Shown here: positions 1 through 64,000 of the stretch, one piece after another | How the letters are laid out: every line of letters begins with the position of its first letter | How positions within the stretch are numbered: position 1 is the first letter of the stretch | Source of the DNA: Kordiimonadaceae bacterium | GTDB lineage: Bacteria > Pseudomonadota > Alphaproteobacteria > Sphingomonadales > Kordiimonadaceae | Length of the DNA: 64,000 nt | Direction of reading: 5' to 3' | Assembly (NCBI GenBank): GCA_017640725.1 | Contig: JAEPQB010000003.1 | Coordinates: forward strand, 1-64,000 | Made by a program: the position numbers and the translations under genes | Notes under the pieces: generated by a model | Database searches by the model: none | Told to the model about the DNA's origin: nothing | The model's input: the letters and a program-made list of their open reading frames with translations, nothing else

Positions 1-190
1 CTTCCGTACAACGGACGTAACAGGCAACGTTGAACTGCCATCTGGCACAGAAATGGTTATGCCTGGCGATAACGTGAACCTGACTGTTGAGCTCATCGCG
101 CCAATCGCGATGGACGAAGGCCTGCGCTTCGCTATCCGCGAAGGTGGTCGCACAGTTGGTGCCGGCGTAGTTGCTAAAATCATCGAATAG
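1..190 (+). CDS. tuf: Elongation factor Tu, C-terminal end (partial)
   Basis: Only the last 62 residues are present, read in the frame starting at base 2 and ending with TAG at 188-190. They form the end of the third beta-barrel domain of EF-Tu: the strings [25 protein letters not shown] and a terminal VVAKIIE are highly characteristic. EF-Tu delivers aminoacyl-tRNA to the ribosome as a GTP complex in the cytoplasm. The gene precedes rpsJ, as in the usual str-S10 arrangement, but a strong hairpin terminator lies between them. The 5' part is outside the window. Confidence 0.97.
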
Positions 191-198
191 GACAAACA

Positions 199-230
199 GG
201 CGCTGGAGCATGTCTCCGGCGCCGCTTTTT
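199..230 (+). terminator. Intrinsic terminator after tuf
   Basis: A 10-bp stem (GGCGCTGGAG at 199-208 with CTCCGGCGCC at 214-223, one T-G wobble) closes a 5-nt loop and is followed by GCTTTTT. This is a good rho-independent terminator separating tuf from the S10 operon. It ends only 14 nt before the rpsJ start codon, so it may act as an attenuator with read-through. Confidence 0.85.
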
Positions 231-244
231 AAGGTGTAAAATCA

Positions 245-559
245 ATGGAAGCGCAAAATATTCGCATCCGCCTGAAGGCTTTCGATCACCGCGTGCTTGA
301 CCAAGCAACTGGTGAGATCGCCAATACGGCAAAGCGTACGGGCGCTCTGGTTCGCGGTCCAATTCCGATGCCAACCAGAATTGAGAAATTCACGGTTCTT
401 AGAAGCCCACACGTGAACAAGAAATCTCGCGAGCAGTTCGAAATGCGTACGCACAAGCGTCTGCTCGATATCGTTGACCCAACTCCGCAAACAGTGGACG
501 CGCTGATGAAGCTCGACCTGTCTGCTGGTGTTGACGTTGAAATCAAACTGCAAGGATAA
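245..559 (+). CDS. rpsJ: 30S ribosomal protein uS10
   Basis: This 104-residue protein is the small-subunit head protein S10, which also partners NusB in transcription antitermination in well-studied bacteria. The sequence has the canonical [10 protein letters not shown] start and the conserved HKRLLDI segment, and the length matches the family. The ATG at 245 is preceded by AAGGTG at 231-236, 8 nt upstream, directly after the tuf terminator. It is the first gene of the S10 operon; rplC follows after 5 nt. Confidence 0.97.
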
Positions 560-564
560 GTCCG

Positions 565-1332
565 ATGCGTACTGGTTTGATTGCAAAAAAACTTGGCATG
601 ACGCGCGTCTTTAACGAGCGCGGTCATCACGTGCCAGTAACGGTTCTGCAGCTGGAAGGCTGTCAGGTTGTTGCTCAGCGCACGACAGAAAAAGATGGTT
701 ACACGGCACTGCAACTTGGTTCCGGTACCCGCAAGGTAAAAAATGTATCCAAAGCCCAGCGTGGCCACTTCGCGAAAGCTGAAGTTGAGCCAAAAGCTAA
801 ACTGGCTGAATTCCGCGTGAGCGAAGACGCTCTTGTGGAAGTGGGTGCAGAACTGACAGCAGACCACTTTGTTAATGGCCAGCGCGTTGATGTTGTTGGC
901 ACGTCAAAGGGTAAAGGTTTTGCTGGTGCGATGAAGCGCCACAACTTTGGTGGTCTTCGTGCGTCACACGGCGTGTCTATCTCTCACCGTTCACACGGTT
1001 CTACGGGTCAATGTCAAGATCCTGGCCGCGTATTCAAAGGTAAGAAGATGGCGGGTCACATGGGTGATGCTCGCGCGACAGTTCAAAACCTTGAAATCGT
1101 CGAAACTCGCGCCGAAGAGGGTTTGATCCTCGTTAAAGGCGGTCTTCCTGGCTCAAAAGAGGGTTGGGTTCTGGTTTCTGACGCAGTGAAAAAAGCGCTC
1201 CCTGAGGATGCGCCAATGCCAGCGGCTTTCCGTGCCCCTGCAGTTGAAGAGGCTCCTGCTGAAGAAGCAGCGCCTGTTGAAGCTGAGGCAGCACCTGCAG
1301 CGGAAGCAGCGGCTGAAGGAAACGAGGAATAA
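565..1332 (+). CDS. rplC: 50S ribosomal protein uL3 with Ala/Glu-rich tail
   Basis: L3 binds 23S rRNA near the peptidyl-transferase centre and is an early assembly protein. The L3 family signature runs from about residue 102 ([17 protein letters not shown]), and the GSTGQ segment near residue 149 holds the glutamine that PrmB methylates in E. coli. At 255 residues it is longer than the usual ~210: the excess is a low-complexity tail from about residue 225, made mostly of Ala, Glu and Pro. Such acidic tails are known in alphaproteobacterial L3. The ATG follows rpsJ by 5 nt and rplD begins 3 nt after the stop. Confidence 0.97.
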
Positions 1333-1335
1333 GTC

Positions 1336-1956
1336 ATGAAGACGGATGTCCTTACATTAGACGCCAAGAAAGCCGGCAACATCGATCTCGATGAGGCGAT
1401 CTTTGGTGTATCAGCGCGCGCAGACATTCTGCACCGCGTTGTAAACTGGCAGCTGGCAAAGCGCCGCGCTGGCACGCATGCGGTTAAGTTCCGCTCTGAT
1501 ATTGCGCGCACAGGTGCTCGCTTTGGTCGCCAAAAAGGTGGCGGTACAGCACGTCACGGTTCACGTCGCTCCAACATCTTCGTTGGCGGTGGCCGTGCGT
1601 TTGGCCCGATCCCTCGTGATCACGGCTTCAGCCTGCCGAAGAAAGTTCGCAAACTTGGTCTGAAGAGTGCGCTCTCTGCCAAGCAAGCTGACGGTAAACT
1701 CATTGTTGTTGAGACTGCAGAGCTCAAAGACGGTAAAACCAAGGAACTTCAAGCGAAGCTTGAGAAACTTGGCGTAACCAACGCTCTCTTCGTAGACGGT
1801 GCAGAAGTGAATGCAAACTTCCTGCGCGCAGCTCAGAACATCCCTAACGTTGACGTGCTGCCAAGCCAGGGCGCAAACGTGTACGACATTCTGCGTCGTG
1901 ACACGCTCGTGCTGACCAAAGCAGCCGTTGAGAATCTCGGGGAGAGGCTCAAATGA
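1336..1956 (+). CDS. rplD: 50S ribosomal protein uL4
   Basis: This 206-residue protein is L4, which lines the exit tunnel of the large subunit; in E. coli it also represses the S10 operon. The basic loop with [14 protein letters not shown] and [10 protein letters not shown] (about residues 62-90) is the tunnel-lining extension of L4. Length is normal. The 3' end overlaps the rplW start by 4 nt (ATGA type), indicating translational coupling. I did not find a clear E. coli-like S10 leader in the short gap upstream of rpsJ. Confidence 0.97.
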
Positions 1957-2249
1957 CAAACAACGTAAAACATTACGACGTTATCAAGAGCCCAGTAATC
2001 ACCGAGAAGGCGACTATGGGTTCAGAGAACAACCAGGTGACTTTCAAAGTTGCGATTGATGCCAGCAAGCCTGAAATCAAGGCTGCTGTTGAAGCGCTCT
2101 TTGACGTGAAAGTCACTAAAGTCAACACGCTGCGCCAAGAAGGCAAGGTAAAGCGTTTCCGTGGTGTTACCGGCAAACGGGCCGAGTACAAAAAAGCCAT
2201 GGTTACCCTTGCTGAAGGCAACAGCATTGATGTGACGACGGGAGTTTAA
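1953..2249 (+). CDS. rplW: 50S ribosomal protein uL23
   Basis: L23 sits at the exit of the peptide tunnel and docks signal recognition particle and trigger factor. The sequence starts with the typical [13 protein letters not shown] motif and contains [11 protein letters not shown], the extended loop of the family. Ninety-eight residues is the usual length. The ATG overlaps the rplD stop by 4 nt and rplB starts 3 nt after its stop, so the three genes are tightly coupled. Confidence 0.97.
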
Positions 2250-2252
2250 CCG

Positions 2253-3089
2253 ATGGCATTGAAGCAATATAAACCGGTTACTCCGTCTCAGCGTGGTCTG
2301 GTTCTTGTTGACCGTGAAGGTCTGCACAAGGGCAAGCCTGTTAAAGCGCTGACTGAAGGTTTGACCAAATCCGGTGGCCGCAACAACACGGGCCGCATCA
2401 CTGCACGCCGCATTGGTGGTGGTCACAAGCGTACCTACCGGAAAATCGACTTTAAGCGTAACAAGTGGAACGTACCTGCGACGGTTGAGCGTCTCGAGTA
2501 TGACCCGAACCGGACTGCGTTCATCGCGCTTATTAAATATGAAGACGGTGAGCTAGCGTACATCCTGGCGCCACAGCGGCTTGCTCCTGGCGATACTGTA
2601 ATCGCCGCTGAGAAAGCTGACGTGAAGCCTGGTAACGTTATGCGCCTCTCTAACATGCCTGTTGGTACCATCATCCACAATGTGGAGATGAAAGCAGGTA
2701 AGGGCGGTCAGATCGCTCGTTCAGCTGGCACATACGCCCAGTTGATCGGTCGTGACCGTGGTTACGCCCAGCTCCGCCTGAGTTCAGGTGAAGTTCGCGT
2801 CGTTCGCGGCGAGTGCGTGGCAACTGTTGGCGCCGTCTCTAACCCAGACAACCAAAACATCAAGCTCGCTAAAGCGGGTCGGAACCGCTGGTTGGGTAAA
2901 CGTCCATCTGTTCGTGGTGTAGCCATGAACCCGGTGGATCACCCACATGGTGGTGGTGAAGGTCGGACTTCTGGTGGTCGTCATCCTGTGACGCCATGGG
3001 GTAAGCCGACTAAAGGTAAGCGTACTCGCTCTAATAAAGCGACTGACAAGCTTATCATCCGGTCGCGCCACGAGCGCAAGAAACGTTAA
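2253..3089 (+). CDS. rplB: 50S ribosomal protein uL2
   Basis: L2 is a primary 23S rRNA-binding protein needed for subunit association and peptidyl-transferase activity. The 278-residue length is normal. The C-terminal hallmark [13 protein letters not shown], which carries the functionally important histidine, is present near residue 226-238, and the N-terminal RNA-binding segment [17 protein letters not shown] is intact. It is preceded by rplW (3 nt) and followed by rpsS (12 nt with GGAG). Confidence 0.98.
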
Positions 3090-3101
3090 GGAGTCCCGAA
3101 T

Positions 3102-3383
3102 ATGGCACGCTCTGTATGGAAAGGCCCTTTCGTTGACATGCATCTTCTCAAGAAGGTGGAAGCAGCTCAAGAAAGTGGCAAATCAAGTAATGTGATCCAG
3201 ACCTGGTCTCGCCGGTCAACGATCCTGCCTGACTTCGTAGGCATCACTTTTAATGTCTACAATGGCCAGAAATTCATCCCTGTGTATGTGACCGAAGATA
3301 TGGTCGGCCACAAGCTTGGTGAATTTTCTCCAACGCGGACCTACTACGGTCACGCTGCGGATAAGAAAGCGAAGAGGAAGTAA
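3102..3383 (+). CDS. rpsS: 30S ribosomal protein uS19
   Basis: S19 binds 16S rRNA in the head of the 30S subunit together with S13. The sequence [16 protein letters not shown] is the typical start, and the family signature around [17 protein letters not shown] and [11 protein letters not shown] is complete. Length 93 is normal. The ATG has AGGAG about 8 nt upstream; rplV starts 2 nt after the stop. Confidence 0.98.
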
Positions 3384-3385
3384 TC

Positions 3386-3766
3386 GTGGGTAAGCAATCA
3401 GCAAAACGCCGTTTGGCGGATAATGAAGCTGTTGCAACCGCAACTATGCTTCGCGGCTCGCCCCAGAAACTGAATCTGGTGGCAGCTTCAATCCGCGGCA
3501 TGAAAGTGGAAAAAGCTCTGAACTCTCTGAGCTTCAACCGCCGTCGTAGCGCCGTTGATGTGAAATCCGTTCTCGAAAGCGCAATCGCGAATGCCGAGAA
3601 CAACCATAACCTTGATGTGGACAGCCTTGTTGTTGCTGAAGCCACTGTGGGTAAAGCACTGACCATGAAACGGTTCCGTGCCCGCGCCCGTGGTCGCGTT
3701 GGCAAGATCGTTAAGCCGTTCAGTCGTCTGCGCATTGTTGTGCGTGAAGTAGAGGAGACTGCATAA
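3386..3766 (+). CDS. rplV: 50S ribosomal protein uL22
   Basis: L22 reaches from the subunit surface into the nascent-peptide tunnel. The sequence shows the L22 core: [21 protein letters not shown] at the N-terminal half and the C-terminal hairpin ending in [20 protein letters not shown]. It starts with GTG at 3386, with GAAGAGGAAG just upstream inside the end of rpsS. Length 126 is normal for alphaproteobacteria. The stop shares one base with the rpsC start (TAATG). Confidence 0.97.
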
Positions 3767-4461
3767 TGGGTCAGAAAGTAAGCCCAGTAGGTCTGCGCCT
3801 TGGTGTTAACCGCACCTGGGACTCGCGCTGGTATGCCGAAGGCGATGATTACGGCAGCCTGTTGCATGAAGACCTGAAGATCCGTGAGTTCATCGAAAAA
3901 GAATTGTCACAAGCTGGCATTTCTAAGGTGGTGATCGAACGTCCAGCGAAAAAATGCCGTGTGACGATCTATTCAGCTCGTCCAGGTGTGATCATTGGAA
4001 AAAAAGGCGCCGATATTGAGAAGCTCCGCCGCAAAGTGGCTGGCTTCACCGACGCTGAAGTGAGCCTCAACATCGTTGAAGTTCGCAAGCCAGAGATTGA
4101 CGCCAAGCTTATCGCTGACGGTATTGCACAGCAGCTTGAGCGCCGTGTGGCATTCCGCCGCGCAATGAAGCGTTCAGTTCAAAGCGCTATGCGCCTTGGT
4201 GCTGGTGGTATCCGTGTGAACTGTGCTGGCCGTCTTGGTGGCGCAGAAATCGCTCGGACCGAATGGTACCGCGAAGGCCGTGTACCGCTTCATACGCTGC
4301 GCGCCGACATTGACTATGGCACTTCTGAAGCCCTGACTGCCTACGGCATCTCAGGCATCAAAGTGTGGGTCTATAAAGGCGACATCATGGAACACGATCC
4401 AATGGCTCACGAACGTCGTGCAAACGAAGTTCAAAGTCAGGGTGGTCCATCCCGCCGCTAG
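3766..4461 (+). CDS. rpsC: 30S ribosomal protein uS3
   Basis: S3 forms part of the mRNA entry channel and its helicase activity. The KH domain is visible as [18 protein letters not shown] at about residues 66-83 with the GxxG loop GKKG. The C-terminal S3 domain includes [18 protein letters not shown]-like residues ([16 protein letters not shown]). Length 231 is typical. The start overlaps the rplV stop by 1 nt; a 32-nt gap precedes rplP. Confidence 0.98.
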
Positions 4462-4493
4462 GCCGGATGGGATAGTCGAAGGAAGCACAGACA

Positions 4494-4904
4494 ATGTTGC
4501 AACCGAAACGTACAAAGTTCCGCAAAGCGCATAAAGGCCGCATTAAAGGCCAGGCAAAAGGCGGAACGGATTTGAACTTTGGCCAGTTCGGGTTGAAAGC
4601 AACCCAGCCTGGTCGTGTAACAGCTCGCCAAATTGAGGCAGCTCGTCGTGCCATGAACCGTCACATGAAACGGTCTGGTAAAGTCTGGATCCGCATCTTC
4701 CCAGATGTGCCAGTAACGGCGAAGCCTACCGAAGTTCGGATGGGTAAAGGTAAGGGCTCTGTTGATCGTTGGGTGGCTAAGGTTAAGCCTGGCCGCGTGA
4801 TGTTCGAAATCGATGGTGTCTCTGAAGAAATCGCGCGCGGTGCGTTTGAGCGGGCAGCTGCAAAGCTGTCAGTTGCAAGCCGTATCGTAGAGCGCATGCA
4901 CTAA
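4494..4904 (+). CDS. rplP: 50S ribosomal protein uL16
   Basis: L16 organises the aminoacyl-tRNA site on the large subunit. The sequence begins [16 protein letters not shown], the family hallmark, and includes [16 protein letters not shown] and [18 protein letters not shown]. Length 136 is normal. A GAAGGAAG stretch lies about 10 nt upstream of the ATG. rpmC follows after 13 nt. Confidence 0.98.
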
Positions 4905-4917
4905 GCGGAGAAGAGTA

Positions 4918-5109
4918 ATGAAGGCATCTGATCTTCGTGCCAAGTCGCAAGACGAGCTCCGTGATGAGCTTGTCAGCCTGAAGAAAGAGCAGTTCAACCT
5001 GCGCTTTCAGGCAGCGTCTGGCCAATTGGAAAACACAGCACGGGTCAAGCAGGTGCGTCGCGATGTAGCGCGCATTCAAACGATCCTTGCTGAGCAAGCA
5101 GAGGCGTAA
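4918..5109 (+). CDS. rpmC: 50S ribosomal protein uL29
   Basis: L29 is a small helical protein near the tunnel exit beside L23. The 63 residues match the family: [19 protein letters not shown] and [17 protein letters not shown] form the helical hairpin. GGAGAAG ends 5 nt upstream of the ATG. rpsQ starts 10 nt after the stop. Confidence 0.96.
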
Positions 5110-5119
5110 GGAGAAACTC

Positions 5120-5356
5120 ATGCCAAAGCGTATTCTGCAAGGTGTGGTCGTCAGCGACAAAGGTGCAAATACCGTTGTTGTGAAAGTAGAACGTCGTATC
5201 AAGCATCCTTTGCTTGACAAAATTATTCGACGCTCTAAGAAGTACCACGCTCACGATGAGAGCAATGAAATTCAGGTTGGCGACACTGTTCGTATTGAAG
5301 AGTGCCGTCCTATCTCGAAACTGAAGACTTGGCGCGTAGTTGCTGGTGAGGCGTAG
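5120..5356 (+). CDS. rpsQ: 30S ribosomal protein uS17
   Basis: S17 is a primary binder of 16S rRNA with an OB fold. The protein is 78 residues long from the ATG at 5120 ([15 protein letters not shown]), which has AAGGAG 7 nt upstream. An in-frame upstream start at 5087 would lie inside rpmC and is not needed. The signature [19 protein letters not shown] and the [11 protein letters not shown] end are typical. The stop codon falls in the loop of an 8-bp hairpin (5345-5364). Confidence 0.96.
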
Positions 5357-5364
5357 GCCTCACC
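5345..5364 (+). promoter_or_regulatory. Hairpin over the rpsQ stop codon
   Basis: GGTGAGGC (5345-5352) pairs with GCCTCACC (5357-5364) over a GTAG loop that contains the rpsQ TAG. There is no T-run, so it is not a simple terminator. It lies in the 55-nt gap between rpsQ and rplN, the S10/spc operon boundary in E. coli, and may be a processing or attenuation site; function is inferred only from position. Confidence 0.5.
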
Positions 5365-5411
5365 TAAAGCTTTGCGTCGGTTTTATTTAATTGAAGAAAA
5401 GGGTGTAACCC

Positions 5412-5780
5412 ATGATTCAAATGCAAACCAACCTCGATGTGGCCGATAACTCCGGGGCCAAGAGGGTGCAGTGCATAAAGGTCCTAGGTGGATCTAAAAG
5501 AAAGACAGCCGGGGTAGGCGACATTATCGTCGTCTCAGTCAAGGAAGCGATCCCACGGGGCCGCGTGAAAAAGGGTGACGTGCATCGCGCCGTCATCGTG
5601 CGTACAGCCAAAGAAGTTCGCCGCAACGATGGTACTGCCATTCGTTTCGACAACAACGCAGCTGTACTTGTGAACAAAAACCATGAGCCAATCGGTACCC
5701 GTATTTTCGGCCCGGTTGTTCGTGAACTGCGTGCGAAGAAGCATATGAAGATCATCTCGCTTGCACCGGAGGTACTCTAA
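5412..5780 (+). CDS. rplN: 50S ribosomal protein uL14
   Basis: L14 is at the subunit interface and binds the silencing factor RsfS in other bacteria. The 122-residue sequence starts [17 protein letters not shown] and carries the family signature [21 protein letters not shown]. It is the first gene of the spc part of the cluster, preceded by a 55-nt gap with an AGAAAAGGGTG stretch near the ATG. The stop shares one base with rplX. Confidence 0.98.
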
Positions 5781-6094
5781 TGGCCGCTAAATTGAAAAAA
5801 GGCGATAAGGTCGTTGTGGTTGCCGGTAAAGACAAAGGCAAGCGCGGCGAAATTCTTTCAGTTCTGCCAAGCGAAGGTCGTGCAGTTGTACAGGGTGTAA
5901 ACCTTGTAAAGCGTCACCAACGCCCAACGCAGACGAGCGCGGGTGGTATCAACACCAAGGAAGCTCCGATCCAGCTCTCCAATCTGATGATTGAAGACCC
6001 TAAGGACGGTGCACCGACCCGTGTAGGTTTCAAAGTCGAGGACGGCAAAAAAGTTCGTTTTGCCAAAAAGTCCGGAGAGGTGATCAATGGCTGA
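5780..6094 (+). CDS. rplX: 50S ribosomal protein uL24
   Basis: L24 is an assembly initiator with an N-terminal KOW motif, visible as [21 protein letters not shown] at residues 6-26. The [13 protein letters not shown] segment is characteristic. Length 104 is normal. The start overlaps the rplN stop by 1 nt (TAATG), and the gene overlaps rplE by 8 nt. Confidence 0.97.
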
Positions 6095-6644
6095 TAAAGT
6101 TATGCCACGCCTTCGTACGAAGTATGAAGATAAGGTCCGCGCGTCTCTTCAGGAGAAGTTCGGCTATAACAACCCGATGCAGGTTCCAAAACTGGACAAG
6201 ATCGTGATCAACATGGGTGTTGGTCGCGACGGTGTTCAGGACAAGAAAAAGGTGACCAAAGCGGCTTCAGAAATCGAAGCAATCGCTGGTCAGAAGCCGG
6301 TTATTACGCGTGCTCGCAAGTCTATTGCAGGCTTCAAGCTGCGTGAAGGCATGCCGATTGGTGCGAAAGTAACTCTTCGCTCTGAGCGCATGTACGAGTT
6401 TCTGGATCGCCTGATTACCATCGCAATGCCACGTATCCGTGACTTCCAGGGTGTTAACCCGAAGTCTTTCGACGGTAACGGCAACTATGCGATGGGTGTC
6501 AAGGAACAGCTCATTTTCCCTGAGATCAGCTACGATAACGTAGATCAGGTTCGGGGTATGGACATCATTATCTGCACCACGGCACAGACCGATGACGAAG
6601 CTCGTGAGCTTCTCCGCGGTTTTGATATGCCGTTCAAAGCGTAG
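6087..6644 (+). CDS. rplE: 50S ribosomal protein uL5
   Basis: L5 binds 5S rRNA and the P-site tRNA. The 185-residue sequence includes the family signature [17 protein letters not shown], the basic [16 protein letters not shown] and the end region [25 protein letters not shown] lies 7 nt upstream of the ATG, within the end of rplX, which it overlaps by 8 nt. rpsN starts after a 14-nt gap with AGGAGGG. Confidence 0.98.
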
Positions 6645-6658
6645 CAGGAGGGTTTATT

Positions 6659-6964
6659 ATGGCTAAGAAGAGCGCCATTCATAAAAACAAGCGTCGTGAG
6701 AAAATTGTCGCTAAGTATGCTGCAAAGCGTGCTGCATTGAAGGCAAAAGTATACGACAAGAGCTTGTCTGAAGACGAGCGTTGGCTCGCTGCACTGCAGC
6801 TTGCTGCGCTGCCACGTGACGGTGCAGAGACTCGCCTTCGCAATCGCTGCGAAGTGACCGGTCGTCCGCGCGGTTACTACCGTAAATTCAAGATGTCTCG
6901 TATCGCGCTGCGTGAGCTCGGCTCTGCAGCAAAAGTACCTGGCCTTGTTAAATCAAGTTGGTAA
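6659..6964 (+). CDS. rpsN: 30S ribosomal protein uS14, zinc-free form
   Basis: S14 is a small-subunit head protein. At 101 residues it is the long form without the CxxC zinc pairs; only one cysteine is seen, in RNRCEVTGRPRGYYRKF, which is the family signature. AGGAGGG lies 8 nt upstream of the ATG. It sits between rplE and rpsH as in most spc operons. Confidence 0.97.
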   Translation: MAKKSAIHKNKRREKIVAKYAAKRAALKAKVYDKSLSEDERWLAALQLAALPRDGAETRLRNRCEVTGRPRGYYRKFKMSRIALRELGSAAKVPGLVKSSW

Positions 6965-6976
6965 AGGGGAAAGCTC

Positions 6977-7375
6977 ATGTCGATGACAGATCCTATCGCA
7001 GATATGCTGACCCGTATTCGCAACGGCCTGATGGCAGGAAAATCCGTTGTAACGTCGCCAGCATCTAAAACACGTCAGCGCATCCTCGATGTGCTTCAGC
7101 GTGAAGGTTATATTCGCGGCTATTCGCGCACTGAAGGTGAAGCAAACAAAGCTGAGCTTTCAATTGAACTGAAATATATGGAAGGTGAGCCTGTAATTCG
7201 CACGATCAATCGTGTGTCTAAGCCTGGTCGCCGCGTCTATAGTTCAGTTCGCGATTTGCCACGTGTTCACAACGGCCTTGGAATTTCGATCGTTTCCACA
7301 CCTAAGGGTGTTCTCTCAGACGCTGAAGCGCGTGAGAACAATGTGGGCGGCGAAGTTCTCTGCACCGTATTCTAA
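6977..7375 (+). CDS. rpsH: 30S ribosomal protein uS8
   Basis: S8 binds the central domain of 16S rRNA and in E. coli represses the spc operon. The sequence begins [17 protein letters not shown] and ends with the signature [20 protein letters not shown] followed by GGEVLCTVF. Length 132 is normal. GGGGAAAG lies about 6 nt before the ATG. Confidence 0.98.
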
Positions 7376-7389
7376 GGAAGGGTAACGAG

Positions 7390-7923
7390 ATGTCCCGTAT
7401 CGGTAAAAAGCCTGTGGCTATCCCGTCTGGCGTGACCGTTGCTCTTGACGGTACCGACCTGTCGGTTAAAGGCCCTAAAGGCGAATTGTCGATGTCGTTT
7501 GTTCCAGAAGTGACGGTGTCACACGAGGACGACAAAATCACAATTCTGCCTGTTGGTGAAACAAAGCGTGCCCGCTCTATGTGGGGAATGCAGCGTTCCA
7601 TGGTCAACAACCTCATCGAAGGCGTAACCGCTGGTTACTCCAAGAAGCTTGGTCTTCAGGGTGTTGGTTACCGGGCGCAGATGAAAGGCTCCAGCCTGAA
7701 CCTGCAACTTGGTTTCAGCCATGACGTAAATTTCCCTGTGCCTGAAGGCATTAAAATCGAAACGCCTGACCAGACCACGATCATTGTATCTGGCATCAAC
7801 AAGCAACTTGTTGGTGAAACAGCCGCAAAGATTCGTGAGTACCGGAAACCAGAGCCTTACAAAGGCAAGGGTATCCGCTATGACGGCGAATATGTGTTCC
7901 GTAAGGAAGGCAAGAAGAAGTAA
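7390..7923 (+). CDS. rplF: 50S ribosomal protein uL6
   Basis: L6 lies near the factor-binding stalk base. The sequence starts [15 protein letters not shown] and carries the C-terminal signature [16 protein letters not shown]. Length 177 is normal. GGAAGGGTAACGAG precedes the ATG. The stop is followed 12 nt later by the chosen rplR start. Confidence 0.98.
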
Positions 7924-7935
7924 TAGGTGGCACCC

Positions 7936-8292
7936 ATGGCAAAAGCTAACAACAATTTTGATCGGCGCCGCCAGCGTAACCGGATCCAGCTTCATAAAGT
8001 TGGTAACGGGCGGCCGCGTCTTTCTGTCCATCGGACAAACCAGCATATTTATGCGCAGGTTATCGACGACGTGAAGGGTGCCACTTTGGCAGCTGCTTCA
8101 ACACTCGACGCTGACCTCAAATCAGGTGCGACATCAAACATTGATGCAGCATCTAAAGTCGGAAAACTGATTGCCGAGCGGGCCAAAGCCGCGGGCGTTG
8201 AGACAGTTGTGTTTGACCGCGGTGGTTTCTTGTACCACGGCCGTGTCAAGGCACTTGCTGAAGCAGCGCGCGATGGCGGCCTGAGCTTCTAG
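7936..8292 (+). CDS. rplR: 50S ribosomal protein uL18
   Basis: L18 binds 5S rRNA together with L5. From the ATG at 7936 it is 118 residues long ([16 protein letters not shown]), the usual length, with AGGTGG 5 nt upstream. A GTG at 7927 would add three residues but has no good ribosome binding site. The body shows [18 protein letters not shown] and the end [21 protein letters not shown], both characteristic. Confidence 0.96.
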
Positions 8293-8318
8293 GCTTGGTA
8301 TAAGGAAAAGGATGTCCC

Positions 8319-8891
8319 ATGGCACGCCCAGAACGCAATCGTGAAGAAAGTGAACTGATTGAAAAGCTTGTCCACATCAACCGTGTGGCCAAGGTGGTAA
8401 AAGGTGGTCGTCGGTTTGGTTTCGCAGCCCTCGTGGTTGTTGGTGACCAACGCGGTCGTGTAGGTTTCGGTAACGGTAAAGCCCGTGAAGTTCCTGAAGC
8501 GATCCGCAAAGCAACCGAAGCTGCTAAGAAAAATATGATCCGTGTACCGCTGAAAGAAGGCCGTACGCTGCACCATGACATCAAGGGCCGTTGGGGCGCT
8601 GGTAAGGTGCTCTTGCGTACGTCGGTTCCTGGTACTGGTATCATCGCAGGTGGTCCAATGCGTGCAGTGTTTGAAGCACTCGGCGTACAGGACGTTGTGA
8701 CCAAGTCGCAGGGGTCTTCAAACCCTTACAACATGGTTCGTGCAACGTTTAATGCGCTAGGTCTTCAGAACTCGCCTCGCATGGTTGCAGCCAAGCGCGG
8801 CAAAAAAGTTGCTGACATTGTCGCCCGTCGCGGCGAAGTGAAAGCGGCAAGCGCCGACGCGGACGCTGTCGAAGCTGCAGAAGCGGAGTAA
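8319..8891 (+). CDS. rpsE: 30S ribosomal protein uS5
   Basis: S5 shapes the mRNA entry channel and affects decoding accuracy. The double-stranded-RNA-binding-like domain starts with [19 protein letters not shown] and [13 protein letters not shown]. The C-terminal half includes the phosphate-binding [12 protein letters not shown] region. Length 190 includes a short Ala/Asp/Glu tail after residue 170, a feature shared with L3 in this window. rpmD follows 6 nt after the stop. Confidence 0.97.
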
Positions 8892-8897
8892 TGACCG

Positions 8898-9086
8898 ATG
8901 GCTGCTAAGAAAAAGACAGTAAAAATCACCCAGATCGGTAGCCCGATCCGTCGCCGTGAAGACCAGCGTCAGACGCTGGTTGGCTTGGGTCTGAACAAAA
9001 TGCACAAAACGCGTGAGCTTGAAGACACGCCAGCAGTGCGCGGTATGATCAACAAGGTGCACCACCTGGTGCGCGTTGAAGATTAA
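8898..9086 (+). CDS. rpmD: 50S ribosomal protein uL30
   Basis: L30 is a small ferredoxin-like large-subunit protein. The 62 residues show the family signature [22 protein letters not shown] followed by [15 protein letters not shown]. The ATG is 6 nt after the rpsE stop, with GGAGTAATGACC covering the junction. It lies between rpsE and rplO as usual. Confidence 0.95.
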
Positions 9087-9107
9087 GCCGGCGTTTGGAG
9101 AATTGTG

Positions 9108-9563
9108 ATGAAACTCAATCAACTCAATGATAACGCCGGTGCTCGCAAATCTGCGATGCGTGTTGGCCGTGGTATCGGTTCTGGCAAGGGTAAAACCGCC
9201 GGTTCCGGTCACAAGGGTCAAAAAGCGCGCTCCGGTGTAGCTATCAATGGCTTTGAAGGTGGCCAAATGCCACTTTATCAACGCCTGCCTAAGCGTGGTT
9301 TCAATAGCCGCAACAAAAAGGATTTCCAGCTTCTCAACATTGGTCGCCTTCAAAAGGCAATTGATGCTGGTAAACTGGATGCCAAGTCCCCAATTACTGT
9401 TGAGACACTTGTGGAAGCGGGTGTTGTTGGCAAGGTTGTGGACGGTGTGCGTCTGCTCGCGAAGGGTGAACTGAAGGCCAAAGTCGAAATCACAGTGACG
9501 GGTGCGTCTGAAGGCGCAGTCAAAGCTGTGGAAGCGGCTGGCGGTAAAGTCACCGTTGCATAA
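9108..9563 (+). CDS. rplO: 50S ribosomal protein uL15
   Basis: L15 is a late assembly protein of the large subunit. The start is the ATG at 9108, with GGAG 7 nt upstream; a GTG directly before it (9105) is also in frame. The glycine-rich N-terminus ([20 protein letters not shown]) and [17 protein letters not shown] are the family hallmark. Length is 151 residues. secY follows after 46 nt. Confidence 0.97.
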
Positions 9564-9609
9564 CCAACTGCTAAGCCGAGATATTTCTTAAGGGCTGGAG
9601 ACCGCATTT

Positions 9610-10944
9610 ATGGCATCTGCTGCAGAACAACTTGCGTCCAACATCAGTTGGTCTTCCTTTGCGAAGGCGGACGAACTGAAAAAGCGGATTTTATTCGCAC
9701 TTGGCGCGCTGATCGTTTTCCGTCTGTGTAGCTATATCCCAATTCCCGGGATTGACGCCGCAGCCGTGGAACGCATGTTTGCTAACCTTCAGGGTGGATT
9801 TGTTGACATTGTTAACACCTTCTCTGGCGGTGCTTTGCAGCGGACGTCCATTATTATGCTTGGGATCATGCCGTATATCTCGGCTTCGATTATCATGCAG
9901 CTGCTCACCACCATGAACAGCAAGCTTGCAGAATGGAAAAAAGAAGGCGAAACGGGTCGTAAAAAGATCAACCAATTGACACGTTACGGCACCGTCTTCT
10001 TGACAATTGTTCAAGGCTGGGCGATTGCCGCTGGTCTTGAAAGCCAGCCAGGTGTTGTGGTGGACCCTGGGCTTTTCTTCCGCTTCACTGCAGTGATCAC
10101 GCTCCTTGGCGGGACCATGTTCCTGATGTGGCTTGGTGAGCAAATAACCCAGCGCGGCATTGGTAACGGTATCTCGCTTATCATTTTCGCTGGCATTGTT
10201 GCTGAGCTGCCGGGTGTTCTCGCTCAGGCATTTGAACTCAGCCGTACCGGTCAGCTTAATGTACCTGTTTTGCTCGCGCTCCTTATTGGGGCTGCAGCGC
10301 TGATCTGGTTCATTGTATTTTGTGAGCGTGCTCAGCGCCGCGTTGTGATCCAGTATCCAAAGCGGCAGCAGGGCAACCGTGTATTCCAAGGTGACAAGTC
10401 ACACTTGCCACTGAAGCTGAATGTTGCGGGCGTTATTCCACCGATTTTCGCAAGCTCCTTGCTGCTCATGCCGCTGACTGTGGCTGGTATGTCTGCGCAG
10501 GGCGGTAACGAAATCCTTGGTACTGTCACGGCTATCCTGGCACCAGGCCAGCCGGTGTACATCGCGCTCTATATCGCTTTGATCGTGTTTTTCTGCTTCT
10601 TCTACACGGCTATTCAGTTCAACCCTGAAGATACAGCTGACAATTTGAAGAAGAACGGTGGCTTTGTTCCCGGCATTCGTCCGGGCAAACGCACCGCCGA
10701 GTATCTTGATTATGTGCTCACGCGTCTGACCGTTATTGGCTCAGCCTATCTGTCCGTAGTGTGTGCGATCCCTGAATTCATCATCAGCGCTTCTGCGATC
10801 CCCTTCTACCTTGGCGGAACCAGCTTGCTGATCGTTGTGAATGTGACGATGGACACCGTTAGCCAGATCCATTCACACCTGATGGCACAACAATATGAGG
10901 GCTTGCTCAAGAAAGCCCGTCTCAAGGGGGGACGTAACCGATGA
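9610..10944 (+). CDS. secY: Protein translocase subunit SecY
   Basis: SecY is the channel subunit of the Sec translocon in the inner membrane, exporting unfolded proteins with SecE, SecG and SecA. The 444-residue sequence shows the ten expected membrane segments, the SecY signatures PGIDAAAVE and GIMPYISASIIMQLL, and the cytoplasmic loop RRVVIQYPKRQQG. The C-terminus is basic (KARLKGGRNR). GGCTGGAGACC precedes the ATG. The last 4 nt overlap adk (ATGA), so the two are translationally coupled. Confidence 0.98.
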   Translation: MASAAEQLASNISWSSFAKADELKKRILFALGALIVFRLCSYIPIPGIDAAAVERMFANLQGGFVDIVNTFSGGALQRTSIIMLGIMPYISASIIMQLLTTMNSKLAEWKKEGETGRKKINQLTRYGTVFLTIVQGWAIAAGLESQPGVVVDPGLFFRFTAVITLLGGTMFLMWLGEQITQRGIGNGISLIIFAGIVAELPGVLAQAFELSRTGQLNVPVLLALLIGAAALIWFIVFCERAQRRVVIQYPKRQQGNRVFQGDKSHLPLKLNVAGVIPPIFASSLLLMPLTVAGMSAQGGNEILGTVTAILAPGQPVYIALYIALIVFFCFFYTAIQFNPEDTADNLKKNGGFVPGIRPGKRTAEYLDYVLTRLTVIGSAYLSVVCAIPEFIISASAIPFYLGGTSLLIVVNVTMDTVSQIHSHLMAQQYEGLLKKARLKGGRNR

Positions 10945-11588
10945 TCATCATTCTGTTTGGCCCTCCGGGTGCTGGCAAAGGAACACAGGCACAGCGCATT
11001 GAGAAGAATCACGGCCTTGTGCAGCTGTCTACCGGTGACATGCTCCGTGCCGCTGTTGCAGCGAAAACCCACTATGGGCAAAAAGCGCAGGAAAAGATGC
11101 AGGCCGGTCAGCTGGTTTCAGATGACATTGTGATTGGCATTATCGCGGACCGCATTAAAGAAGACGATTGCAAAAATGGCTTCATCCTTGATGGTTTCCC
11201 GCGCAATGTAGCGCAGGCGAAAGCCCTGGATGTAATGCTTTCTGAAGAAGGCGTGAAGCTTGACGCCGTTGTTCAAATGGAAGTGGACGACGAAGCGCTT
11301 GTCGACCGTATCTCTGGCCGCTATACATGCGCCAACTGCAACGAAGGTTACCACGATACCAACCTCAAACCGAAGGTTGACGGCGTGTGTGACGTTTGCG
11401 GTAGCACTGAATTTAAACGCCGTGAAGACGACAACGCGGAGACCGTTGGCAAGCGTCTGAAGGAATATTACGCACAGACGGCACCGGTGTTGCCGTACTA
11501 TGCGGAAAAAGGAATTTTGCAGCAGGTGGATGGCATGGCTGCCATTGATGACGTGACTGCACAAATAAACGCAGTTTTATCTGCGTAA
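10941..11588 (+). CDS. adk: Adenylate kinase, zinc-type lid
   Basis: Adenylate kinase interconverts ATP + AMP and two ADP in the cytoplasm. The P-loop is GPPGAGKGTQ at residues 7-16 and the NMP site includes STGDMLR and DGFPRN. The lid carries four cysteines at about 130, 133, 150 and 153 (CxxC...CxxC), the zinc-binding type found in Gram-positives and some proteobacteria, not the E. coli form. Length 215 is normal. The gene overlaps secY by 4 nt and ends the spc block. Confidence 0.97.
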   Translation: MIIILFGPPGAGKGTQAQRIEKNHGLVQLSTGDMLRAAVAAKTHYGQKAQEKMQAGQLVSDDIVIGIIADRIKEDDCKNGFILDGFPRNVAQAKALDVMLSEEGVKLDAVVQMEVDDEALVDRISGRYTCANCNEGYHDTNLKPKVDGVCDVCGSTEFKRREDDNAETVGKRLKEYYAQTAPVLPYYAEKGILQQVDGMAAIDDVTAQINAVLSA

Positions 11589-11607
11589 AAAACTGTCACA
11601 GGACGGT

Positions 11608-11635
11608 TGACGTACCGGGGTTTATTCATATACTC
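11608..11635 (+). promoter_or_regulatory. Predicted promoter for the alpha operon
   Basis: TTGACG (11608-11613) and TATACT (11630-11635) are separated by 16 nt in the gap between adk and rpsM. This is close to the sigma-70-type consensus and would start the rpsM-rpsK-rpoA-rplQ transcript about 60 nt before the rpsM start. A CCGGGG/CCCCGG inverted pair overlaps the same stretch. Called from sequence only. Confidence 0.6.
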
Positions 11636-11703
11636 CCCGGCTTCAACACGTCTTGCGGCTTTATAGTACTTGAACGTGAATTGTTTTGATCAGGAGAATG
11701 GTC

Positions 11704-12072
11704 GTGGCGCGTATTGCAGGCGTTAACATTCCGACCAACAAGCGAGTGGAAATCGCTCTGACTTATATCCATGGCATTGGCCGTACGGCTGCCACGGACA
11801 TTTGTGAGAAGCTCAACTTTCCACGTGAGCGTCGTGTGGCGGAATTGACGGATGCTGAAGTTATTCAGATCCGTGAAATGATTGACAGTGACTATGTGGT
11901 TGAGGGTGACCTTCGCCGCGAAGTTGCGATGAACATCAAGCGGTTGATGGACCTTAAGACTTACCGTGGTCTCCGTCACCGTGCGAAACTACCGACCCGG
12001 GGTCAGCGTACGAGCACAAATGCTCGGACCCGTAAGGGTAAAGCGATTCCAATCGCCGGTAAGAAGAAGTAA
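11704..12072 (+). CDS. rpsM: 30S ribosomal protein uS13
   Basis: S13 contacts the P-site tRNA and the large subunit. I place the start at GTG 11704 ([10 protein letters not shown]), with AGGAG at 11692-11696, 7 nt upstream; the ATG at 11698 is too close to that site. The resulting 122 residues match the family, with the signature [16 protein letters not shown] near the end. It follows a 115-nt gap holding a good promoter. Confidence 0.96.
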
Positions 12073-12123
12073 ACATAGGGTTACGCTGTTTAGGGCTCCC
12101 CCGTAATTTAGGGTCTGATAGAG

Positions 12124-12516
12124 ATGGCTACAAAAGACACAGGACGCGTAAAGCGCCGTGAGCGGAAAAACATCACCAATGGTGTTGCTCACGTAAACGC
12201 GTCATTCAACAATACAATGATCACCATTACAGATGTGCAGGGTAACGCAATTTCCTGGTCATCTGCTGGCATGATGGGTTTTAAAGGTTCTCGTAAGTCC
12301 ACGCCTTACGCTGCACAGGTTGCTGCTGAAGACGCTGGTAAAAAAGCGCAGGACCACGGCATGAAATCACTGGAAGTGGAAGTTAAAGGTCCAGGCGCAG
12401 GCCGCGAGAGCGCGCTTCGTGCGCTGCAGGCGATTGGCTTTACAATCACCTCGATCCGCGACGTGACACCTATTCCGCACAATGGTTGCCGTCCACCCAA
12501 ACGCCGCCGCGTTTAA
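12124..12516 (+). CDS. rpsK: 30S ribosomal protein uS11
   Basis: S11 is a platform protein of the 30S subunit. The sequence shows [37 protein letters not shown] and the C-terminal signature [22 protein letters not shown]. Length 130 is normal. TAGAG lies immediately upstream of the ATG. rpoA starts 93 nt after the stop. Confidence 0.98.
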
Positions 12517-12609
12517 TCGCACTGACGTTATTGGATAGTATCAGAGTATTGGCACGAATCCCTTGGCAGACTTTATTTTCAAGCTGCCATTCAATATGAG
12601 GGTTACACT

Positions 12610-13626
12610 GTGATCCAGAAAAACTGGCAAGAACTTATTAAACCAAATGGCTTGACGATCGAACCGGGTGCAGACCCACTTCGCAAAGCCAAACTCGTTG
12701 TAGAGCCGCTTGAGCGTGGCTACGGCATGACATTGGGCAACGGCTTGCGCCGCGTGCTTCTGTCTTCGCTTCAGGGCGGTGCTGTGACCAGCATTCAAGT
12801 TGAAGGCGTTCTGCACGAGTTCTCAAGCGTTCCTGGCGTACGCGAAGATGTGACGGACATGGTCCTGAACATCAAGCAACTGCCTGTGCGTGTTACATCT
12901 GATGGCACCAAGCGCCTGCACCTGACGGCCACTGGCCCTGGTGAGGTGAAAGCCAGCCAGATCAGCGAAGTTGCTGACGTTGACATTCTCGACAAAGACC
13001 TTGTTCTGTGTCACCTCGATGAAGGCGCGACACTGAACATGGAATTGATGGTGGCATCAGGCAAAGGCTATGTGCCTGCTGAGCACAACCGCCCGGAAGA
13101 TGCGCCGATTGGCCTTATTCCTGTTGATGCGCTCTACAGCCCGGTCAAGAAAGTATCTTACAAAGTTGAGAACACTCGTGAGGGTCAGGTTCTTGACTAT
13201 GACAAGCTGACGATGGAAATCGAAACAGACGGTACAGTAACACCTGAAGATGCAATCGCCTTTGCGGCGCGCATTCTGCAGGATCAGCTTTCTGTATTCG
13301 TGAACTTCGACGAGCCAGAAGAAGCTGCGAAGCCAGAAGAAGACGAAGAACCAGCGTTCAACCGTCAGCTTCTGCGCAAAGTCGACGAGCTGGAGCTTTC
13401 TGTTCGTTCTGCAAACTGCCTGAAAAACGACAACATCGTTTACATTGGCGATCTGGTGCAGAAAACCGAAGCAGAGATGCTGCGCACGCCGAACTTTGGC
13501 CGCAAGTCACTGAACGAAATCAAGGAAGTTCTGTCTACCATGGGCCTGCGCCTAGGTATGGAACTGCCAGCTTGGCCGCCTGAGAATATCGAAGAGCTCG
13601 CCAAGAAACTTGAGCAAGAATACTAA
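12610..13626 (+). CDS. rpoA: RNA polymerase alpha subunit
   Basis: The alpha subunit nucleates RNA polymerase assembly and its C-terminal domain contacts UP elements and activators. The protein starts at GTG 12610 ([13 protein letters not shown]). The N-terminal domain (about 1-230) includes [18 protein letters not shown]; the acidic linker ([14 protein letters not shown]) is near 240; the C-terminal domain (about 255-338) has [16 protein letters not shown] and [15 protein letters not shown]. Length 338 is typical for alphaproteobacteria. Confidence 0.98.
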
Positions 13627-13631
13627 AACCG

Positions 13632-13657
13632 GAAAGCCCTTCAGATGAGGGGCTTTC
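13632..13657 (+). terminator. Hairpin between rpoA and rplQ (weak terminator or attenuator)
   Basis: GAAAGCCC (13632-13639) pairs with GGGCTTTC (13650-13657), an 8-bp stem, followed by TCTCATAA and not a proper T-run. It lies 6 nt after the rpoA stop, and a second small hairpin (CCCGC...GCGGG) follows near 13675. Partial termination before rplQ is plausible but not shown. Confidence 0.45.
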
Positions 13658-13749
13658 TCTCATAAACCTCCCGCATGTTTAAGCGGGCCACCTACCGGTA
13701 CTAGGCGGCAATTCGCCCAAGGCCGGATAGGCAATCAGGAGTAAAAACC

Positions 13750-14172
13750 ATGCGTCACAGAAAAGCTGGCCGCAAACTTAATCGTACCGCGTCTCACCGT
13801 AAGGCGATGTTCATGAACCTGTCTCAGGCGCTGTTGAAGCACGAGCAGATCGTAACAACTTTGCCTAAGGCTAAAGACCTTGCGCCGATCGTTGAAAAAC
13901 TGATCACGCTTGGCAAAAAAGGCGGCCTTGCAAACCGTCGCCTGGCGATTGCACGCCTGCAGAACGAAGACCTGGTTCGCAAAGTATTTGATGACCTTGC
14001 TGAGCGTTACAAAGAGCGCACTGGCGGTTACACTCGTGTTCTTAAAGCTGGCTACCGTCACGGCGATAACGCGCCAATGGCTGTTATTGAGCTTGTAGAC
14101 CGCGACGAAGATGCCAAGGGCCAGGACAGCGGCCCGACCGCTGAAGTGGACTTCGGCGAAGACGACGAATAA
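13750..14172 (+). CDS. rplQ: 50S ribosomal protein bL17
   Basis: L17 is a large-subunit protein near the tunnel exit. The sequence starts [21 protein letters not shown], the family hallmark, and has the conserved [24 protein letters not shown]. Length 140 includes an acidic tail typical of alphaproteobacterial L17. CAGGAG lies 8 nt before the ATG. It is the last gene of the ribosomal cluster and is followed by a strong terminator. Confidence 0.97.
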
Positions 14173-14194
14173 GTTTCGTTTAAGCACTGATTTG

Positions 14195-14225
14195 AAAAAG
14201 GCGGCTCTTTGGGTCGCCTTTTTTT
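14195..14225 (+). terminator. Intrinsic terminator after rplQ
   Basis: AAAAAGGCG (14195-14203) pairs with CGCCTTTTT (14215-14223), a 9-bp stem with an 11-nt loop and a run of seven T. It closes the ribosomal super-cluster 22 nt after the rplQ stop. Confidence 0.85.
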
Positions 14226-14237
14226 CTGGGAAATGCA

Positions 14238-14792
14238 ATGACCGATGGCTTGCCGATAAAGAAGCGCAAAGAACTATATAGCGATCCTTTTTTAAGGGTT
14301 GCTGAGCAAACATTTGAGCATGAAGGCGACGAGTATCGCTACTTCATTAAAGAAGAGCCAGAATTCGCGGTTGTAGGCGCGGTTACCGATGATAATCAAA
14401 TCATCATGGTGCGCCAGTTCCGCCCGGGGCCAAGACGATTTTTGTTCGACCTGCCGGGCGGGATGGTGGAAGAGGGCGACAGTCCACTTGAAACTGCCTG
14501 TAAAGAACTTCTGGAAGAAACCGGGTATTCCGCCGAAGACATTGAGTTTGTCGCCAGTGCCTACCCGATGGCTTACACAACGGCAAAAAAACACATCTTT
14601 GTTGCAACTGGCTGCACAAAGGTGAAAGGCCATGAAGACGAACCAAACATGATTGCGGAGCCGGTATTGCTATCCTTCACAGAATTTGGAGACATGGTAG
14701 CGCAGGGAAATGTGCTGGATTTGGATGCCATGATGGTGCTTGCTCAGCGTTTGAACATCCAGATCAGCTTTTCCGCCTCACAAGACGCCTGA
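14238..14792 (+). CDS. Nudix hydrolase, ADP-ribose pyrophosphatase-like
   Basis: Nudix enzymes cleave nucleoside diphosphates linked to another group; similar proteins (NudF group) hydrolyse ADP-ribose. The Nudix box runs from about residue 75 to 97. It keeps the metal-binding KELLEETG core, but the usual first Glu is Asp (D81) and the usual Arg is Lys (K89), both conservative changes. The MVRQFRPGPRR and DLPGGMVEEGD segments resemble the ADP-ribose group. The 184-residue gene starts 13 nt after the rplQ terminator; substrate is inferred. Confidence 0.85.
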   Translation: MTDGLPIKKRKELYSDPFLRVAEQTFEHEGDEYRYFIKEEPEFAVVGAVTDDNQIIMVRQFRPGPRRFLFDLPGGMVEEGDSPLETACKELLEETGYSAEDIEFVASAYPMAYTTAKKHIFVATGCTKVKGHEDEPNMIAEPVLLSFTEFGDMVAQGNVLDLDAMMVLAQRLNIQISFSASQDA

Positions 14793-14793
14793 C

Positions 14794-15555
14794 ATGTCAC
14801 AATCTTGTGCCTCAAAAAACGTCATGATATTGTTCCGCATGAGCGCCACACGCCATTTGTTAGTTATTCTATCCTTGGTACTTCTTGTGCAACCGAGCGT
14901 ACGTGCTCAGGTGCCCGAACTTGTTTTATTGACAGAGCACAACCCGCCTGCTGCTTATCTTGACCAAGGCACCGGGCGTATTTCCGGCATGGCTGTCGAT
15001 GTTGTGGAGGAGTTGCTCTCAAAAACTGAAATCCGCTATTCCATGGCTCTTTTGCCCTGGAACCGGGCCTATCGGCGCGCTACTGCGGAACCCAACGTTT
15101 GTGTGTTTCCTGCTAACGTTACTCCAGAGCGACTAAAGGTTTTTAAATGGATAAGCCCAATACTCACTGGGGGTTGGGCAATATTCCAAACACCAGACAG
15201 TGAACTGGTTTTGAATGACCTGACTGACCTCAAAAAACACTCGGTGATTGGCAAGCTCGATAGTACAGCAACAGAGATTTTGGAGGACGAACTTGGGGAG
15301 CCCATTGCCCGTGCTGTCGACGATGTGGCGGCGGCAAAACTTTTGTTTGGCGGGCGCGTCGATTTTTGGCTTTCGGGACGCACAAGTGTGCTGGACGCCG
15401 TTCGTCTTGCTGGTGTCCCCATGCCTAAAGTTGCCTTCGACTGGAAGCCCGCGGAGCTGGGTGTTGCCTGTCACCCTGATACCGCGCCAGCACTTCTCGA
15501 AGCGCTTCAAGCTGCGAACGCGGCGCGGCTCAGGCAGATTACAAGCGCGCCTTAG
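14794..15555 (+). CDS. Orphan periplasmic substrate-binding-like protein (SBP_bac_3 type)
   Basis: The protein resembles the extracellular solute-binding proteins of amino-acid ABC transporters. A signal peptide is visible near residues 16-38 (HLLVILSLVLLVQPSVRAQ), then a two-lobed body with EHNPPAAYLDQGTGRISGMAVDV and PERLKVFKWISPI. No permease or ATPase gene is nearby, so it may be a stand-alone sensor or scavenging protein. The ATG at 14794 is 1 nt after the Nudix stop and lacks a clear ribosome binding site; ATGs at 14824 and 14839 are alternatives that bring the signal peptide closer to the start. Two relatives occur at 58814-60480. Confidence 0.75.
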   Translation: MSQSCASKNVMILFRMSATRHLLVILSLVLLVQPSVRAQVPELVLLTEHNPPAAYLDQGTGRISGMAVDVVEELLSKTEIRYSMALLPWNRAYRRATAEPNVCVFPANVTPERLKVFKWISPILTGGWAIFQTPDSELVLNDLTDLKKHSVIGKLDSTATEILEDELGEPIARAVDDVAAAKLLFGGRVDFWLSGRTSVLDAVRLAGVPMPKVAFDWKPAELGVACHPDTAPALLEALQAANAARLRQITSAP

Positions 15556-15668
15556 CGCACTCTCCATCAAATTGCCGCATTTATGTCGCGACTAGTCGTA
15601 AGGCGGCTTGCGCATCGCGCGTTGCTTCGCCATATAGGGTGCAGAGTTTTCACGAGGAGTAGGTGCAC

Positions 15669-17111
15669 ATGAAAGTTCTACGGATACTGTCACTGATCAC
15701 AGCGGTAATTGGCTTTACGGTAGCGCCTGCGCAGGCGCAACAACGGGTTTTGCCGCAGTCAGCAGAGCAGGTGAAACTTTCCTATGCCCCGCTTGTGTCT
15801 GACAGTGCGCCGGCTGTCGTGAACATCTACACGCGCCAGGTTGTGCGGGCCCGCCGATCTTCAATGTTTGATGATCCGCTTTTCAAACGTTTTTTCGGCG
15901 ACCAGTTCAGCTTTGGCATGCCAGAAGATCGTGTTCGAGGTTCCCTGGGTTCCGGCGTGATTGTGCGGCCGGACGGAATTATCGTTACAAACCATCATGT
16001 GATTGAAAGCGCGGACGAAGTCACAGTTGTCCTTGCTGACCGGCGCGAGTTTGACGCGGAGGTGGTCCTTGCTGACCCGCGTACCGACCTTGCGATACTG
16101 CAAATCGATTCTGGCAGCGAGCCACTCCCGACGCTCAACCTTGGTGACAGCGACGAAGTGCTGGTCGGTGACATTGTGCTTGCGATCGGTAATCCTTTTG
16201 GTATTGGCCAGACCGTAACCAGCGGGATTGTCTCTGCTACTGCCCGCACACAGCAGGGTATCTCCGATTTCGGTTTCTTTATCCAAACCGATGCAGCAGT
16301 TAACCCCGGTAACTCTGGCGGTGCTTTGATTGGCATCGATGGCGAGCTTCTGGGCATCAATACCGCAATTTACAGCCGCACAGGTGCATCTAATGGCATC
16401 GGGTTTGCCGTGCCTGCCAATATGGTTAAGTCTGTGCTGCGCGCAGCTCTTAACGAGGGCGAGCTGGTGCGTCCGTGGCTCGGTCTGCGCGGTCAGTCCG
16501 TTACCAATGATTTGGCGGCGGGCCTAGGCCTTGACCGGGCTGGCGGTGTGTTGATCGATGAAGTTTACCCGGGCGGCCCAGCATCAGCGGCTGGCCTTAA
16601 TCCCGGTGATGTGATCATGGCAATTGATGGCAAAGAAATCATTGATGAGCCTGCTTTGAATTTCCGTATTGCGACCAAGCAGGAGGGCGACGATGTGCCG
16701 CTGGCGGTGCTTACTGATGGTTTCATCCAGGAACGCCGTGTGGCGCTTGCATTGCCACCTGAAGATCCACCGCGCGACGTATCCAAACTGGATGGGCGTC
16801 ATCCGTTCCAGGGTGTAACCGTTGGGAACATGTCACCGCGCTTTAATGAGGAACTGCAAATCAACACCTTCCGCAAAGGTGTGATTGTGCTGGAGGTGGA
16901 ACGTCGTTCACCGTCAGCGCGCTATCAGTTCCTGATACCCGGCGATGTGGTGCTTGCGATCAATGGCATATCAGTAGACTATGTGACTGATCTTAATGAC
17001 GCCATTGATGAGGATGCAGAGCGTTTTGTTTATCAAGTTCAACGCCGTGGCCGGGTGCAGGAATGCATCGTGGTGCCTAACCGTTCCTTCAGGTGCAACA
17101 CCATTCGGTAA
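15669..17111 (+). CDS. Periplasmic serine protease of the HtrA/DegP family
   Basis: This 480-residue protein is a Do-type protease that degrades or refolds damaged envelope proteins. A signal peptide spans residues 1-24 (cleavage near AQAQ). The trypsin-like domain has His110 (TNHHV), Asp140 (DPRTDLAI) and Ser217 (NPGNSGGAL). Two PDZ domains follow, about 265-370 and 380-480; the second is divergent. The ATG at 15669 has GAGGAG 9 nt upstream; a GTG at 15663 is too close. rarA starts 6 nt after the stop, so the two may share a transcript. Alternative names are DegQ or MucD; I cannot separate them. Confidence 0.93.
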   Translation: MKVLRILSLITAVIGFTVAPAQAQQRVLPQSAEQVKLSYAPLVSDSAPAVVNIYTRQVVRARRSSMFDDPLFKRFFGDQFSFGMPEDRVRGSLGSGVIVRPDGIIVTNHHVIESADEVTVVLADRREFDAEVVLADPRTDLAILQIDSGSEPLPTLNLGDSDEVLVGDIVLAIGNPFGIGQTVTSGIVSATARTQQGISDFGFFIQTDAAVNPGNSGGALIGIDGELLGINTAIYSRTGASNGIGFAVPANMVKSVLRAALNEGELVRPWLGLRGQSVTNDLAAGLGLDRAGGVLIDEVYPGGPASAAGLNPGDVIMAIDGKEIIDEPALNFRIATKQEGDDVPLAVLTDGFIQERRVALALPPEDPPRDVSKLDGRHPFQGVTVGNMSPRFNEELQINTFRKGVIVLEVERRSPSARYQFLIPGDVVLAINGISVDYVTDLNDAIDEDAERFVYQVQRRGRVQECIVVPNRSFRCNTIR

Positions 17112-17117
17112 AGCGTT

Positions 17118-18434
17118 ATGAGCGACTTGTTCGCGACCGCAGCTAACGACCAAAGCAGCCTGAGGCCCTTGGCGGACCGGCTTCGGCCCGCCACCATTGA
17201 TGCGGTAGTAGGGCAAGACCATTTGTTGGGCCCTGATGGCCCACTCGGTCGTATGATTGCTGGCGGAAAGCTCTCAAGCCTTATTTTATGGGGGCCTCCC
17301 GGCACTGGCAAAACTACCATCGCGCGGTTGCTTGCCAATCATGCCGAGCTGTCGTTCGAACAAATCTCAGCCATATTCTCTGGGGTCGCGGACCTCAAGA
17401 AAGTGTTTGAGGCCGCAAAAATCAGGCGCATGGATGGCCGTGGCACCCTTTTGTTTGTGGATGAGATCCATCGCTTCAATCGCTCGCAGCAAGATGGCTT
17501 CCTGCCATACGTTGAGGACGGCACTGTTACGCTGGTGGGTGCAACCACCGAAAATCCGTCGTTTGAGATCAATGGCGCGCTCTTGTCCAGAATGCAGGTT
17601 ATGGTGCTTAACCGGCACGGCGACGCTGCGCTTGAAGAACTCATTTTGCGGGCGGAGGCGGATGTGGGTCGTCGGTTGCCGTTGACGGCTGACGCCCGCA
17701 ACAACCTGAAAGCCATGGCCGATGGCGATGGGCGGTTCCTGCTGAATTGTATCGAAACCCTGTTCGAGACAGTTAATGACGAAGAAGTTGGTCCAGAGTT
17801 GCTCACCAAGCTTCTGCAGAAACGGGCACCATCCTATGATAAAGACCGTGATGGCCACTATAATCTTATATCTGCACTTCATAAATCGCTAAGGGGCTCT
17901 GACCCAGACGCCGCGCTTTATTGGACTGCACGCATGCTAACGGCGGGTGAGGACCCCTTATACATCATCCGGCGGCTAGTGCGTTTCGCAAGCGAGGACA
18001 TCGGCCTTGCAGACCCGGAGGCGATCCACCAGGCTTTGGCAGCCAAAGATGCCTACGACTTCCTAGGCAGCCCTGAAGGCGAACTGCAGATTGCGCAGGC
18101 CGTGCTGTATCTGGCAACAGCGCCCAAATCGAACGCAGCATACCGTGCTGAAAAAGCGGCGAAGCGCGCGGCCAAGTCAACAGGCAGCTTGATGCCGCCA
18201 GCCCATATCCTGAACGCGCCCACAAAGCTGATGAAAGACATCGGATATGGCAAGAACTACGCCTATGACCATGACACGGAGGCTGGGGTCTCAGGTCAGA
18301 ATTACTTCCCGGATGATATGGCCCGCCAGAATTTCTACGAACCGGTCGAGAGAGGGTTCGAGCGGGAAATTCAAAAGCGACTCGCCTACTTCAATAAAAT
18401 CCGTGCGTCGGCAGAGCCGGGCGACGAGGGTTGA
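17118..18434 (+). CDS. rarA: Replication-associated recombination ATPase RarA/MgsA
   Basis: RarA is a clamp-loader-like AAA+ ATPase acting at stalled replication forks. Walker A is GPPGTGKTT at residues 59-67, Walker B LLFVDEIH at 111-118, followed by RFNRSQQDGFLPYVEDG and the sensor VGATTENPSFE, all diagnostic for the family. The C-terminal tetramerisation region has ALYWTARMLTAGEDPLYIIRRLVRFASEDIG-like residues. Length 438 is normal. It follows htrA by 6 nt and overlaps the next gene by 4 nt. Confidence 0.96.
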   Translation: MSDLFATAANDQSSLRPLADRLRPATIDAVVGQDHLLGPDGPLGRMIAGGKLSSLILWGPPGTGKTTIARLLANHAELSFEQISAIFSGVADLKKVFEAAKIRRMDGRGTLLFVDEIHRFNRSQQDGFLPYVEDGTVTLVGATTENPSFEINGALLSRMQVMVLNRHGDAALEELILRAEADVGRRLPLTADARNNLKAMADGDGRFLLNCIETLFETVNDEEVGPELLTKLLQKRAPSYDKDRDGHYNLISALHKSLRGSDPDAALYWTARMLTAGEDPLYIIRRLVRFASEDIGLADPEAIHQALAAKDAYDFLGSPEGELQIAQAVLYLATAPKSNAAYRAEKAAKRAAKSTGSLMPPAHILNAPTKLMKDIGYGKNYAYDHDTEAGVSGQNYFPDDMARQNFYEPVERGFEREIQKRLAYFNKIRASAEPGDEG

Positions 18435-19306
18435 CGCGGACTTTCAGCCATTTTGTTGGTATCGACTGGTCGGGGGCTAAAGGAAAACGCCACGCTGGCC
18501 TTGCTATTGCCGTTTGCCCGGCTGGCAATGAGGCACCCAGCATCGTCGCGCCGCCGTCCGGCAACAAAAACTGGAGCCGATCGGAGATTGGTGACTGGAT
18601 TGCCGGTGGCATGGAACTACCGAGCGGTACACGGGCGTTGATCGGCATTGATTCCGCGTTTTCTCTCCCGTTTATCGATGAAGGCGCATATTTGCCCTGT
18701 GAAATGCTACCAGACGCTGCACCTGACCTTTGGCCTTTTGTTGATCAGAAAAGCGCAGGCGCCGCAGACCTGTTTGCAGGGCCCTTTGTTGAGGCTTTTG
18801 CTGACCATTATCACCGTCCCTCTGCCAAAGGGAAACGATACAAGCGGCGCATGAGGGTCACTGAAACGCTTGCGGTCACGAGCGGGGCGGGTCCCTGTGA
18901 AAGCGTGTTTCATTTAATCGGACCAAGCCAGGTAGGCTTATCCGGCTTGTCAACTGTTCGCATGCTCGCGCGCTTGCACGGCCAGAATGGCATCAGCATA
19001 TGGCCCTATGAGGAACCAGACGGCGACACTGTGCTGGTGGAGATATATGCCGCAGCCTTTGCCAAGCTGGGTGGCCACAGGGGCAAGATTAAGGGCCTTG
19101 ATGACCTGAATACTGTTTTGGGGTCTCTGAATAGCCAAAAGATGGAGGCCATGCCTGACACTGCACGTGAAGGGGAGCATGCTGCAGATGCGATTGTGAC
19201 CGCTGCGGGCTTGAGAATAATTGCGTGTGAGCGCAAATACTGGCATCCAGATAACCTATCGACTAAGGTGCGCCGCACCGAAGGTTGGATTTTCGGCATA
19301 CTCTGA
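18431..19306 (+). CDS. DUF429 family protein, predicted RNase H-like fold
   Basis: The protein (291 residues) opens with HFVGIDWSG at about residues 7-15, the strand-and-Asp motif of DUF429 proteins, whose predicted fold is like RNase H. Other acidic motifs are IGIDSAFSLP (about 74) and AADAIVTAAGLR near the end. The function of the family is not established; nuclease activity is a fold-based guess. The start is TTG at 18431, overlapping the rarA stop by 4 nt (TTGA) with GAGGG just before it; V9 leads straight into the first strand so little can be trimmed. crcB starts 11 nt downstream. Confidence 0.75.
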   Translation: MTRTFSHFVGIDWSGAKGKRHAGLAIAVCPAGNEAPSIVAPPSGNKNWSRSEIGDWIAGGMELPSGTRALIGIDSAFSLPFIDEGAYLPCEMLPDAAPDLWPFVDQKSAGAADLFAGPFVEAFADHYHRPSAKGKRYKRRMRVTETLAVTSGAGPCESVFHLIGPSQVGLSGLSTVRMLARLHGQNGISIWPYEEPDGDTVLVEIYAAAFAKLGGHRGKIKGLDDLNTVLGSLNSQKMEAMPDTAREGEHAADAIVTAAGLRIIACERKYWHPDNLSTKVRRTEGWIFGIL

Positions 19307-19317
19307 GGGAGCATTCC

Positions 19318-19695
19318 TTGCAAACATTGGTTGCCATAGCCGTTGGCGGCGCTGCGGGCGCCTTGTCCCGCCATTTTGTGGCCTCTGCGGTCAGCAAGTG
19401 GATGGGTCCTGGGTTTCCCTACGGCACAATGACCGTGAATGTGCTGGGCAGCTTGTTGATAGGGTTATTGATCACCGTACTGGCCCACAAGTTTGAGGCC
19501 TCGCCTGAGCTGCGTGCGCTTCTCACAGTTGGCTTTCTTGGTAGCTTCACCACCTTTTCCACTTATTCGATGGAAACCGTGCTCCTGATGGAGCGCGGGG
19601 ACATTCAGGGGGCGGCACTGTATGCATTTGGTTCCTTGGCAATTGGTGTATTGGCACTTCTTGCTGGCATGTGGCTCGGGAGACTTTTGACATGA
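19318..19695 (+). CDS. crcB: Fluoride exporter CrcB/Fluc
   Basis: CrcB is a small membrane channel that exports fluoride as a dual-topology dimer. From TTG 19318 it is 125 residues with four membrane segments; TGAGGGA lies 7 nt upstream. Family motifs are present: GGAAGALSRH (about residues 8-17), TMTVNVLGS (about 39-47) and GFLGSFTTFSTYSMET (about 70-85). A longer in-frame start at 19285 lies inside the previous gene. Its end overlaps rluC by 4 nt. No fluoride riboswitch is visible in the short upstream gap. Confidence 0.9.
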   Translation: MQTLVAIAVGGAAGALSRHFVASAVSKWMGPGFPYGTMTVNVLGSLLIGLLITVLAHKFEASPELRALLTVGFLGSFTTFSTYSMETVLLMERGDIQGAALYAFGSLAIGVLALLAGMWLGRLLT

Positions 19696-20666
19696 GCGGC
19701 GTTCAAAACATTGAGGTGAAACCAGATGATGATGATGTGCGCATCGACAGGTGGTTCAAGCGCCATTTCCCGGGGGTTTCTTTCGGGCAGCTACAGAAAA
19801 TCATGCGTAAGGGCGAAGTGCGCCTGGACGGCAAGCGCGTTAAAGGCAAAGAGCGCGTGTTTGCTGGCCAAATCGTGCGGGTACCGCCGCTTGGTGATAG
19901 TGCCAATAAACCGGCACCCAAAAACCCGCGTCCGCGCCTGAGTGATCGAGACATTAAAGAAGTACGCAGCTGGGTTGTGTATGAAGACGAATCTGTCATC
20001 GCGATCAACAAGCCTGCGGGTCTGCCCACACAAGGGGGTACGGGCCAAAGCCGGCATGTGGACGGTCTTTTGGATGCGCTCAGAGGCAACACTGAACATC
20101 GGCCAAAGCTGGTGCATCGGCTCGATAAAGACACGTCAGGTGCACTGCTTTTGGGGCGGACACCAAAAGCAGCTGCGATGCTTGCCAAAGCATTCCAAAG
20201 CCGCGAGACCGACAAGCGCTATTGGGCGCTGGTTGCAGGCACCCCTAAAGAGCGCGATGGCCGCATTTCGGTGCGCATGGACAAAGTGGCAGCTAAAGGA
20301 CACGAGCGCATGGTGGTATCGGCTGACGGCAAGCCGTCGCTCACCGACTATAGCGTGATTGAAAGCGCGGGGCAGATGGCAAGCTGGCTTGCGCTTAAGC
20401 CCCACACGGGGCGCACCCATCAACTGCGCCTTCACTGCGCCGAGATGGGGCATCCTATTGTTGGCGATGGCAAGTACGGCGGTCAGGCCGCGTTCCTGAC
20501 AGGCGCCATTTCAAGAAAACTCCATCTGCACAGTCGCTTTATCACCTTTCCGCATCCGGATGGTGGCATGCTGACGGTGACCGCCCCCATGCCAGACCAC
20601 ATGACTGCTAGCTTTGATTTCCTCGGTTTCACCGTTGGCGATTATGATGACCCGGACTTTGAGTGA
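19692..20666 (+). CDS. rluC: 23S rRNA pseudouridine synthase, RluC family
   Basis: RluC-type enzymes isomerise uridines in 23S rRNA. The S4 RNA-binding domain covers about residues 15-65 (GQLQKIMRKGEVRLDGKRVK) and the catalytic motif HRLDKDTSGALLLG is at about 142-155, with Asp145 the expected catalytic residue. The RTHQLRLH motif near 245 also fits. Length 324 matches RluC. The ATG overlaps the crcB stop (ATGA). RluD-like specificity cannot be excluded. Confidence 0.92.
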   Translation: MSGVQNIEVKPDDDDVRIDRWFKRHFPGVSFGQLQKIMRKGEVRLDGKRVKGKERVFAGQIVRVPPLGDSANKPAPKNPRPRLSDRDIKEVRSWVVYEDESVIAINKPAGLPTQGGTGQSRHVDGLLDALRGNTEHRPKLVHRLDKDTSGALLLGRTPKAAAMLAKAFQSRETDKRYWALVAGTPKERDGRISVRMDKVAAKGHERMVVSADGKPSLTDYSVIESAGQMASWLALKPHTGRTHQLRLHCAEMGHPIVGDGKYGGQAAFLTGAISRKLHLHSRFITFPHPDGGMLTVTAPMPDHMTASFDFLGFTVGDYDDPDFE

Positions 20667-20671
20667 TCTGA

Positions 20672-21361
20672 ATGGCTGACTTCAACAAACTCGTGGTTTT
20701 TGACTGTGATGGCACCCTCGTGGACAGCCAGCACATGATCATTGACGCCATGCATGCCACCTATGACAAACTCAGCTTGCCGCAGGAAGCGGACATCAAG
20801 GTGCGGTCAATCGTGGGCCTGAGCCTCGTGGAGGCGATGGCAATGCTGAGGCCTGACGATGAGAGGGCATTCCATGAAGAAATGGCTGAGATTTACAAGC
20901 GCGAGTTCTACCGCTTGCGGGTTGAGGAGGTGGCTCAGCCGGACCCGTTGTATCCCGGTACCAGAGAAGTGCTGGAGGCACTGAGCAACGATGGATTTCT
21001 GCTGGGCGTGGCCACTGGCAACTCGCAGCGGGGCTTGGCCCGGGTTATCAAGGAACATGAGCTTGAAGGGGTTTTTGTCACCCTTCAGACTGCTGATGGG
21101 CACCCATCAAAGCCACACCCCTCCATGGTACAGACCGCGATGGCGGAAGCGGGTGCCGACCCAACCACAACTCTGATGGTGGGGGACACTAGTTATGATA
21201 TGATGATGGCGCGTTCCGCCGGTGTGTGTGCGGTGGGCGTCAAATGGGGGTACCACAGCGAGCATGAGCTCCGGGAAGGTGGCGCACATCACCTGCTCGA
21301 GAGCTACGACCCTTTGCATGGGATCGCCTCAAAATGGGGAAGCGATAATGACGGCACCTGA
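20672..21361 (+). CDS. HAD-family hydrolase, phosphoglycolate phosphatase-like
   Basis: The protein (229 residues) is a cytoplasmic haloacid dehalogenase-like phosphatase. Motif I is FDCDGTLVDS with Asp11 and Asp13; motif II is VATGNSQRG; Lys in SKPHPSM is motif III and VGDTSYDMMMA motif IV. A helical cap lies between about 17 and 85. The layout is like Gph, but substrate cannot be told from sequence. It lies 5 nt after rluC and overlaps the next gene by 14 nt; a rluC-HAD-ATP12 order is common in alphaproteobacteria. Confidence 0.88.
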   Translation: MADFNKLVVFDCDGTLVDSQHMIIDAMHATYDKLSLPQEADIKVRSIVGLSLVEAMAMLRPDDERAFHEEMAEIYKREFYRLRVEEVAQPDPLYPGTREVLEALSNDGFLLGVATGNSQRGLARVIKEHELEGVFVTLQTADGHPSKPHPSMVQTAMAEAGADPTTTLMVGDTSYDMMMARSAGVCAVGVKWGYHSEHELREGGAHHLLESYDPLHGIASKWGSDNDGT

Positions 21362-21809
21362 GCATACTGAGCCTGATCAAACTCTGAACGAGATGATGCA
21401 GAAACCTCGTATTGGTTTTCTGATTGCATCGGGTGTAGCTGCCGTTTTGGCCGTCGTGGCCTACATCTATGAAGACGAGATCGTCAACGCTGGCCAGGCA
21501 GATGGCAGCCTGACATATGCGATATTGCTGATCGTGCTTGTGCTTGCAGCCATGTTCCTGATGGTCTGTTACCGTGTGCCCAGCATGGGTAACCGGCTCC
21601 TTGGCTATCACCGACTGAACGCTCAGCCTAAAATGACAGCCAAGTCAGATGTTCAGTATTCCGCTGGGTTTAAGTCTGACACCGGCGTCGAGACCAAACG
21701 CCTGAACAGTCGCCGCAAACAAGCCCGACATTCTCGCAAGAAACTGGCCGCAGTGACACGCGAGATGCAGCAGCAATCAGCAGAACAAAAACCTGAAGGC
21801 GACAGCTGA
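21348..21809 (+). CDS. Small membrane protein of unknown function
   Basis: I do not recognise this 153-residue protein. From the ATG at 21348 (MTAPEHTEPD, with GGGGA 7 nt upstream) it has a short acidic N-terminus, a first membrane segment at about 23-40 (IGFLIASGVAAVLAVVAYIY) and a second at about 54-75 (TYAILLIVLVLAAMFLMVCY). The C-terminal half is a polar, basic, probably coiled-coil cytoplasmic tail (KQARHSRKKLAAVTREMQQQ). It overlaps the HAD gene by 14 nt and ends 1 nt before the ATP12 gene, so it is coupled to both; a role in ATP synthase assembly is only a guess from this position. Confidence 0.7.
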   Translation: MTAPEHTEPDQTLNEMMQKPRIGFLIASGVAAVLAVVAYIYEDEIVNAGQADGSLTYAILLIVLVLAAMFLMVCYRVPSMGNRLLGYHRLNAQPKMTAKSDVQYSAGFKSDTGVETKRLNSRRKQARHSRKKLAAVTREMQQQSAEQKPEGDS

Positions 21810-21810
21810 T

Positions 21811-22506
21811 ATGAAAAAATTCTATGACACCGCCACCGTATCTCCAGAGGGGGGCGGTTTTTCTGTTCTGCTGGATGGCCGTGCCATCAAAACACCGAAC
21901 AAAGCACCCCTTTTAATGCCGTCAGAGGCGCTGGCAAAGGCCGTGGCGGCAGAATGGCAGGCGCAATCAGACGATGTTTTGCCAGAGACCATGCCCATGA
22001 CGCGGCTTGTGAACACGGTGATTGACCGTGTGGCACCGCGGGCAGATGAGGTGGTTCAGGAACTGGTGGCTTACGCTCACACCGATTTATTGTGTTACCG
22101 CGCGGTGGACCAGGACGAGCTTGTGGCCGCACAGGCCAAAACATGGCAGCCTTATCTGGATTGGCTCAAAGCTGAGCTGGGCGTCGACCTGGAAGTTACG
22201 AGTGGCATTGTACCGCTCACTCAGTCAGAGGCAGCAATCGAGACGCTAACCAATGAAATTGCCAGTTTCGATAGTTTTTCCCTATCAGCGTTCCATGCGT
22301 TTGTATCTGGCTTCGGTTCTATTGTATTAGCGCTCGCATTGGTGCGCGGTTTCCAGGACTTTGGGACCTGCTGGAAGGCAAGTCTCGTGGACGAAACCCA
22401 TCAGGAAGCCCTTTGGGGCCTGGATGCAGAAGTTGAAGAAACACGCGCACGACTGAAGGCAGAGATGCTGGCTAGCCTTGATTTATGGCATTTCTCTCAA
22501 AGCTAA
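21811..22506 (+). CDS. F1-ATPase assembly chaperone, ATP12 family
   Basis: ATP12 proteins bind the alpha subunit of F1-ATPase during assembly and occur in mitochondria and alphaproteobacteria. The 231-residue sequence has the typical N-terminus (MKKFYDTATV, FSVLLDGRAIKTPNKAPL), the AAEWQAQ and MPMTRLVNTVIDRV segments, and the YAHTDLLCYRA motif. The gene starts 1 nt after the membrane-protein stop and is the last of the run from htrA. The following 100-nt gap contains a small TTGGC/GCCAA hairpin (22567-22582) but no clear terminator. Confidence 0.92.
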   Translation: MKKFYDTATVSPEGGGFSVLLDGRAIKTPNKAPLLMPSEALAKAVAAEWQAQSDDVLPETMPMTRLVNTVIDRVAPRADEVVQELVAYAHTDLLCYRAVDQDELVAAQAKTWQPYLDWLKAELGVDLEVTSGIVPLTQSEAAIETLTNEIASFDSFSLSAFHAFVSGFGSIVLALALVRGFQDFGTCWKASLVDETHQEALWGLDAEVEETRARLKAEMLASLDLWHFSQS

Positions 22507-22606
22507 AATGCTGGAAAAGCTACCGAACAGCAGATAAGAAGAGTTGGGTTCAACGCGGCGGCCATTTTGGCTTGCTCGCCAACTGGTTACGGGTTGGGAC
22601 ATATTC

Positions 22607-24139
22607 ATGAAGCAAATCCTTGAAAAACTGGAAAATAAACGTGCGGAAGCACGCCTCGGCGGCGGTGAAAAACGTATCGAAGCGCAGCATGCTCGCGGCA
22701 AGTTAACAGCGCGCGAACGCATCGAATTGCTGTTGGATGATGGCAGTTTCGAAGAATACGACATGTTCGTGGAGCACCGCTGCGCTGACTTCGGCATGGA
22801 AGACCAGAAGTTTGCTGGCGACGGTGTGGTTACTGGTTCGGGTACCATTAATGGCCGCCTGGTTTATGTTTACAGCCAGGATTTTACCGTTTTTGGTGGC
22901 TCACTTTCCCAAACGCATGCTCAGAAAATCCTGAAGGTCATGGATATGGCCATGAAGGTGGGCGCACCGGTTATTGGCCTCAATGACAGTGGCGGTGCCC
23001 GCATCCAGGAAGGCGTCGCGGCCCTGGGTGGTTACGCGGACGTGTTCCAGAAGAATGTACTGGCTTCCGGCGTGGTGCCACAGATATCCATGATCATGGG
23101 CCCGTGTGCGGGCGGCGCTGTCTACAGCCCGGCGATGACAGACTTCATCTTCATGGTTGAAGACAGCAGCTATATGTTCGTGACCGGCCCTGACGTTGTG
23201 AAAACGGTTACCAATGAAGTGGTAACGCAAGAGGAACTCGGCGGCGCCAGCACGCACACAACCAAGTCAGGCGTGGCAGACAAAGCGTTTGCCAATGACG
23301 TGGAGGCGCTCGCGCAGCTGCGTCGTTTCTATGATTTCCTGCCGCTCAATAACCGGGAAAAAGCGCCTGTCCGGCCGACGTTCGATAAAGCCGACCGCAT
23401 GGAAAGCTCATTGGATACGGTGATCCCCTCGAACCCGAACAAGCCATACGACATGCATGAAGTGATCAACAAAATGGTCGACGAAGGCGACTTTTTCGAG
23501 CTTCAGCCAAAGCATGCAGCAAATATCATCATCGGCCTTGCGCGCATGGACGGCGAAACTGTTGGCATTGTTGCGAACCAGCCAATGGTGCTCGCCGGTG
23601 TTCTGGATATCGACAGCAGTAAAAAAGCTGCGCGGTTTGTGCGCTTCTGCGACTGTTTCAATATTCCAATTGTCACGCTTGTTGACGTGCCGGGCTTCCT
23701 GCCGGGTACAGCACAGGAATATGGCGGCATCATCAAGCATGGCGCCAAGCTTCTGTTCGCTTACGGCGAGGCAACTGTGCCAAAAATCACCATCATTACA
23801 CGCAAAGCCTACGGCGGTGCCTATGATGTGATGGCGTCCAAGCACTTGCGCGGCGACCTCAATTACGCCTGGCCAACGGCGGAAATTGCCGTGATGGGCG
23901 CCAAGGGCGCGGTGGAGATCCTTTACCGCAAGGAAAAAGACGATGCCGACAAAATCGCAGCCCGCACCAAGGACTATGAAGACTTGTTCGCGAACCCATT
24001 TGTGGCGGCGCAGCGTGGTTACATTGATGATGTGATCATGCCGCACAATACCCGTGCGCGGGTCATCAAGGGCTTGAAGAAGCTCGCGAACAAAGACCTC
24101 GAGAACCCCTGGAAGAAGCACGACAATATTCCACTTTAA
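22607..24139 (+). CDS. pccB: Propionyl-CoA carboxylase beta chain
   Basis: This is the carboxyltransferase subunit that moves CO2 from biotin to propionyl-CoA, giving methylmalonyl-CoA. From ATG 22607 ([12 protein letters not shown]) it is 510 residues. The acyl-CoA carboxylase signatures are clear: [45 protein letters not shown], and in the second half [17 protein letters not shown] and [16 protein letters not shown]. The biotin carboxylase partner pccA lies 1.2 kb downstream with three small membrane-protein genes between. A longer reading frame from 22544 lacks family similarity in its first 21 residues. Confidence 0.94.
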
Positions 24140-24149
24140 GGCAGTTCAC

Positions 24150-24368
24150 ATGCGCGCATTTTTGAGAAAACACCAAAAGACAATCGGCCTGCTGTTCATT
24201 GCAGTCGCTGTCGTTTTGTTCATCGACAAGGCCGTCGACCTTGGGTCTGAGGCCGTTTCGATGCTGGGTGAAATCATGCTGGCAGTAGTGTTTTTCACGG
24301 TTGGCTACGTGTTTGTGGTGCAGCCAATGGGCAAGGGTAAATCCGATACGCCCAAGGAAGACGAGTAG
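24150..24368 (+). CDS. Small two-segment membrane protein
   Basis: A 72-residue protein with two membrane segments, about 11-28 (TIGLLFIAVAVVLFIDKA) and 38-60 (MLGEIMLAVVFFTVGYVFVVQP), and a polar C-terminus rich in Lys, Asp and Glu. I do not recognise a family. It starts 10 nt after pccB and ends 10 nt before the next gene, so it is in the same operon. Function unknown. Confidence 0.65.
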   Translation: MRAFLRKHQKTIGLLFIAVAVVLFIDKAVDLGSEAVSMLGEIMLAVVFFTVGYVFVVQPMGKGKSDTPKEDE

Positions 24369-24378
24369 GAGAACCCAC

Positions 24379-25116
24379 TTGCGTCGCCACATGCTCAGCC
24401 ACGAAGGGGAAGAGATGACGGGCATCCGCGTGCGCGGCGTTGAAGTGACGCGCATGGAAGGCCTGACCGACGCCATGTTTGGTTTTGCGATTACGCTTCT
24501 GATTGTGTCGCTCGAGCCGCCAACCTCGTACGAGCAACTCGTTTCTCTAATGCTCAGCTTTCCAGCGTTTGGTGTTACTTTCATGCTGATGATGTTCATC
24601 TGGTACTGGCATTATCGCTTCTTCCGTCAGTATGGGCTGAATTCCGGCAAGGTAATATTGGCAAACGCTTTCCTGATGTTTGTGGTCCTGTTGTTTGTAT
24701 TTCCGCTTAAATTCTTTGCGACCATTGTTATCGATACAATTTTTCTGGAGCGCTGGGCCGGCATTGATATGCCAGACCAATTGGATCGAACGGGCCTGAA
24801 TTACCCTATATTGCACACGATCTATGCAATCGGGTTTGCTGCGGTGTTTATCTGTTTTTCGTGGCTGTACAAGCTGGCCTTGGATGCGCGCGACGCGCTC
24901 GATCTGACCGCCTATGAACAGCAGGTCACTCGTGTGCACATCAATATGTATTTGCTGGTGGCGGCAGTGCCATTGCTTACGATCCCGCTGGTTTGGTTGC
25001 CGACCAAATGGGCGCCGATGATTGCCGGCATGTCCAACTTCTTCATTTGGCCAGTGACCATGATTTATGGCCGCATGACCCAGCCGAAACTCAATGCCCT
25101 GAAGGAGGCCAGCTGA
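24379..25116 (+). CDS. TMEM175-like integral membrane protein
   Basis: The protein resembles bacterial TMEM175 proteins, which are potassium-permeable channels. The hallmark first segment is present in modified form: RMEGLTDAMFGFAITLLIVSLE, with LTD in place of the common FSD. About six membrane segments follow, including FMLMMFIWYWHYRFF. I prefer TTG 24379 as start because TAGGAG lies 7 nt upstream; ATGs at 24391 and 24415 are in frame, the latter with GGGGA 4 nt upstream. Length is 245 residues. It lies between pccB and pccA and overlaps the next gene by 1 nt. Channel activity is family-based inference. Confidence 0.72.
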   Translation: MRRHMLSHEGEEMTGIRVRGVEVTRMEGLTDAMFGFAITLLIVSLEPPTSYEQLVSLMLSFPAFGVTFMLMMFIWYWHYRFFRQYGLNSGKVILANAFLMFVVLLFVFPLKFFATIVIDTIFLERWAGIDMPDQLDRTGLNYPILHTIYAIGFAAVFICFSWLYKLALDARDALDLTAYEQQVTRVHINMYLLVAAVPLLTIPLVWLPTKWAPMIAGMSNFFIWPVTMIYGRMTQPKLNALKEAS

Positions 25117-25343
25117 TGGCGCGGCCCCTTCCCAAAGACCTGGAGCGCGAAATCGCTGGCACTGCTAAGCGATCTGAGCTGCGCTCGGTTGCGGTGATGG
25201 GCTTTATGGGCGGCACAGCCGTGGGTATCGGTATTGGTGCATCTTTTTCAGCGGCGATCGATGGATCGCTCGCATTCATGATTGGCGCAGCCATTGTTGC
25301 TGCGCTTTGGTTTTTTGCCGGTCGCCGGCGGACTGAAAAGTAG
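25116..25343 (+). CDS. Small membrane protein of unknown function
   Basis: A 75-residue protein starting at ATG 25116 (TGATG overlap with the previous stop; AAGGAGG about 9 nt upstream). A polar N-terminus (MARPLPKDLEREIAGTAKRSEL) precedes a glycine-rich hydrophobic hairpin: GFMGGTAVGIGIGASFSAAI (about 29-48) and LAFMIGAAIVAALWFFAG (about 52-69). No family recognised. It ends 12 nt before pccA. Confidence 0.65.
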   Translation: MARPLPKDLEREIAGTAKRSELRSVAVMGFMGGTAVGIGIGASFSAAIDGSLAFMIGAAIVAALWFFAGRRRTEK

Positions 25344-25355
25344 GAGCAAAGTCTC

Positions 25356-27341
25356 GTGTTCAATAAAATCCTGATTGCCAACCGGGGTGAAATCGCTTGC
25401 CGGGTTATCAAAACGGCACGCCGCATGGGCATTAAAACCGTGGCGGTTTATTCGGACGCAGACGCGGACGCCCTGCATGTTGAAATGGCGGACGAGGCGG
25501 TACACATCGGCCCGCCCGCGGCGGCGGAAAGCTACCTGCTGGCGGACAAAATTCTCGACGCCTGCAAGCAAACCGGCGCAGAAGCGATCCATCCTGGCTA
25601 TGGCTTCTTGTCTGAGCGTGCGAGCTTTGTTGAGGCGGTTCAAGCTGCTGGCCTGGCGTTCATCGGTCCTGACCCGCACGCGATTGACGCCATGGGTGAC
25701 AAAATCACGTCCAAGAAATTGGCGGCTGATGCGGGCGTGTCAACGGTTCCCGGTCATATGGGCATTATCGCGGACGCGGAAGAAGCTGCCAAGATTTCCT
25801 CTGAAATTGGCTACCCCGTGATGCTGAAAGCCTCTGCCGGTGGTGGCGGTAAAGGCATGCGCATCGCCTACAGTGACGAGGAAGCGCGCGAAGGCTTTAT
25901 CTCAGCGCAGAATGAAGCCAAAGCGAGTTTTGCAGACGACCGCGTATTTATTGAAAAATTCGTCGAAGAACCCCGCCATATTGAAATTCAGGTCCTTGGC
26001 GACAAGCATGGCAATGTGGTTTATCTGGGCGAGCGTGAGTGTTCCATCCAGCGTCGTCACCAAAAAGTTGTCGAGGAGGCGCCGAGCCCGTTTCTGGATG
26101 AAGCCACCCGCAAAGCCATGGGCGATCAGGCTGTGGCACTCTCGAAAGCGGTGGACTATTGCAGCGCTGGCACCGTTGAATTCATCGTCGACAAGAACAA
26201 GAACTTTTATTTCCTTGAGATGAATACCCGCCTGCAGGTGGAACACCCGGTGACCGAATATATCACGGGCATTGACCTTGTGGAGCAGATGCTGCGGGTT
26301 GCCAATGGTGAGAAACTCAGCATTACTCAGGACGATGTGAAATTGACTGGCTGGGCCGTTGAGAACCGCGTGTATGCAGAGGACCCTGTGCGCGGCTTTT
26401 TACCATCAATTGGCCGCCTGACCCGTTACCAGCCACCCGCTGAAACAGAGGGTGTGCGTGTGGACACAGGTGTTTATGAGGGCGCCGAAATTTCCATGTT
26501 CTATGACCCGATGATCGCGAAGCTAGTGACTTACGGCGAGACACGGGACGAAGCCATTGCATTGCAGCGCAGCGCTCTGGACGAGTTCTATATTCGCGGC
26601 ATTGCGCACAATATCCCGTTCTTATCTGCCCTGATGGCGCACCCGCGTTTCCAGTCTGGCAATATGACCACTGGCTTTATTGCGGAAGAATACCCAGACG
26701 GCTTTCACGGCGGCGCGCTGACTGACGACGTGAAAAACGCGCTTATTGCATCCGCAACTTTCATCAATGCAGTGGAACAGGCGCGCGCCACTCAAATGGA
26801 AGGCCAGATTAGCACACCGCCCGGCCCGCAAGACCGGGAGTGGTCGATCGGTATTGATAATGAGACCGTGACTGCCTCCATCGTGCCCTTGAAAGAGCAT
26901 GCAGAGGTTGTTTTTGGTACTAATAAAGTTGCCGTAAAAAGCGACTGGGTGCCTGGCACACCAGTTATGAAAGTGACGCTGGACGACCGCGAGATGGCCA
27001 TCGAAGTGGACAAAAACAGCCTTGGCTGGACCCTGACCACAGACGGTGTTTCCAAGCATGTGCGGGTGATGTCCGCACGGGCGGCAGAGCTGCTGGCTTT
27101 GATGCCCGAGAAAGAAGCGCCAGACACATCGAAGTTCCTGCTGTGCCCAATGCCAGGCCTTGTGGTTTCCATCAATGTTGAAGAAGGCGAAGAAGTGAAG
27201 GCAGGTCAGTCACTTGCGGTGGTTGAAGCCATGAAGATGGAAAACATCCTGCGCGCGGAAAAAGACGGTGTGATCGCCAAAATTTCGGCGACCGCAGGCG
27301 ACAGCCTTGCCGTTGATGCCGTGATTATGGAATTCGAATAG
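25356..27341 (+). CDS. pccA: Propionyl-CoA carboxylase alpha chain (biotin carboxylase + BCCP)
   Basis: The 661-residue subunit carboxylates biotin with ATP and bicarbonate. The biotin carboxylase part (about 1-450) begins MFNKILIANRGEIACRV and shows the ATP-grasp glycine loop ASAGGGGKGMRI, ERECSIQRRHQKVVEEAPSP and FLEMNTRLQVEHPVTE. The C-terminal biotinyl domain has EAMKMEN, so Lys627 is the expected biotinylation site. Start is GTG 25356 with TAGGAG 9 nt upstream. The last codons and stop form one arm of a bidirectional terminator. A methylcrotonyl-CoA role is less likely given the PccB-type partner. Confidence 0.93.
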   Translation: MFNKILIANRGEIACRVIKTARRMGIKTVAVYSDADADALHVEMADEAVHIGPPAAAESYLLADKILDACKQTGAEAIHPGYGFLSERASFVEAVQAAGLAFIGPDPHAIDAMGDKITSKKLAADAGVSTVPGHMGIIADAEEAAKISSEIGYPVMLKASAGGGGKGMRIAYSDEEAREGFISAQNEAKASFADDRVFIEKFVEEPRHIEIQVLGDKHGNVVYLGERECSIQRRHQKVVEEAPSPFLDEATRKAMGDQAVALSKAVDYCSAGTVEFIVDKNKNFYFLEMNTRLQVEHPVTEYITGIDLVEQMLRVANGEKLSITQDDVKLTGWAVENRVYAEDPVRGFLPSIGRLTRYQPPAETEGVRVDTGVYEGAEISMFYDPMIAKLVTYGETRDEAIALQRSALDEFYIRGIAHNIPFLSALMAHPRFQSGNMTTGFIAEEYPDGFHGGALTDDVKNALIASATFINAVEQARATQMEGQISTPPGPQDREWSIGIDNETVTASIVPLKEHAEVVFGTNKVAVKSDWVPGTPVMKVTLDDREMAIEVDKNSLGWTLTTDGVSKHVRVMSARAAELLALMPEKEAPDTSKFLLCPMPGLVVSINVEEGEEVKAGQSLAVVEAMKMENILRAEKDGVIAKISATAGDSLAVDAVIMEFE

Positions 27342-27363
27342 GGCCGTTCACCCTATTCGTTTG
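27335..27363. terminator. Bidirectional terminator between pccA and the glycosyltransferase gene
   Basis: CGAATAGGG (27335-27343) pairs perfectly with CCCTATTCG (27351-27359) over a 7-nt loop; TTTGCTT follows on the plus strand and AATTCC precedes it. The left arm contains the pccA stop codon and the right arm the stop and last codons of the convergent gene. Confidence 0.65.
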
Positions 27364-28921
27364 CTTCTGCGAACTTTTCAAACTCATCCATGATGCGGGA
27401 CAGATATTCGTCCCGCACGCTTAGTCGGTCGCCATCCTTTTTGGCATTCTCGATGAAGCTTTGGTGCAGCGCCTTGTCGTTTGCGATGGCGATGGCGGCA
27501 TCGCCCATGGCTTCATAACTCTCATAAGTCGGCGCGTTTTTCACCATATAGCCAACATCGCCGATGGGGCGGGTTAGCACAGGCACATGACCCTGCAGGG
27601 CTTGGGCTGCGCCGCTGCCGCCGCCCGCGCGGTCCGGATTGATGAAGGCATCACACAGTTCGTAAACCGCCATAATGTCCGGCTGCATGCCGGCGAAATG
27701 GCATCGGTCCGCAAGACCCGGCCAGTCTGCCATCGTTTCTTCATAGCCTTCGAATTTCCCGGCAAACAAAAAGTAAGCGTTGCTGTTATCCGCAATACGC
27801 TGCAGGAGCGTGAGGAATTCTTTGTCGACCTCCTGACCGAGGCGTAGTCCAATAACAGCATACAAGAAGGCATCATCCGGCACATTGAACTGGGCGCGGG
27901 TGAGTTTCGAATACTGAATTTTCTGGTGATAGCCGGGTGTCGAAACAAACAAATGCTTGTGCAATGTACCTTCGGCCTCAAGCTCACCCTGTTGCTCGTC
28001 GGTGAGTTCATCCCAGGTGTGGAAATGCTGGCGCCGCGTAATCGCCGTGCCTCGGCCGGACATATAGAAAAAACAGAAGGCCCGGTCGCCAAACGGTTCT
28101 GCCAACATATTGGGTGCACCAATCGACAGGATCATCTCCGGATCAAAATCATGCATGATTTTAAGGGTTTGCCTGACAGCGGGTTCAGTGAATGTGCCGC
28201 GGCCTGTCATCACAAACCGGAGCTGCACGCCTTCATAATTAACGGTGGATGCGTTCAGGAATTGCTCGGCAAACTGGCCGATTCCTTGTGGAACTAGTGG
28301 ACCCGTCGGCTCGCTTGTTGTTTCACTCGAGCAAACAATCATGACATTTTTGCCATGGTTTTCGGTCAGGTTTTTAGCGAATTCGAGCGTACGCACGCTC
28401 GGGGCATGCGGTGGCATCAGCATTTGACGCGTGAGCACAATCACGTTCCCGGTACGCCTAAATTTGGGTGGCGCGCCGTTGCAGACTTGCTGATACACGG
28501 CATCCACCACATCAACGGTACGGTTGAACACTGAAACGAATGTATCACGCCCCAAATGCTGCTTCAGGCGCTTGTCTGTGCCCTCCTTCTGGCTGAACTG
28601 CCACCAATTGAGGGTTGCCAGTACGGAGGCGCCATCCGCCAGAGTAGGGGCATAGCTGTCCAGTAAGGCCTTGAGGTTCATGGAACTCATCTGCTTACCC
28701 TCTAGGTAGAGCAACATGCTTTCGATCAAGATAGCCTTGTAAACATCCTTGGTATTCCGCCCGGCTTTCAGATGCTTGATAAGAATTTTCCGCGTCTTCG
28801 CATTCAGCTCAGGCGACAGAAGGGAAGGTACCACTTTGTGCAAATCTCGCTTCAGGTCCTCCGGCACAGCAAGCTGAGGTTGCGACAAAAATGAAACGAT
28901 TTGCGTTATATCGTTGGACAT
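27353..28921 (-). CDS. Glycosyltransferase-like protein
   Basis: A 522-residue cytoplasmic protein. The C-terminal third looks like the second Rossmann lobe of GT-B (family GT4-like) glycosyltransferases: YFLFAGKFEGYEE, CHFAGMQPDIMAVYELCDAFINPDRAGGGSGAAQALQGHVPVLTR-type residues and GDVGYMVKN. The middle region has a first-lobe-like VIVLTRQMLMPPHAPSVRTLEFAKNL. The N-terminal ~150 residues are helical and unfamiliar. The usual EX7E motif is replaced by an Asp/Gly-rich stretch, so the activity is uncertain. I chose ATG 28921 (MSNDITQIV); the longer frame to 29059 would run into argE on the other strand. Product is inferred. Confidence 0.7.
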   Translation of the reverse strand: MSNDITQIVSFLSQPQLAVPEDLKRDLHKVVPSLLSPELNAKTRKILIKHLKAGRNTKDVYKAILIESMLLYLEGKQMSSMNLKALLDSYAPTLADGASVLATLNWWQFSQKEGTDKRLKQHLGRDTFVSVFNRTVDVVDAVYQQVCNGAPPKFRRTGNVIVLTRQMLMPPHAPSVRTLEFAKNLTENHGKNVMIVCSSETTSEPTGPLVPQGIGQFAEQFLNASTVNYEGVQLRFVMTGRGTFTEPAVRQTLKIMHDFDPEMILSIGAPNMLAEPFGDRAFCFFYMSGRGTAITRRQHFHTWDELTDEQQGELEAEGTLHKHLFVSTPGYHQKIQYSKLTRAQFNVPDDAFLYAVIGLRLGQEVDKEFLTLLQRIADNSNAYFLFAGKFEGYEETMADWPGLADRCHFAGMQPDIMAVYELCDAFINPDRAGGGSGAAQALQGHVPVLTRPIGDVGYMVKNAPTYESYEAMGDAAIAIANDKALHQSFIENAKKDGDRLSVRDEYLSRIMDEFEKFAEANE

Positions 28922-28986
28922 TGGGGGGAAGGACCCTCTATTTGAAAATACACATGTGCGGAAACAGTGGCCGATGGTAACCCTAA

Positions 28987-30159
28987 ATGTATGACAAACA
29001 AGCGCAAACCGCTGACATCCTGAAAATTTTGGAAGCACTGGTGGCGTTTGACACCACAAGCTTCAAATCCAACCTGGACCTGATTGATTTTGTCGCTGCC
29101 AAACTGGAAAAGGCAGGGGCAAATGTGCATGTGCTGAAGGCCAAAGACCAGCCAAAGGCGAACATGGTCGCGACCTTTGGTCCCAATGTTCCAGGCGGCG
29201 TTGTTCTGTCCGGGCATACAGACGTTGTGCCCGTTGAAGGGCAAGAATGGACATGTCCCGCGTTTGAAATGACCGAGAAGGACGGCAAACTCTTTGGTCG
29301 CGGCACTGCAGACATGAAGGGTTTTCTTGCCGTTGCGCTGGCGCACGCAGACGATTTTGCCAACGCAAGCCTCAAAAAGCCGATCCATTTGGCTTTTTCA
29401 TTTGATGAAGAGGTCGGCTGCACGGGTATTCAGGAAATGCTGCCCTTTTTGTCAGACTATGTCGCTGCACCGCGCCTCGTTGTGATCGGGGAGCCCACTT
29501 CAATGCAGGTGGCAACCGCCCACAAAGGCCAATATGTGGCCAAGACGCGCATCGTCGGTCGGGAGGCGCACTCCAGTCGCCCCGATGACGGCGTCAACGC
29601 GGTTGTCGTTGCCGCCGAGCTGATCCGTTACATTGATGACATGGCAAGCCATGTTCGGCAGGCTGGGCCGTTTGACGAGAGTTTTGAGCCTCCTCACACC
29701 ACGTTCAATATTGGGCCCATATCCGGTGGCAGCGCCTTCAATATTATCTCTAACAAGTGCGAATTTGACTGGGAATTCCGCTTTTTGCCAGACCAGGACG
29801 GACCTGCCATCATCGCCGCTTATATGGATCACATCGAGCAAAAAGTCTTGCCAACGATTAAAGCGAAATTCCCGGAGTGTGACATCACCAACGAAATATG
29901 GGCCTACCTGCCACCCCTAAAGGCGGACCCCGGCAGCGACGGTGAAAGTTTTGCGATGAGCTTGGCCCAAAAGAACGAGTCGACAGTTGTGGCCTTCGGT
30001 ACTGAAGCTGGTCATTTCCAGGGACTGTCCTTCCCAACAGTGGTATGTGGGCCAGGGGATATTGCCCAAGCCCACAAGCCAGATGAGTTCATTGAAATCA
30101 GCGACTTAGAGGCTTGTTCCCGCTTCATGGTGCGAGTGCGGGAGGCCATGTGCCAATGA
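28987..30159 (+). CDS. argE: Acetylornithine deacetylase (M20 metallopeptidase family)
   Basis: ArgE removes the acetyl group from N-acetylornithine in arginine synthesis. The M20 metal and catalytic motifs are present: GHTDVVPV (His77, Asp79), GTADMKG (Asp109), FDEEVGCTG (Glu141 and Glu142), GEPT, and TEAGHFQ near the C-terminus. Length 390 fits ArgE. It is divergent from the glycosyltransferase gene with a 65-nt gap, and overlaps the acylphosphatase gene by 4 nt. A succinyl-diaminopimelate desuccinylase is a less likely alternative. Confidence 0.9.
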   Translation: MYDKQAQTADILKILEALVAFDTTSFKSNLDLIDFVAAKLEKAGANVHVLKAKDQPKANMVATFGPNVPGGVVLSGHTDVVPVEGQEWTCPAFEMTEKDGKLFGRGTADMKGFLAVALAHADDFANASLKKPIHLAFSFDEEVGCTGIQEMLPFLSDYVAAPRLVVIGEPTSMQVATAHKGQYVAKTRIVGREAHSSRPDDGVNAVVVAAELIRYIDDMASHVRQAGPFDESFEPPHTTFNIGPISGGSAFNIISNKCEFDWEFRFLPDQDGPAIIAAYMDHIEQKVLPTIKAKFPECDITNEIWAYLPPLKADPGSDGESFAMSLAQKNESTVVAFGTEAGHFQGLSFPTVVCGPGDIAQAHKPDEFIEISDLEACSRFMVRVREAMCQ

Positions 30160-30449
30160 CCAGCACGCCAGACTTCAAAGCTGTGCGGGTTCGCATTTAC
30201 GGCAAGGTGCAGGGCGTTTGGTATCGTGGGTGGGTGCAATCGAAAGCGCAACCGCTTGGCATATTTGGGTGGGTCAGAAACCGTGAAGACGGCACAGTTG
30301 AAGCTCTGTTTTGCGGTTCGCCAGCGGTAGTGGACCGCATGCTTGCGCTCTGTATGCGCGGACCGGAAACGGCGAGAGTTGACCGTATCGAAACTGAGCC
30401 GGCGCAAGGCATTGCCCCGAAACGTTTTGAAGTAAAACCGACGGTTTGA
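30156..30449 (+). CDS. Acylphosphatase
   Basis: Acylphosphatases hydrolyse carboxyl-phosphate bonds. The 97-residue protein starts at ATG 30156, overlapping the argE stop (ATGA). The two signatures are visible: VRIYGKVQGVWYRGW with the catalytic Arg24, and GWVRNREDGTVEA with Asn42. Length is normal for the family. The real substrate in bacteria is usually unclear. Confidence 0.93.
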   Translation: MTSTPDFKAVRVRIYGKVQGVWYRGWVQSKAQPLGIFGWVRNREDGTVEALFCGSPAVVDRMLALCMRGPETARVDRIETEPAQGIAPKRFEVKPTV

Positions 30450-30528
30450 GTGGGCTAAAGCGACTCAATCTACGCCTGTATTTACTCATCTATAGTCCAT
30501 TGAACTAAGTCCTCCGTAGAAAGATGGT

Positions 30529-30546
30529 CACACAAGAGTGTGTTTT
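30529..30546 (+). terminator. Weak terminator-like hairpin
   Basis: CACAC (30529-30533) pairs with GTGTG (30538-30542) over AAGA, followed by TTTT. It lies 80 nt after the acylphosphatase stop in the 166-nt gap before the PAS_5 gene. The short stem makes this a weak call. Confidence 0.3.
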
Positions 30547-30615
30547 GCAGTTTGTGACACAGCCGTGTATGCGCAGCTGCAGTAGGATTTCGTTTTGTTT
30601 ACTAGGGCCTAAATC

Positions 30616-31110
30616 ATGCAGCCGAATGAAAATAGCCCGTTGACGATGCAACAGCTGCCGTTGACGCACTTGCCGGAAGTTACAGAATTTAAAGAGATCC
30701 TCTCGCTATACGCTTCAAAACTTGAAGGTCGGCTGATGCCGCGCTGGCAGGATTTTTCATTCTCTGAATTTGTCGGTTGGCATCCGCGACTGGCCCTTTC
30801 CCAGATTGAAGGTGATGACCTTCGCTTTCGAATTTTTGGTACCGCATTTGTTGAGTTGTTCGCCCGGGATTTAACAGGCCAACTATTGATCGGCTCCATG
30901 GTGGCCGAACAAACCCAGTCTACAAAAACTCATTTTCACGCTCTCTTGAACGGCCCAAGGATAGGTCTGGCCAAAGGGCGTGTGCCAGCTGAAGGCAGAG
31001 GCTTCCTGCGGTTTGAAGTGATCGACCTGCCGCTTGCAGATGAAAATGGCGAGGTAAGCCATTTTCTTCATGCTTGTGCACCCCCGACCGAGCGAATGTC
31101 CGCCGCTTAA
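30616..31110 (+). CDS. PAS_5-type domain protein
   Basis: A 164-residue protein made of one PAS_5-like domain: WQDFSFSEFVGWHPRLALSQIEGDDLRFRIFG, then FVELFARDLTGQLL and a C-terminal beta section (GRGFLRFEVIDLPLADENGEV). PAS_5 proteins are common in Rhodospirillales-like alphaproteobacteria, mostly without a known effector. No output domain is present, so it may sense or bind a ligand or act with a partner. The start ATG at 30616 has TAGGG 9 nt upstream. A second family member lies at 35484-36068. Confidence 0.75.
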   Translation: MQPNENSPLTMQQLPLTHLPEVTEFKEILSLYASKLEGRLMPRWQDFSFSEFVGWHPRLALSQIEGDDLRFRIFGTAFVELFARDLTGQLLIGSMVAEQTQSTKTHFHALLNGPRIGLAKGRVPAEGRGFLRFEVIDLPLADENGEVSHFLHACAPPTERMSAA

Positions 31111-31140
31111 GGGTCTTGCGCGGACAATGATCGGATTTTT
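31097..31140. terminator. Possible terminator between convergent genes
   Basis: TGTCCGC (31097-31103) pairs with GCGGACA (31120-31126); an ATTTTT run follows 9 nt later at 31135-31140. It spans the end of the PAS_5 gene and the short gap to the convergent oxidoreductase gene. The T-run is too far away for a strong call. Confidence 0.3.
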
Positions 31141-31145
31141 AGGTG

Positions 31146-33389
31146 TTAAGCAAAATCAACGAATTTGTTGAACGGCATTTCCCTTAGCCTGGTACCGGTT
31201 GCCGCATAAATTGCGTTGGCGAGTGCAGGTGCAGCCGGCGGAAGGCCTGGTTCACCAAGGCCTGCTATTTCTTCGGCTTGCTCGGAAAAACCAACATGAA
31301 TTCTGGGGGATTGATGCAGTCGCATGCCTTCAAATTGGTCGAAATTGACCTGCTGCGGAATACCGTTTTCGTATGTCCTTTCGCAATTCATGGCGTGCGC
31401 GAGACCAAAAATCACGCTACCCATCACTTGCGCTTCTGCATTCACAGGGTCCAAAACTGTGCCGCAGTCTATCGCAACCCATACATCATCAATCCGAATG
31501 CCTTGGTCGGACACAGTTACATCAATAACTTCAGCGGCCGGTACGCCGTGCGAATAGCCAAAAGCGACACCACGCCCGCGGTTTGGTCCTATATCTGTGC
31601 CTTTCCAATTGGCCATTTCGGCCACCAGTTCCACAACACGTCGGCTATCACTGTGATGAAGCAGCCTCAATCGCTCTTCAATCGGGTCCGCACCAGATTT
31701 TTCGATCAATTCGTCCAAGAACCCCTCATGGAAAAATATGTTGGAACATGCGCCGGGTGACCGCCATGACCCAATGGGTAGCATCTCTGGTGCTCTGTAT
31801 GCCGAAACACGATAGTTCGGAATTTTGTAAGGCTGATCCCCTGCGCCCCAAAACAGGGTTGTGTCAGGCCCCGGTGGCACGATAAACACACGCCCGAACC
31901 AGCTGTCTATCACTGATTGGCTAATCACATCCATGTCCATGCATTCAACATGGCCAGCGCGCACACTACCACGGGCTTTGGCAAGAGCCATCGGGCGCGG
32001 GTAATCCTGGATGGTGTCCTCTTCCCGCGAAAGCGTTGTTTTGACCGGTATTCCCGGCACGGCCTGGGCCAATTCGATGGCCGGAATCAGATACTCACCG
32101 TCCAGACGCCGCCCAAAACTGCCACCAGCTGGCAACGCATGTAGCGTAATATCTTCTGCTGCCAGACCTGTTTTTTCGGCAGCAAACTTCTTGAGGGCGT
32201 CTGGCACTTGGGTTGCTGTCCAGATGTCCAGGTGAGTTTTGGTGTACAGAACTGTGCAGGAAATTGGCTCCAATGCACCATGCGCCAGATAGGGTACTTT
32301 GTATTCCACCTCTAACGCGTCCGAGCGGTTGGCAAGGCTGCTCTCTACATCCCCTTCGTCCTGCATCTGACTATTGAGATTGTCTGGTGTGTCTGCCTCC
32401 CGCAAAACGTCCCACATTTGATCAGAGGACAATATTTTGTTCGCCGGTATCCAGCTAATTTCTAACGCAGCTGCTGCCTGGAACGCGCGCCACGTGTTGT
32501 CGGCAATCACACCGACGCCGCCAGTTACAGGGACGATTTTTTTGACACCACGCACTGTTGTGGCAGCGCCGGCATCAAATTGCCGTGCAGTGCCACCCAC
32601 CATTGGGTTTCTCACAACAGTGGCATGCAGCATATTTTCAAGGCGCACATCAATCCCGTAGTTTTGGGTGCCCGTTGATTTGGCAACAATATCCGTACGC
32701 TGTTGCGGTTTGCCCAGGAAGCGCCAGTCGGCTGGGGGTTTCAGCGAGACACTTGTTATGGGAGTTAGTTTGGCGGCTTCCCGGGCTAACTTGGTATAGG
32801 GGATGGTTGAACCGTCAGGTATTACGACAGAGCCATCCCGAGTTGACAGCTTACTGCGCGGCGTGCCTGTCAGGTTGGCTGCTGCTTGTTTGAGTGTCTC
32901 GCGGGTAACCGCACCGGCTTCCCGCAAGATTTTTTCCATGCTGGCAGTCGATGAAGAGCCCCCTGTGAACTGCGCAGCTGTCAGTTTGGCGAAGGTCTTC
33001 ATAGCGGACCGGGTTGCCTCAGGCACAAACCCTTTATCATAGTGAAAGAAGGGCAGCCCATTGGCCGCGACGACCCCGTTTGCGTATGCCGCATGCGGTT
33101 GGCCAGTATCCAGGCGAACCGAGTGAGGATCAACATCAAGCTCCTCTGCAATCAGATAGGCTTGCATTGAGGCAATGCCTTGTCCGACATCTGCTCTCGG
33201 CACAATGAAGGTAATCCCGTCTTCGGAGATTTTCACAAACGCGGTCATCGCGGCCTCGCCGTCTTCCAGGGTATTTGTCAGGGGATTGGCTGGATCACGC
33301 GCAATAAAATAGGTACCAATCACCAAACCGCCTGTAACAGCAGCGGAGGAAACTAAGAACCTGCGACGGCTGATGGTTTTTTCTGCCAT
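31146..33389 (-). CDS. Molybdenum hydroxylase large subunit (IorB/xanthine dehydrogenase family)
   Basis: The 747-residue protein resembles isoquinoline 1-oxidoreductase beta-type subunits, which hold the molybdenum cofactor and hydroxylate N-heterocycles or aldehydes. A Tat-type signal is at the N-terminus (SRRRFLVSSAAVTGGLVIG), so export as a folded holoenzyme is expected. Family motifs include ADVGQGIASMQAYLIAEEL, APEMLPIGSWRSPGA and GLGEPGLPPAAPALANAI, the last with the expected active-site Glu (GEPG). It overlaps the 2Fe-2S subunit gene by 1 nt. Substrate is unknown. Confidence 0.88.
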   Translation of the reverse strand: MAEKTISRRRFLVSSAAVTGGLVIGTYFIARDPANPLTNTLEDGEAAMTAFVKISEDGITFIVPRADVGQGIASMQAYLIAEELDVDPHSVRLDTGQPHAAYANGVVAANGLPFFHYDKGFVPEATRSAMKTFAKLTAAQFTGGSSSTASMEKILREAGAVTRETLKQAAANLTGTPRSKLSTRDGSVVIPDGSTIPYTKLAREAAKLTPITSVSLKPPADWRFLGKPQQRTDIVAKSTGTQNYGIDVRLENMLHATVVRNPMVGGTARQFDAGAATTVRGVKKIVPVTGGVGVIADNTWRAFQAAAALEISWIPANKILSSDQMWDVLREADTPDNLNSQMQDEGDVESSLANRSDALEVEYKVPYLAHGALEPISCTVLYTKTHLDIWTATQVPDALKKFAAEKTGLAAEDITLHALPAGGSFGRRLDGEYLIPAIELAQAVPGIPVKTTLSREEDTIQDYPRPMALAKARGSVRAGHVECMDMDVISQSVIDSWFGRVFIVPPGPDTTLFWGAGDQPYKIPNYRVSAYRAPEMLPIGSWRSPGACSNIFFHEGFLDELIEKSGADPIEERLRLLHHSDSRRVVELVAEMANWKGTDIGPNRGRGVAFGYSHGVPAAEVIDVTVSDQGIRIDDVWVAIDCGTVLDPVNAEAQVMGSVIFGLAHAMNCERTYENGIPQQVNFDQFEGMRLHQSPRIHVGFSEQAEEIAGLGEPGLPPAAPALANAIYAATGTRLREMPFNKFVDFA

Positions 33390-33850
33390 TATTCGCCCTT
33401 TCCGCCTGCGAGCGCTGCGGTTTTAATTGCAGCCTTTATCCGGGGGTAGGTGCCACATCGGCACAGATTACCGGACATGGCGTCGTCGATATCTTGATCC
33501 GTTGGATTTGGCACTGACTGCAATAGGTCTGCGGCCTGCATGATTTGGCCGTTCTGGCAATAGCCGCATTGCGCTACCTGATGATCAATCCAGGCCTGTT
33601 GCAAGACGTGTGGAGCGTCCGGGGAGCCCAGTCCCTGGATTGTGGTGATTTCTCCCCATACATCAGATAGCGCAAGTTGGCATGAGCGCACGGCCGTGCC
33701 GTCCACATGAACTGTGCAGGCGCCGCATTGCGCAATGCCACAGCCGTACTTAACGCAAGTAACACCAAGTTCGTCGCGCAGCACCCAAAGCAAGGGCATA
33801 TCTTGTTCGGCATCAACGTCAAATGAGGTGCCATCCACTGTAATTTGCAT
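33389..33850 (-). CDS. 2Fe-2S subunit of a molybdenum hydroxylase (IorA-like)
   Basis: A 153-residue electron-transfer subunit with two [2Fe-2S] clusters. The ferredoxin-like cluster uses Cys37, Cys42, Cys45 and Cys57 (CGIAQCGAC...SC); the second uses Cys95, Cys98, Cys130 and Cys132 (QCGYCQ and [10 protein letters not shown]). I start at ATG 33850 ([13 protein letters not shown]), the usual family start. It is the first gene of a two-gene operon with the large subunit and is divergent from an AraC-type regulator. Confidence 0.92.
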
Positions 33851-34006
33851 GTTCTGTTCCTGCCAGTTCTTCCCCAAAAGGCCTTTCAATAATCTCGAAT
33901 TTTGCTCAGATGAGAACTTGCAATTATGGTCAAACGACTAACCAAAACAGGCACGGCCATTATATGGTGGACTGGCGGCCAGGCATGCAGGAGGGTTGGT
34001 GACATC

Positions 34007-35005
34007 ATGACTGACAAATTGTTCCCAATAGGTATCGCTGTTCAAGCTGTAGGCCCGATTTTGGCGGTCGATGAGGCCCGAATGCTTGATTTAGCGGGCC
34101 TGGATATGACCCCAGCTGACGCGAAAACGGCACTCGTTACAGCAGACGAGTATTTTCGTGTTTGGGAGGCTGCGGAACATTTATCAACACAGCAGTCTGC
34201 AGGCTATGCGGTGGGCATTGCCTTGGCGAACAGCCAGTCAGCACCCGCTTTTCAAGCGCTGACGTGCGCGCCCAATTTTTTGACTGGTCAGCAACGGCTT
34301 TCGAAATACAAAACTCTGGTTGGTCCCATTAAATCGCGTGCACTGGTTCGCGATGACACGCTGACAGTTGAGTATTTTTCTGCAGATCCAAACGCGAAAA
34401 TGCCCGCTGGCGCTGGTCTTGCGCATGTTTGTTATTCCGCAAAAGCAATTCGGAACCTGACTAGCAAACCCGTAACGCCTATTGATGTGGAGCTCTTAGA
34501 CGTTGATGTACCTTGGCCTGTGAAAGAATTTCTTGGCGCCAACATCTACGCCGCGGAAGGAAATCAGACCTCCATCAGCTTTTCCCTTGCTGACGCAGAA
34601 CTACCCTTCATCAGCGAAAACACGGTTCTTTGGCGTCATATTGAACAAAACCTGATTGCTGAGTTAACCGAACAAATTACCAGCACCCCCTTTGTTTCAC
34701 TGGTGAAAGAACGTGTAATTAAGCAGTTACCGAGTGGGGTCGTTTCTGCCTCTCGGATCAGTGAACAATTAGGCATGAGCCAAAGCACATTTCAGCGACG
34801 ATTGAAACGTGATGGCACTAGCTACAAGCAGATTCTGGATCGAGTTCGAGTCAGTATGGCAACGTCATATTTGAAGCAGGGCAGTGTTCAGCTCGCTGAA
34901 ATTTCACTGATGCTTGGGTATGCAGATCCCAACAGTTTCTTCCGTGCCTTCAAGGCTTTAACCGGGATGACGCCGAACGAGTTTCGCGACGCCAATGGTG
35001 TTTAG
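34007..35005 (+). CDS. AraC-family regulator with Arabinose_bd-like N-terminal domain
   Basis: A 332-residue DNA-binding protein. The N-terminal ~200 residues resemble the ligand-binding domain of OruR/ArgR-type AraC regulators; the C-terminal ~90 residues hold two helix-turn-helix units (SRISEQLGMSQSTFQRRLKRDG and AEISLMLGYADPNSFFRAFKALTGMTP-like residues). ATG 34007 has AGGAGGG upstream, about 11 nt away. It is divergent from the molybdenum hydroxylase pair, which it may regulate, and is followed by a membrane-protein gene after 25 nt. Confidence 0.85.
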   Translation: MTDKLFPIGIAVQAVGPILAVDEARMLDLAGLDMTPADAKTALVTADEYFRVWEAAEHLSTQQSAGYAVGIALANSQSAPAFQALTCAPNFLTGQQRLSKYKTLVGPIKSRALVRDDTLTVEYFSADPNAKMPAGAGLAHVCYSAKAIRNLTSKPVTPIDVELLDVDVPWPVKEFLGANIYAAEGNQTSISFSLADAELPFISENTVLWRHIEQNLIAELTEQITSTPFVSLVKERVIKQLPSGVVSASRISEQLGMSQSTFQRRLKRDGTSYKQILDRVRVSMATSYLKQGSVQLAEISLMLGYADPNSFFRAFKALTGMTPNEFRDANGV

Positions 35006-35030
35006 CCGGGCAATTAATGAGGACGATGGC

Positions 35031-35444
35031 ATGCCAATCAAACTGAAATGGGTTATAGCGATTTTGATGGGCGCAACCGTTTTCAGGGCGCAAACAATCC
35101 TGTTTCTGTCATCAGTAGAAACCTTCGGTGGCCCGGCGCCAGACGCCTGGTTCGGGCCATGGCTGAGTGATGCCATTTTGGGCTTTCTTGTGCCGGTCAT
35201 GGTGTTTTTGTTTTGGCGGAGTCGCAGTGTCAAGATTTGGGGCGCGCTCGTTGTTTACAATGGCATTGGTGCTTTTGACTATTCTCAAGGGTTGATCACC
35301 CAGGTATTGAGTCCCATGCCTGCCGAGATGGCGTCTCCTACGTCCGTTTATGCGGGCATTGCTGTTTTCTTGGTGATGCAATTGGTTGTATTGGTATTGC
35401 TTTTTAGTCGCACGGTAGTGAGGCATTTTTGCCTGCACAAATGA
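35031..35444 (+). CDS. Four-segment membrane protein of unknown function
   Basis: A 137-residue protein with about four membrane segments: LKWVIAILMGATVFRAQTIL, LSDAILGFLVPVMVFLFW, IWGALVVYNGIGAFDYS and VYAGIAVFLVMQLVVLVLLF. I do not recognise a family. ATG 35031 has GAGGA 7 nt upstream. It follows the AraC gene closely in the same direction and ends 39 nt before a convergent PAS_5 gene. Confidence 0.7.
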   Translation: MPIKLKWVIAILMGATVFRAQTILFLSSVETFGGPAPDAWFGPWLSDAILGFLVPVMVFLFWRSRSVKIWGALVVYNGIGAFDYSQGLITQVLSPMPAEMASPTSVYAGIAVFLVMQLVVLVLLFSRTVVRHFCLHK

Positions 35445-35483
35445 CCGTTTGAGGCACTTCAATGAGTAGCTATTTCAGAAATG

Positions 35484-36068
35484 CTATGCCCGAATTTTAG
35501 TGTCCGACGGCGCAACAACGCTAAGCGCTAGGTCGATGGAAGAACCATCTGTACTCATTGGGAACACGGAGCGAATTATTTTGATAAAGCTTCGGTCTGC
35601 AAGCGGCATTTTTGTCTCGCCCACATAAGCCAAGTTATTCTCAAGGCAAACTTCAATGCTCTTATAGGTGGTAAGAGCGTCTTCAGGGGACTGCATGCGG
35701 CCGACAGGCATGCCCGTCAGGTCGCGACCGACCATATGGCCATACTCTGTCCCGCACAGTCTGTATCGGAAGCGGAAATCGCGATCGTTTAAATGGGATT
35801 GCTGTCTTGATTCTTTCGGTGCCAGGGGCTCTTTTGTTACCATGACCACCCAAGGTAATAGTTTGGGCAGTCGCGCAGGATTTAAGGATTGGCGAGGGAA
35901 TACACCATTGTCAGTGAGTTCATTCTCCCAATAGCTGTGAAACAGGCGCACAGGGTGACTTTCTGGCACATCTTCAAAAGGAATTCTTCCTAATTTTTCA
36001 AACACGTTTTGGGACACAACTGATGGATTTTCTTGGTTGCCAGCGGGACAGACGGGGCACACTCTCAC
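35484..36068 (-). CDS. PAS_5-type domain protein
   Basis: A protein of up to 194 residues with a PAS_5-like domain: LFHSYWENEL, ARLPKLLPWVVMVT, FRFRYRLCGTEYGHMVGRDLTGMPVG. The RYRLCGTEY...GRDLTG pattern parallels the protein at 30616 (RFRIFGTAF...ARDLTG), so they are paralogues. The start is uncertain: GTG 36068 gives an N-terminus with two CxxC-like cysteines (VCPVCP) but no clear ribosome binding site. It lies 47 nt downstream of lipB in the same direction. No output domain. Confidence 0.68.
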   Translation of the reverse strand: MRVCPVCPAGNQENPSVVSQNVFEKLGRIPFEDVPESHPVRLFHSYWENELTDNGVFPRQSLNPARLPKLLPWVVMVTKEPLAPKESRQQSHLNDRDFRFRYRLCGTEYGHMVGRDLTGMPVGRMQSPEDALTTYKSIEVCLENNLAYVGETKMPLADRSFIKIIRSVFPMSTDGSSIDLALSVVAPSDTKIRA

Positions 36069-36115
36069 ATGAGGGTTAACAAATGGCGAACATTTCAGAC
36101 TGTTGGGTGCAGTTT

Positions 36116-36877
36116 TTAGACTTGAAAAACCGGGTGTGTCTCTTCAATTGAATGTGATGAGCCGACGCCAGGCGCGTCCGGGGCCGGCTCAACTTCAAGG
36201 TGCATCCTGCGTGGTGCGAGGCCGAATATTTCGTCAAAGACTTGTTTGAGGACAACATCAAGGTCATCCATGGTGACGGGGAGGCCAAGGTCTGCAAAGC
36301 TGGTGACGCCGTGCTCGGCGATCCCGCAGGGTACAATTCCCTCGAAGTGGCTCAAATCGGGCTCCACGTTGATGGCAATACCATGATAGGTCACCCACTG
36401 CCGCACCCTCACGCCAATCGCGGCGACTTTTTCTTCGCGGCCGTCTTCCCGGGTTACCCAAACACCCACTCTGCCATGGCGACGTTCTGCTCGGATACTG
36501 AAGGCCGCCAATGATTGGATGATGACTTCTTCAAGGCTGAACACAAATTGGCGGACATCGCGGCCGCGCTTCTTCAAGTCCAGCAGAAAGTAACCAACAC
36601 GCTGACCTGGACCATGGTAGGTGTACTCGCCCCCGCGACCGGCGTCATAGACCGGAAACCGGTCCGGGTCGACAAGGTCTTCAATTTTTGCGCTTGTGCC
36701 AGCAGTATAGAGGGGAGGGTGTTCCAGGAGCCAAACAAGTTCGCCCGCATCGCCAGCGCGAATTTGACGTACACGCTCTTCCATTTCATCAACAGCTGAT
36801 TGATAATCCACGAGTGAATCACTGATGCGCCACTCAAGAGGGTGCATGATTTCACTTTTTGTCTCGTTTTCTAACAT
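36116..36877 (-). CDS. lipB: Octanoyl-(acyl carrier protein):protein octanoyltransferase
   Basis: LipB transfers octanoate from ACP to lipoate-dependent enzymes, the first step of lipoate synthesis. The motif [21 protein letters not shown] is present around residues 81-101 (RGG...HGPGQ), Lys150 ([11 protein letters not shown]) and the catalytic Cys184 (GIVPCGI) are conserved. The 253-residue form has a longer, Pro/Glu-rich C-terminus than E. coli LipB. The ATG at 36877 has a weak binding site; Met11 (36847, [10 protein letters not shown]) is a good alternative. It is divergent from the FliN-like gene. Confidence 0.93.
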
Positions 36878-37038
36878 ATTGGCTCATTACTCGTACATTT
36901 CTGCGCGGTTTACTCCTTTTTTTCACTCACGCCAAGCCCTCACAATCGCATATCTGCCATGCTGGCTATGGTTAACGAAATGATAAGGATGCTATGCCAA
37001 GGTGGACTTGTAATCCCTCGCGGTGTAGAGAAGATCGC

Positions 37039-37281
37039 ATGAATGTAGATGCAGTTGGCAGAGTTACCGTTGACATCACCGTCGTCCTTGGACGCACGCG
37101 CATGCCTGTGCGGCAGCTCCTGAAAATGGGCCGTGGTGCTGTGATTGACTTGGATGCCAAACATGAAGACGAATGCTGGATTTACGCCAATGGTGAACTG
37201 GTTGCGCGAGGCGAAATCATGATCGTTGGCGAAAAGATTGGTGTTTCAATCACGCGCATGATGAGCCAGCTTCAGGTTTAG
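37039..37281 (+). CDS. FliN-like (SpoA domain) mini-protein
   Basis: An 80-residue protein made of one SpoA/FliN C-terminal domain: VTVDITVVLGRTRMPVRQLLKMGRGAVIDLD, ANGELVARGEIMIVGEKIGVSI and a final TRMM. In flagellar FliN this domain forms the lower C-ring. No other flagellar gene is in the window. ATG 37039 is chosen; ATG 36994 is in frame with AAGGA 4 nt upstream and would add 15 residues containing two cysteines that are not FliN-like. The preceding ~160-nt gap is shared with the lipB promoter. Confidence 0.85.
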   Translation: MNVDAVGRVTVDITVVLGRTRMPVRQLLKMGRGAVIDLDAKHEDECWIYANGELVARGEIMIVGEKIGVSITRMMSQLQV

Positions 37282-37314
37282 GCTTTACGCCCAACAAAAT
37301 TCAACATTTTAGCC

Positions 37315-37343
37315 TTGCAGGGTGCAATCTTAGCTGATACTAA
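37315..37343 (+). promoter_or_regulatory. Possible tRNA promoter
   Basis: TTGCAG (37315-37320) is followed after 17 nt by TACTAA (37338-37343), with an overlapping GATACT; the tRNA begins 13 nt downstream. The -10 match is modest, so this is a position-supported guess. Confidence 0.4.
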
Positions 37344-37355
37344 GGCGCCCGATCT

Positions 37356-37443
37356 GCGGTCGTGGCGGAATTGGTAGACGCGCAGCGTTGAGGTCGCTGT
37401 GGGCATTGAGCCCGTGGAAGTTCGAGTCTTCTCGACCGCACCA
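37356..37443 (+). tRNA. tRNA-Leu (anticodon GAG)
   Basis: The acceptor stem GCGGTCG (37356-37362) pairs with CGACCGC (37433-37439), then A and an encoded CCA at 37441-37443. The anticodon stem CAGCG/CGCTG encloses TTGAGGT, giving anticodon GAG. The D-arm (GGCGGAATTGGTAGACGCGC) and a long variable arm (GTGGGCATTGAGCCCGT) are typical of class II leucine tRNAs, and the T-loop is TTCGAGT. It reads CTC/CTT codons. Confidence 0.97.
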
Positions 37444-37449
37444 TTATGG

Positions 37450-37486
37450 AAACCCGTTGGCGAAAGCCAGCGGGTTTTCTTGTTTT
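37450..37486 (+). terminator. Intrinsic terminator after tRNA-Leu
   Basis: A 12-bp stem (AAACCCGTTGGC at 37450-37461 with GCCAGCGGGTTT at 37466-37477, one G-T wobble) closes a GAAA tetraloop and is followed by TCTTGTTTT. It lies 6 nt after the tRNA CCA end. Confidence 0.88.
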
Positions 37487-37806
37487 ACAGGCTGTGTTTT
37501 GAAGGCGGAAGCGTACCGGCTTTACCAAGCCACAAGCAAAACCCCGGCATTGAAGCGGTTCAGGATCGCTGATGAACAGGGGCTTGAGCATGACATTGAA
37601 AACCAACGCAACTGGAACGAGCTTGTTATGAGTGTTCGGGACATAAACTGGGCACCCCAAAAGAGCCCGAATACATAAGCCAAAAATCCGGTTTTCACGT
37701 CTTCAAATCATAGACCCAATACCCTGGGTAAACTGGGTGTTGTGTCATTTGTTTTTTTCCTATATTTGCTCTACAAAGTTACAGCAGAAACTAATTGGGG
37801 AATGAA
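37487..37806. other. Intergenic stretch without a recognised gene
   Basis: About 320 nt between the tRNA terminator and the VOC gene. Frames through it are open on both strands but give no recognisable protein; the minus-strand frame is the usual shadow of a leucine tRNA. I see no integrase remnant and no repeat of the tRNA 3' end. Confidence 0.6.
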
Positions 37807-38223
37807 ATGTCTGCGATAGTACATCTCGCTATTCCGGCTGGCGATCTTGAGACGACTGTTAAGTTCTATACTGATGTTTTTGGTTGCACATTGGGCAACC
37901 GGGAAGAAGGGCGTTGGGTAGATGTTAACTTCTGGGGCAACGAGTTGACGCTGCACCAAAGTGAAGAGCAGCTGCCATCCGTGCGCCACGACGTAGATAT
38001 GGGTGCAGTGCTTGTCCCGCATTTTGGCGTTCATCTGACACAAGAAGATTTCGATGCTTTGAAGGCGCGCATTGCGGACGCAGGCCTCAAGTATATCGAT
38101 GACCCTTATCGCCGGTTCAAAGGCGACAAGTATGAGCAGGAAACCTTTTTTATCGCAGATCCGAACAATAATATTCTTGAGATCAAGACGATGAAAAACC
38201 CCGAGGTTTTGTTCCCGCAATAG
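37807..38223 (+). CDS. VOC family (glyoxalase/dioxygenase fold) protein
   Basis: A 138-residue protein of the vicinal oxygen chelate superfamily: VHLAIPAGDLETTVKFYTDVFG at the N-terminus (metal His near residue 5), HFGVHLTQEDFDALKARI in the middle, and FFIADPNNNILEIKTM with the expected Glu near the end. This is one complete two-module unit, often a dimer. Substrate cannot be assigned. ATG 37807 has GGGGA 5 nt upstream. It is convergent with the LytTR regulator gene. Confidence 0.88.
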   Translation: MSAIVHLAIPAGDLETTVKFYTDVFGCTLGNREEGRWVDVNFWGNELTLHQSEEQLPSVRHDVDMGAVLVPHFGVHLTQEDFDALKARIADAGLKYIDDPYRRFKGDKYEQETFFIADPNNNILEIKTMKNPEVLFPQ

Positions 38224-38258
38224 GTGCCAAAGCACTTAAATTGACTGGTCAATGCAAC

Positions 38259-38289
38259 GGGAGCGGCTGCCACTACAACAGCCGTTCCC
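38259..38289. terminator. Hairpin between convergent VOC and LytTR genes
   Basis: GGGAGCGGCTG (38259-38269) pairs with CAGCCGTTCCC (38279-38289), 11 bp with one G-T wobble and a 9-nt loop. It covers the end of the LytTR gene. T-runs are lacking on both sides, so it may be a bidirectional transcription barrier but not a classical terminator. Confidence 0.4.
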
Positions 38290-38977
38290 TAAGCGCAGAA
38301 ACATATTTCCGGCCGGCAGGCAATATCTTTTCCGACTGAAGGCTGACCTCATATCTGCTCCCTTCAAAGCTGTTGAGTCCTTCTATTTTGCGCATGTTCA
38401 CAAGATGAGACTTGTGGATTCGTTGAAAATATGAGGGCAAGATTTGAAGCAGTTGACGGAGGTTTTTCTCGTGAAGATGAACTGACCCGCTGGACAAGGT
38501 AACTTCAGAGTAATTGTCTGCCGCTTTAATGAATTCAACGTCGTCAACATACAGCACTAAAGTGTTGCCCCCCTTACGGATGCCCAGGAACTCAGCGCAC
38601 CCCTGACCACACACCGTCTCATTGCCCGGTGCCAACAAGCGATCCAGAGCTTTTTTCAACCTTTCCTCGTCAAAGGGCTTGGGTACAAAATCGACCACCC
38701 CATATTCAAAAGCTTGTATGGCTTGGTCAGTGTTTGCCGATACAATGATGGTTTGAAAAGGTGCGGCGACGCAGTCAGACAGAATCCGTAAGCCGTCTTC
38801 ACCATTAAGGTTTAGGTCAAGCAGGAGAAGGTCCGGAATATTGGTTTCAATCTCTTGCATCGCACCCTCAAGGTCCATCTTGTGCACGATAGAAGAAACA
38901 CCTTTGTGCAAGTCGCCCAGCATTCGTTTTAAGGCACGCGCTACCATGATTTCGTCTTCAACTATGAGTATCTTCAT
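38273..38977 (-). CDS. LytTR-family response regulator
   Basis: A 234-residue regulator. The receiver domain (about 1-120) has the acidic pocket (VEDE), phospho-acceptor Asp54 (LLLLDLNLNG) and Lys100 (VPKPF). The C-terminal LytTR DNA-binding domain (about 135-234) has VDDVEFIKAADNYSEV, LPSYFQRIHKSHLVNMRKIEG and a final GRKYVSALRERLL. It overlaps the sensor kinase gene by 4 nt, so the pair is coupled. Target genes may include the divergent outer-membrane protein gene at 40932. Confidence 0.92.
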   Translation of the reverse strand: MKILIVEDEIMVARALKRMLGDLHKGVSSIVHKMDLEGAMQEIETNIPDLLLLDLNLNGEDGLRILSDCVAAPFQTIIVSANTDQAIQAFEYGVVDFVPKPFDEERLKKALDRLLAPGNETVCGQGCAEFLGIRKGGNTLVLYVDDVEFIKAADNYSEVTLSSGSVHLHEKNLRQLLQILPSYFQRIHKSHLVNMRKIEGLNSFEGSRYEVSLQSEKILPAGRKYVSALRERLL

Positions 38978-40761
38978 GGCGATAACTCTGAGGGCACAAC
39001 AAGTTCGCTAAGCCAAACTGACCCATCGTCAGATCGCCTGCTGTCAAAGTGTGCCTGGTCGGCCCACAATTGCCTGATGCGTGTTTCAACGTATTGAAAA
39101 CCGAACCCTGAAGGTCTAGCTCCATCTTGATGATTATCCATCCGTGGCTTTCCCACTGGGGTTTCTATTAAATAAATGTACTGTCCGCTTTTCAATTTTT
39201 GGGTCAGGCAAAACTCGATCGGAGTGGCCTCGTAACGATTATGGGTAATCGCATTCTCCAGCAGTGTGTGAAAAATTGCAGGTGGTATAGGTGCGCTGCT
39301 ATCTTCAATATCAGCTGTTAAAACAAATCGTTGGTCGCGCCGATAGCTCATAAGGTCAAGGTGGGCCATGCACAGCTCAAGCTCTTGTTTTAAAGTTATT
39401 TTTTCCTGGTCGGATATGCTGTGCAGTATTCGAAATTCTGTTGCCAGAGCCTGTATCATTTTGATGCCGGTTTTGGGGCTTTCGATAATCCATTCTGAAA
39501 GAGCCATCAGCGTGTTCATAATGAAATGCGGCTGTAATTGCTTTTTCAAAAGTTCATATTGCAGCCTGTCAGATCGTGCGGATGCTGCAATTGCGGTGTT
39601 CTTGGTTTGCTCAAATGTGAAAGCGCGCCAAACAAAAAGGGAAATCGCAAAGCCTGCCATCGCAAAATAGTAGAAGCCATCCAGAAAATAGCCTCTGTTC
39701 ACCGTGAAACTGAGCGAAAACAACACAAGGGCAACCAACAGAAGCCGGGCATCTTTTTTCTTTTGGTACACGGCAAAAGCTGTCTGCAGAATTGAAGCAG
39801 CTACTCCGAGCATGAGGATGAAATAAGTCGCTTCATCCTGGCCATGGTATCTGATTGTATAAAACAGGAGTGTAATTTGAGCTGCAACGAAGCCCCAAAT
39901 GATGCGCCTTGGATAACCAAATTTATGCGACACTAACAAATTCAGAAAGATGCCAGAAAACGTGGCCATCAGGGTGATGATTGAAACTCTAAGCGCATGC
40001 CACTGATACGGGTAAGAATACAGTCCGCGAACCAGTTCGCTGGCGAACTGGATAACGACACAAAAAAGCAGCAGAGAAAGCCACAAGGCTGCCTTGTTCT
40101 CATTCGATATAGAAAACCCGGTTGCGAAATAAAGGGCAGCCGCACCAATTGCACCGATCAACATAATACTTGGCAGATAATCATTGATGCGGTTTTGGCG
40201 TTCTCCGGCATATGGCTCGAAACTTATGCGGAGTTGATACTCGTAGCGATGTTGCCACGGCAGGTGGCTCGACATTCGCACAGCTAATACATTGTTTGCG
40301 TCACGAAACAATCGCGCCGGCACGAAAATTTTCGCGTCAATGTTGCCCACTATCTCTTCTGCAGGGTTTGCAGCAGGCACGCCGTTCCGCCCAACAAATT
40401 CCCCGTTGAAATAGATTTCGGTTGATGCGCCTCCCTCCACAAAAATTGCGGCAGGCGTTTTGCCCTCAAGATATTCTGGCCACACCAGAAAGTTCTGCCT
40501 AAGCCAGGTAATGCCAGGCGTGCGAACCAGCTTTGACATGTCCTGAAGGGGCCAGGCGGTGTCATCAAAGTCGGTGTCGGCCCACATGGGATGGTCGCCT
40601 TGATGAATGCGCATGTGGGTTACATACATGCCGCGCAGCGTATCCACCGTCTGCTGACGCGACTCGCTTGCCTGCTGGCCAGCCAAGGAAAACACATAGG
40701 CTAATGCGAGCACGGTGACCGATAAAGCCACGAGAAACAAAAGGCGAAATTTAAACTGCAT
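38974..40761 (-). CDS. LytS/YehU-type sensor histidine kinase with jelly-roll ectodomain and 7TM region
   Basis: A 595-residue membrane kinase. After an N-terminal membrane segment (7-28), residues 55-185 look like a beta-sandwich similar to the sugar-binding domain of GH2 enzymes or 7TMR-DISM sensors: DFDDTAWPLQ, WLRQNFLVW, STEIYFNGEFVGRNG and NNVLAVRMSSH. About seven membrane segments follow (195-385). The His_kinase domain has KKQLQPHFIMNTLMAL with His412, an N-box (LENAITHNRYE) and a G-box (GFGFQYVETRIRQLW). It overlaps the response regulator gene. The ligand is inferred to be a saccharide. Confidence 0.85.
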   Translation of the reverse strand: MQFKFRLLFLVALSVTVLALAYVFSLAGQQASESRQQTVDTLRGMYVTHMRIHQGDHPMWADTDFDDTAWPLQDMSKLVRTPGITWLRQNFLVWPEYLEGKTPAAIFVEGGASTEIYFNGEFVGRNGVPAANPAEEIVGNIDAKIFVPARLFRDANNVLAVRMSSHLPWQHRYEYQLRISFEPYAGERQNRINDYLPSIMLIGAIGAAALYFATGFSISNENKAALWLSLLLFCVVIQFASELVRGLYSYPYQWHALRVSIITLMATFSGIFLNLLVSHKFGYPRRIIWGFVAAQITLLFYTIRYHGQDEATYFILMLGVAASILQTAFAVYQKKKDARLLLVALVLFSLSFTVNRGYFLDGFYYFAMAGFAISLFVWRAFTFEQTKNTAIAASARSDRLQYELLKKQLQPHFIMNTLMALSEWIIESPKTGIKMIQALATEFRILHSISDQEKITLKQELELCMAHLDLMSYRRDQRFVLTADIEDSSAPIPPAIFHTLLENAITHNRYEATPIEFCLTQKLKSGQYIYLIETPVGKPRMDNHQDGARPSGFGFQYVETRIRQLWADQAHFDSRRSDDGSVWLSELVVPSELSP

Positions 40762-40931
40762 GTCTGGACTTTATCACGATCCACGAATGACGCGTGTCCA
40801 ATTTTGAGCAGTTGAGCAAGACGACAGAGCCGTTCACCCGAAACCATTCACACTTCTGAATTTTATCGGCCAGTTTGCGCGGTAGTCGGCACAAACCGAT
40901 GGCTAAGAATAAACATTTTCAGGAGGAAATC

Positions 40932-41696
40932 ATGTCTCGCAAACTTTTAGCAGCATTCGGCGCATCATGCAGCGCAATAGCCATATTGATTGCACCAACA
41001 GCCAGTGCACAGGACACGGCCGGAGGTGCAGATTTTTCATATACTTTCCTTGAGGCAAGTTTCTTGCACCGAATGGACGGTCTGGATACCCAGCTTATTG
41101 ATGGAGGCTTGCCGTCTAACGTTTTGGCGGGCGACGGCAACGGCTTTTTCTTGCGGGGTTCGGTGGAAGTTCAAGAGGGAGTATTTGTTTTTGCGGAATA
41201 TGAGCGGGAAGAATCTGATTATGACATTTCAGCGGCTTTTGGCGGTGAAACGGTGTCAGGTGATTTTGATGTTCGCTCTCAATCTGCACGGTTTGGGCTT
41301 GGGTATTTTTGGAGCGCAAGCAACAATACAGACGTTTATTTCCAGGGTGGTCTGAGTGTTGCTGAGTTTAAGGCTGGAACAGGCACCGTAATTGGGGAAA
41401 CCAGTGGGACATCGATCCCCATCGACTTTGCAGACGAATCTCAGTCAGGTGTATCTGGCCTCGCAGAAATTGGTCTTAGGACTCGATTTTCCGATGCGAT
41501 CGAATTTGATGCGGCTGTAAATTACCAAGGGGCGCGTAAGCTTGAGCTTGCAGATGCTGACAGCCTGAAGTTATCAGGTGAAATCGGTGCCCGAGCTGCT
41601 GTTCGATTTTTGGCGACCGATGCCTTTTCTATCGGAGCAGAATTTCAAAAAGGTACATCAGATAGGCTGCTGGTCTCAGTTCGCGCGCGCTTTTAG
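40932..41696 (+). CDS. Outer-membrane beta-barrel protein
   Basis: A 254-residue protein with a signal peptide (MSRKLLAAFGASCSAIAILI, cleavage near ASAQ) and a body of alternating amphipathic strands ending in VSVRARF; a final Phe is the usual Bam signal. Strand pairs such as GFFLRGSVEVQEGVFVFAEYE and ARFGLGYFWSASNNTDVYFQGGL fit an 8- or 10-stranded barrel. ATG 40932 has a perfect AGGAGG 5 nt upstream, suggesting strong expression. It is divergent from the sensor kinase and followed by a terminator. Pore or adhesion role cannot be told. Confidence 0.82.
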   Translation: MSRKLLAAFGASCSAIAILIAPTASAQDTAGGADFSYTFLEASFLHRMDGLDTQLIDGGLPSNVLAGDGNGFFLRGSVEVQEGVFVFAEYEREESDYDISAAFGGETVSGDFDVRSQSARFGLGYFWSASNNTDVYFQGGLSVAEFKAGTGTVIGETSGTSIPIDFADESQSGVSGLAEIGLRTRFSDAIEFDAAVNYQGARKLELADADSLKLSGEIGARAAVRFLATDAFSIGAEFQKGTSDRLLVSVRARF

Positions 41697-41725
41697 TGCG
41701 GTCTCCACAATTGAGTCCAGCAACA

Positions 41726-41766
41726 TCTCCGGCATGGTCACAGATCGTGCCGGAGACTTTATTTTA
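41726..41766 (+). terminator. Intrinsic terminator after the outer-membrane protein gene
   Basis: TCTCCGGCA (41726-41734) pairs perfectly with TGCCGGAGA (41748-41756), 9 bp with a 13-nt loop, followed by CTTTATTTT. The tail reaches into the end of the convergent aldolase gene. Confidence 0.75.
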
Positions 41767-42367
41767 GTGCTTCCACATACGCCTGGGCCCTGGTGCCGAC
41801 CTCTGCCGCAGCGTCACCGGGTTTATAAAGATTGCTGCCCAGGCCAAAACCATCAGCGCCTGCATCGATAAACTTGTTGATGTTGTCAAGGTTGACACCG
41901 CCAACCGCAAACAGCGGCTTGTCAGAGGGCAGAACTGCTTTGAGGGCACTGATTGTTGCCGCTCCTTGTGCGCCGGCTGGAAACAGTTTGAGGGCATCGG
42001 CGCCTGCGTCAATGCCTGCGAACGCTTCAGTGGCTGTTGCAAAGCCAGGGAATGACATCATGCCAAGCTCTTTACTTTTGCGCACCACGTCCAAGTTGGT
42101 ATTGGGCGATACAATCAGCTTCCCACCCGCGTTGGCAACATCTTCGACGGCCTGAGAGGTCAATACCGTCCCCGCACCGATCAACGCTCTCCCGCCAAAC
42201 TCGTGTGCCAATTTTTCAATGGAAGCCAGAGGGTTAGGGGAGTTTAACGGCACCTCTATGGTTTGAATGCCAGCCTCTAAAAGTGCAGCGCCAATATCCA
42301 ATACCTCGTCTGATTGAACGCCGCGCAATATGGCAACAAGGCGACCATGCTGGTTCACATCAAACAT
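41759..42367 (-). CDS. dgoA: 2-dehydro-3-deoxy-6-phosphogalactonate aldolase
   Basis: This class I aldolase splits KDPGal into pyruvate and glyceraldehyde 3-phosphate. The 202 residues show the KDPG/KDPGal aldolase layout: Glu39 (TIEVPLNSPNP), GAGTV at about 65, and Lys127 in ALKLFPAG as Schiff-base residue. The IEVPLNSP variant is typical for the galacto enzymes. It is the last reaction of the oxidative galactose path whose kinase, dehydrogenase and lactonase lie at 50391-53085. Divergent from glpD with an operator in the gap. Confidence 0.9.
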   Translation of the reverse strand: MFDVNQHGRLVAILRGVQSDEVLDIGAALLEAGIQTIEVPLNSPNPLASIEKLAHEFGGRALIGAGTVLTSQAVEDVANAGGKLIVSPNTNLDVVRKSKELGMMSFPGFATATEAFAGIDAGADALKLFPAGAQGAATISALKAVLPSDKPLFAVGGVNLDNINKFIDAGADGFGLGSNLYKPGDAAAEVGTRAQAYVEALK

Positions 42368-42423
42368 CTTGTTGGGTCCTTATGGCTGGCAAATTGGTTG
42401 GCTTTGATTGGTACTGTCACATT

Positions 42424-42439
42424 TATCATATAAATGATA
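42424..42439. promoter_or_regulatory. Predicted GntR operator, site A
   Basis: TATCATATAAATGATA is an inverted repeat (TATCAT/ATGATA, 4-nt centre) in the 113-nt gap between dgoA and glpD, 57 nt from the dgoA start and 41 nt from the glpD start. Its complement matches site B at 13 of 16 and site C at 14 of 16 positions. Confidence 0.65.
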
Positions 42440-42480
42440 TCAGAGTATCAGTACAGCGATTCAAATGGACCACAATTCAT

Positions 42481-43992
42481 ATGCAGCAAGAGGTTGATCT
42501 TTTCGTTATCGGCGGCGGTGTTAACGGTGCCGGTATTGCCCGCGATGCTGCCGGGCGCGGCCTGAAAGTTATGCTGGTGGAGCAGGGCGACCTTGCGGGT
42601 GCCACATCCTCGTCCAGCTCCAAACTTATTCATGGTGGGCTCAGATACCTCGAGAACTATGAATTCGGATTGGTTCGCGAATCCCTTCTGGAACGAGAGC
42701 GGTTATGGAAGGTGGCCCCCAACCTGATCACACCTCTGCGTTTTGTGCTGCCGCATCACAAGGGACTGCGTCCTGCTTTTGTCCTGCGTTTGGGATTGTT
42801 TTTATATGATCATATTGGCGGCAGAAAACTGCTGCCAGCAACCAAACGCCTGAACCTCAAGAACCATGCAACAGGTGGCCCCTTGGCTGAAGGGTTCAGT
42901 ACGGGATTTGAATATTCCGATTGCTGGGTCGATGATGCCCGCCTGGTTGTGATGAACGCACTAGGTGCGCAGGAACTGGGCGCAGAAATCCTCACGCGTC
43001 ACACCTTTTTAAGCGGTAAGCGGGAAGATGGTCACTGGGTGATCTCTGTGAAAACAGATGCCGGCGAAATCGAGACCGTTAAAGCTGGCATTCTTGTTAA
43101 TGCTGGCGGGCCCTGGGTCGATAAGGCGCTCAGCGCCTGCAGTGTTGGCAGCAAAAACGAGAGCTCGGTCCGTTTGGTGAAAGGCAGCCATATCATAGTG
43201 CCCAAATTGTTTGAACATGACCGGGCCTATACGTTCCAGAATGCTGATGGGCGTGTGATTTTCACCATCCCCTATGAAGACAATTACACCCTTATCGGCA
43301 CCACAGATACGCCCTTCGAGGGTGACCCGTATTCTGCTGCCGCGGACGAGCAGGAAATAGACTATCTGTGCAACGCCGCTTCTGAGTATTTCAGCGATGC
43401 GATTAAGCCGGAAACCGTGGTTTGGCATTATTCGGGTGTGCGGCCACTTTATGATGACGGGGCGGAGAGCGCATCGAAGGCCACACGTGATTATGTGTTG
43501 GCACTGGATCAAACGGCTGAGCAAGCGCCTCTCTTGAGCATTTACGGCGGCAAGGTCACAACCTACCGCAGGCTTGCTGAAGAGGTGCTGGAAAAACTCG
43601 AACCTTTTGCGGAATTCGAGCGTGGCCCCTGGACCGATGGTGCCCCACTGCCAGGGGGTGATTTACCGGGTCGGGAAGACCCCAAAGGTGCGCTTCACGA
43701 CTTCATTGCTCACGTTGAAACCAGTTACCCTTGGTTGCCCGCTGAGCTCGCGCGCCGATATGCCCATTCATACGGTACGCGCACGCCGGACCTGATTGGT
43801 GACGCAACGTCCATGGCGGCCATGGGGCAGGGTTTTGGTGCTGGCCTGACCGAGCGCGAAGCGAAGTTTCTGATAGAAACCGAATTTGCTAAATCTGCGG
43901 AAGACATTCTTTGGCGACGCAGTAAACTCGGCCTGCAAATGTCTGAGGCGGAGCGTGCTGCGTTCACCGAATGGTTTGCAGCCCTTCCTTAG
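42481..43992 (+). CDS. glpD: Glycerol-3-phosphate dehydrogenase (FAD, quinone-linked)
   Basis: GlpD oxidises sn-glycerol 3-phosphate to dihydroxyacetone phosphate at the inner membrane, passing electrons to quinone. From ATG 42481 the protein is 503 residues. The FAD motif GGGVNGAGIARDAAGRG is at residues 11-27, followed by the signature SSSSSKLIHGGLRYLE and later NAGGPWVDK, TTDTPFEGDP and GGKVTTYRRLAEE. The C-terminal helical domain is present. It is divergent from dgoA, and its stop overlaps that of the convergent symporter gene by 2 nt. No glycerol kinase is nearby. Confidence 0.95.
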   Translation: MQQEVDLFVIGGGVNGAGIARDAAGRGLKVMLVEQGDLAGATSSSSSKLIHGGLRYLENYEFGLVRESLLERERLWKVAPNLITPLRFVLPHHKGLRPAFVLRLGLFLYDHIGGRKLLPATKRLNLKNHATGGPLAEGFSTGFEYSDCWVDDARLVVMNALGAQELGAEILTRHTFLSGKREDGHWVISVKTDAGEIETVKAGILVNAGGPWVDKALSACSVGSKNESSVRLVKGSHIIVPKLFEHDRAYTFQNADGRVIFTIPYEDNYTLIGTTDTPFEGDPYSAAADEQEIDYLCNAASEYFSDAIKPETVVWHYSGVRPLYDDGAESASKATRDYVLALDQTAEQAPLLSIYGGKVTTYRRLAEEVLEKLEPFAEFERGPWTDGAPLPGGDLPGREDPKGALHDFIAHVETSYPWLPAELARRYAHSYGTRTPDLIGDATSMAAMGQGFGAGLTEREAKFLIETEFAKSAEDILWRRSKLGLQMSEAERAAFTEWFAALP

Positions 43993-45428
43993 GTCTGGGC
44001 AACCTGCGGCTTAAGGCCAATAAACTCGGACCTTTTGCCAAACATAATTTTGTTAATCAGCAACGCCCACGCCACGCAGAAAATCAGCGTGATAAACATC
44101 AAGTGGATATAATGAAACGGTGACCAGGCGAACGAGAAAATGCCGTAAAGGACCGTCCCGGAAACTACAGAAATAATCATCGCTTTTGGATCAACGTTTT
44201 TGAACAAAAGGCCCACGAGGAAAGTGGATAAAATGGGCATGCTGAGTAAGCCATATAGTTGTTGCACCAGATTGATGATGCTTTCGGCTTGCTGATACAA
44301 AGGCACCAGCGCCAATGCCAGCAGCACGAACACCACCGTTACCCAACCACTGAGTTTCTTCACGTCGGGTTGTTCGTTGAAATATTTCTCGTGGATATCC
44401 ATGACATAGAGCGCAGTGGATGAATTAAGAACGCTGTTGAAGCTGGTAAGAACTGCGGCTGCAATAGCGGCGGCAAACGCGCCCGAAAGCCAAACGGGTA
44501 GGACGTCACTGACGATTCGACCATAAGCTGCGTCCCCGATGTCGCCGTAAAGCTTGTACGAGACTATTCCGGGCAACACGATCATCGGAGGCACGATTAA
44601 GAGCCGAATACCCGCTGCAGCGAATACGCCCTTTTGCGCCTCTTTGAGGTTTGGGGACGCCATCGCGCGCTGGGTAATCGTTTGGTTGGTGCTCCAGTAA
44701 AACACCTGAATGAAAATCATACCGGTCAGAAGTGTGTGCCAGGGGATGGGGCTTTCACTAGTGCCAACCAGTGTCAGCCGCTCGGCTGGGATGCCGGTGA
44801 AATCAAAGTCGATAGCCTGAACCGCTAGAAAAACAACCAGCATGCCAAGGCCCAGCAAAAGAATACCGCTGTAAGTATCGGACACCGCAACAGCGCGCAG
44901 GCCGCCAAATACGGCGTAGCAGGCGCCAACGACTGCAAACATGATGGCCAGGATGATGATGGGAATGTCGACACCGAACATGGATTGCATGAACAAGGAA
45001 CCGCCATAGAGCATCGCGGGCAGGAAAATGAAAATGTTTCCAAGCAGGAACATCACCGACACAGTCGCCCGGATGTGATGGTCATTGTATCGTTTTTCCA
45101 GCAGTTCGGTCGTGGTGGTGCAGTTATTGCGGTAATAGACGGGTAGAAACACTTTCGCGAGAATGAACAACCCGGCTACCGCCGCGAATTCCCACCAAGC
45201 GAGCAAAGCCATCTGGTTGCCATTCATGCCAACAAGCTGGTCGGTGCTGAGGTTCGTGAGCGTGATAGAACCAGCGACAAAAATCCAGGACAGGCCGCCG
45301 CCCGCCAGGAAATAGTCTTTGTTCGAATCAACATCTGTTCTGGCGCCGCGGCACTTCAAATATGTGGCAAAAGCAATCAGCGCCGTGAAGGCGACAAATA
45401 CCGCCACTTGAATTGTTTGAAGTTCCAT
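43989..45428 (-). CDS. Sodium:solute symporter (SGLT-like sugar transporter)
   Basis: A 479-residue inner-membrane transporter of the SSS family with about 13 membrane segments. It has the family features FVAGSITLTNLSTDQLVGMNG, DTYSGILLLGLGM and AIAAAVLTSFNSVLNSSTALYVMDIHEKY. The group resembles bacterial galactose/glucose symporters such as vSGLT. ATG 45428 has GGGGAG 7 nt upstream. It lies 27 nt downstream of the beta-galactosidase gene in the same direction, so it probably imports a galactoside. Confidence 0.9.
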   Translation of the reverse strand: MELQTIQVAVFVAFTALIAFATYLKCRGARTDVDSNKDYFLAGGGLSWIFVAGSITLTNLSTDQLVGMNGNQMALLAWWEFAAVAGLFILAKVFLPVYYRNNCTTTTELLEKRYNDHHIRATVSVMFLLGNIFIFLPAMLYGGSLFMQSMFGVDIPIIILAIMFAVVGACYAVFGGLRAVAVSDTYSGILLLGLGMLVVFLAVQAIDFDFTGIPAERLTLVGTSESPIPWHTLLTGMIFIQVFYWSTNQTITQRAMASPNLKEAQKGVFAAAGIRLLIVPPMIVLPGIVSYKLYGDIGDAAYGRIVSDVLPVWLSGAFAAAIAAAVLTSFNSVLNSSTALYVMDIHEKYFNEQPDVKKLSGWVTVVFVLLALALVPLYQQAESIINLVQQLYGLLSMPILSTFLVGLLFKNVDPKAMIISVVSGTVLYGIFSFAWSPFHYIHLMFITLIFCVAWALLINKIMFGKRSEFIGLKPQVAQT

Positions 45429-45455
45429 ACTCACACTCCCCAGGGTGATAGTGGT

Positions 45456-47414
45456 TTAGTTTTTCCAGGCGCTAACGTCCCTTGGACCCACGTTTCGTTG
45501 GCCCAGTACAAAAACGGCATTGTTTGGCGCAGGCGCCGGCTGCGCTTCAGCTGAATAGTTAAACGCGAATGTCAGGCCGCCGCGCCGCACAATTCGCATA
45601 TCAGTTGACATGTCGACGGGCTGCAGGCCCAGATCAGTGCACAACACACGCATGAAGTCGCGCAAAAATAGGTCGTCTGTCAGGGTGCCCATATAGATGA
45701 ACTGATCGTTGCTCACAATCGCGGGGCTACCATCGCCATAGGTGGCGACAACTTCGGTCCCTTCGACCACTTCAAGTTCTTCGCACCAGCGCGTTGCTTC
45801 ATACTGTTTGCCTTGCCAGCTTAGGGTGCTTGGGCAGTCGGGGCGTAGGGTTTCGACAGAGAGAACTTTTACGCCCAACTCGGTTTGAAGCGCGCCAGGT
45901 GGCAATGATGCAGGCACCGAAAATTCAGGTGTTTTAGCGCCAGTCCTTGGGCCAAACACAAACTTGGCGCCAGATGACTTACAGCGACTTATGAAGTCGG
46001 TGCTCAGCGATGGCAGGCATGGCACAATAACAAGGTCATAGTCGGAAAAACCCGCATCGGCAGACACAAAATCGATGTCCATGCCCAGTTCACGCAAGGC
46101 ACAATAGTAGGCGAATTCAACGCGTCTAAAATCGTATCCTGCGCCTTGTTGTTCAATGTCGGAAAGCCAGAGCGCTTCAACATCTGTCACCATGGCGATG
46201 CGGGATTTTGATTTCTCGGATGACGCGACATTCAGGGCGTCAATCTCGCGCCTGACTTGCTCCACTTCAGCCCAGGCGGTTGCCTTGCTGTTGTCTGGTC
46301 GCTTTAGGCCTGCATGCATTTGTTCCTGCGCAAACGGTGCCTGCCGCCAGCGGAAGTAACTTACGCACTCCGCGCCCTGTGCAAAGGCTTCCAAAGACCA
46401 GAAGCGTACCATACCGGGGGCAGGGCGCGGGTTGTGCGGCGCCCAATTCACCGGGCCCGGTTGCTGTTCCATAACCCAGTAGCGGCCACCAGCAAAACTG
46501 CGCGTGGTATCATGGTAAAAGCTTGCAAAATCCGGGTGACCGGTGCGCATGTAGCGCTGCATCGTGTCAGCTGGTGCATCAGCGAACCATAGATCCGCTC
46601 GCCCTAGCGGGTAATTGTCGTAGGAGGCGATATCGAGGTCTGCGCCTAAGGCGTAAGCGTCAACATACAGGTCTTCTTTTGGAATGAAATTATGAGTAAT
46701 CCACTTGCCGGGAGCGTGAGCGCGAATGGCTTTCACCATCGTGTCATGCCAGGCAACAACCTGGTCTGATGAAAACCGCCTGAACGCCAGAGAGTGCGCC
46801 GGGTTTGTTTCGGTCACTGCACCAAAGGGTAGTTCGATGGCGTCGAAGGACGGGTATTCCATGGACCAGAACACATTGCCCCATGCTGTGTTCAATTTCT
46901 CAATAGATTCATAGCGCTTTTTGCACCAGTCCCGAAACGCCCTCAGCGCATTCTTCGATCCACTCATCGCTGTGTCATGACAGCAAAGCTCGTTGTCTGT
47001 TTGCCAGCCAACAATTGATTTGTGGCCGCCGTATCGCTTTGCCAAAACCTCGGTGATGCGCAGGGCTTCTTTGAGATAGTTTTCGCTTGAGAAATCATAG
47101 TGCCTGCGCGAACCAAAGCCGCGCACATGATCTCCGTCCAGCGATGCCGGCAAAATGTCTGGCAGTTCATCAATAAGCCATTTGGGCGGGGTGGCTGTCG
47201 GTGTGCCAAACACTATTTTGAGCCCGGCATTGGCCAGTATCTCAATGGCGCGGTCCAGCCACTCAAAGTCAAATTCATTGCGTGCGGGTTCGATGCGGGA
47301 CCAGGCAAACTCGCCGATGCGAACATAATCGAGGCCAAGCGACTTCATCTCTTCGGCGTCTTGCGCCCAAAGGTCTTCCGGCCAGTGTTCAGGATAGTAA
47401 CAAACGCCTAACAT
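45456..47414 (-). CDS. Beta-galactosidase, glycoside hydrolase family 42
   Basis: GH42 enzymes release terminal beta-galactose from small galactosides. The 652-residue protein shows YYPEHWPEDLWAQDAEEM at the start, the acid/base Glu142 (WQTDNE) and the nucleophile Glu316 (VMEQQPG), in a TIM barrel (about 1-380); a trimerisation domain (about 395-600) and a small C-terminal beta domain follow. No signal peptide, so it acts in the cytoplasm on imported substrate. It is the first gene of an operon with the symporter and is divergent from the GH36 gene, with operator site B between. Confidence 0.94.
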   Translation of the reverse strand: MLGVCYYPEHWPEDLWAQDAEEMKSLGLDYVRIGEFAWSRIEPARNEFDFEWLDRAIEILANAGLKIVFGTPTATPPKWLIDELPDILPASLDGDHVRGFGSRRHYDFSSENYLKEALRITEVLAKRYGGHKSIVGWQTDNELCCHDTAMSGSKNALRAFRDWCKKRYESIEKLNTAWGNVFWSMEYPSFDAIELPFGAVTETNPAHSLAFRRFSSDQVVAWHDTMVKAIRAHAPGKWITHNFIPKEDLYVDAYALGADLDIASYDNYPLGRADLWFADAPADTMQRYMRTGHPDFASFYHDTTRSFAGGRYWVMEQQPGPVNWAPHNPRPAPGMVRFWSLEAFAQGAECVSYFRWRQAPFAQEQMHAGLKRPDNSKATAWAEVEQVRREIDALNVASSEKSKSRIAMVTDVEALWLSDIEQQGAGYDFRRVEFAYYCALRELGMDIDFVSADAGFSDYDLVIVPCLPSLSTDFISRCKSSGAKFVFGPRTGAKTPEFSVPASLPPGALQTELGVKVLSVETLRPDCPSTLSWQGKQYEATRWCEELEVVEGTEVVATYGDGSPAIVSNDQFIYMGTLTDDLFLRDFMRVLCTDLGLQPVDMSTDMRIVRRGGLTFAFNYSAEAQPAPAPNNAVFVLGQRNVGPRDVSAWKN

Positions 47415-47443
47415 CAGTTCCCCGCGTACTTGGCTATAATAAA

Positions 47444-47459
47444 TATTATTTATATGACT
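47444..47459. promoter_or_regulatory. Predicted GntR operator, site B
   Basis: TATTATTTATATGACT lies in the gap between the divergent GH42 and GH36 genes, 29 nt upstream of the GH42 start. It matches the complement of site A at 13 of 16 positions. An overlapping ATAAAT/ATTTAT inverted repeat (47439-47453) is also present. Confidence 0.6.
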
Positions 47460-47544
47460 ATTGAGGCAAGTGAAACGCTATTATCATCCCTTGTCAGCGT
47501 CAACCGTAACAGGCAGATTGGCCCTTCGCCAATTCACAAAGGCA

Positions 47545-49677
47545 ATGTTGGTCATGGAAAAATCCGAAAAACATGTTGTCTTTCAGGGGCAAACCAGCAG
47601 CCTTTTGGTCGATGCTGGTGGCGACGCACCCCGCATTGCCTATTGGGGACCGAAACTCGAAGAAGCTGAAATCACTCGTGTTGGCAGTCTGCTTCAGCGC
47701 ACGCCCGCAACAGGTACACCTTCTGTTGAGGTGCCAATTTCACTGTGCCCCACTCTGGCCAGCGGGTTTGTTGGCATGCCGGGCATCGAGTTACACATTG
47801 CTGGCAAGGCATGGGACTTTGCGCCAACTGATATTGATGTCACATCAGTTTCGGACAGTCACTGTCGAATTAGTACGGTGGACCCTCATTTGGGCATCAG
47901 CTTGGCGGTCGAACTGGAGTGGTTCGATGAATGCGATGTGGTTCGCATTAGACATCACCTCAAAAACATCGGCGACGAGGTGCTGACACTCAACTGGATA
48001 GCTTCTGCGGCTGTTGAAGTGCCAAGTGATTTTGATCAGGTGACGTCCTTCAGCGGCAAGTGGGCGCATGAATTTCAGCGGGAGCGAACACAATTGGCGA
48101 CCGGTGCTTTTGTTCGGGAAAACAGGCGGGGGCGCACATCCCACGCCAGTTTCCCTGGCCTCGTTCTGGAGCAACAATGCACAACTGAACAAGCAGGCTC
48201 CGCCTACGGTTTTCATCTTGGCTGGAGCGGCAACCACCGGCTGTTCGCAGAAAAGTTGAATGACGGCCGGATTCAGGTCCAAATGGGGGCAAGCCTGTTT
48301 CCCGGTGAAATGCTGCTGGGCGCAGGGCAGTCGCATCAAACCCCATGGCTGTACGGCTCTTTTTCAAGCAATGGCTTGAGCGCGCTCTCTCAAAATTTCC
48401 ATGATTTTGTGCGGCATAACCTGATTCGAGGAAGGGCTCGCACAAAGCCCAGACCTGTGCATTACAACACTTGGGAAGCCATATATTTTAACCACAATCC
48501 TACACGGATCATGGATTTGGCGAGTAAGGCAGCCGCTGTTGGGGTGGAGCGGTTTGTGTTGGACGATGGTTGGTTTATGGGCCGCAGGGGTGACGCCGCT
48601 GGCCTCGGCGACTGGCAAGTTGACCCTGACATTTACCCAGAAGGCCTTACACCCATCATAGAGCATGTCAATTCGCTTGGGATGGAGTTTGGTTTGTGGG
48701 TTGAACCTGAAATGGTCAATCCAGACAGTGACCTGTATCGAGCACATCCAGACTGGGTCCTTAAGTCAGATCATGTGGCTCAAATTCCTTCGCGCAATCA
48801 GTATGTGCTGGACCTGACGAAACCGCCCGTATTCGACTATCTGTTTGAGTGCATCGACACACTTCTGCAGGAAAACAACATCTCCTATCTGAAATGGGAT
48901 ATGAACCGCGATATTCACCACCCAGGCAGCGACGGTTTGGCAGTGACTTACAAACAAACCCTCGCAGTTTATGATTTGATGGCGAAGGTGCGCAGTGTTC
49001 ATCCGGATGTGGAGATCGAAAGCTGTTCTTCGGGCGGGGCCCGGGCGGACTATGGTGTTCTCGCCCATACAGATCGCATCTGGACATCTGATAGCAATGA
49101 CGCGCTCGATAGACAGTCGATTCAGGCCGGCGCGTCGATGTTTTTTCCGCTCCAGGTATTGGGTGCCCATGTGGGTCCACGGGATTGCCATATCACCGGA
49201 CGACACCTCTCAATGCAGCTGCGCGTGGCAACGGCAATATTTGGTCATATGGGTATGGAACTCGATCTCTCGGAACTTTCTCCCGACGAAGAGACGACGC
49301 TAAAGAGGGGCGTGGCCCTTTATAAAAAGCACCGAGGACTATTGCACTCGGGCAACTTTGTGCGTGTTGAAGCGGCGCCATATGCCAACGCGTGTGGTGT
49401 GGTTGCCAAAGATCAAACGGAAGCGCTGTTTTCCTACGCCATGGTTGCGTCGCGAGCTTCAGCTTCCCCTGAAGTGCTCAAACTTCCCGGTCTTTCGGAT
49501 ATGGCTTCATACCGATTTGAGCTTGCCTGGCCGCTGGACGATGATCGCGTCACTATCGGCGAGTGGCAGCACCTTAAGGGCCAGACATATTCCGGTCGAA
49601 TGCTCTCTCAGGTTGGGGTGCAATTGCCACCGATCCTGCCTGAATCAGCCCTGATTATTCATCTAAAAGCAGTGTAA
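47545..49677 (+). CDS. Alpha-galactosidase, glycoside hydrolase family 36
   Basis: GH36 enzymes release alpha-linked galactose from melibiose-type sugars or galactosylglycerols. From ATG 47545 the protein is 710 residues: N-terminal beta-sandwich, then a TIM barrel with VLDDGWF, the nucleophile Asp452 (YLKWDMNRD) and the acid/base Asp516 (WTSDSNDA), and a C-terminal beta domain. CSSGGARAD near 493 is also typical. No signal peptide, so cytoplasmic. A TTG at 47461 would add 28 residues but abuts operator B; ATG 47554 is another option. Confidence 0.92.
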   Translation: MLVMEKSEKHVVFQGQTSSLLVDAGGDAPRIAYWGPKLEEAEITRVGSLLQRTPATGTPSVEVPISLCPTLASGFVGMPGIELHIAGKAWDFAPTDIDVTSVSDSHCRISTVDPHLGISLAVELEWFDECDVVRIRHHLKNIGDEVLTLNWIASAAVEVPSDFDQVTSFSGKWAHEFQRERTQLATGAFVRENRRGRTSHASFPGLVLEQQCTTEQAGSAYGFHLGWSGNHRLFAEKLNDGRIQVQMGASLFPGEMLLGAGQSHQTPWLYGSFSSNGLSALSQNFHDFVRHNLIRGRARTKPRPVHYNTWEAIYFNHNPTRIMDLASKAAAVGVERFVLDDGWFMGRRGDAAGLGDWQVDPDIYPEGLTPIIEHVNSLGMEFGLWVEPEMVNPDSDLYRAHPDWVLKSDHVAQIPSRNQYVLDLTKPPVFDYLFECIDTLLQENNISYLKWDMNRDIHHPGSDGLAVTYKQTLAVYDLMAKVRSVHPDVEIESCSSGGARADYGVLAHTDRIWTSDSNDALDRQSIQAGASMFFPLQVLGAHVGPRDCHITGRHLSMQLRVATAIFGHMGMELDLSELSPDEETTLKRGVALYKKHRGLLHSGNFVRVEAAPYANACGVVAKDQTEALFSYAMVASRASASPEVLKLPGLSDMASYRFELAWPLDDDRVTIGEWQHLKGQTYSGRMLSQVGVQLPPILPESALIIHLKAV

Positions 49678-49683
49678 CGGCCA

Positions 49684-50394
49684 TCATTCAGCGGTTTCAC
49701 CAGCTTCCAGGATCAGGTCATAGGCCTCCTGGATGAGTGACATGCTGGTTGTGCGGGCACCAACAGCATCGCCGTCACAAATAGCGTCATAAATTGCGCG
49801 GTGGTTCGCAATACTGCCGGTTTCAACGCCGGCCGTTTTGTTGGTAACGCGAATGCTGATGGTGAGCGCCGTCTCAACCATGTCTTTCAATTGCATAAAA
49901 AAGCGATTGCCGCTGGCTTCCAATACCGCAACATGAAAGGCGATATCTGCTGCAAGGGCATCATCATGGCCCATCTCTGCTGCTCTCATACGCTCCAGCG
50001 CATTCGCAATATATTGTTTCTGATCATCTGTTGCCCGACGGGCAGCGAACGCAGCCGCCTGCGGTTCCATGGCCATGCGAATTTCCGTGAACTCGGCAAG
50101 CAGATTGATCGAGAACTTTCTCTCCAAGAGCCAGCGCAGCACATCCGGGTCCAAAAGGTTCCAGTTTTCTTCCGGCTGCACCCACGTGCCTTGTCTTGGG
50201 CGTGCTTTCAGCAGCCCTTTGGACGTCAGCATTTTGACGGCTTCCCGCAAAATACTGCGACTTACGCCAAACTGTTGGCAAAGGTCCGCTTCAATAGGGA
50301 AGGGGTTGGTCTCGTCGTATTCACTGCGCACGATGGCACTGCCAATTTCATTGGCAATTTGTTGGGTGAGGCTTGGTGCAGAAACAGCCATCAT
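49684..50394 (-). CDS. GntR-family regulator, FadR subfamily
   Basis: A 236-residue repressor-type protein. The winged helix-turn-helix (about 10-75) contains ADLCQQFGVSRSILREAVKMLTSKGLL; the C-terminal helical FCD domain (about 90-230) has EIRMAMEPQAAAFAARRA and metal-binding histidines (FHVAVLEASGN, NHRAIYDAI). DgoR-type FadR-subfamily proteins control galactonate genes, which fits this island. It overlaps the SMP-30 gene by 4 nt (ATGA), so it lies downstream of operator C and is probably autoregulated. It is convergent with the GH36 gene. Confidence 0.92.
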   Translation of the reverse strand: MMAVSAPSLTQQIANEIGSAIVRSEYDETNPFPIEADLCQQFGVSRSILREAVKMLTSKGLLKARPRQGTWVQPEENWNLLDPDVLRWLLERKFSINLLAEFTEIRMAMEPQAAAFAARRATDDQKQYIANALERMRAAEMGHDDALAADIAFHVAVLEASGNRFFMQLKDMVETALTISIRVTNKTAGVETGSIANHRAIYDAICDGDAVGARTTSMSLIQEAYDLILEAGETAE

Positions 50395-51305
50395 TCTTCT
50401 CTTTTTAAACTAGCGGAGTCACCGGAAAACCGTGATTCCGGCAGTCCTTGAACAGAGGTTTTATAGGCGAATACATTGCCCGCTGAAGGTTCTTCAGCAA
50501 GGGTGTCCTCTGATAGACCATCACGCGCAGTAGACACATACAGTGTGTCAAGTTTTGGGCCGCCGAACGCCACACATGTTGGTTGGCTTGCAGGAACATC
50601 AAGGTCAAAAATCAACTGTCCACTTGGGTCATAGGCAAAGACTTTACCGATGCCCCACTGCGCACTCCAGACGTTCCCTGCTGCGTCTACCGCGGCACCG
50701 TCAGGTGATGCCCCTTCGGGTGACCGCGCAAACACTCTGCGGTTTGAAAGAGTGCCTGCACTGGCGTCAAAGTCATACTGAACAATCTCGCCCTTCAGCG
50801 AATCTGCAAAATACATCCGGTTCCCTGACGGGTTCCAGCAAATGCCGTTCGAAATATTGACACCATTTTCATGCACGGATGATTTCAGGTCATGGTCCAG
50901 ACAAAAAAGACGCCCCGTTGCCGGTGCACCATCGCCGGGGTTCGCCATCATGGTACCCGACCAAAACCGGCCCTGCCGGTCAGCACGACCATCATTAAAC
51001 CGGCCTTCACCATCAAGAAAATCCGGCCGTTCGATCCAGGAAATTTCGCCGGTTGAAGGGTCAAGGCTGGCAAAGCCGCTGGCGAAAGCGGCCACGAGGT
51101 CCTGACCTTTTTCGCAAAAGGCAAAAGAGCCAAGGGGTTCTGGCATGTCATATTTGACTACTGATGAAGCTTTTGGGTCATACCGATACAAAGCGCTCGA
51201 CAGAATATCTGTCCACCACACAGCGTTGTCGAGGGCATTCCATTGAATGCCTTCGCCAAGCTGGTTGCCCACATGAACTTCGTCAATGAGGGTTGCAGTG
51301 ATCAA
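50391..51305 (-). CDS. SMP-30/gluconolactonase-family lactonase (probable galactonolactonase)
   Basis: A 304-residue six-bladed propeller hydrolase. The family motifs are LGEGIQWN (metal Glu), FNDGRADRQGRFWSGTM, NGVNISNGICWNPSGNRMYFADS and SPDGAAVDAAGNVWSAQWG, which give the metal-site Glu, Asn and Asp. TTG 51305 is the start (MITATLIDEV): AGGAG lies 7 nt upstream, inside the longer frame from 51329. In this context it should open galactono-lactone. First gene of an operon with gntR. Confidence 0.88.
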   Translation of the reverse strand: MITATLIDEVHVGNQLGEGIQWNALDNAVWWTDILSSALYRYDPKASSVVKYDMPEPLGSFAFCEKGQDLVAAFASGFASLDPSTGEISWIERPDFLDGEGRFNDGRADRQGRFWSGTMMANPGDGAPATGRLFCLDHDLKSSVHENGVNISNGICWNPSGNRMYFADSLKGEIVQYDFDASAGTLSNRRVFARSPEGASPDGAAVDAAGNVWSAQWGIGKVFAYDPSGQLIFDLDVPASQPTCVAFGGPKLDTLYVSTARDGLSEDTLAEEPSAGNVFAYKTSVQGLPESRFSGDSASLKREE

Positions 51306-51350
51306 TTTGCCTCTCCTGCCTGAGTTCAAACCGCTACAATTGCTTATTAT

Positions 51351-51366
51351 TATGATATATATGATA
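51351..51366. promoter_or_regulatory. Predicted GntR operator, site C
   Basis: TATGATATATATGATA lies in the gap between the divergent lactonase and SDR genes, 45 nt from the lactonase start and 64 nt from the SDR start. It matches site A at 14 of 16 positions in either orientation tested. Confidence 0.65.
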
Positions 51367-51430
51367 AAAAGACAAAGTCAGTCTTTTGAGTGTGTTAGCG
51401 GCTCTTGCTGCGACAAAGGTGGGGCATCAA

Positions 51431-52192
51431 ATGGGAATAGCAACGTATCAGGATTTGGCGGGTAAAACTGTGTTCGTAACCGGCGGAGGCAGTGGCATAG
51501 GCGGCGAATTTGTGCGCGCGTTTTCAGCGCAAGGGGCCAATGTTGCTTTTGTATCCCTGCCCACAGACCCGGGTGAGCAACTGGCGCTGGAAGTCGAAAA
51601 AAATACTGGCAACAAGCCACTTTTTTTACCGTGTGACTTGCGAGACGTTGCCGCGATTAAAGATGCCGTCCGGCAGGCGCGAGAGGCTTTTGGGCCGATT
51701 GGTGTATTGATCAATAACGCAGCGCGGGATGACCGGCATGACGTAACGTCACTGGATGAAGAAGGCTGGGACAACTCGATGGCCATCAACCTTCGTCCCC
51801 ACTACTTCACGGTTCAAGCCTGCGCGGACGATATGAAAGCCACCGGCGGCAGTATCATCAACATGGGATCAAATTCAGTAAACCTGGGCCTTGTGGGCTA
51901 TCCCGCCTACGTGGCGGCCAAGGCTGCAATAGTTGGCCTTACCAAAGCGCTGGCGCGTGAACTGGGAGAGCATGACATCAGGGTCAATGCTCTCATTCCG
52001 GGTTGGGTAATGACGGAGCGGCAGAAACAGCTTTGGGCGACACCCGAGGCGGTGGAAGCTTGTCTGAAAGAGCAATCTTTAAAAAGAACCATCAGCAAGG
52101 CTGATATCGCAAATGCGGCTTTGTTCCTTGCCTCCGATGCATCGTCAATGATGTCAGGGCAATCCATGATTGTGGATGGTGGCCGCGTGTGA
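51431..52192 (+). CDS. Short-chain dehydrogenase (probable galactose 1-dehydrogenase)
   Basis: A 253-residue classical SDR. The cofactor motif TGGGSGIGG is at residues 18-26, NNAA at 95-98, and the catalytic Ser147, Tyr160 and Lys164 (YPAYVAAKAA) are present; the C-terminus ends SMIVDGGRV. Position in the island suggests oxidation of galactose to galactono-lactone, but SDR substrates cannot be read from sequence. ATG 51431 has AGGTGGGG 6 nt upstream; a TTG at 51386 would add 15 unrelated residues. It overlaps dgoK by 4 nt. Confidence 0.85.
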   Translation: MGIATYQDLAGKTVFVTGGGSGIGGEFVRAFSAQGANVAFVSLPTDPGEQLALEVEKNTGNKPLFLPCDLRDVAAIKDAVRQAREAFGPIGVLINNAARDDRHDVTSLDEEGWDNSMAINLRPHYFTVQACADDMKATGGSIINMGSNSVNLGLVGYPAYVAAKAAIVGLTKALARELGEHDIRVNALIPGWVMTERQKQLWATPEAVEACLKEQSLKRTISKADIANAALFLASDASSMMSGQSMIVDGGRV

Positions 52193-53085
52193 CCGGTTCG
52201 CCAGCACTCATTGCCATTGATTGGGGTTCCAGCAGTTTTCGAGCTTTTCTGATTGCTGAGGATGGCCAAGTTCTTGAGGAGCGGCGCAGTAACCGGGGCG
52301 CGTTTCAAATCACCAATTATGAAGAAGTATTAGCTGAGGTGTGTGGAGACTGGTGCTCGAAGCACAGTGTACTTCCTGTTCGAATGGGGGGCAGCATTGG
52401 CAGCCGCAACGGCTGGCAAGAAACCGGCTACATTGAATGCCCGGTGGCACCACACGACATGCAAGCGGCGTTTGTCCCCGTTGAGAACTCTTTGGGCTGG
52501 GACATTGCGGTGTTGCCCGGAGTGAGCGTAACTGCGGGGTTGGCGGAATGTGACGTGATGCGCGGGGAGGAAATCCAAATTTTTGGCGCGATGCGGTTGC
52601 TGAGTCAGGAAAACGGGTGGTTTTGCCTGCCTGGTACGCATTCAAAATGGTGTCGGGTCGAGAAGGGCCAGATAGTTGGTATTTCCAGCTTTCTGACGGG
52701 CGAAATGTATGCGCTTTTGATGAATGACGGCAGCTTAAGTTCTCTCATCACAACAAAAGAGTATGATGAAGCCGCATTTAGGGCTGGCCTACAGGCGATG
52801 GGGCAGCAGCCAAATTTGCTCAAATTGCTTTTCAGAGCCCGGGCAGGGGTGCTCTTGGATCAGTATCGGGCTGACCAACTGCCTTCCTTCTTGTCTGGGG
52901 CTTTGATTGGATACGAAATTGGCCACGCTGTTGATGTATTGAACCCTGCGGAGGGTGTAACGATTGTGGCCAACAGCGAATTGGCAACCCGATACCAATT
53001 AGCCCTGCAGGAGCTGGTGCATCCCATTTCTATCGTTGACGGCGAGCGAGCTTTTTTGGCTGGGATGCAGCTTCTTGTCACTTGA
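52189..53085 (+). CDS. dgoK: 2-dehydro-3-deoxygalactonokinase
   Basis: DgoK phosphorylates 2-keto-3-deoxygalactonate to KDPGal. The 298-residue protein shows the family features IAIDWGSSSFRAFLI, GSIGSRNGWQETGYIECP, MRGEEIQIFGA and LPGTHSKWC, with LTGEMYALL downstream. The start is GTG 52189, overlapping the SDR stop (GTGA). The common AGMIGS segment is MGGSIGS here, a mild divergence. Its product is the substrate of the aldolase at 41759. Confidence 0.93.
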   Translation: MTGSPALIAIDWGSSSFRAFLIAEDGQVLEERRSNRGAFQITNYEEVLAEVCGDWCSKHSVLPVRMGGSIGSRNGWQETGYIECPVAPHDMQAAFVPVENSLGWDIAVLPGVSVTAGLAECDVMRGEEIQIFGAMRLLSQENGWFCLPGTHSKWCRVEKGQIVGISSFLTGEMYALLMNDGSLSSLITTKEYDEAAFRAGLQAMGQQPNLLKLLFRARAGVLLDQYRADQLPSFLSGALIGYEIGHAVDVLNPAEGVTIVANSELATRYQLALQELVHPISIVDGERAFLAGMQLLVT

Positions 53086-53189
53086 GCGCATTTGCAGGGT
53101 GGCTTCTTTGAGCAGTTTCTTTTATCAACAAGATTGGATGGGTGAGCGGGCACTAAGTCTATGAGACCGTGCGAAACAGGGGGCAGTCT

Positions 53190-54635
53190 GTGACAAACAC
53201 AGAGCAACATAATCCTGAAGGCGAAAATCAGCCAACCCCTGAGGCTTTGGCAACGGCTGAAAGTGAAGCCCATGAGGTGCCGCAAACAGACGTGCATCTC
53301 AGCAGACCCTTCATCGACGAACTTATCGACACCATGCGCAGCGGCGAGCGTGAGCCCGTGCTTGCGATGTTCGAAGAACTGCATGCCGCAGATGTCGCCG
53401 ACATTCTTGAGGTCTTGCCCTCCAACAAGCGATTGCAGCTCATTGAGTATCTGGGTGACAAGATCGACCCGGACGTCTTGTTTGAGGTTGAAGGCGAAGC
53501 TCAGGAAGAACTATACGAACACCTGCCCAATGACCAGATCGCCGATGCCGTAACCGAACTTGAAACCGATGATGCCGTATATGTCATCGAAGAGCTTGAG
53601 GATGCAGACCGCGAAGAGGTCATGCGCGCCCTCGCCAGCGATGACCGTGCCGCCATTGAGGAAAATCTAAGCTACCCGGAAGACTCCGCTGGACGCTTGA
53701 TGCAGCGCGATCTGGTTGCACTGCCTGAATTTTGGACCGTTGGCCAGACGATCGATTTCTTGCGGTCTGACAATGACGCGATACCAGACGACTTTTATGA
53801 CGTGTTCATTGTCGACCCCTCTCACCGACCGGTGGGCACGCTACCGCTCTCCAGGTTGATGCGGACGCAGCGTGACAGCACGATCGCTGAAATCATGGAA
53901 GCTGACCCCTATCTCATCGACGTTAACACCGACCAGGAAGAAGCAGCCTACCAATTCACCAAATACCACCTGATTTCCTCGGGTGTTGTGGATGACAACG
54001 GTCGGCTTGTTGGGGTGATCACGGTTGACGACGTCGTAGACGTGATCGAAGAAGAGGCTGAAGAGGATCTGCTGGCGCTGGCGGGTGTGGGCGAAGAATC
54101 TGGTCTCAATGAAAATGTGGTGGATATTACCCGCAGCCGATTTGCCTGGCTGGTTGTTAACTTGGGCACAGCAATCCTCGCATCAACCGTTATTGGTTTG
54201 TTTGATGCCACCATTGAGCAAATGGTGGCCCTCGCGGTTTTAATGCCGATTGTTGCTTCCATGGGCGGTAATGCGGGCACGCAGACGATGACCGTGGCGG
54301 TTCGTGCAATCGCAACTAAAGAGTTGAGTTCAACCAACGCAATTCGGGTGACGGCGAGAGAGCTAATGGCCGCGAGCTTGAACGGGTTTGCCCTGGCGAT
54401 TTTCTCGGCAATTGTTGCTTATGTCTGGTTTGGCGGCGCTGAGTTGGCACTTATTTTTGGTACGGCGATGGTCGTGAATATTTTCGTTGCCGGGTTTTCT
54501 GGCATGGCCATTCCCATGGCGCTGCACAAGCTTGAAATCGACCCGGCCATTGCATCGAGTGTATTTGTGACGACCATCACGGATGTGGTGGGTTTTTTCG
54601 CGTTTTTAGGTTTGGCAGCATTCTTTCTTTTATAG
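53190..54635 (+). CDS. mgtE: Magnesium transporter MgtE
   Basis: MgtE is a Mg2+-gated magnesium channel of the inner membrane. From GTG 53190 (AGGGGG 6 nt upstream) it is 481 residues. The N-terminal helical domain (about 40-150) includes LHAADVADILEVLPSNKR; two CBS domains follow (about 155-275, with MQRDLVALPEFWTV and VVDDNGRLVGVITVDDVVDVI); five membrane segments span about 300-481, including the pore motif MPIVASMGGNAGTQT. The intracellular acidic residues expected for Mg2+ sensing are abundant. A GTG at 53169 is in frame but lacks a binding site. Confidence 0.94.
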   Translation: MTNTEQHNPEGENQPTPEALATAESEAHEVPQTDVHLSRPFIDELIDTMRSGEREPVLAMFEELHAADVADILEVLPSNKRLQLIEYLGDKIDPDVLFEVEGEAQEELYEHLPNDQIADAVTELETDDAVYVIEELEDADREEVMRALASDDRAAIEENLSYPEDSAGRLMQRDLVALPEFWTVGQTIDFLRSDNDAIPDDFYDVFIVDPSHRPVGTLPLSRLMRTQRDSTIAEIMEADPYLIDVNTDQEEAAYQFTKYHLISSGVVDDNGRLVGVITVDDVVDVIEEEAEEDLLALAGVGEESGLNENVVDITRSRFAWLVVNLGTAILASTVIGLFDATIEQMVALAVLMPIVASMGGNAGTQTMTVAVRAIATKELSSTNAIRVTARELMAASLNGFALAIFSAIVAYVWFGGAELALIFGTAMVVNIFVAGFSGMAIPMALHKLEIDPAIASSVFVTTITDVVGFFAFLGLAAFFLL

Positions 54636-54643
54636 GCTGAGGC

Positions 54644-55447
54644 ATGCGCAAAGGGCCAATATTGCTGGTGGATGACGAACCCGTTGTATTGCAGGTGCAT
54701 GCGGCGGCGGTTCGTCATTTTGGGTTTGAGGCAATCATTGCTGAAACCGCTGAGGAAGGCTTGAACTTTGTCCGCTCGTATCGTCCTGCGATGGTTATCA
54801 GTGACATCCAAATGCCAGGTGATGGCGGTTTTGACTTTATCTCTGGCGTGGAGCGGTCAGGCCTGAAAACCATGCCGGTGATATTCCTGACAGGCTATAA
54901 TGATATTGACATTATTCGCGGTGGCCTGAAAGCGGGCGGGGATGACTTTATCATCAAAGGAGGCTCAATCGACAGGCTCCGCAACCGCATCGCTTTCTGG
55001 ATGGCAGGTGGATTTTCGGAGTTGCCTTCAGACGTTCGGCGCCGCGCCCTAGTCGAAGCAAACGCTGAAATTGGCGATACAATTGATAATGTTGAAGCTC
55101 ACCTGGAATTCAGCCAAACAACCTTGGATATAATCGAAGAACGTATTCGCGATGAATTGGACCCCATGCCTTCCTCGTACGGAAAACGCTTGATTGAGCG
55201 CGTTTGCTTTTTGGGACGTTTGTCTAAAGTTGCCTTGGAAGAGAGTCGCGGATTTGGTGATTTGATCCGATTTCCGGACTATATCATTGCCATTAATAAC
55301 CGATTGGAAATGCCTTGGGGCAAGGAACTATGGCCCCTTTTGAAGCGATTTGATGATTGGGCCTGCGACACCCGGTTTGTGCTCGCGGGTGTAGAGCCGC
55401 TTAAGCAGTTTTTCGAGTATGAATGGTATGTTGAGGGTCTGGAATAG
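54644..55447 (+). CDS. Response regulator with unfamiliar C-terminal domain
   Basis: A 267-residue protein. The receiver domain (about 1-120) has the acidic pair Asp10-Asp11, phospho-acceptor Asp54 (MVISDIQMPG), Thr in LTGYN and Lys105; the usual Lys-Pro is Lys-Gly here. The remaining ~145 residues (from RRRALVEANAEIGDTIDNVEAHLEF to FEYEWYVEGLE) do not look like any DNA-binding or enzymatic output domain I know; they are mostly helical with a Tyr/Trp-rich end. No kinase gene is adjacent. It follows mgtE by 8 nt and may share its transcript. Confidence 0.78.
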   Translation: MRKGPILLVDDEPVVLQVHAAAVRHFGFEAIIAETAEEGLNFVRSYRPAMVISDIQMPGDGGFDFISGVERSGLKTMPVIFLTGYNDIDIIRGGLKAGGDDFIIKGGSIDRLRNRIAFWMAGGFSELPSDVRRRALVEANAEIGDTIDNVEAHLEFSQTTLDIIEERIRDELDPMPSSYGKRLIERVCFLGRLSKVALEESRGFGDLIRFPDYIIAINNRLEMPWGKELWPLLKRFDDWACDTRFVLAGVEPLKQFFEYEWYVEGLE

Positions 55448-55461
55448 GTAGCAAAGGGTTT

Positions 55462-56322
55462 CTAAAGGGATGACCCGATAGCCATATTGTCAAGCAACCG
55501 CACTTTGCCGAGCCTTGCGACCGAGATCACCCTGGCGTGGCCCTTGAATTCAATGAGTGGCTCGAGCGTTGCCGGGTCCACTATGCTCACATAGTCAACG
55601 GTATCAAAACCCGCTGACAAGAGGGCTTCAACGGCCGCTTGTTCAGCGTCTATCAGTACCGAACCATTTTCGACTGCATGCACCAGTTTTTTGAGAACCA
55701 AGTTAAATTGACCGGCAATCTGCCGTTCGCGGCTGCTCAGATAAACATTGCGGGAGGAAGCCGCCAATCCGTCAGATTCTCTGATAATCGGCGCACCAAC
55801 AACATGAACAGGGATCGATAAATCGCGCACAAATTGTCGAATGACCGCAAGTTGTTGATAATCTTTTTCACCAAACACAGCCACATCGGGAAGACACTGC
55901 ATGAACAGCTTGCTGACCACTGTGGCGACCCCGTCAAAATGACCGGGGCGATGTTCGCCTTCGAACTTATCTGAAATGCCAGAAACACTGACTTTGGAAG
56001 CGTCACCGGCCGGATACATCTCTGCCACGTTCGGGATGTAAACCAAGTCCGCGCCCGTTTGGGCAAGCTTGGTCAAATCCGCCTGTTCGTCACGGGGATA
56101 AGCTTCAAAGTCTTCACCTTGACCAAACTGGGTCGGGTTCACAAAAATGGATACAACGACAAAATCGGATTGGTTTGCAACCACGTCTACCAGCGACAAA
56201 TGACCATGATGAAGAGCCCCCATAGTGGGCACAAGACCGATTTTCTTGCCCGATTTCCGCGCGTCAGCAGTTCTGGCGCGCAGGTCTGCCACAGTTCTAA
56301 CAACAGGAGGACTGACGGTCAT
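55462..56322 (-). CDS. panC: Pantothenate synthetase
   Basis: PanC joins pantoate and beta-alanine with ATP to make pantothenate. From ATG 56322 (MTVSPPVVRTVADL) it is 286 residues, the family length. Motifs are VPTMGALHHGHLSLV (the HIGH-like HHGH), FVNPTQFGQGEDF, FGEKDYQQL and SRNVYLSSRER. The longer frame to 56442 overlaps the neighbouring gene and adds an unrelated N-terminus. The start is 1 nt after the stop of the glucosaminidase gene, so they are coupled; panB is not in the window. Confidence 0.95.
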   Translation of the reverse strand: MTVSPPVVRTVADLRARTADARKSGKKIGLVPTMGALHHGHLSLVDVVANQSDFVVVSIFVNPTQFGQGEDFEAYPRDEQADLTKLAQTGADLVYIPNVAEMYPAGDASKVSVSGISDKFEGEHRPGHFDGVATVVSKLFMQCLPDVAVFGEKDYQQLAVIRQFVRDLSIPVHVVGAPIIRESDGLAASSRNVYLSSRERQIAGQFNLVLKKLVHAVENGSVLIDAEQAAVEALLSAGFDTVDYVSIVDPATLEPLIEFKGHARVISVARLGKVRLLDNMAIGSSL

Positions 56323-56323
56323 A

Positions 56324-57289
56324 TTAACGACTTTCTTGAGTGGTAACTGCCAAGCTTGCGCTGTCGAGGCCATCAAGGTCGTTATAGTCAATAATCGAAA
56401 GGATATCGCTGACGTAATCAGAGCCGCGTTCGGAATAGTCAATCAGTGAAGGCGCGAGAGCACTACCGGTTACAACCAGATTATGATCTCTCAGTTCAGC
56501 CCGTCGCAGTCGCAGGTCCCTGTAGCTGTTATGCCTGTTAAGGTTCACCATGTAGCTTCGAACACTATCCAAAAGATACTCAAAGCTTTTTATTCGGTGG
56601 GTTTTCCCGACGTCTCGCTGACGCGGCAAAATTCCTTCTTCCTCGTTCCATGTCCATTCTCCAAAGAGAGCGTTGCCTTGTTGCGCAAAGTAACTCGTGC
56701 CCCAACCGCTCTCCATTGCGGCCTGCGCGAGCGCAAGCGAGGGAGGGATGACATCGACACGGAATAAAAGCGCGTCAATCTCGTCGACAGTTGCCGGTGT
56801 TGAAAGCTCAATACGGTGCGTGCGGGCAATGCGTTCCAACCAATTGCGTTGCCTTTTGCCTGCGGCGCCATCGCTCTCAATGCGGGTGCGGATATCCAAA
56901 AGCCTGCCGCGGTCCGCGACAATCAACTCGTTGGCTCTCAAGATAATAGGCAGCATGGCCGAAACGAATTGCTGTTTGCGGCGTTTGGCATCCCTGATAT
57001 CTGGCAGGTTTTCAGGTAGACGTGCCAAAAACGTGCGCGGTACCTCATCAACGCGCTGCATGTTTTCTTCAAGTAAACGAGCAAGGCGCGGAGTCAACTC
57101 TGCGTCGCCAGCCGGTGGATACTGATGAGACAGATAGTTTGGTTTATCCGGGACGAGGGCATCTTCCCTGGATTCGCTTAGCAAATGGCGTGCAATACCA
57201 ATCGGCACCACGGCAAGCAGTGCAAGAAGTAGAAGGAAACCGGCATATTTACGGATCTGGTCGCGCACGCGTGTCGTCTCTTCCCTCAT
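56324..57289 (-). CDS. Bax-like glucosaminidase-domain protein
   Basis: A 321-residue envelope protein with an N-terminal membrane anchor (about 15-34, YAGFLLLLALLAVVPIGIA) and a C-terminal glucosaminidase domain of the Bax/FlgJ type (about 175-300): LALAQAAMESGWGTSYFAQQGNALFGEWTW contains the catalytic Glu (MESGWG). These enzymes cut peptidoglycan between GlcNAc and MurNAc. The middle is helical and charged. It is divergent from mipZ with a 215-nt gap and precedes panC by 1 nt. Confidence 0.85.
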   Translation of the reverse strand: MREETTRVRDQIRKYAGFLLLLALLAVVPIGIARHLLSESREDALVPDKPNYLSHQYPPAGDAELTPRLARLLEENMQRVDEVPRTFLARLPENLPDIRDAKRRKQQFVSAMLPIILRANELIVADRGRLLDIRTRIESDGAAGKRQRNWLERIARTHRIELSTPATVDEIDALLFRVDVIPPSLALAQAAMESGWGTSYFAQQGNALFGEWTWNEEEGILPRQRDVGKTHRIKSFEYLLDSVRSYMVNLNRHNSYRDLRLRRAELRDHNLVVTGSALAPSLIDYSERGSDYVSDILSIIDYNDLDGLDSASLAVTTQESR

Positions 57290-57504
57290 GCCTGGCCGTT
57301 TGCCTGGTTACCGTCCCTTTTGGGCTTGTTTTGAGCCTCGTTTTCGGCCACATGTGCCGTTCACTTGGTCAGACATTCGTTTAATATATCTGACTGAGGC
57401 CACATAGCGCAATGTTGTATCTACATAAGGATTGATTGTCGCTTGCAAAGCCTTTTGTTTGCTTGGACACTGACAGTCTAAAAAGTTTGGATTTGGAGTA
57501 TAGC

Positions 57505-58368
57505 GTGCCAGACAGTGAAATGGGTTCCTCATCAGCCATGCCGGATCGGCCTTTCCTCATTGTGTTGGGTAATGAAAAAGGTGGCTCTGGCAAGTCAACG
57601 ACTGCCATGCACATCGTGGTTTCATTGCTGGCTGAAGGGTACAAAGTTGGCACCATTGACCTCGATGCGCGCCAAAAGAGCCTTACCCGCTACATTGAAA
57701 ACAGGCGCGCCTACTGCGCTGCCAATAGTTTAAGCCTGCCGATGCCGACTGAACTCGTGGTGCCGCGTTCTGAACTTCGCTCTGCCGACGCTGCTGAAGC
57801 CGATGAAAAAAGCCGATTTGAGCAGGCTTATCTGCAACTGGCAGGAAAAGTTGACGTTATCGTCGTAGATTGCCCGGGCAGCGACACATTCCTTTCGCGC
57901 CTTGCTCATACTGCGGCTGATACTTTGGTGACCCCCGTCAATGACAGTTTTGTTGATCTTGATCTGCTCGCGCGGGTCGACCCCGAAACTTATGCAGTCC
58001 AGGGCCCCAGCCTTTATGCGGAGATGGTTTGGAAAGCACGGCAACGCCGCGCTATGGCGGATGGAAAATCTATTGACTGGGTCGTGCTGCGGAATCGGGT
58101 TGGGTCGCTGCATGCGAAAAACAAAGAACGGGTTGAGGCTGTGCTGTCCGATCTTTCCAAGCGGATCGGCGTTCGCTACGTCCCCGGCCTCGGCGAGCGT
58201 GTGGTGTACCGGGAACTTTTCCCAAAAGGGCTGACACTCATCGATTTAAAAGCGTCGGGTGGTCTTGACGGGCAGGGCATGTCTATGTCTCATGTGGCGG
58301 CGCGTCAGGAATTGCGCGCACTTGTGAATGCACTCGAACTACCGTTTCGCCAAGCCAAGGTAGACTGA
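57505..58368 (+). CDS. mipZ: Division-site positioning ATPase MipZ
   Basis: MipZ is a ParA-like ATPase that forms a polar gradient with ParB and blocks FtsZ ring formation away from midcell in alphaproteobacteria. The deviant Walker A is GNEKGGSGKST at residues 22-32 with the signature Lys25; IDLDARQKSLTRYIENR, DCPGSDTFLSRLAHTAADTLVTP, NDSFVDLDLL and VVLRNRVGS follow as in the Caulobacter protein. GTG 57505 has GGAG 6 nt upstream; the longer frame from 57436 adds a low-quality N-terminus. Length 287. The next gene starts directly after the stop. Confidence 0.93.
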   Translation: MPDSEMGSSSAMPDRPFLIVLGNEKGGSGKSTTAMHIVVSLLAEGYKVGTIDLDARQKSLTRYIENRRAYCAANSLSLPMPTELVVPRSELRSADAAEADEKSRFEQAYLQLAGKVDVIVVDCPGSDTFLSRLAHTAADTLVTPVNDSFVDLDLLARVDPETYAVQGPSLYAEMVWKARQRRAMADGKSIDWVVLRNRVGSLHAKNKERVEAVLSDLSKRIGVRYVPGLGERVVYRELFPKGLTLIDLKASGGLDGQGMSMSHVAARQELRALVNALELPFRQAKVD

Positions 58369-58842
58369 ATGGCCGGATATTTTGTTCTGGGTTTATTGCT
58401 CGCGGGGCTTTTGTTCCTGCTTCTGAACTGGTGGGCCAATGCCGAGATTAAATCTGCCAAGCGCAGTTTGACCTGGGCAATCGTCGGTGTGTGTTTGGTC
58501 CTCGGTTTAATACTGATTGCAACCGGAAAAGCATTGCTCGCCGCTGTTCCGGCTGGATTTGCCTTATTTCGCATGGCTGGGCCTGCTTTGGCCAAGCTAG
58601 CTCTAGGTCGGTTAATGAGTGGAAAATTGGGCGGCAAAACTGGCAAAAAAAGCTCAGAGTCAAGTCAGGCCCAAATGACACGCGCGGAGGCGCTCGAAGT
58701 TCTCGGTTTGGAAGACGGGGCCAGCAAATCCGAAATCAACGAAGCTTATCGTCGATTGATGGGGCAGGTCCACCCGGATAAAGGCGGCTCAGACTGGATG
58801 GCAGCAAAACTGAATGCCGCTCGAAAAACCTTGTTGGAGTAA
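58369..58842 (+). CDS. Membrane-anchored J-domain protein (TIM14/DjlA-like)
   Basis: A 157-residue protein with two N-terminal membrane segments (about 3-20 and 35-62) and a C-terminal J domain (about 102-157) with TRAEALEVLGLEDGASKSEINEAYR and the essential HPDKGG motif. The layout is like mitochondrial TIM14 and alphaproteobacterial DnaJ-like proteins often found beside mipZ. It would stimulate DnaK at the inner membrane face. It starts immediately after the mipZ stop and overlaps the next gene by 29 nt. Confidence 0.88.
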   Translation: MAGYFVLGLLLAGLLFLLLNWWANAEIKSAKRSLTWAIVGVCLVLGLILIATGKALLAAVPAGFALFRMAGPALAKLALGRLMSGKLGGKTGKKSSESSQAQMTRAEALEVLGLEDGASKSEINEAYRRLMGQVHPDKGGSDWMAAKLNAARKTLLE

Positions 58843-59608
58843 AAGCATCAGACGATACCCCAGCATAAGCCGAAACATTTTATGGGGGATCGTATTGCCA
58901 CTGATGTTCGTGTCTGTGGCACATTCACAAGTTCAAAATTCTGCTTCTGAAAACGTGACCATAGGGACCATCATTCATAACCCGCCGTACGTTTTTGAAA
59001 ACCCATCTGCAGGTATCGATGTAGATATTATCCGTGAAGCGTTCGCGCAGTCTGGCATTCAAGTGGACATTGTTCACGCATATCTGAGCCGTATGAGTGT
59101 TTTGCTGGACGCTGGGCGTATTGATGCCATGACGGCTTATCGAACCAGAGCAGATCAATGTAAATTAAGTGAGCCATATGGATTTTGGCATAACGGCATA
59201 ATTACCAGATCAGGTCTGGACACAAAAATCAGTAATTTTGAAGACCTCGCCGGGCTGAAAGTTGGACTGTTTCCGCAAGCCAAAAATATTTTTGGCTTAG
59301 AGCTTGTGAGAGCGTCGGCCAATTTTGCCAGTGAAACTACCGTGTTTACAACACCGTCTGCGTTGCGAATGTTGTCGTATGATCGGCTGGATGCCTACGT
59401 TGGCGACAGCTGGGGGCTTGACTATTTGTTCCAGCAAAATGCAGCTGCAGACGAAACCCCTCCATACAAGGTAGCTTACGCATTTAAACCAACACCCAGA
59501 AACCTTTGCTTTTCCGTCGACAAGCACCGGGTCGCTTTTAATGAAGGCCTGATAGCTTTGCAGCGCAGCGGGCAAATTGACGAAATCATCAGTAGATATA
59601 GAAAATAG
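58814..59608 (+). CDS. Orphan periplasmic binding protein (SBP_bac_3 type), copy 1
   Basis: A 264-residue solute-binding-like protein. A signal peptide ends near residue 39 (LWGIVLPLMFVSVAHSQ). The body shows VTIGTIIHNPPYVFENPSAGIDVDIIREAF, RIDAMTAYRTRADQCKLSEPYGFWHNGI, LAGLKVGLFPQAK and RLDAYVGDSWGLDYL. ATG 58814 lies 29 nt inside the J-domain gene and has no clear binding site. The neighbouring gene at 59722 encodes a paralogue with the same motifs. No ABC permease or ATPase is nearby. Confidence 0.78.
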   Translation: MPLEKPCWSKSIRRYPSISRNILWGIVLPLMFVSVAHSQVQNSASENVTIGTIIHNPPYVFENPSAGIDVDIIREAFAQSGIQVDIVHAYLSRMSVLLDAGRIDAMTAYRTRADQCKLSEPYGFWHNGIITRSGLDTKISNFEDLAGLKVGLFPQAKNIFGLELVRASANFASETTVFTTPSALRMLSYDRLDAYVGDSWGLDYLFQQNAAADETPPYKVAYAFKPTPRNLCFSVDKHRVAFNEGLIALQRSGQIDEIISRYRK

Positions 59609-59721
59609 AACAAGTTCCGTTTGACCTCAGTCGCGGACTGCGTTAGGCCCTCTCAGTCAGGGGAAAGTCATGTGTAAAACTGCTCTTTAGGGGCGGTTTG
59701 GCGCATTAGATTGGAACGGTT

Positions 59722-60480
59722 GTGAAATTGTTGCGTTTTGCCCCCCTGGCCATGTTTGCCACATTGCTCTTTGGCCTGCCGGCCGAGGGAATGCAGGTTA
59801 GCCCTCTGACAAGCAATCCCGTTAGAATTGGCACAATCCAACATAACCCGCCATATGTGATTGAAAACCCTTCGTCAGGCATAGACATGGATACCATTCG
59901 GGCGGCTTTTTCGGCCGTAGGGCGGGATGTTGAATTCGTGCATGCCCCGCTCACGCGTATCAGTAGTTTGTTGCGCACCAGGCGAATTGACGGCATTACC
60001 ACGCTAGTCGGGATGGGCAGTCAGTGCACTCTCAGCCAGGTTTTTGGTTATTGGCATGACGGCGTTGTTGTACGACGCGATCTGGATAAAAGTGTGTCTA
60101 CGATCGCTGATTTGGCGTCCTTGAGAGTTGGCATGTTCCCGTCTGCAAGTGCCGTATTTGCTGAAAAGCTGGGCCCACATGCTGCGTCATTTGCAAGTGA
60201 AACGGTCATCAACTCGACCCCGTCTGTTCTGAGACTTCTACAGTATGGACGCATTGACGCCTATATCGGGGACATCTGGGGCCTTGAGGCGCTTGCTGCA
60301 GACGAAGACACCGCAAAGGGTTACCCCTTTCGTATTGCCATGACATTTGAGCCCACACCGCGATATGTCTGTTTCTTGGAAGGCGAGGTGACGGAGCAGT
60401 TCAATGCTGGCTTGGAAGAATTAAATGTGCTGGGTCAGCTGGCGAGGATAGTTAACCGCTACCGCCCTCAGGGAAAATGA
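59722..60480 (+). CDS. Orphan periplasmic binding protein (SBP_bac_3 type), copy 2
   Basis: A 252-residue paralogue of the preceding gene product. After a signal peptide (about 1-23), matching motifs are VRIGTIQHNPPYVIENPSSGIDMDTIRAAF, RRIDGITTLVGMGSQCTLSQVFGYWHDG, LASLRVGMFPSASAV and RIDAYIGDIWGLEAL. The start is GTG 59722 with a weak binding site. A cysteine in SQC/DQC is shared by both copies. The 113-nt gap between the copies holds no clear promoter or terminator. Confidence 0.78.
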   Translation: MKLLRFAPLAMFATLLFGLPAEGMQVSPLTSNPVRIGTIQHNPPYVIENPSSGIDMDTIRAAFSAVGRDVEFVHAPLTRISSLLRTRRIDGITTLVGMGSQCTLSQVFGYWHDGVVVRRDLDKSVSTIADLASLRVGMFPSASAVFAEKLGPHAASFASETVINSTPSVLRLLQYGRIDAYIGDIWGLEALAADEDTAKGYPFRIAMTFEPTPRYVCFLEGEVTEQFNAGLEELNVLGQLARIVNRYRPQGK

Positions 60481-60563
60481 CCTTAGTTCAATCTTGACGT
60501 CGATGGGGCAGCCTGACAGGTTGTCGACAGATTATTGGGGCAACCATCATCCGAGATTTGTCG

Positions 60564-61943
60564 ATGACATCACACCAGTTTCATTCCACCGTTTTGAGAG
60601 AATATGACGTTCGCGGTATCGTGGGCGATACTGTTGGCGAGGCGGACGCACTTGCACTCGGCCGCGCCATCGGCACAACTGTGCGCCGCAATGGCGGTAA
60701 ATATATCTGTGTCGGATATGACGGGCGTCTGTCGTCACCAAGTTTATCGGAAAGCCTGGTCGAAGGGGTGCTTAGCACCGGCATCGACGTGCGCTTAGTG
60801 GGGCTGGGCCCAACTCCCATGCTCTACTATTCCGTGTTTGAACTTGATGCAGATGGCGGTGTCATGATCACCGGGTCGCACAATCCCCCTGATTATAATG
60901 GCTTCAAAATCATGATGGGTAAGAAGCCCTGTTTTGGTGAAGCCATTCAAAACCTTGGGAAAATTGCGGCTGCAGGCGACTATGAAACCGGTTCGGGTGA
61001 ACTCCAACAGATTGACATTTTTGATAGGTACCTCGACCGCTTGATGCGCGATGTTGATTTTGGCGATTTCAAAATCGTCTGGGACCCGGCAAACGGCGCA
61101 GCTGGCGACGTGATCGCTGCTCTCGTGAAAATGCTCCCCGGCGACCACATCGTCATTAATGCAGAGATTGATGGCACTTTCCCGAACCATCATGCCGACC
61201 CCACTGTTGAAGCTAACCTCGAGCAGCTGAAAGACGCGGTAGCTGAGCATGGTGCTGACATTGGCCTCTCGTTTGACGGAGACGGAGATCGTATTGGCGC
61301 GATTGATAGAGCAGGCCGCGTTGTATGGGGCGATCAGATGCTCGCCATTATGGCGGGTGATTTGCTGAAAGAATTACCCGGCGCGCCAATTATTGCTGAT
61401 GTTAAAGCGAGCCAAGTCCTATTTGACCGCATTGAGGAGCTGGGGGGCACACCCGTGATGTGGAAAACCGGCCACTCGCTTATCAAAGAGAAAATGGTCG
61501 AGCTTGAAGCGCCGCTGGCTGGCGAGATGTCCGGCCACATCTTCTATAAGCACAAGTTCTATGGTCACGATGACGCCGTTTATGCCGGAATCCGCTTTTT
61601 GAACGCTATCACGGCCCAGGGCGGTGATTTGCATGCCCTCAAAGACGGTCTGCCGGCCGCACTCAATACGCCGGAGCTACGATTTGATTGTGACGAAGTG
61701 CGCAAGTTTGAGGTCGTAGAAGAAGTGAAAGGCCGGCTTGAGACAAGTGGGGCAAATATGTCCACCATCGACGGTGTTCGCGTTCTGACAGAAGACGGCT
61801 GGTGGTTGTTGCGTGCTTCAAATACCCAGGCAGTTTTGGTTGCCCGGTGCGAAAGTGGCACAGAAGCTGGCCTTGCCCGGCTTAAAAGCGCACTTGTAGA
61901 TGCGCTGGCTCAATCTGGGGTGGAAGCTCCAGCCGACTTATAA
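60564..61943 (+). CDS. Phosphomannomutase/phosphoglucomutase
   Basis: The enzyme interconverts hexose 1- and 6-phosphates for polysaccharide precursors (AlgC/ManB type). The phosphoserine loop [11 protein letters not shown] has Ser105; the Mg2+ loop DGDGDRIG has Asp238, Asp240 and Asp242; the sugar-binding GEMSGH motif and the phosphate-binding [15 protein letters not shown] at the C-terminus are present. From ATG 60564 it is 459 residues; a TTG at 60558 is in frame. An AT-rich terminator follows. Confidence 0.93.
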
Positions 61944-61978
61944 GACAAAAATCAAAAAGATTTCATTTTTGGTCTTTT
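61944..61978 (+). terminator. AT-rich terminator after phosphomannomutase
   Basis: GACAAAAAT (61944-61952) pairs with ATTTTTGGTC (61965-61974) with one bulged G, followed by TTTT. It starts directly after the stop codon. The stem is weak in GC but the position fits. Confidence 0.5.
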
Positions 61979-62029
61979 AGTCCGCGCGATACGTATTACA
62001 TTGTTCAGGTATTGTGTTCTGGAGGTGTC

Positions 62030-62359
62030 ATGTCTGACAAAGATGAAGACGATCGGGGCGGCGGTACCGGCACCGGTATCTTGACCCGGCCCGACACCAA
62101 AACAAAAAAGCCTTCAATGTATAAAGTTCTGCTGTTGAACGACGATTTCACGCCGATGGAATTTGTGGTTCATATCCTGCAGCGCTTTTTCCGTATGACG
62201 GTTGAAGAAGCGACCGAAGTGATGCTGCACGTTCACCAAAAGGGTGTCGGCGTGTGTGGTGTGTTCACTTATGAAGTTGCCGAAACCAAGGTGAACCAAG
62301 TGCTTTCTTTCGCAAAACAGCACGAGCACCCACTTCAGTGTACCTTGGAAAAAGAGTAG
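62030..62359 (+). CDS. clpS: Clp protease adaptor ClpS
   Basis: ClpS delivers N-degron proteins to ClpAP. The 109-residue protein has an acidic, Gly-rich N-terminus and the conserved core: [47 protein letters not shown] and [10 protein letters not shown]. The N-degron pocket residues (NDD, and His in MLHVHQKG) are intact. ATG 62030 has GGAGG 4 nt upstream; a TTG at 62012 would add six residues. clpA follows after 89 nt. Confidence 0.96.
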
Positions 62360-62448
62360 CCACGCCCTTGCTTTTTGCTCTTTCCACCAAGCCATGGCAC
62401 ACTACAGAACAATTGATAATGCGTATTCGAAGTTAAAGGACAGCACAG

Positions 62449-64000
62449 TTGCCAAGTTTTTCCCCTCATTTAGAAGAAACATTGCACCGCGCTCTTGGTG
62501 AAGCCAACAGCCGAAGCCATGAGTATGCCACCCTTGAGCATTTGTTGCTCTCGCTCCTGGATGACCCGGATGCGGTGGCTGTATTGAAGGCTTGTGATGT
62601 GAACCTTGATGAGCTGCGCGAAGACGTTACAGGCTATCTGGATTCAGAAATGGAAGGCTTGACCATCCAGACAGACGGGGTGGAAGCCACCCCGACCGCC
62701 GGTTTCCAGCGTGTTGTGCAGCGGGCATTATTGCATGTTCAGTCTTCTGGCCGCGAAGAGATGACCGGGGCCAACCTGCTTGTTGCTTTGTTCTCCGAGC
62801 GGGAAAGCCACGCGGTTTACTTCCTGCAAAGTCAGGATATGACCCGCCTGGATGCAGTGAGTTACATTTCACACGGCATTGCTAAAGTGCCGGAGCTTGG
62901 TGAAAACCGTACGGTCCGCGGCTCCGATGAAGAGCAACCTGCAGAAGGCGAGGGCGCTGCACCTGAAGCCGAAAAAGGCAAAAGTGCGCTCGACAACTAC
63001 TGCGTAAACCTCAATGAAAAAGCCAAGGCTGGCAAAATTGACCCGCTGATCGGTCGCGCTGATGAGCTGGAGCGCGCGGTTCAAATCCTGTGTCGTCGCT
63101 CCAAAAACAACCCCCTGTTGGTGGGTGACCCGGGCGTTGGCAAAACAGCCATCGCAGAAGGCCTGGCGCGCCGCATCACAGAAGACGATGTGCCTGAAGT
63201 CCTTTTGGACGCAACGATCTATTCGCTCGATATGGGCGCTTTGCTGGCCGGTACGCGCTACCGCGGTGACTTTGAAGAACGCCTTAAGGCTGTTGTGAAG
63301 GAACTTGAGGCAATTGAAGGTGCGGTTCTGTTCATTGATGAAATCCACACGGTTATCGGTGCCGGTGCGACATCAGGCGGCGCAATGGATGCGTCGAACC
63401 TGCTGAAACCTGCGCTTGCGTCAGGCACGCTTCGCTGCATGGGGTCAACGACTTACAAGGAATTCCGTAGTCACTTCGAAAAAGACCGCGCGCTTCTGCG
63501 TCGGTTCCAGAAGATTGACGTGAATGAGCCCACTGTCGGTGACACCATCAAGATCCTTAAGGGGCTGAAGCCTTATTTCGAAGATCATCACAAAGTGCGC
63601 TATACGCTGGATGCGATCAAAACAGCCGTTGAGCTTTCTGATCGCTATATCTCAGACCGTAAGCTGCCAGACAAGGCCATCGACGTTATTGATGAAACCG
63701 GTGCGGCCCAAATGCTGCTGCCACCATCGAAACGGAAAAAAACCGTTAGCGTTAAAGACGTTGAGGCAGTGGTTGCGAAGATCGCGCGCATCCCGCCAAA
63801 AACCGTTACGCGCGATGAAAGCCGCGTCATGCTAACGCTTGAGGAAGACCTCAAGCGTGTCGTCTTTGGTCAAAATGAACCAATTGAGGCGCTCACTGCG
63901 TCTATCAAGCTTTCTCGTGCTGGCCTCAGGCAGCCGAATAAGCCCATTGGGTCTTATTTGTTCGCGGGTCCTACAGGTGTTGGTAAAACCGAAGTGGCGC
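62449..64000 (+). CDS. clpA: ATP-dependent Clp protease ATPase subunit ClpA (partial)
   Basis: ClpA unfolds substrates and feeds them to ClpP. The start is TTG 62449 ([20 protein letters not shown]), with AAAGGA 8 nt upstream. The N-domain (about 1-145) has [16 protein letters not shown]; the first AAA+ domain has Walker [10 protein letters not shown] (about 226-234) and Walker [10 protein letters not shown]. An acidic Ala/Glu-rich linker lies near 160-175. The window ends at [11 protein letters not shown], the second Walker A, so about 517 residues are seen and the rest is missing. It is downstream of its adaptor clpS. Confidence 0.97.

Follow-up and report, generated by a model that had tools for sequence, protein, structure and literature searches.

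LytTR regulators are described as sharing a site geometry, a pair of 9-11 nt repeats separated by 11-13 nt, though not a consensus sequence (PMC4847170), and in LytTR regulatory systems the direct repeats are mostly 12 bp apart (PMC6193735). Membrane-bound LytTR proteins occur in Alphaproteobacteria (PMC10269533). The input part of BtsS of E. coli consists of 5TMR_LYT and GAF, with no large ectodomain; the target of the system is a pyruvate transporter (PMC10653868). Among the 7TMR-DISM receptors, DISMED domains are predicted to bind carbohydrates (PMC6107284), and the DISMED domain of NicD is described as carbohydrate-binding (PMC8544897). RgsP and NicD carry DISMED2 and GGDEF/EAL outputs (PMC6107284, PMC8544897), and 7TMR-DISM proteins bearing kinases are already known (PMC6107284).

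Here we describe a locus in a 64,000-nucleotide stretch of DNA from a Kordiimonadaceae bacterium (GCA_017640725.1, contig JAEPQB010000003.1, positions 1 to 64,000; hereafter the window). It encodes a LytS-type kinase and a LytTR regulator which, judging from comparative sequence analysis and with a probability that we put at about 0.75, would form a two-component switch dedicated to one surface protein gene and acting through a direct-repeat operator. Our searches of the open-licence literature brought up neither this operator nor this sensor subfamily.

The kinase, its regulator and the barrel gene

An earlier note on this DNA had placed a 7TM LytS-type sensor kinase at 38974..40761, and both the position and the assignment hold: the open reading frame on the minus strand starts with ATG, encodes 595 amino acids and matches two Pfam families. 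The His_kinase domain (PF06580, 1.1e-14) covers residues 401-479 (39325..39561, minus strand) and includes the acceptor His412, which is kept in 87/87 aligned kinases. The 7TMR-DISM_7TM membrane domain (PF07695, 1.2e-6) covers residues 199-375 (39637..40167, minus strand) with 29.0 bits, a score exactly equal to the Pfam cut-off of 29. Anantharaman and Aravind are said to have published a paper on 7TMR-DISM in 2003. From the N- to the C-terminus the protein consists of a hydrophobic segment, a jelly-roll ectodomain, the 7TMR-DISM part and the His_kinase domain. The neighbouring gene (38273..38977, minus strand) overlaps the kinase gene by 4 nt and encodes a response regulator of 234 amino acids (Pfam Response_reg and LytTR), the receiver Asp54 of which is likewise kept in all 87 aligned regulators. 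Going by domains and conserved residues, the kinase would autophosphorylate on His412 and hand the phosphate on to Asp54.

Homologues in 59 genomes are of two kinds. Group A comprises genuine kinases; group B consists of one-component proteins that join the same jelly-roll and 7TM input directly to a C-terminal LytTR domain. As they lack a kinase, we rejected the group B proteins as orthologues, and the 21 group B loci (L003, L015-L034) are excluded from the kinase counts.

The sequence pattern from which the earlier note had deduced a jelly-roll ectodomain is present at residues 55-185. For residues 40-190 (40192..40644, minus strand) AlphaFold2 gives a model with a pLDDT of 87.8 and a pTM of 0.85, the best fold match of which by VIA-align is a GH2 beta-glucuronidase domain (5uj6; Z 13.5, rmsd 3.0, 126 residues). 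In a Foldseek search at E <= 0.001 the best 50 of 73 matches are all glycosidases, mostly GH2, and a profile of 80 homologous ectodomains run against the PDB finds sialate O-acetylesterases and GH2 proteins, with a best value of 6.3e-5. The ectodomain alignment (A3) holds the window protein and 79 of 86 usable rows; L081 (a fragment), L086, L114, L115, L116, L123, L124 and L126 were dropped, and one of its rows, L043, belongs to group B and represents the gene also listed as L003. Since profile matches, AlphaFold2 model, Foldseek and VIA-align agree, the jelly-roll call was correct, and the predicted fold is that of the GH2 N-terminal jelly roll.

The ectodomain of the 595-residue kinase falls outside every Pfam family, its only match, to Sel_put, being at chance level (E 0.16); among the 80 homologous ectodomains at E <= 1, six match BetaGal_ABD2, four Bac_rhamnosid_N and four BetaGal_gal-bd, and 0/80 match 7TMR-DISMED2 in this comparison, which is one of sequence only. 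The jelly-roll domain of GH2 enzymes has a largely structural role, and a GH2-type fold is not in itself proof of sugar binding. By analogy, from the fold resemblance and the literature on other 7TMR-DISM proteins, the ectodomain may sense a saccharide.

Divergently from the kinase-regulator pair, as the earlier note had said, lies a gene for an outer-membrane beta-barrel protein of 254 amino acids (40932..41696, plus strand; Pfam OMP_b-brl 8.9e-8, AlphaFold2), which is the likely target of the system. Read from the sequence, its Shine-Dalgarno AGGAGG stands at 40921..40926 on the plus strand. We set the start at the ATG at 40932; a longer frame from a TTG at 40875 is likewise open. The barrel model (pLDDT 79.2, from 7 sequences) has ten long strands as counted by eye, and its best fold matches are, tied, the adhesin OpcA (1k24, Z 19.7) and a protein of the Legionella Dot/Icm machine named porin I (9nh1, Z 19.1), followed by the OmpT/Pla barrels at Z 16.5-17.6; the PDB holds no sequence-level match to the protein. 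In the two barrel alignments, A2 and A4, rows L039, L041 and L042 are short of 7 to 13 N-terminal residues. We discarded an OmpT-like protease activity: inspection of the invariant columns by eye does not reveal the catalytic residues. Our guess is that the protein is an adhesin or a surface-shielding protein; it may instead be a narrow channel.

In 19 Kordiimonas genomes we find eight group A kinases (in seven genomes), and the barrel profile retrieves seven copies in six genomes (E <= 1e-5), every one of which adjoins a group A kinase. Across 396 genomes of the order there are nine group A kinases in eight genomes, together with the same seven barrels and one weak match, the latter in a genome without a group A kinase; the co-occurrence has a Fisher p of 3.8e-11, to be read with the caveat that the barrel profile was derived from kinase neighbours. 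In 385 genomes drawn from the class just one more weak match appears. In the eighth Kordiimonas module (G015) an OMP_b-brl barrel of another family occupies the same divergent spot, whereas no barrel gene adjoins the ninth kinase (G034). Four modules have kinase and barrel gene in divergent orientation; in the other four the barrel gene lies past the regulator gene and points toward it. With two gene orders, the kinase-barrel association outlasts rearrangement. On whether the two kinase lineages of Kordiimonas arose separately, an AU test gives p 0.0502, in a part of the tree that joins long branches (L043, L078 and L085 are omitted from it). A regulator with receiver and LytTR domains stands next to 88 of the 91 loci examined, among which are some of other LytS kinases as well as one of group B. 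Since relatives repeat it, the arrangement of kinase, regulator and divergent gene is, judged by gene order, more than chance.

The direct repeat and its distribution

Between the kinase and the barrel gene we find a candidate operator, the direct repeat TGAGCAGTT-N13-GAGCCGTT at 40805..40834 on the plus strand, which is conserved and is the only exact match to its pattern in the window. The pattern, TGAGNNGTT-N12/13-GAGNNGTT, precedes the barrel gene in 8/8 Kordiimonas modules, G015 included, at 75-97 bp from the start codon; in all eight the gap between the half-sites is 12 or 13 nt, in keeping with the 11-13 nt criterion for LytTR sites. The motif was first spotted by eye in Kordiimonas promoters, and a search of the 19 whole genomes is therefore a test of its specificity and not its discovery. 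The search returns nine matches, eight of which are the barrel-gene sites, on the strand of the barrel genes; the ninth is in G002, a 76% complete genome in which we detect no group A kinase. Reversing the pattern as a control gives seven scattered matches, so a few chance matches are to be expected, but eight of nine falling before barrel genes on their strand are not. The window's own genome contains two operator matches, one for each barrel gene, the second of which adjoins a second kinase. Because the pattern in this genome precedes just these two kinase-adjoining barrel genes, the regulon looks very small, as far as pattern matches can tell.

No conserved -10/-35 elements are evident by eye downstream of the operator in Kordiimonas. 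A general LytTR consensus, [TA][AC][CA]GTTN[AG][TG], was discarded, as it gave three unrelated matches and missed the real repeats. Separately, a single TGAGGCGTT[CT]ACGC element stands before the kinase in 4/4 modules (L039, L040, L041, L042); perhaps it is a half-operator, perhaps another site.

Outside Kordiimonas, a scan of genome contigs gave at least 80 loci, 78 after removal of the duplicates L055 (= G016) and L060 (= G034). Four of them (L059, L071, L081 and L098) have too little upstream DNA, and 74 upstream regions were used. A motif-free count of 10-mer repeats (at least 9/10 identical) in the 300 bp upstream of these 74 listed kinases finds an offset of 20 in 28 regions, of 21 in seven and of 22 in six, with 0-5 for each other offset from 12 to 39; what recurs is the Kordiimonas half-site in reverse complement. 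Minus its first T, the Kordiimonas pattern occurs on the strand of the divergent gene in 35/74 listed regions and on that of the kinase in 0/74; 200 dinucleotide shuffles of the same regions give a mean of 0.005 and a maximum of 1. The exact operator is absent from 39/74 listed regions, and the myxobacterial loci among those listed have none.

Across the 951 kb of the 78 listed loci the pattern matches 42 times, and 34 of these matches lie between -250 and +20 relative to a kinase start; the reversed control has none. In 49 genomes GAGNNGTT-N12-GAGCNGTT has 41 matches in 34 genomes (control: 9), and 23 of the 30 genome-wide sites with surrounding DNA examined adjoin a kinase of this family. 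Exact sites stand upstream of the kinase in loci from Alpha- and Gammaproteobacteria, Bacteroidota, Verrucomicrobia and Acidobacteriota, many Bacteroidota rows being related and hence not independent. Two loci have extra operators on the divergent strand, past the gene that directly faces the kinase: at L099 they lie 3.0 kb and 4.4 kb, and at L107 1.4 kb, upstream of the kinase. In some relatives, then, control may extend to several successive genes.

Upstream of their own genes, 9/21 group B loci show 10-mers directly repeated at offset 21, and seven of these nine repeats are AAACGGT-like, unlike the kinase-linked operator, whose pattern precedes 0/21 group B genes. The repeats suggest autoregulation of the group B genes. 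Judged from the upstream regions, the half-site consensus is shared within the LytTR subfamily that accompanies the kinases. Nearly all of 46 regulators from operator-bearing loci have retained the motifs HxK, R-x-HKS, GS-x-Y and P-x-GR, in which they are largely unlike two other LytTR regulators encoded in the window's genome; common descent could also account for the sharing.

The genes facing the kinase vary among relatives. The longest open reading frame of at least 110 amino acids within 700 nt upstream is divergent in 61 of the 71 listed relatives that have one. By Pfam, in classes that may overlap, these 61 genes include 17 with PD40, 16 with beta-lactamase PF00144, 13 with Abhydrolase_1 and 10-11 with TonB-receptor families. 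By likeness to representatives, 16 are beta-lactamase-family genes, 13 alpha/beta hydrolases, 11 TonB receptors, 11 PD40 and 10 other. A crude hydrophobic-start test indicates export for 53/61. On the tree the target class changes 15 times, the minimum possible being five; 15 is probably an over-count, since PD40 and beta-lactamase-family genes stand in tandem at some loci (L168, L175) and our rule picked the longest frame within 700 nt. A reading to which we give slightly worse than even odds is that of a cross-phylum cassette that keeps its sensor, its regulator and its operator (GAGNNGTT-N12/13-GAGNNGTT) unchanged and exchanges the adjoining output gene, which may encode a hydrolase, a TonB receptor, a propeller protein or a barrel. 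If so, one common extracellular cue would be answered by different surface or secreted proteins, and this LytTR subfamily would read a single fixed DNA code, in contrast to LytTR regulators in general.

The proposed circuit and its alternatives

Control of the barrel gene by the kinase-regulator pair, which the earlier note had suggested, appears well supported by the conserved adjacency together with the conserved LytTR-type operator. In the circuit that we propose, an extracytoplasmic cue would act on the GH2-type jelly roll and the 7TM part of the kinase. The regulator would then bind at 40805-40834, where conservation marks a pair of GAGNNGTT half-sites, repeated directly at a distance of two helical turns. 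Once bound, it would switch on the divergent barrel gene at 40932, activation being assumed by analogy with BtsR and YpdB.

The strongest competitor, though an improbable one, is that the direct repeat autoregulates the kinase operon, with the barrel gene or other divergent gene as a bystander. The position of the site speaks for it: in the window and in most relatives the repeat lies between two divergent genes, often ~76-90 bp from the kinase start. However, in the four Kordiimonas modules where the barrel gene sits past the regulator gene the site accompanies the barrel gene, away from the kinase promoter, and among the listed relatives the repeat faces the divergent gene in 35/35 cases. 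The operator could also serve the kinase and the divergent gene at once.

Less probable still is a proposal that extends the earlier note's suggestion of an ectodomain sensing an extracellular saccharide: the saccharide bound would be a galactoside, the system would serve the neighbouring galactoside island and the barrel would be a saccharide channel. Galactoside genes do adjoin the kinase-barrel locus, as that note had said. The cluster (41759-53085) encodes a KDPGal aldolase (41759), GH42 (45456-47414), GH36 (47461-49677), a 2-keto-3-deoxy-galactonokinase (DGOK, 52189), a symporter, SMP-30, a GntR/FCD regulator and additionally a short-chain dehydrogenase, and looks like a galactoside and galactonate route. 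In favour of the proposal are the GH2-type fold, the literature on carbohydrate binding by DISMED domains (PMC6107284) and NicD (PMC8544897), this neighbourhood, the tie of 9nh1, a named porin, with OpcA as best fold match of the barrel, and a weak co-occurrence in the genus: GH42 is present in 8/19 Kordiimonas genomes and GH36 in 6/19, with p 0.07 and 0.09, respectively, for co-occurrence with the kinase.

Against it, the linkage is seen in this genome only. The other kinase-bearing genomes with GH42 (four) or GH36 (three) have these genes on a different contig than the kinase, and none of the cluster genes turns up in the 18-20 kb surrounding each of the other eight group A kinases (L035-L042). 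The island is without an operator, none being found near GH42 or GH36 in a scan of the window allowing up to two mismatches; the sole other near-match in the window, at 4965 with two mismatches, is at chance level (1.46 expected). The island has its own GntR/FCD regulator, and the divergent genes of relatives are not mainly carbohydrate genes. The sugar porins, finally, match the barrel model less well than OpcA and reach just Z 9.8-11.8 (NanC/KdgM 10.7-11.8, VhGalP 9.8). Synteny, phylogenetic profile and operator scan thus all fail to support the link of the kinase system to the island, and the proximity in the window is most likely accidental. In G014 (contig C69, 24513-26640 and 26849-28801), GH36 and GH42 homologues have in-frame stops and are either decayed genes or assembly errors.

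That the repeat belongs to some regulator other than this LytTR protein, which gains some room from further LytTR proteins encoded in the same genome and from an assignment of the site made by sequence comparison, is scarcely credible given that the site follows this kinase-regulator pair across phyla, that the one-component relatives have a different repeat (0/21 with the operator pattern upstream) and that the repeat geometry agrees with LytTR sites (PMC4847170).

We therefore retain the dedicated two-component switch as the preferred reading. A legible operator code would allow the target genes of otherwise uncharacterised sensors to be listed from sequence, and the barrel promoter would be a ready reporter for screening ligands of this class of ectodomain.

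Comparison with known systems

The system resembles BtsS/BtsR and YpdA/YpdB of E. coli in having a seven-helix sensor, a LytS-type kinase and a LytTR regulator, and in having very few targets and a direct-repeat site of the same geometry (PMC10653868, PMC4847170). Unlike BtsS, the kinase studied here has a GH2-type jelly roll and a 7TMR-DISM input, and its likely target is an outer-membrane barrel. With the 7TMR-DISM receptors RgsP and NicD it shares an extracytoplasmic all-beta domain on 7TMR-DISM_7TM (PMC6107284, PMC8544897), but its output is a LytS-type kinase, and none of the 80 ectodomains compared matches DISMED2 by sequence. A LytTR domain and direct repeats are likewise found in the transmembrane LytTR regulators and LytTR regulatory systems (PMC6193735, PMC10269533). 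The locus differs from the transmembrane regulators in having a true kinase and a receiver domain, and only its group B relatives resemble them.
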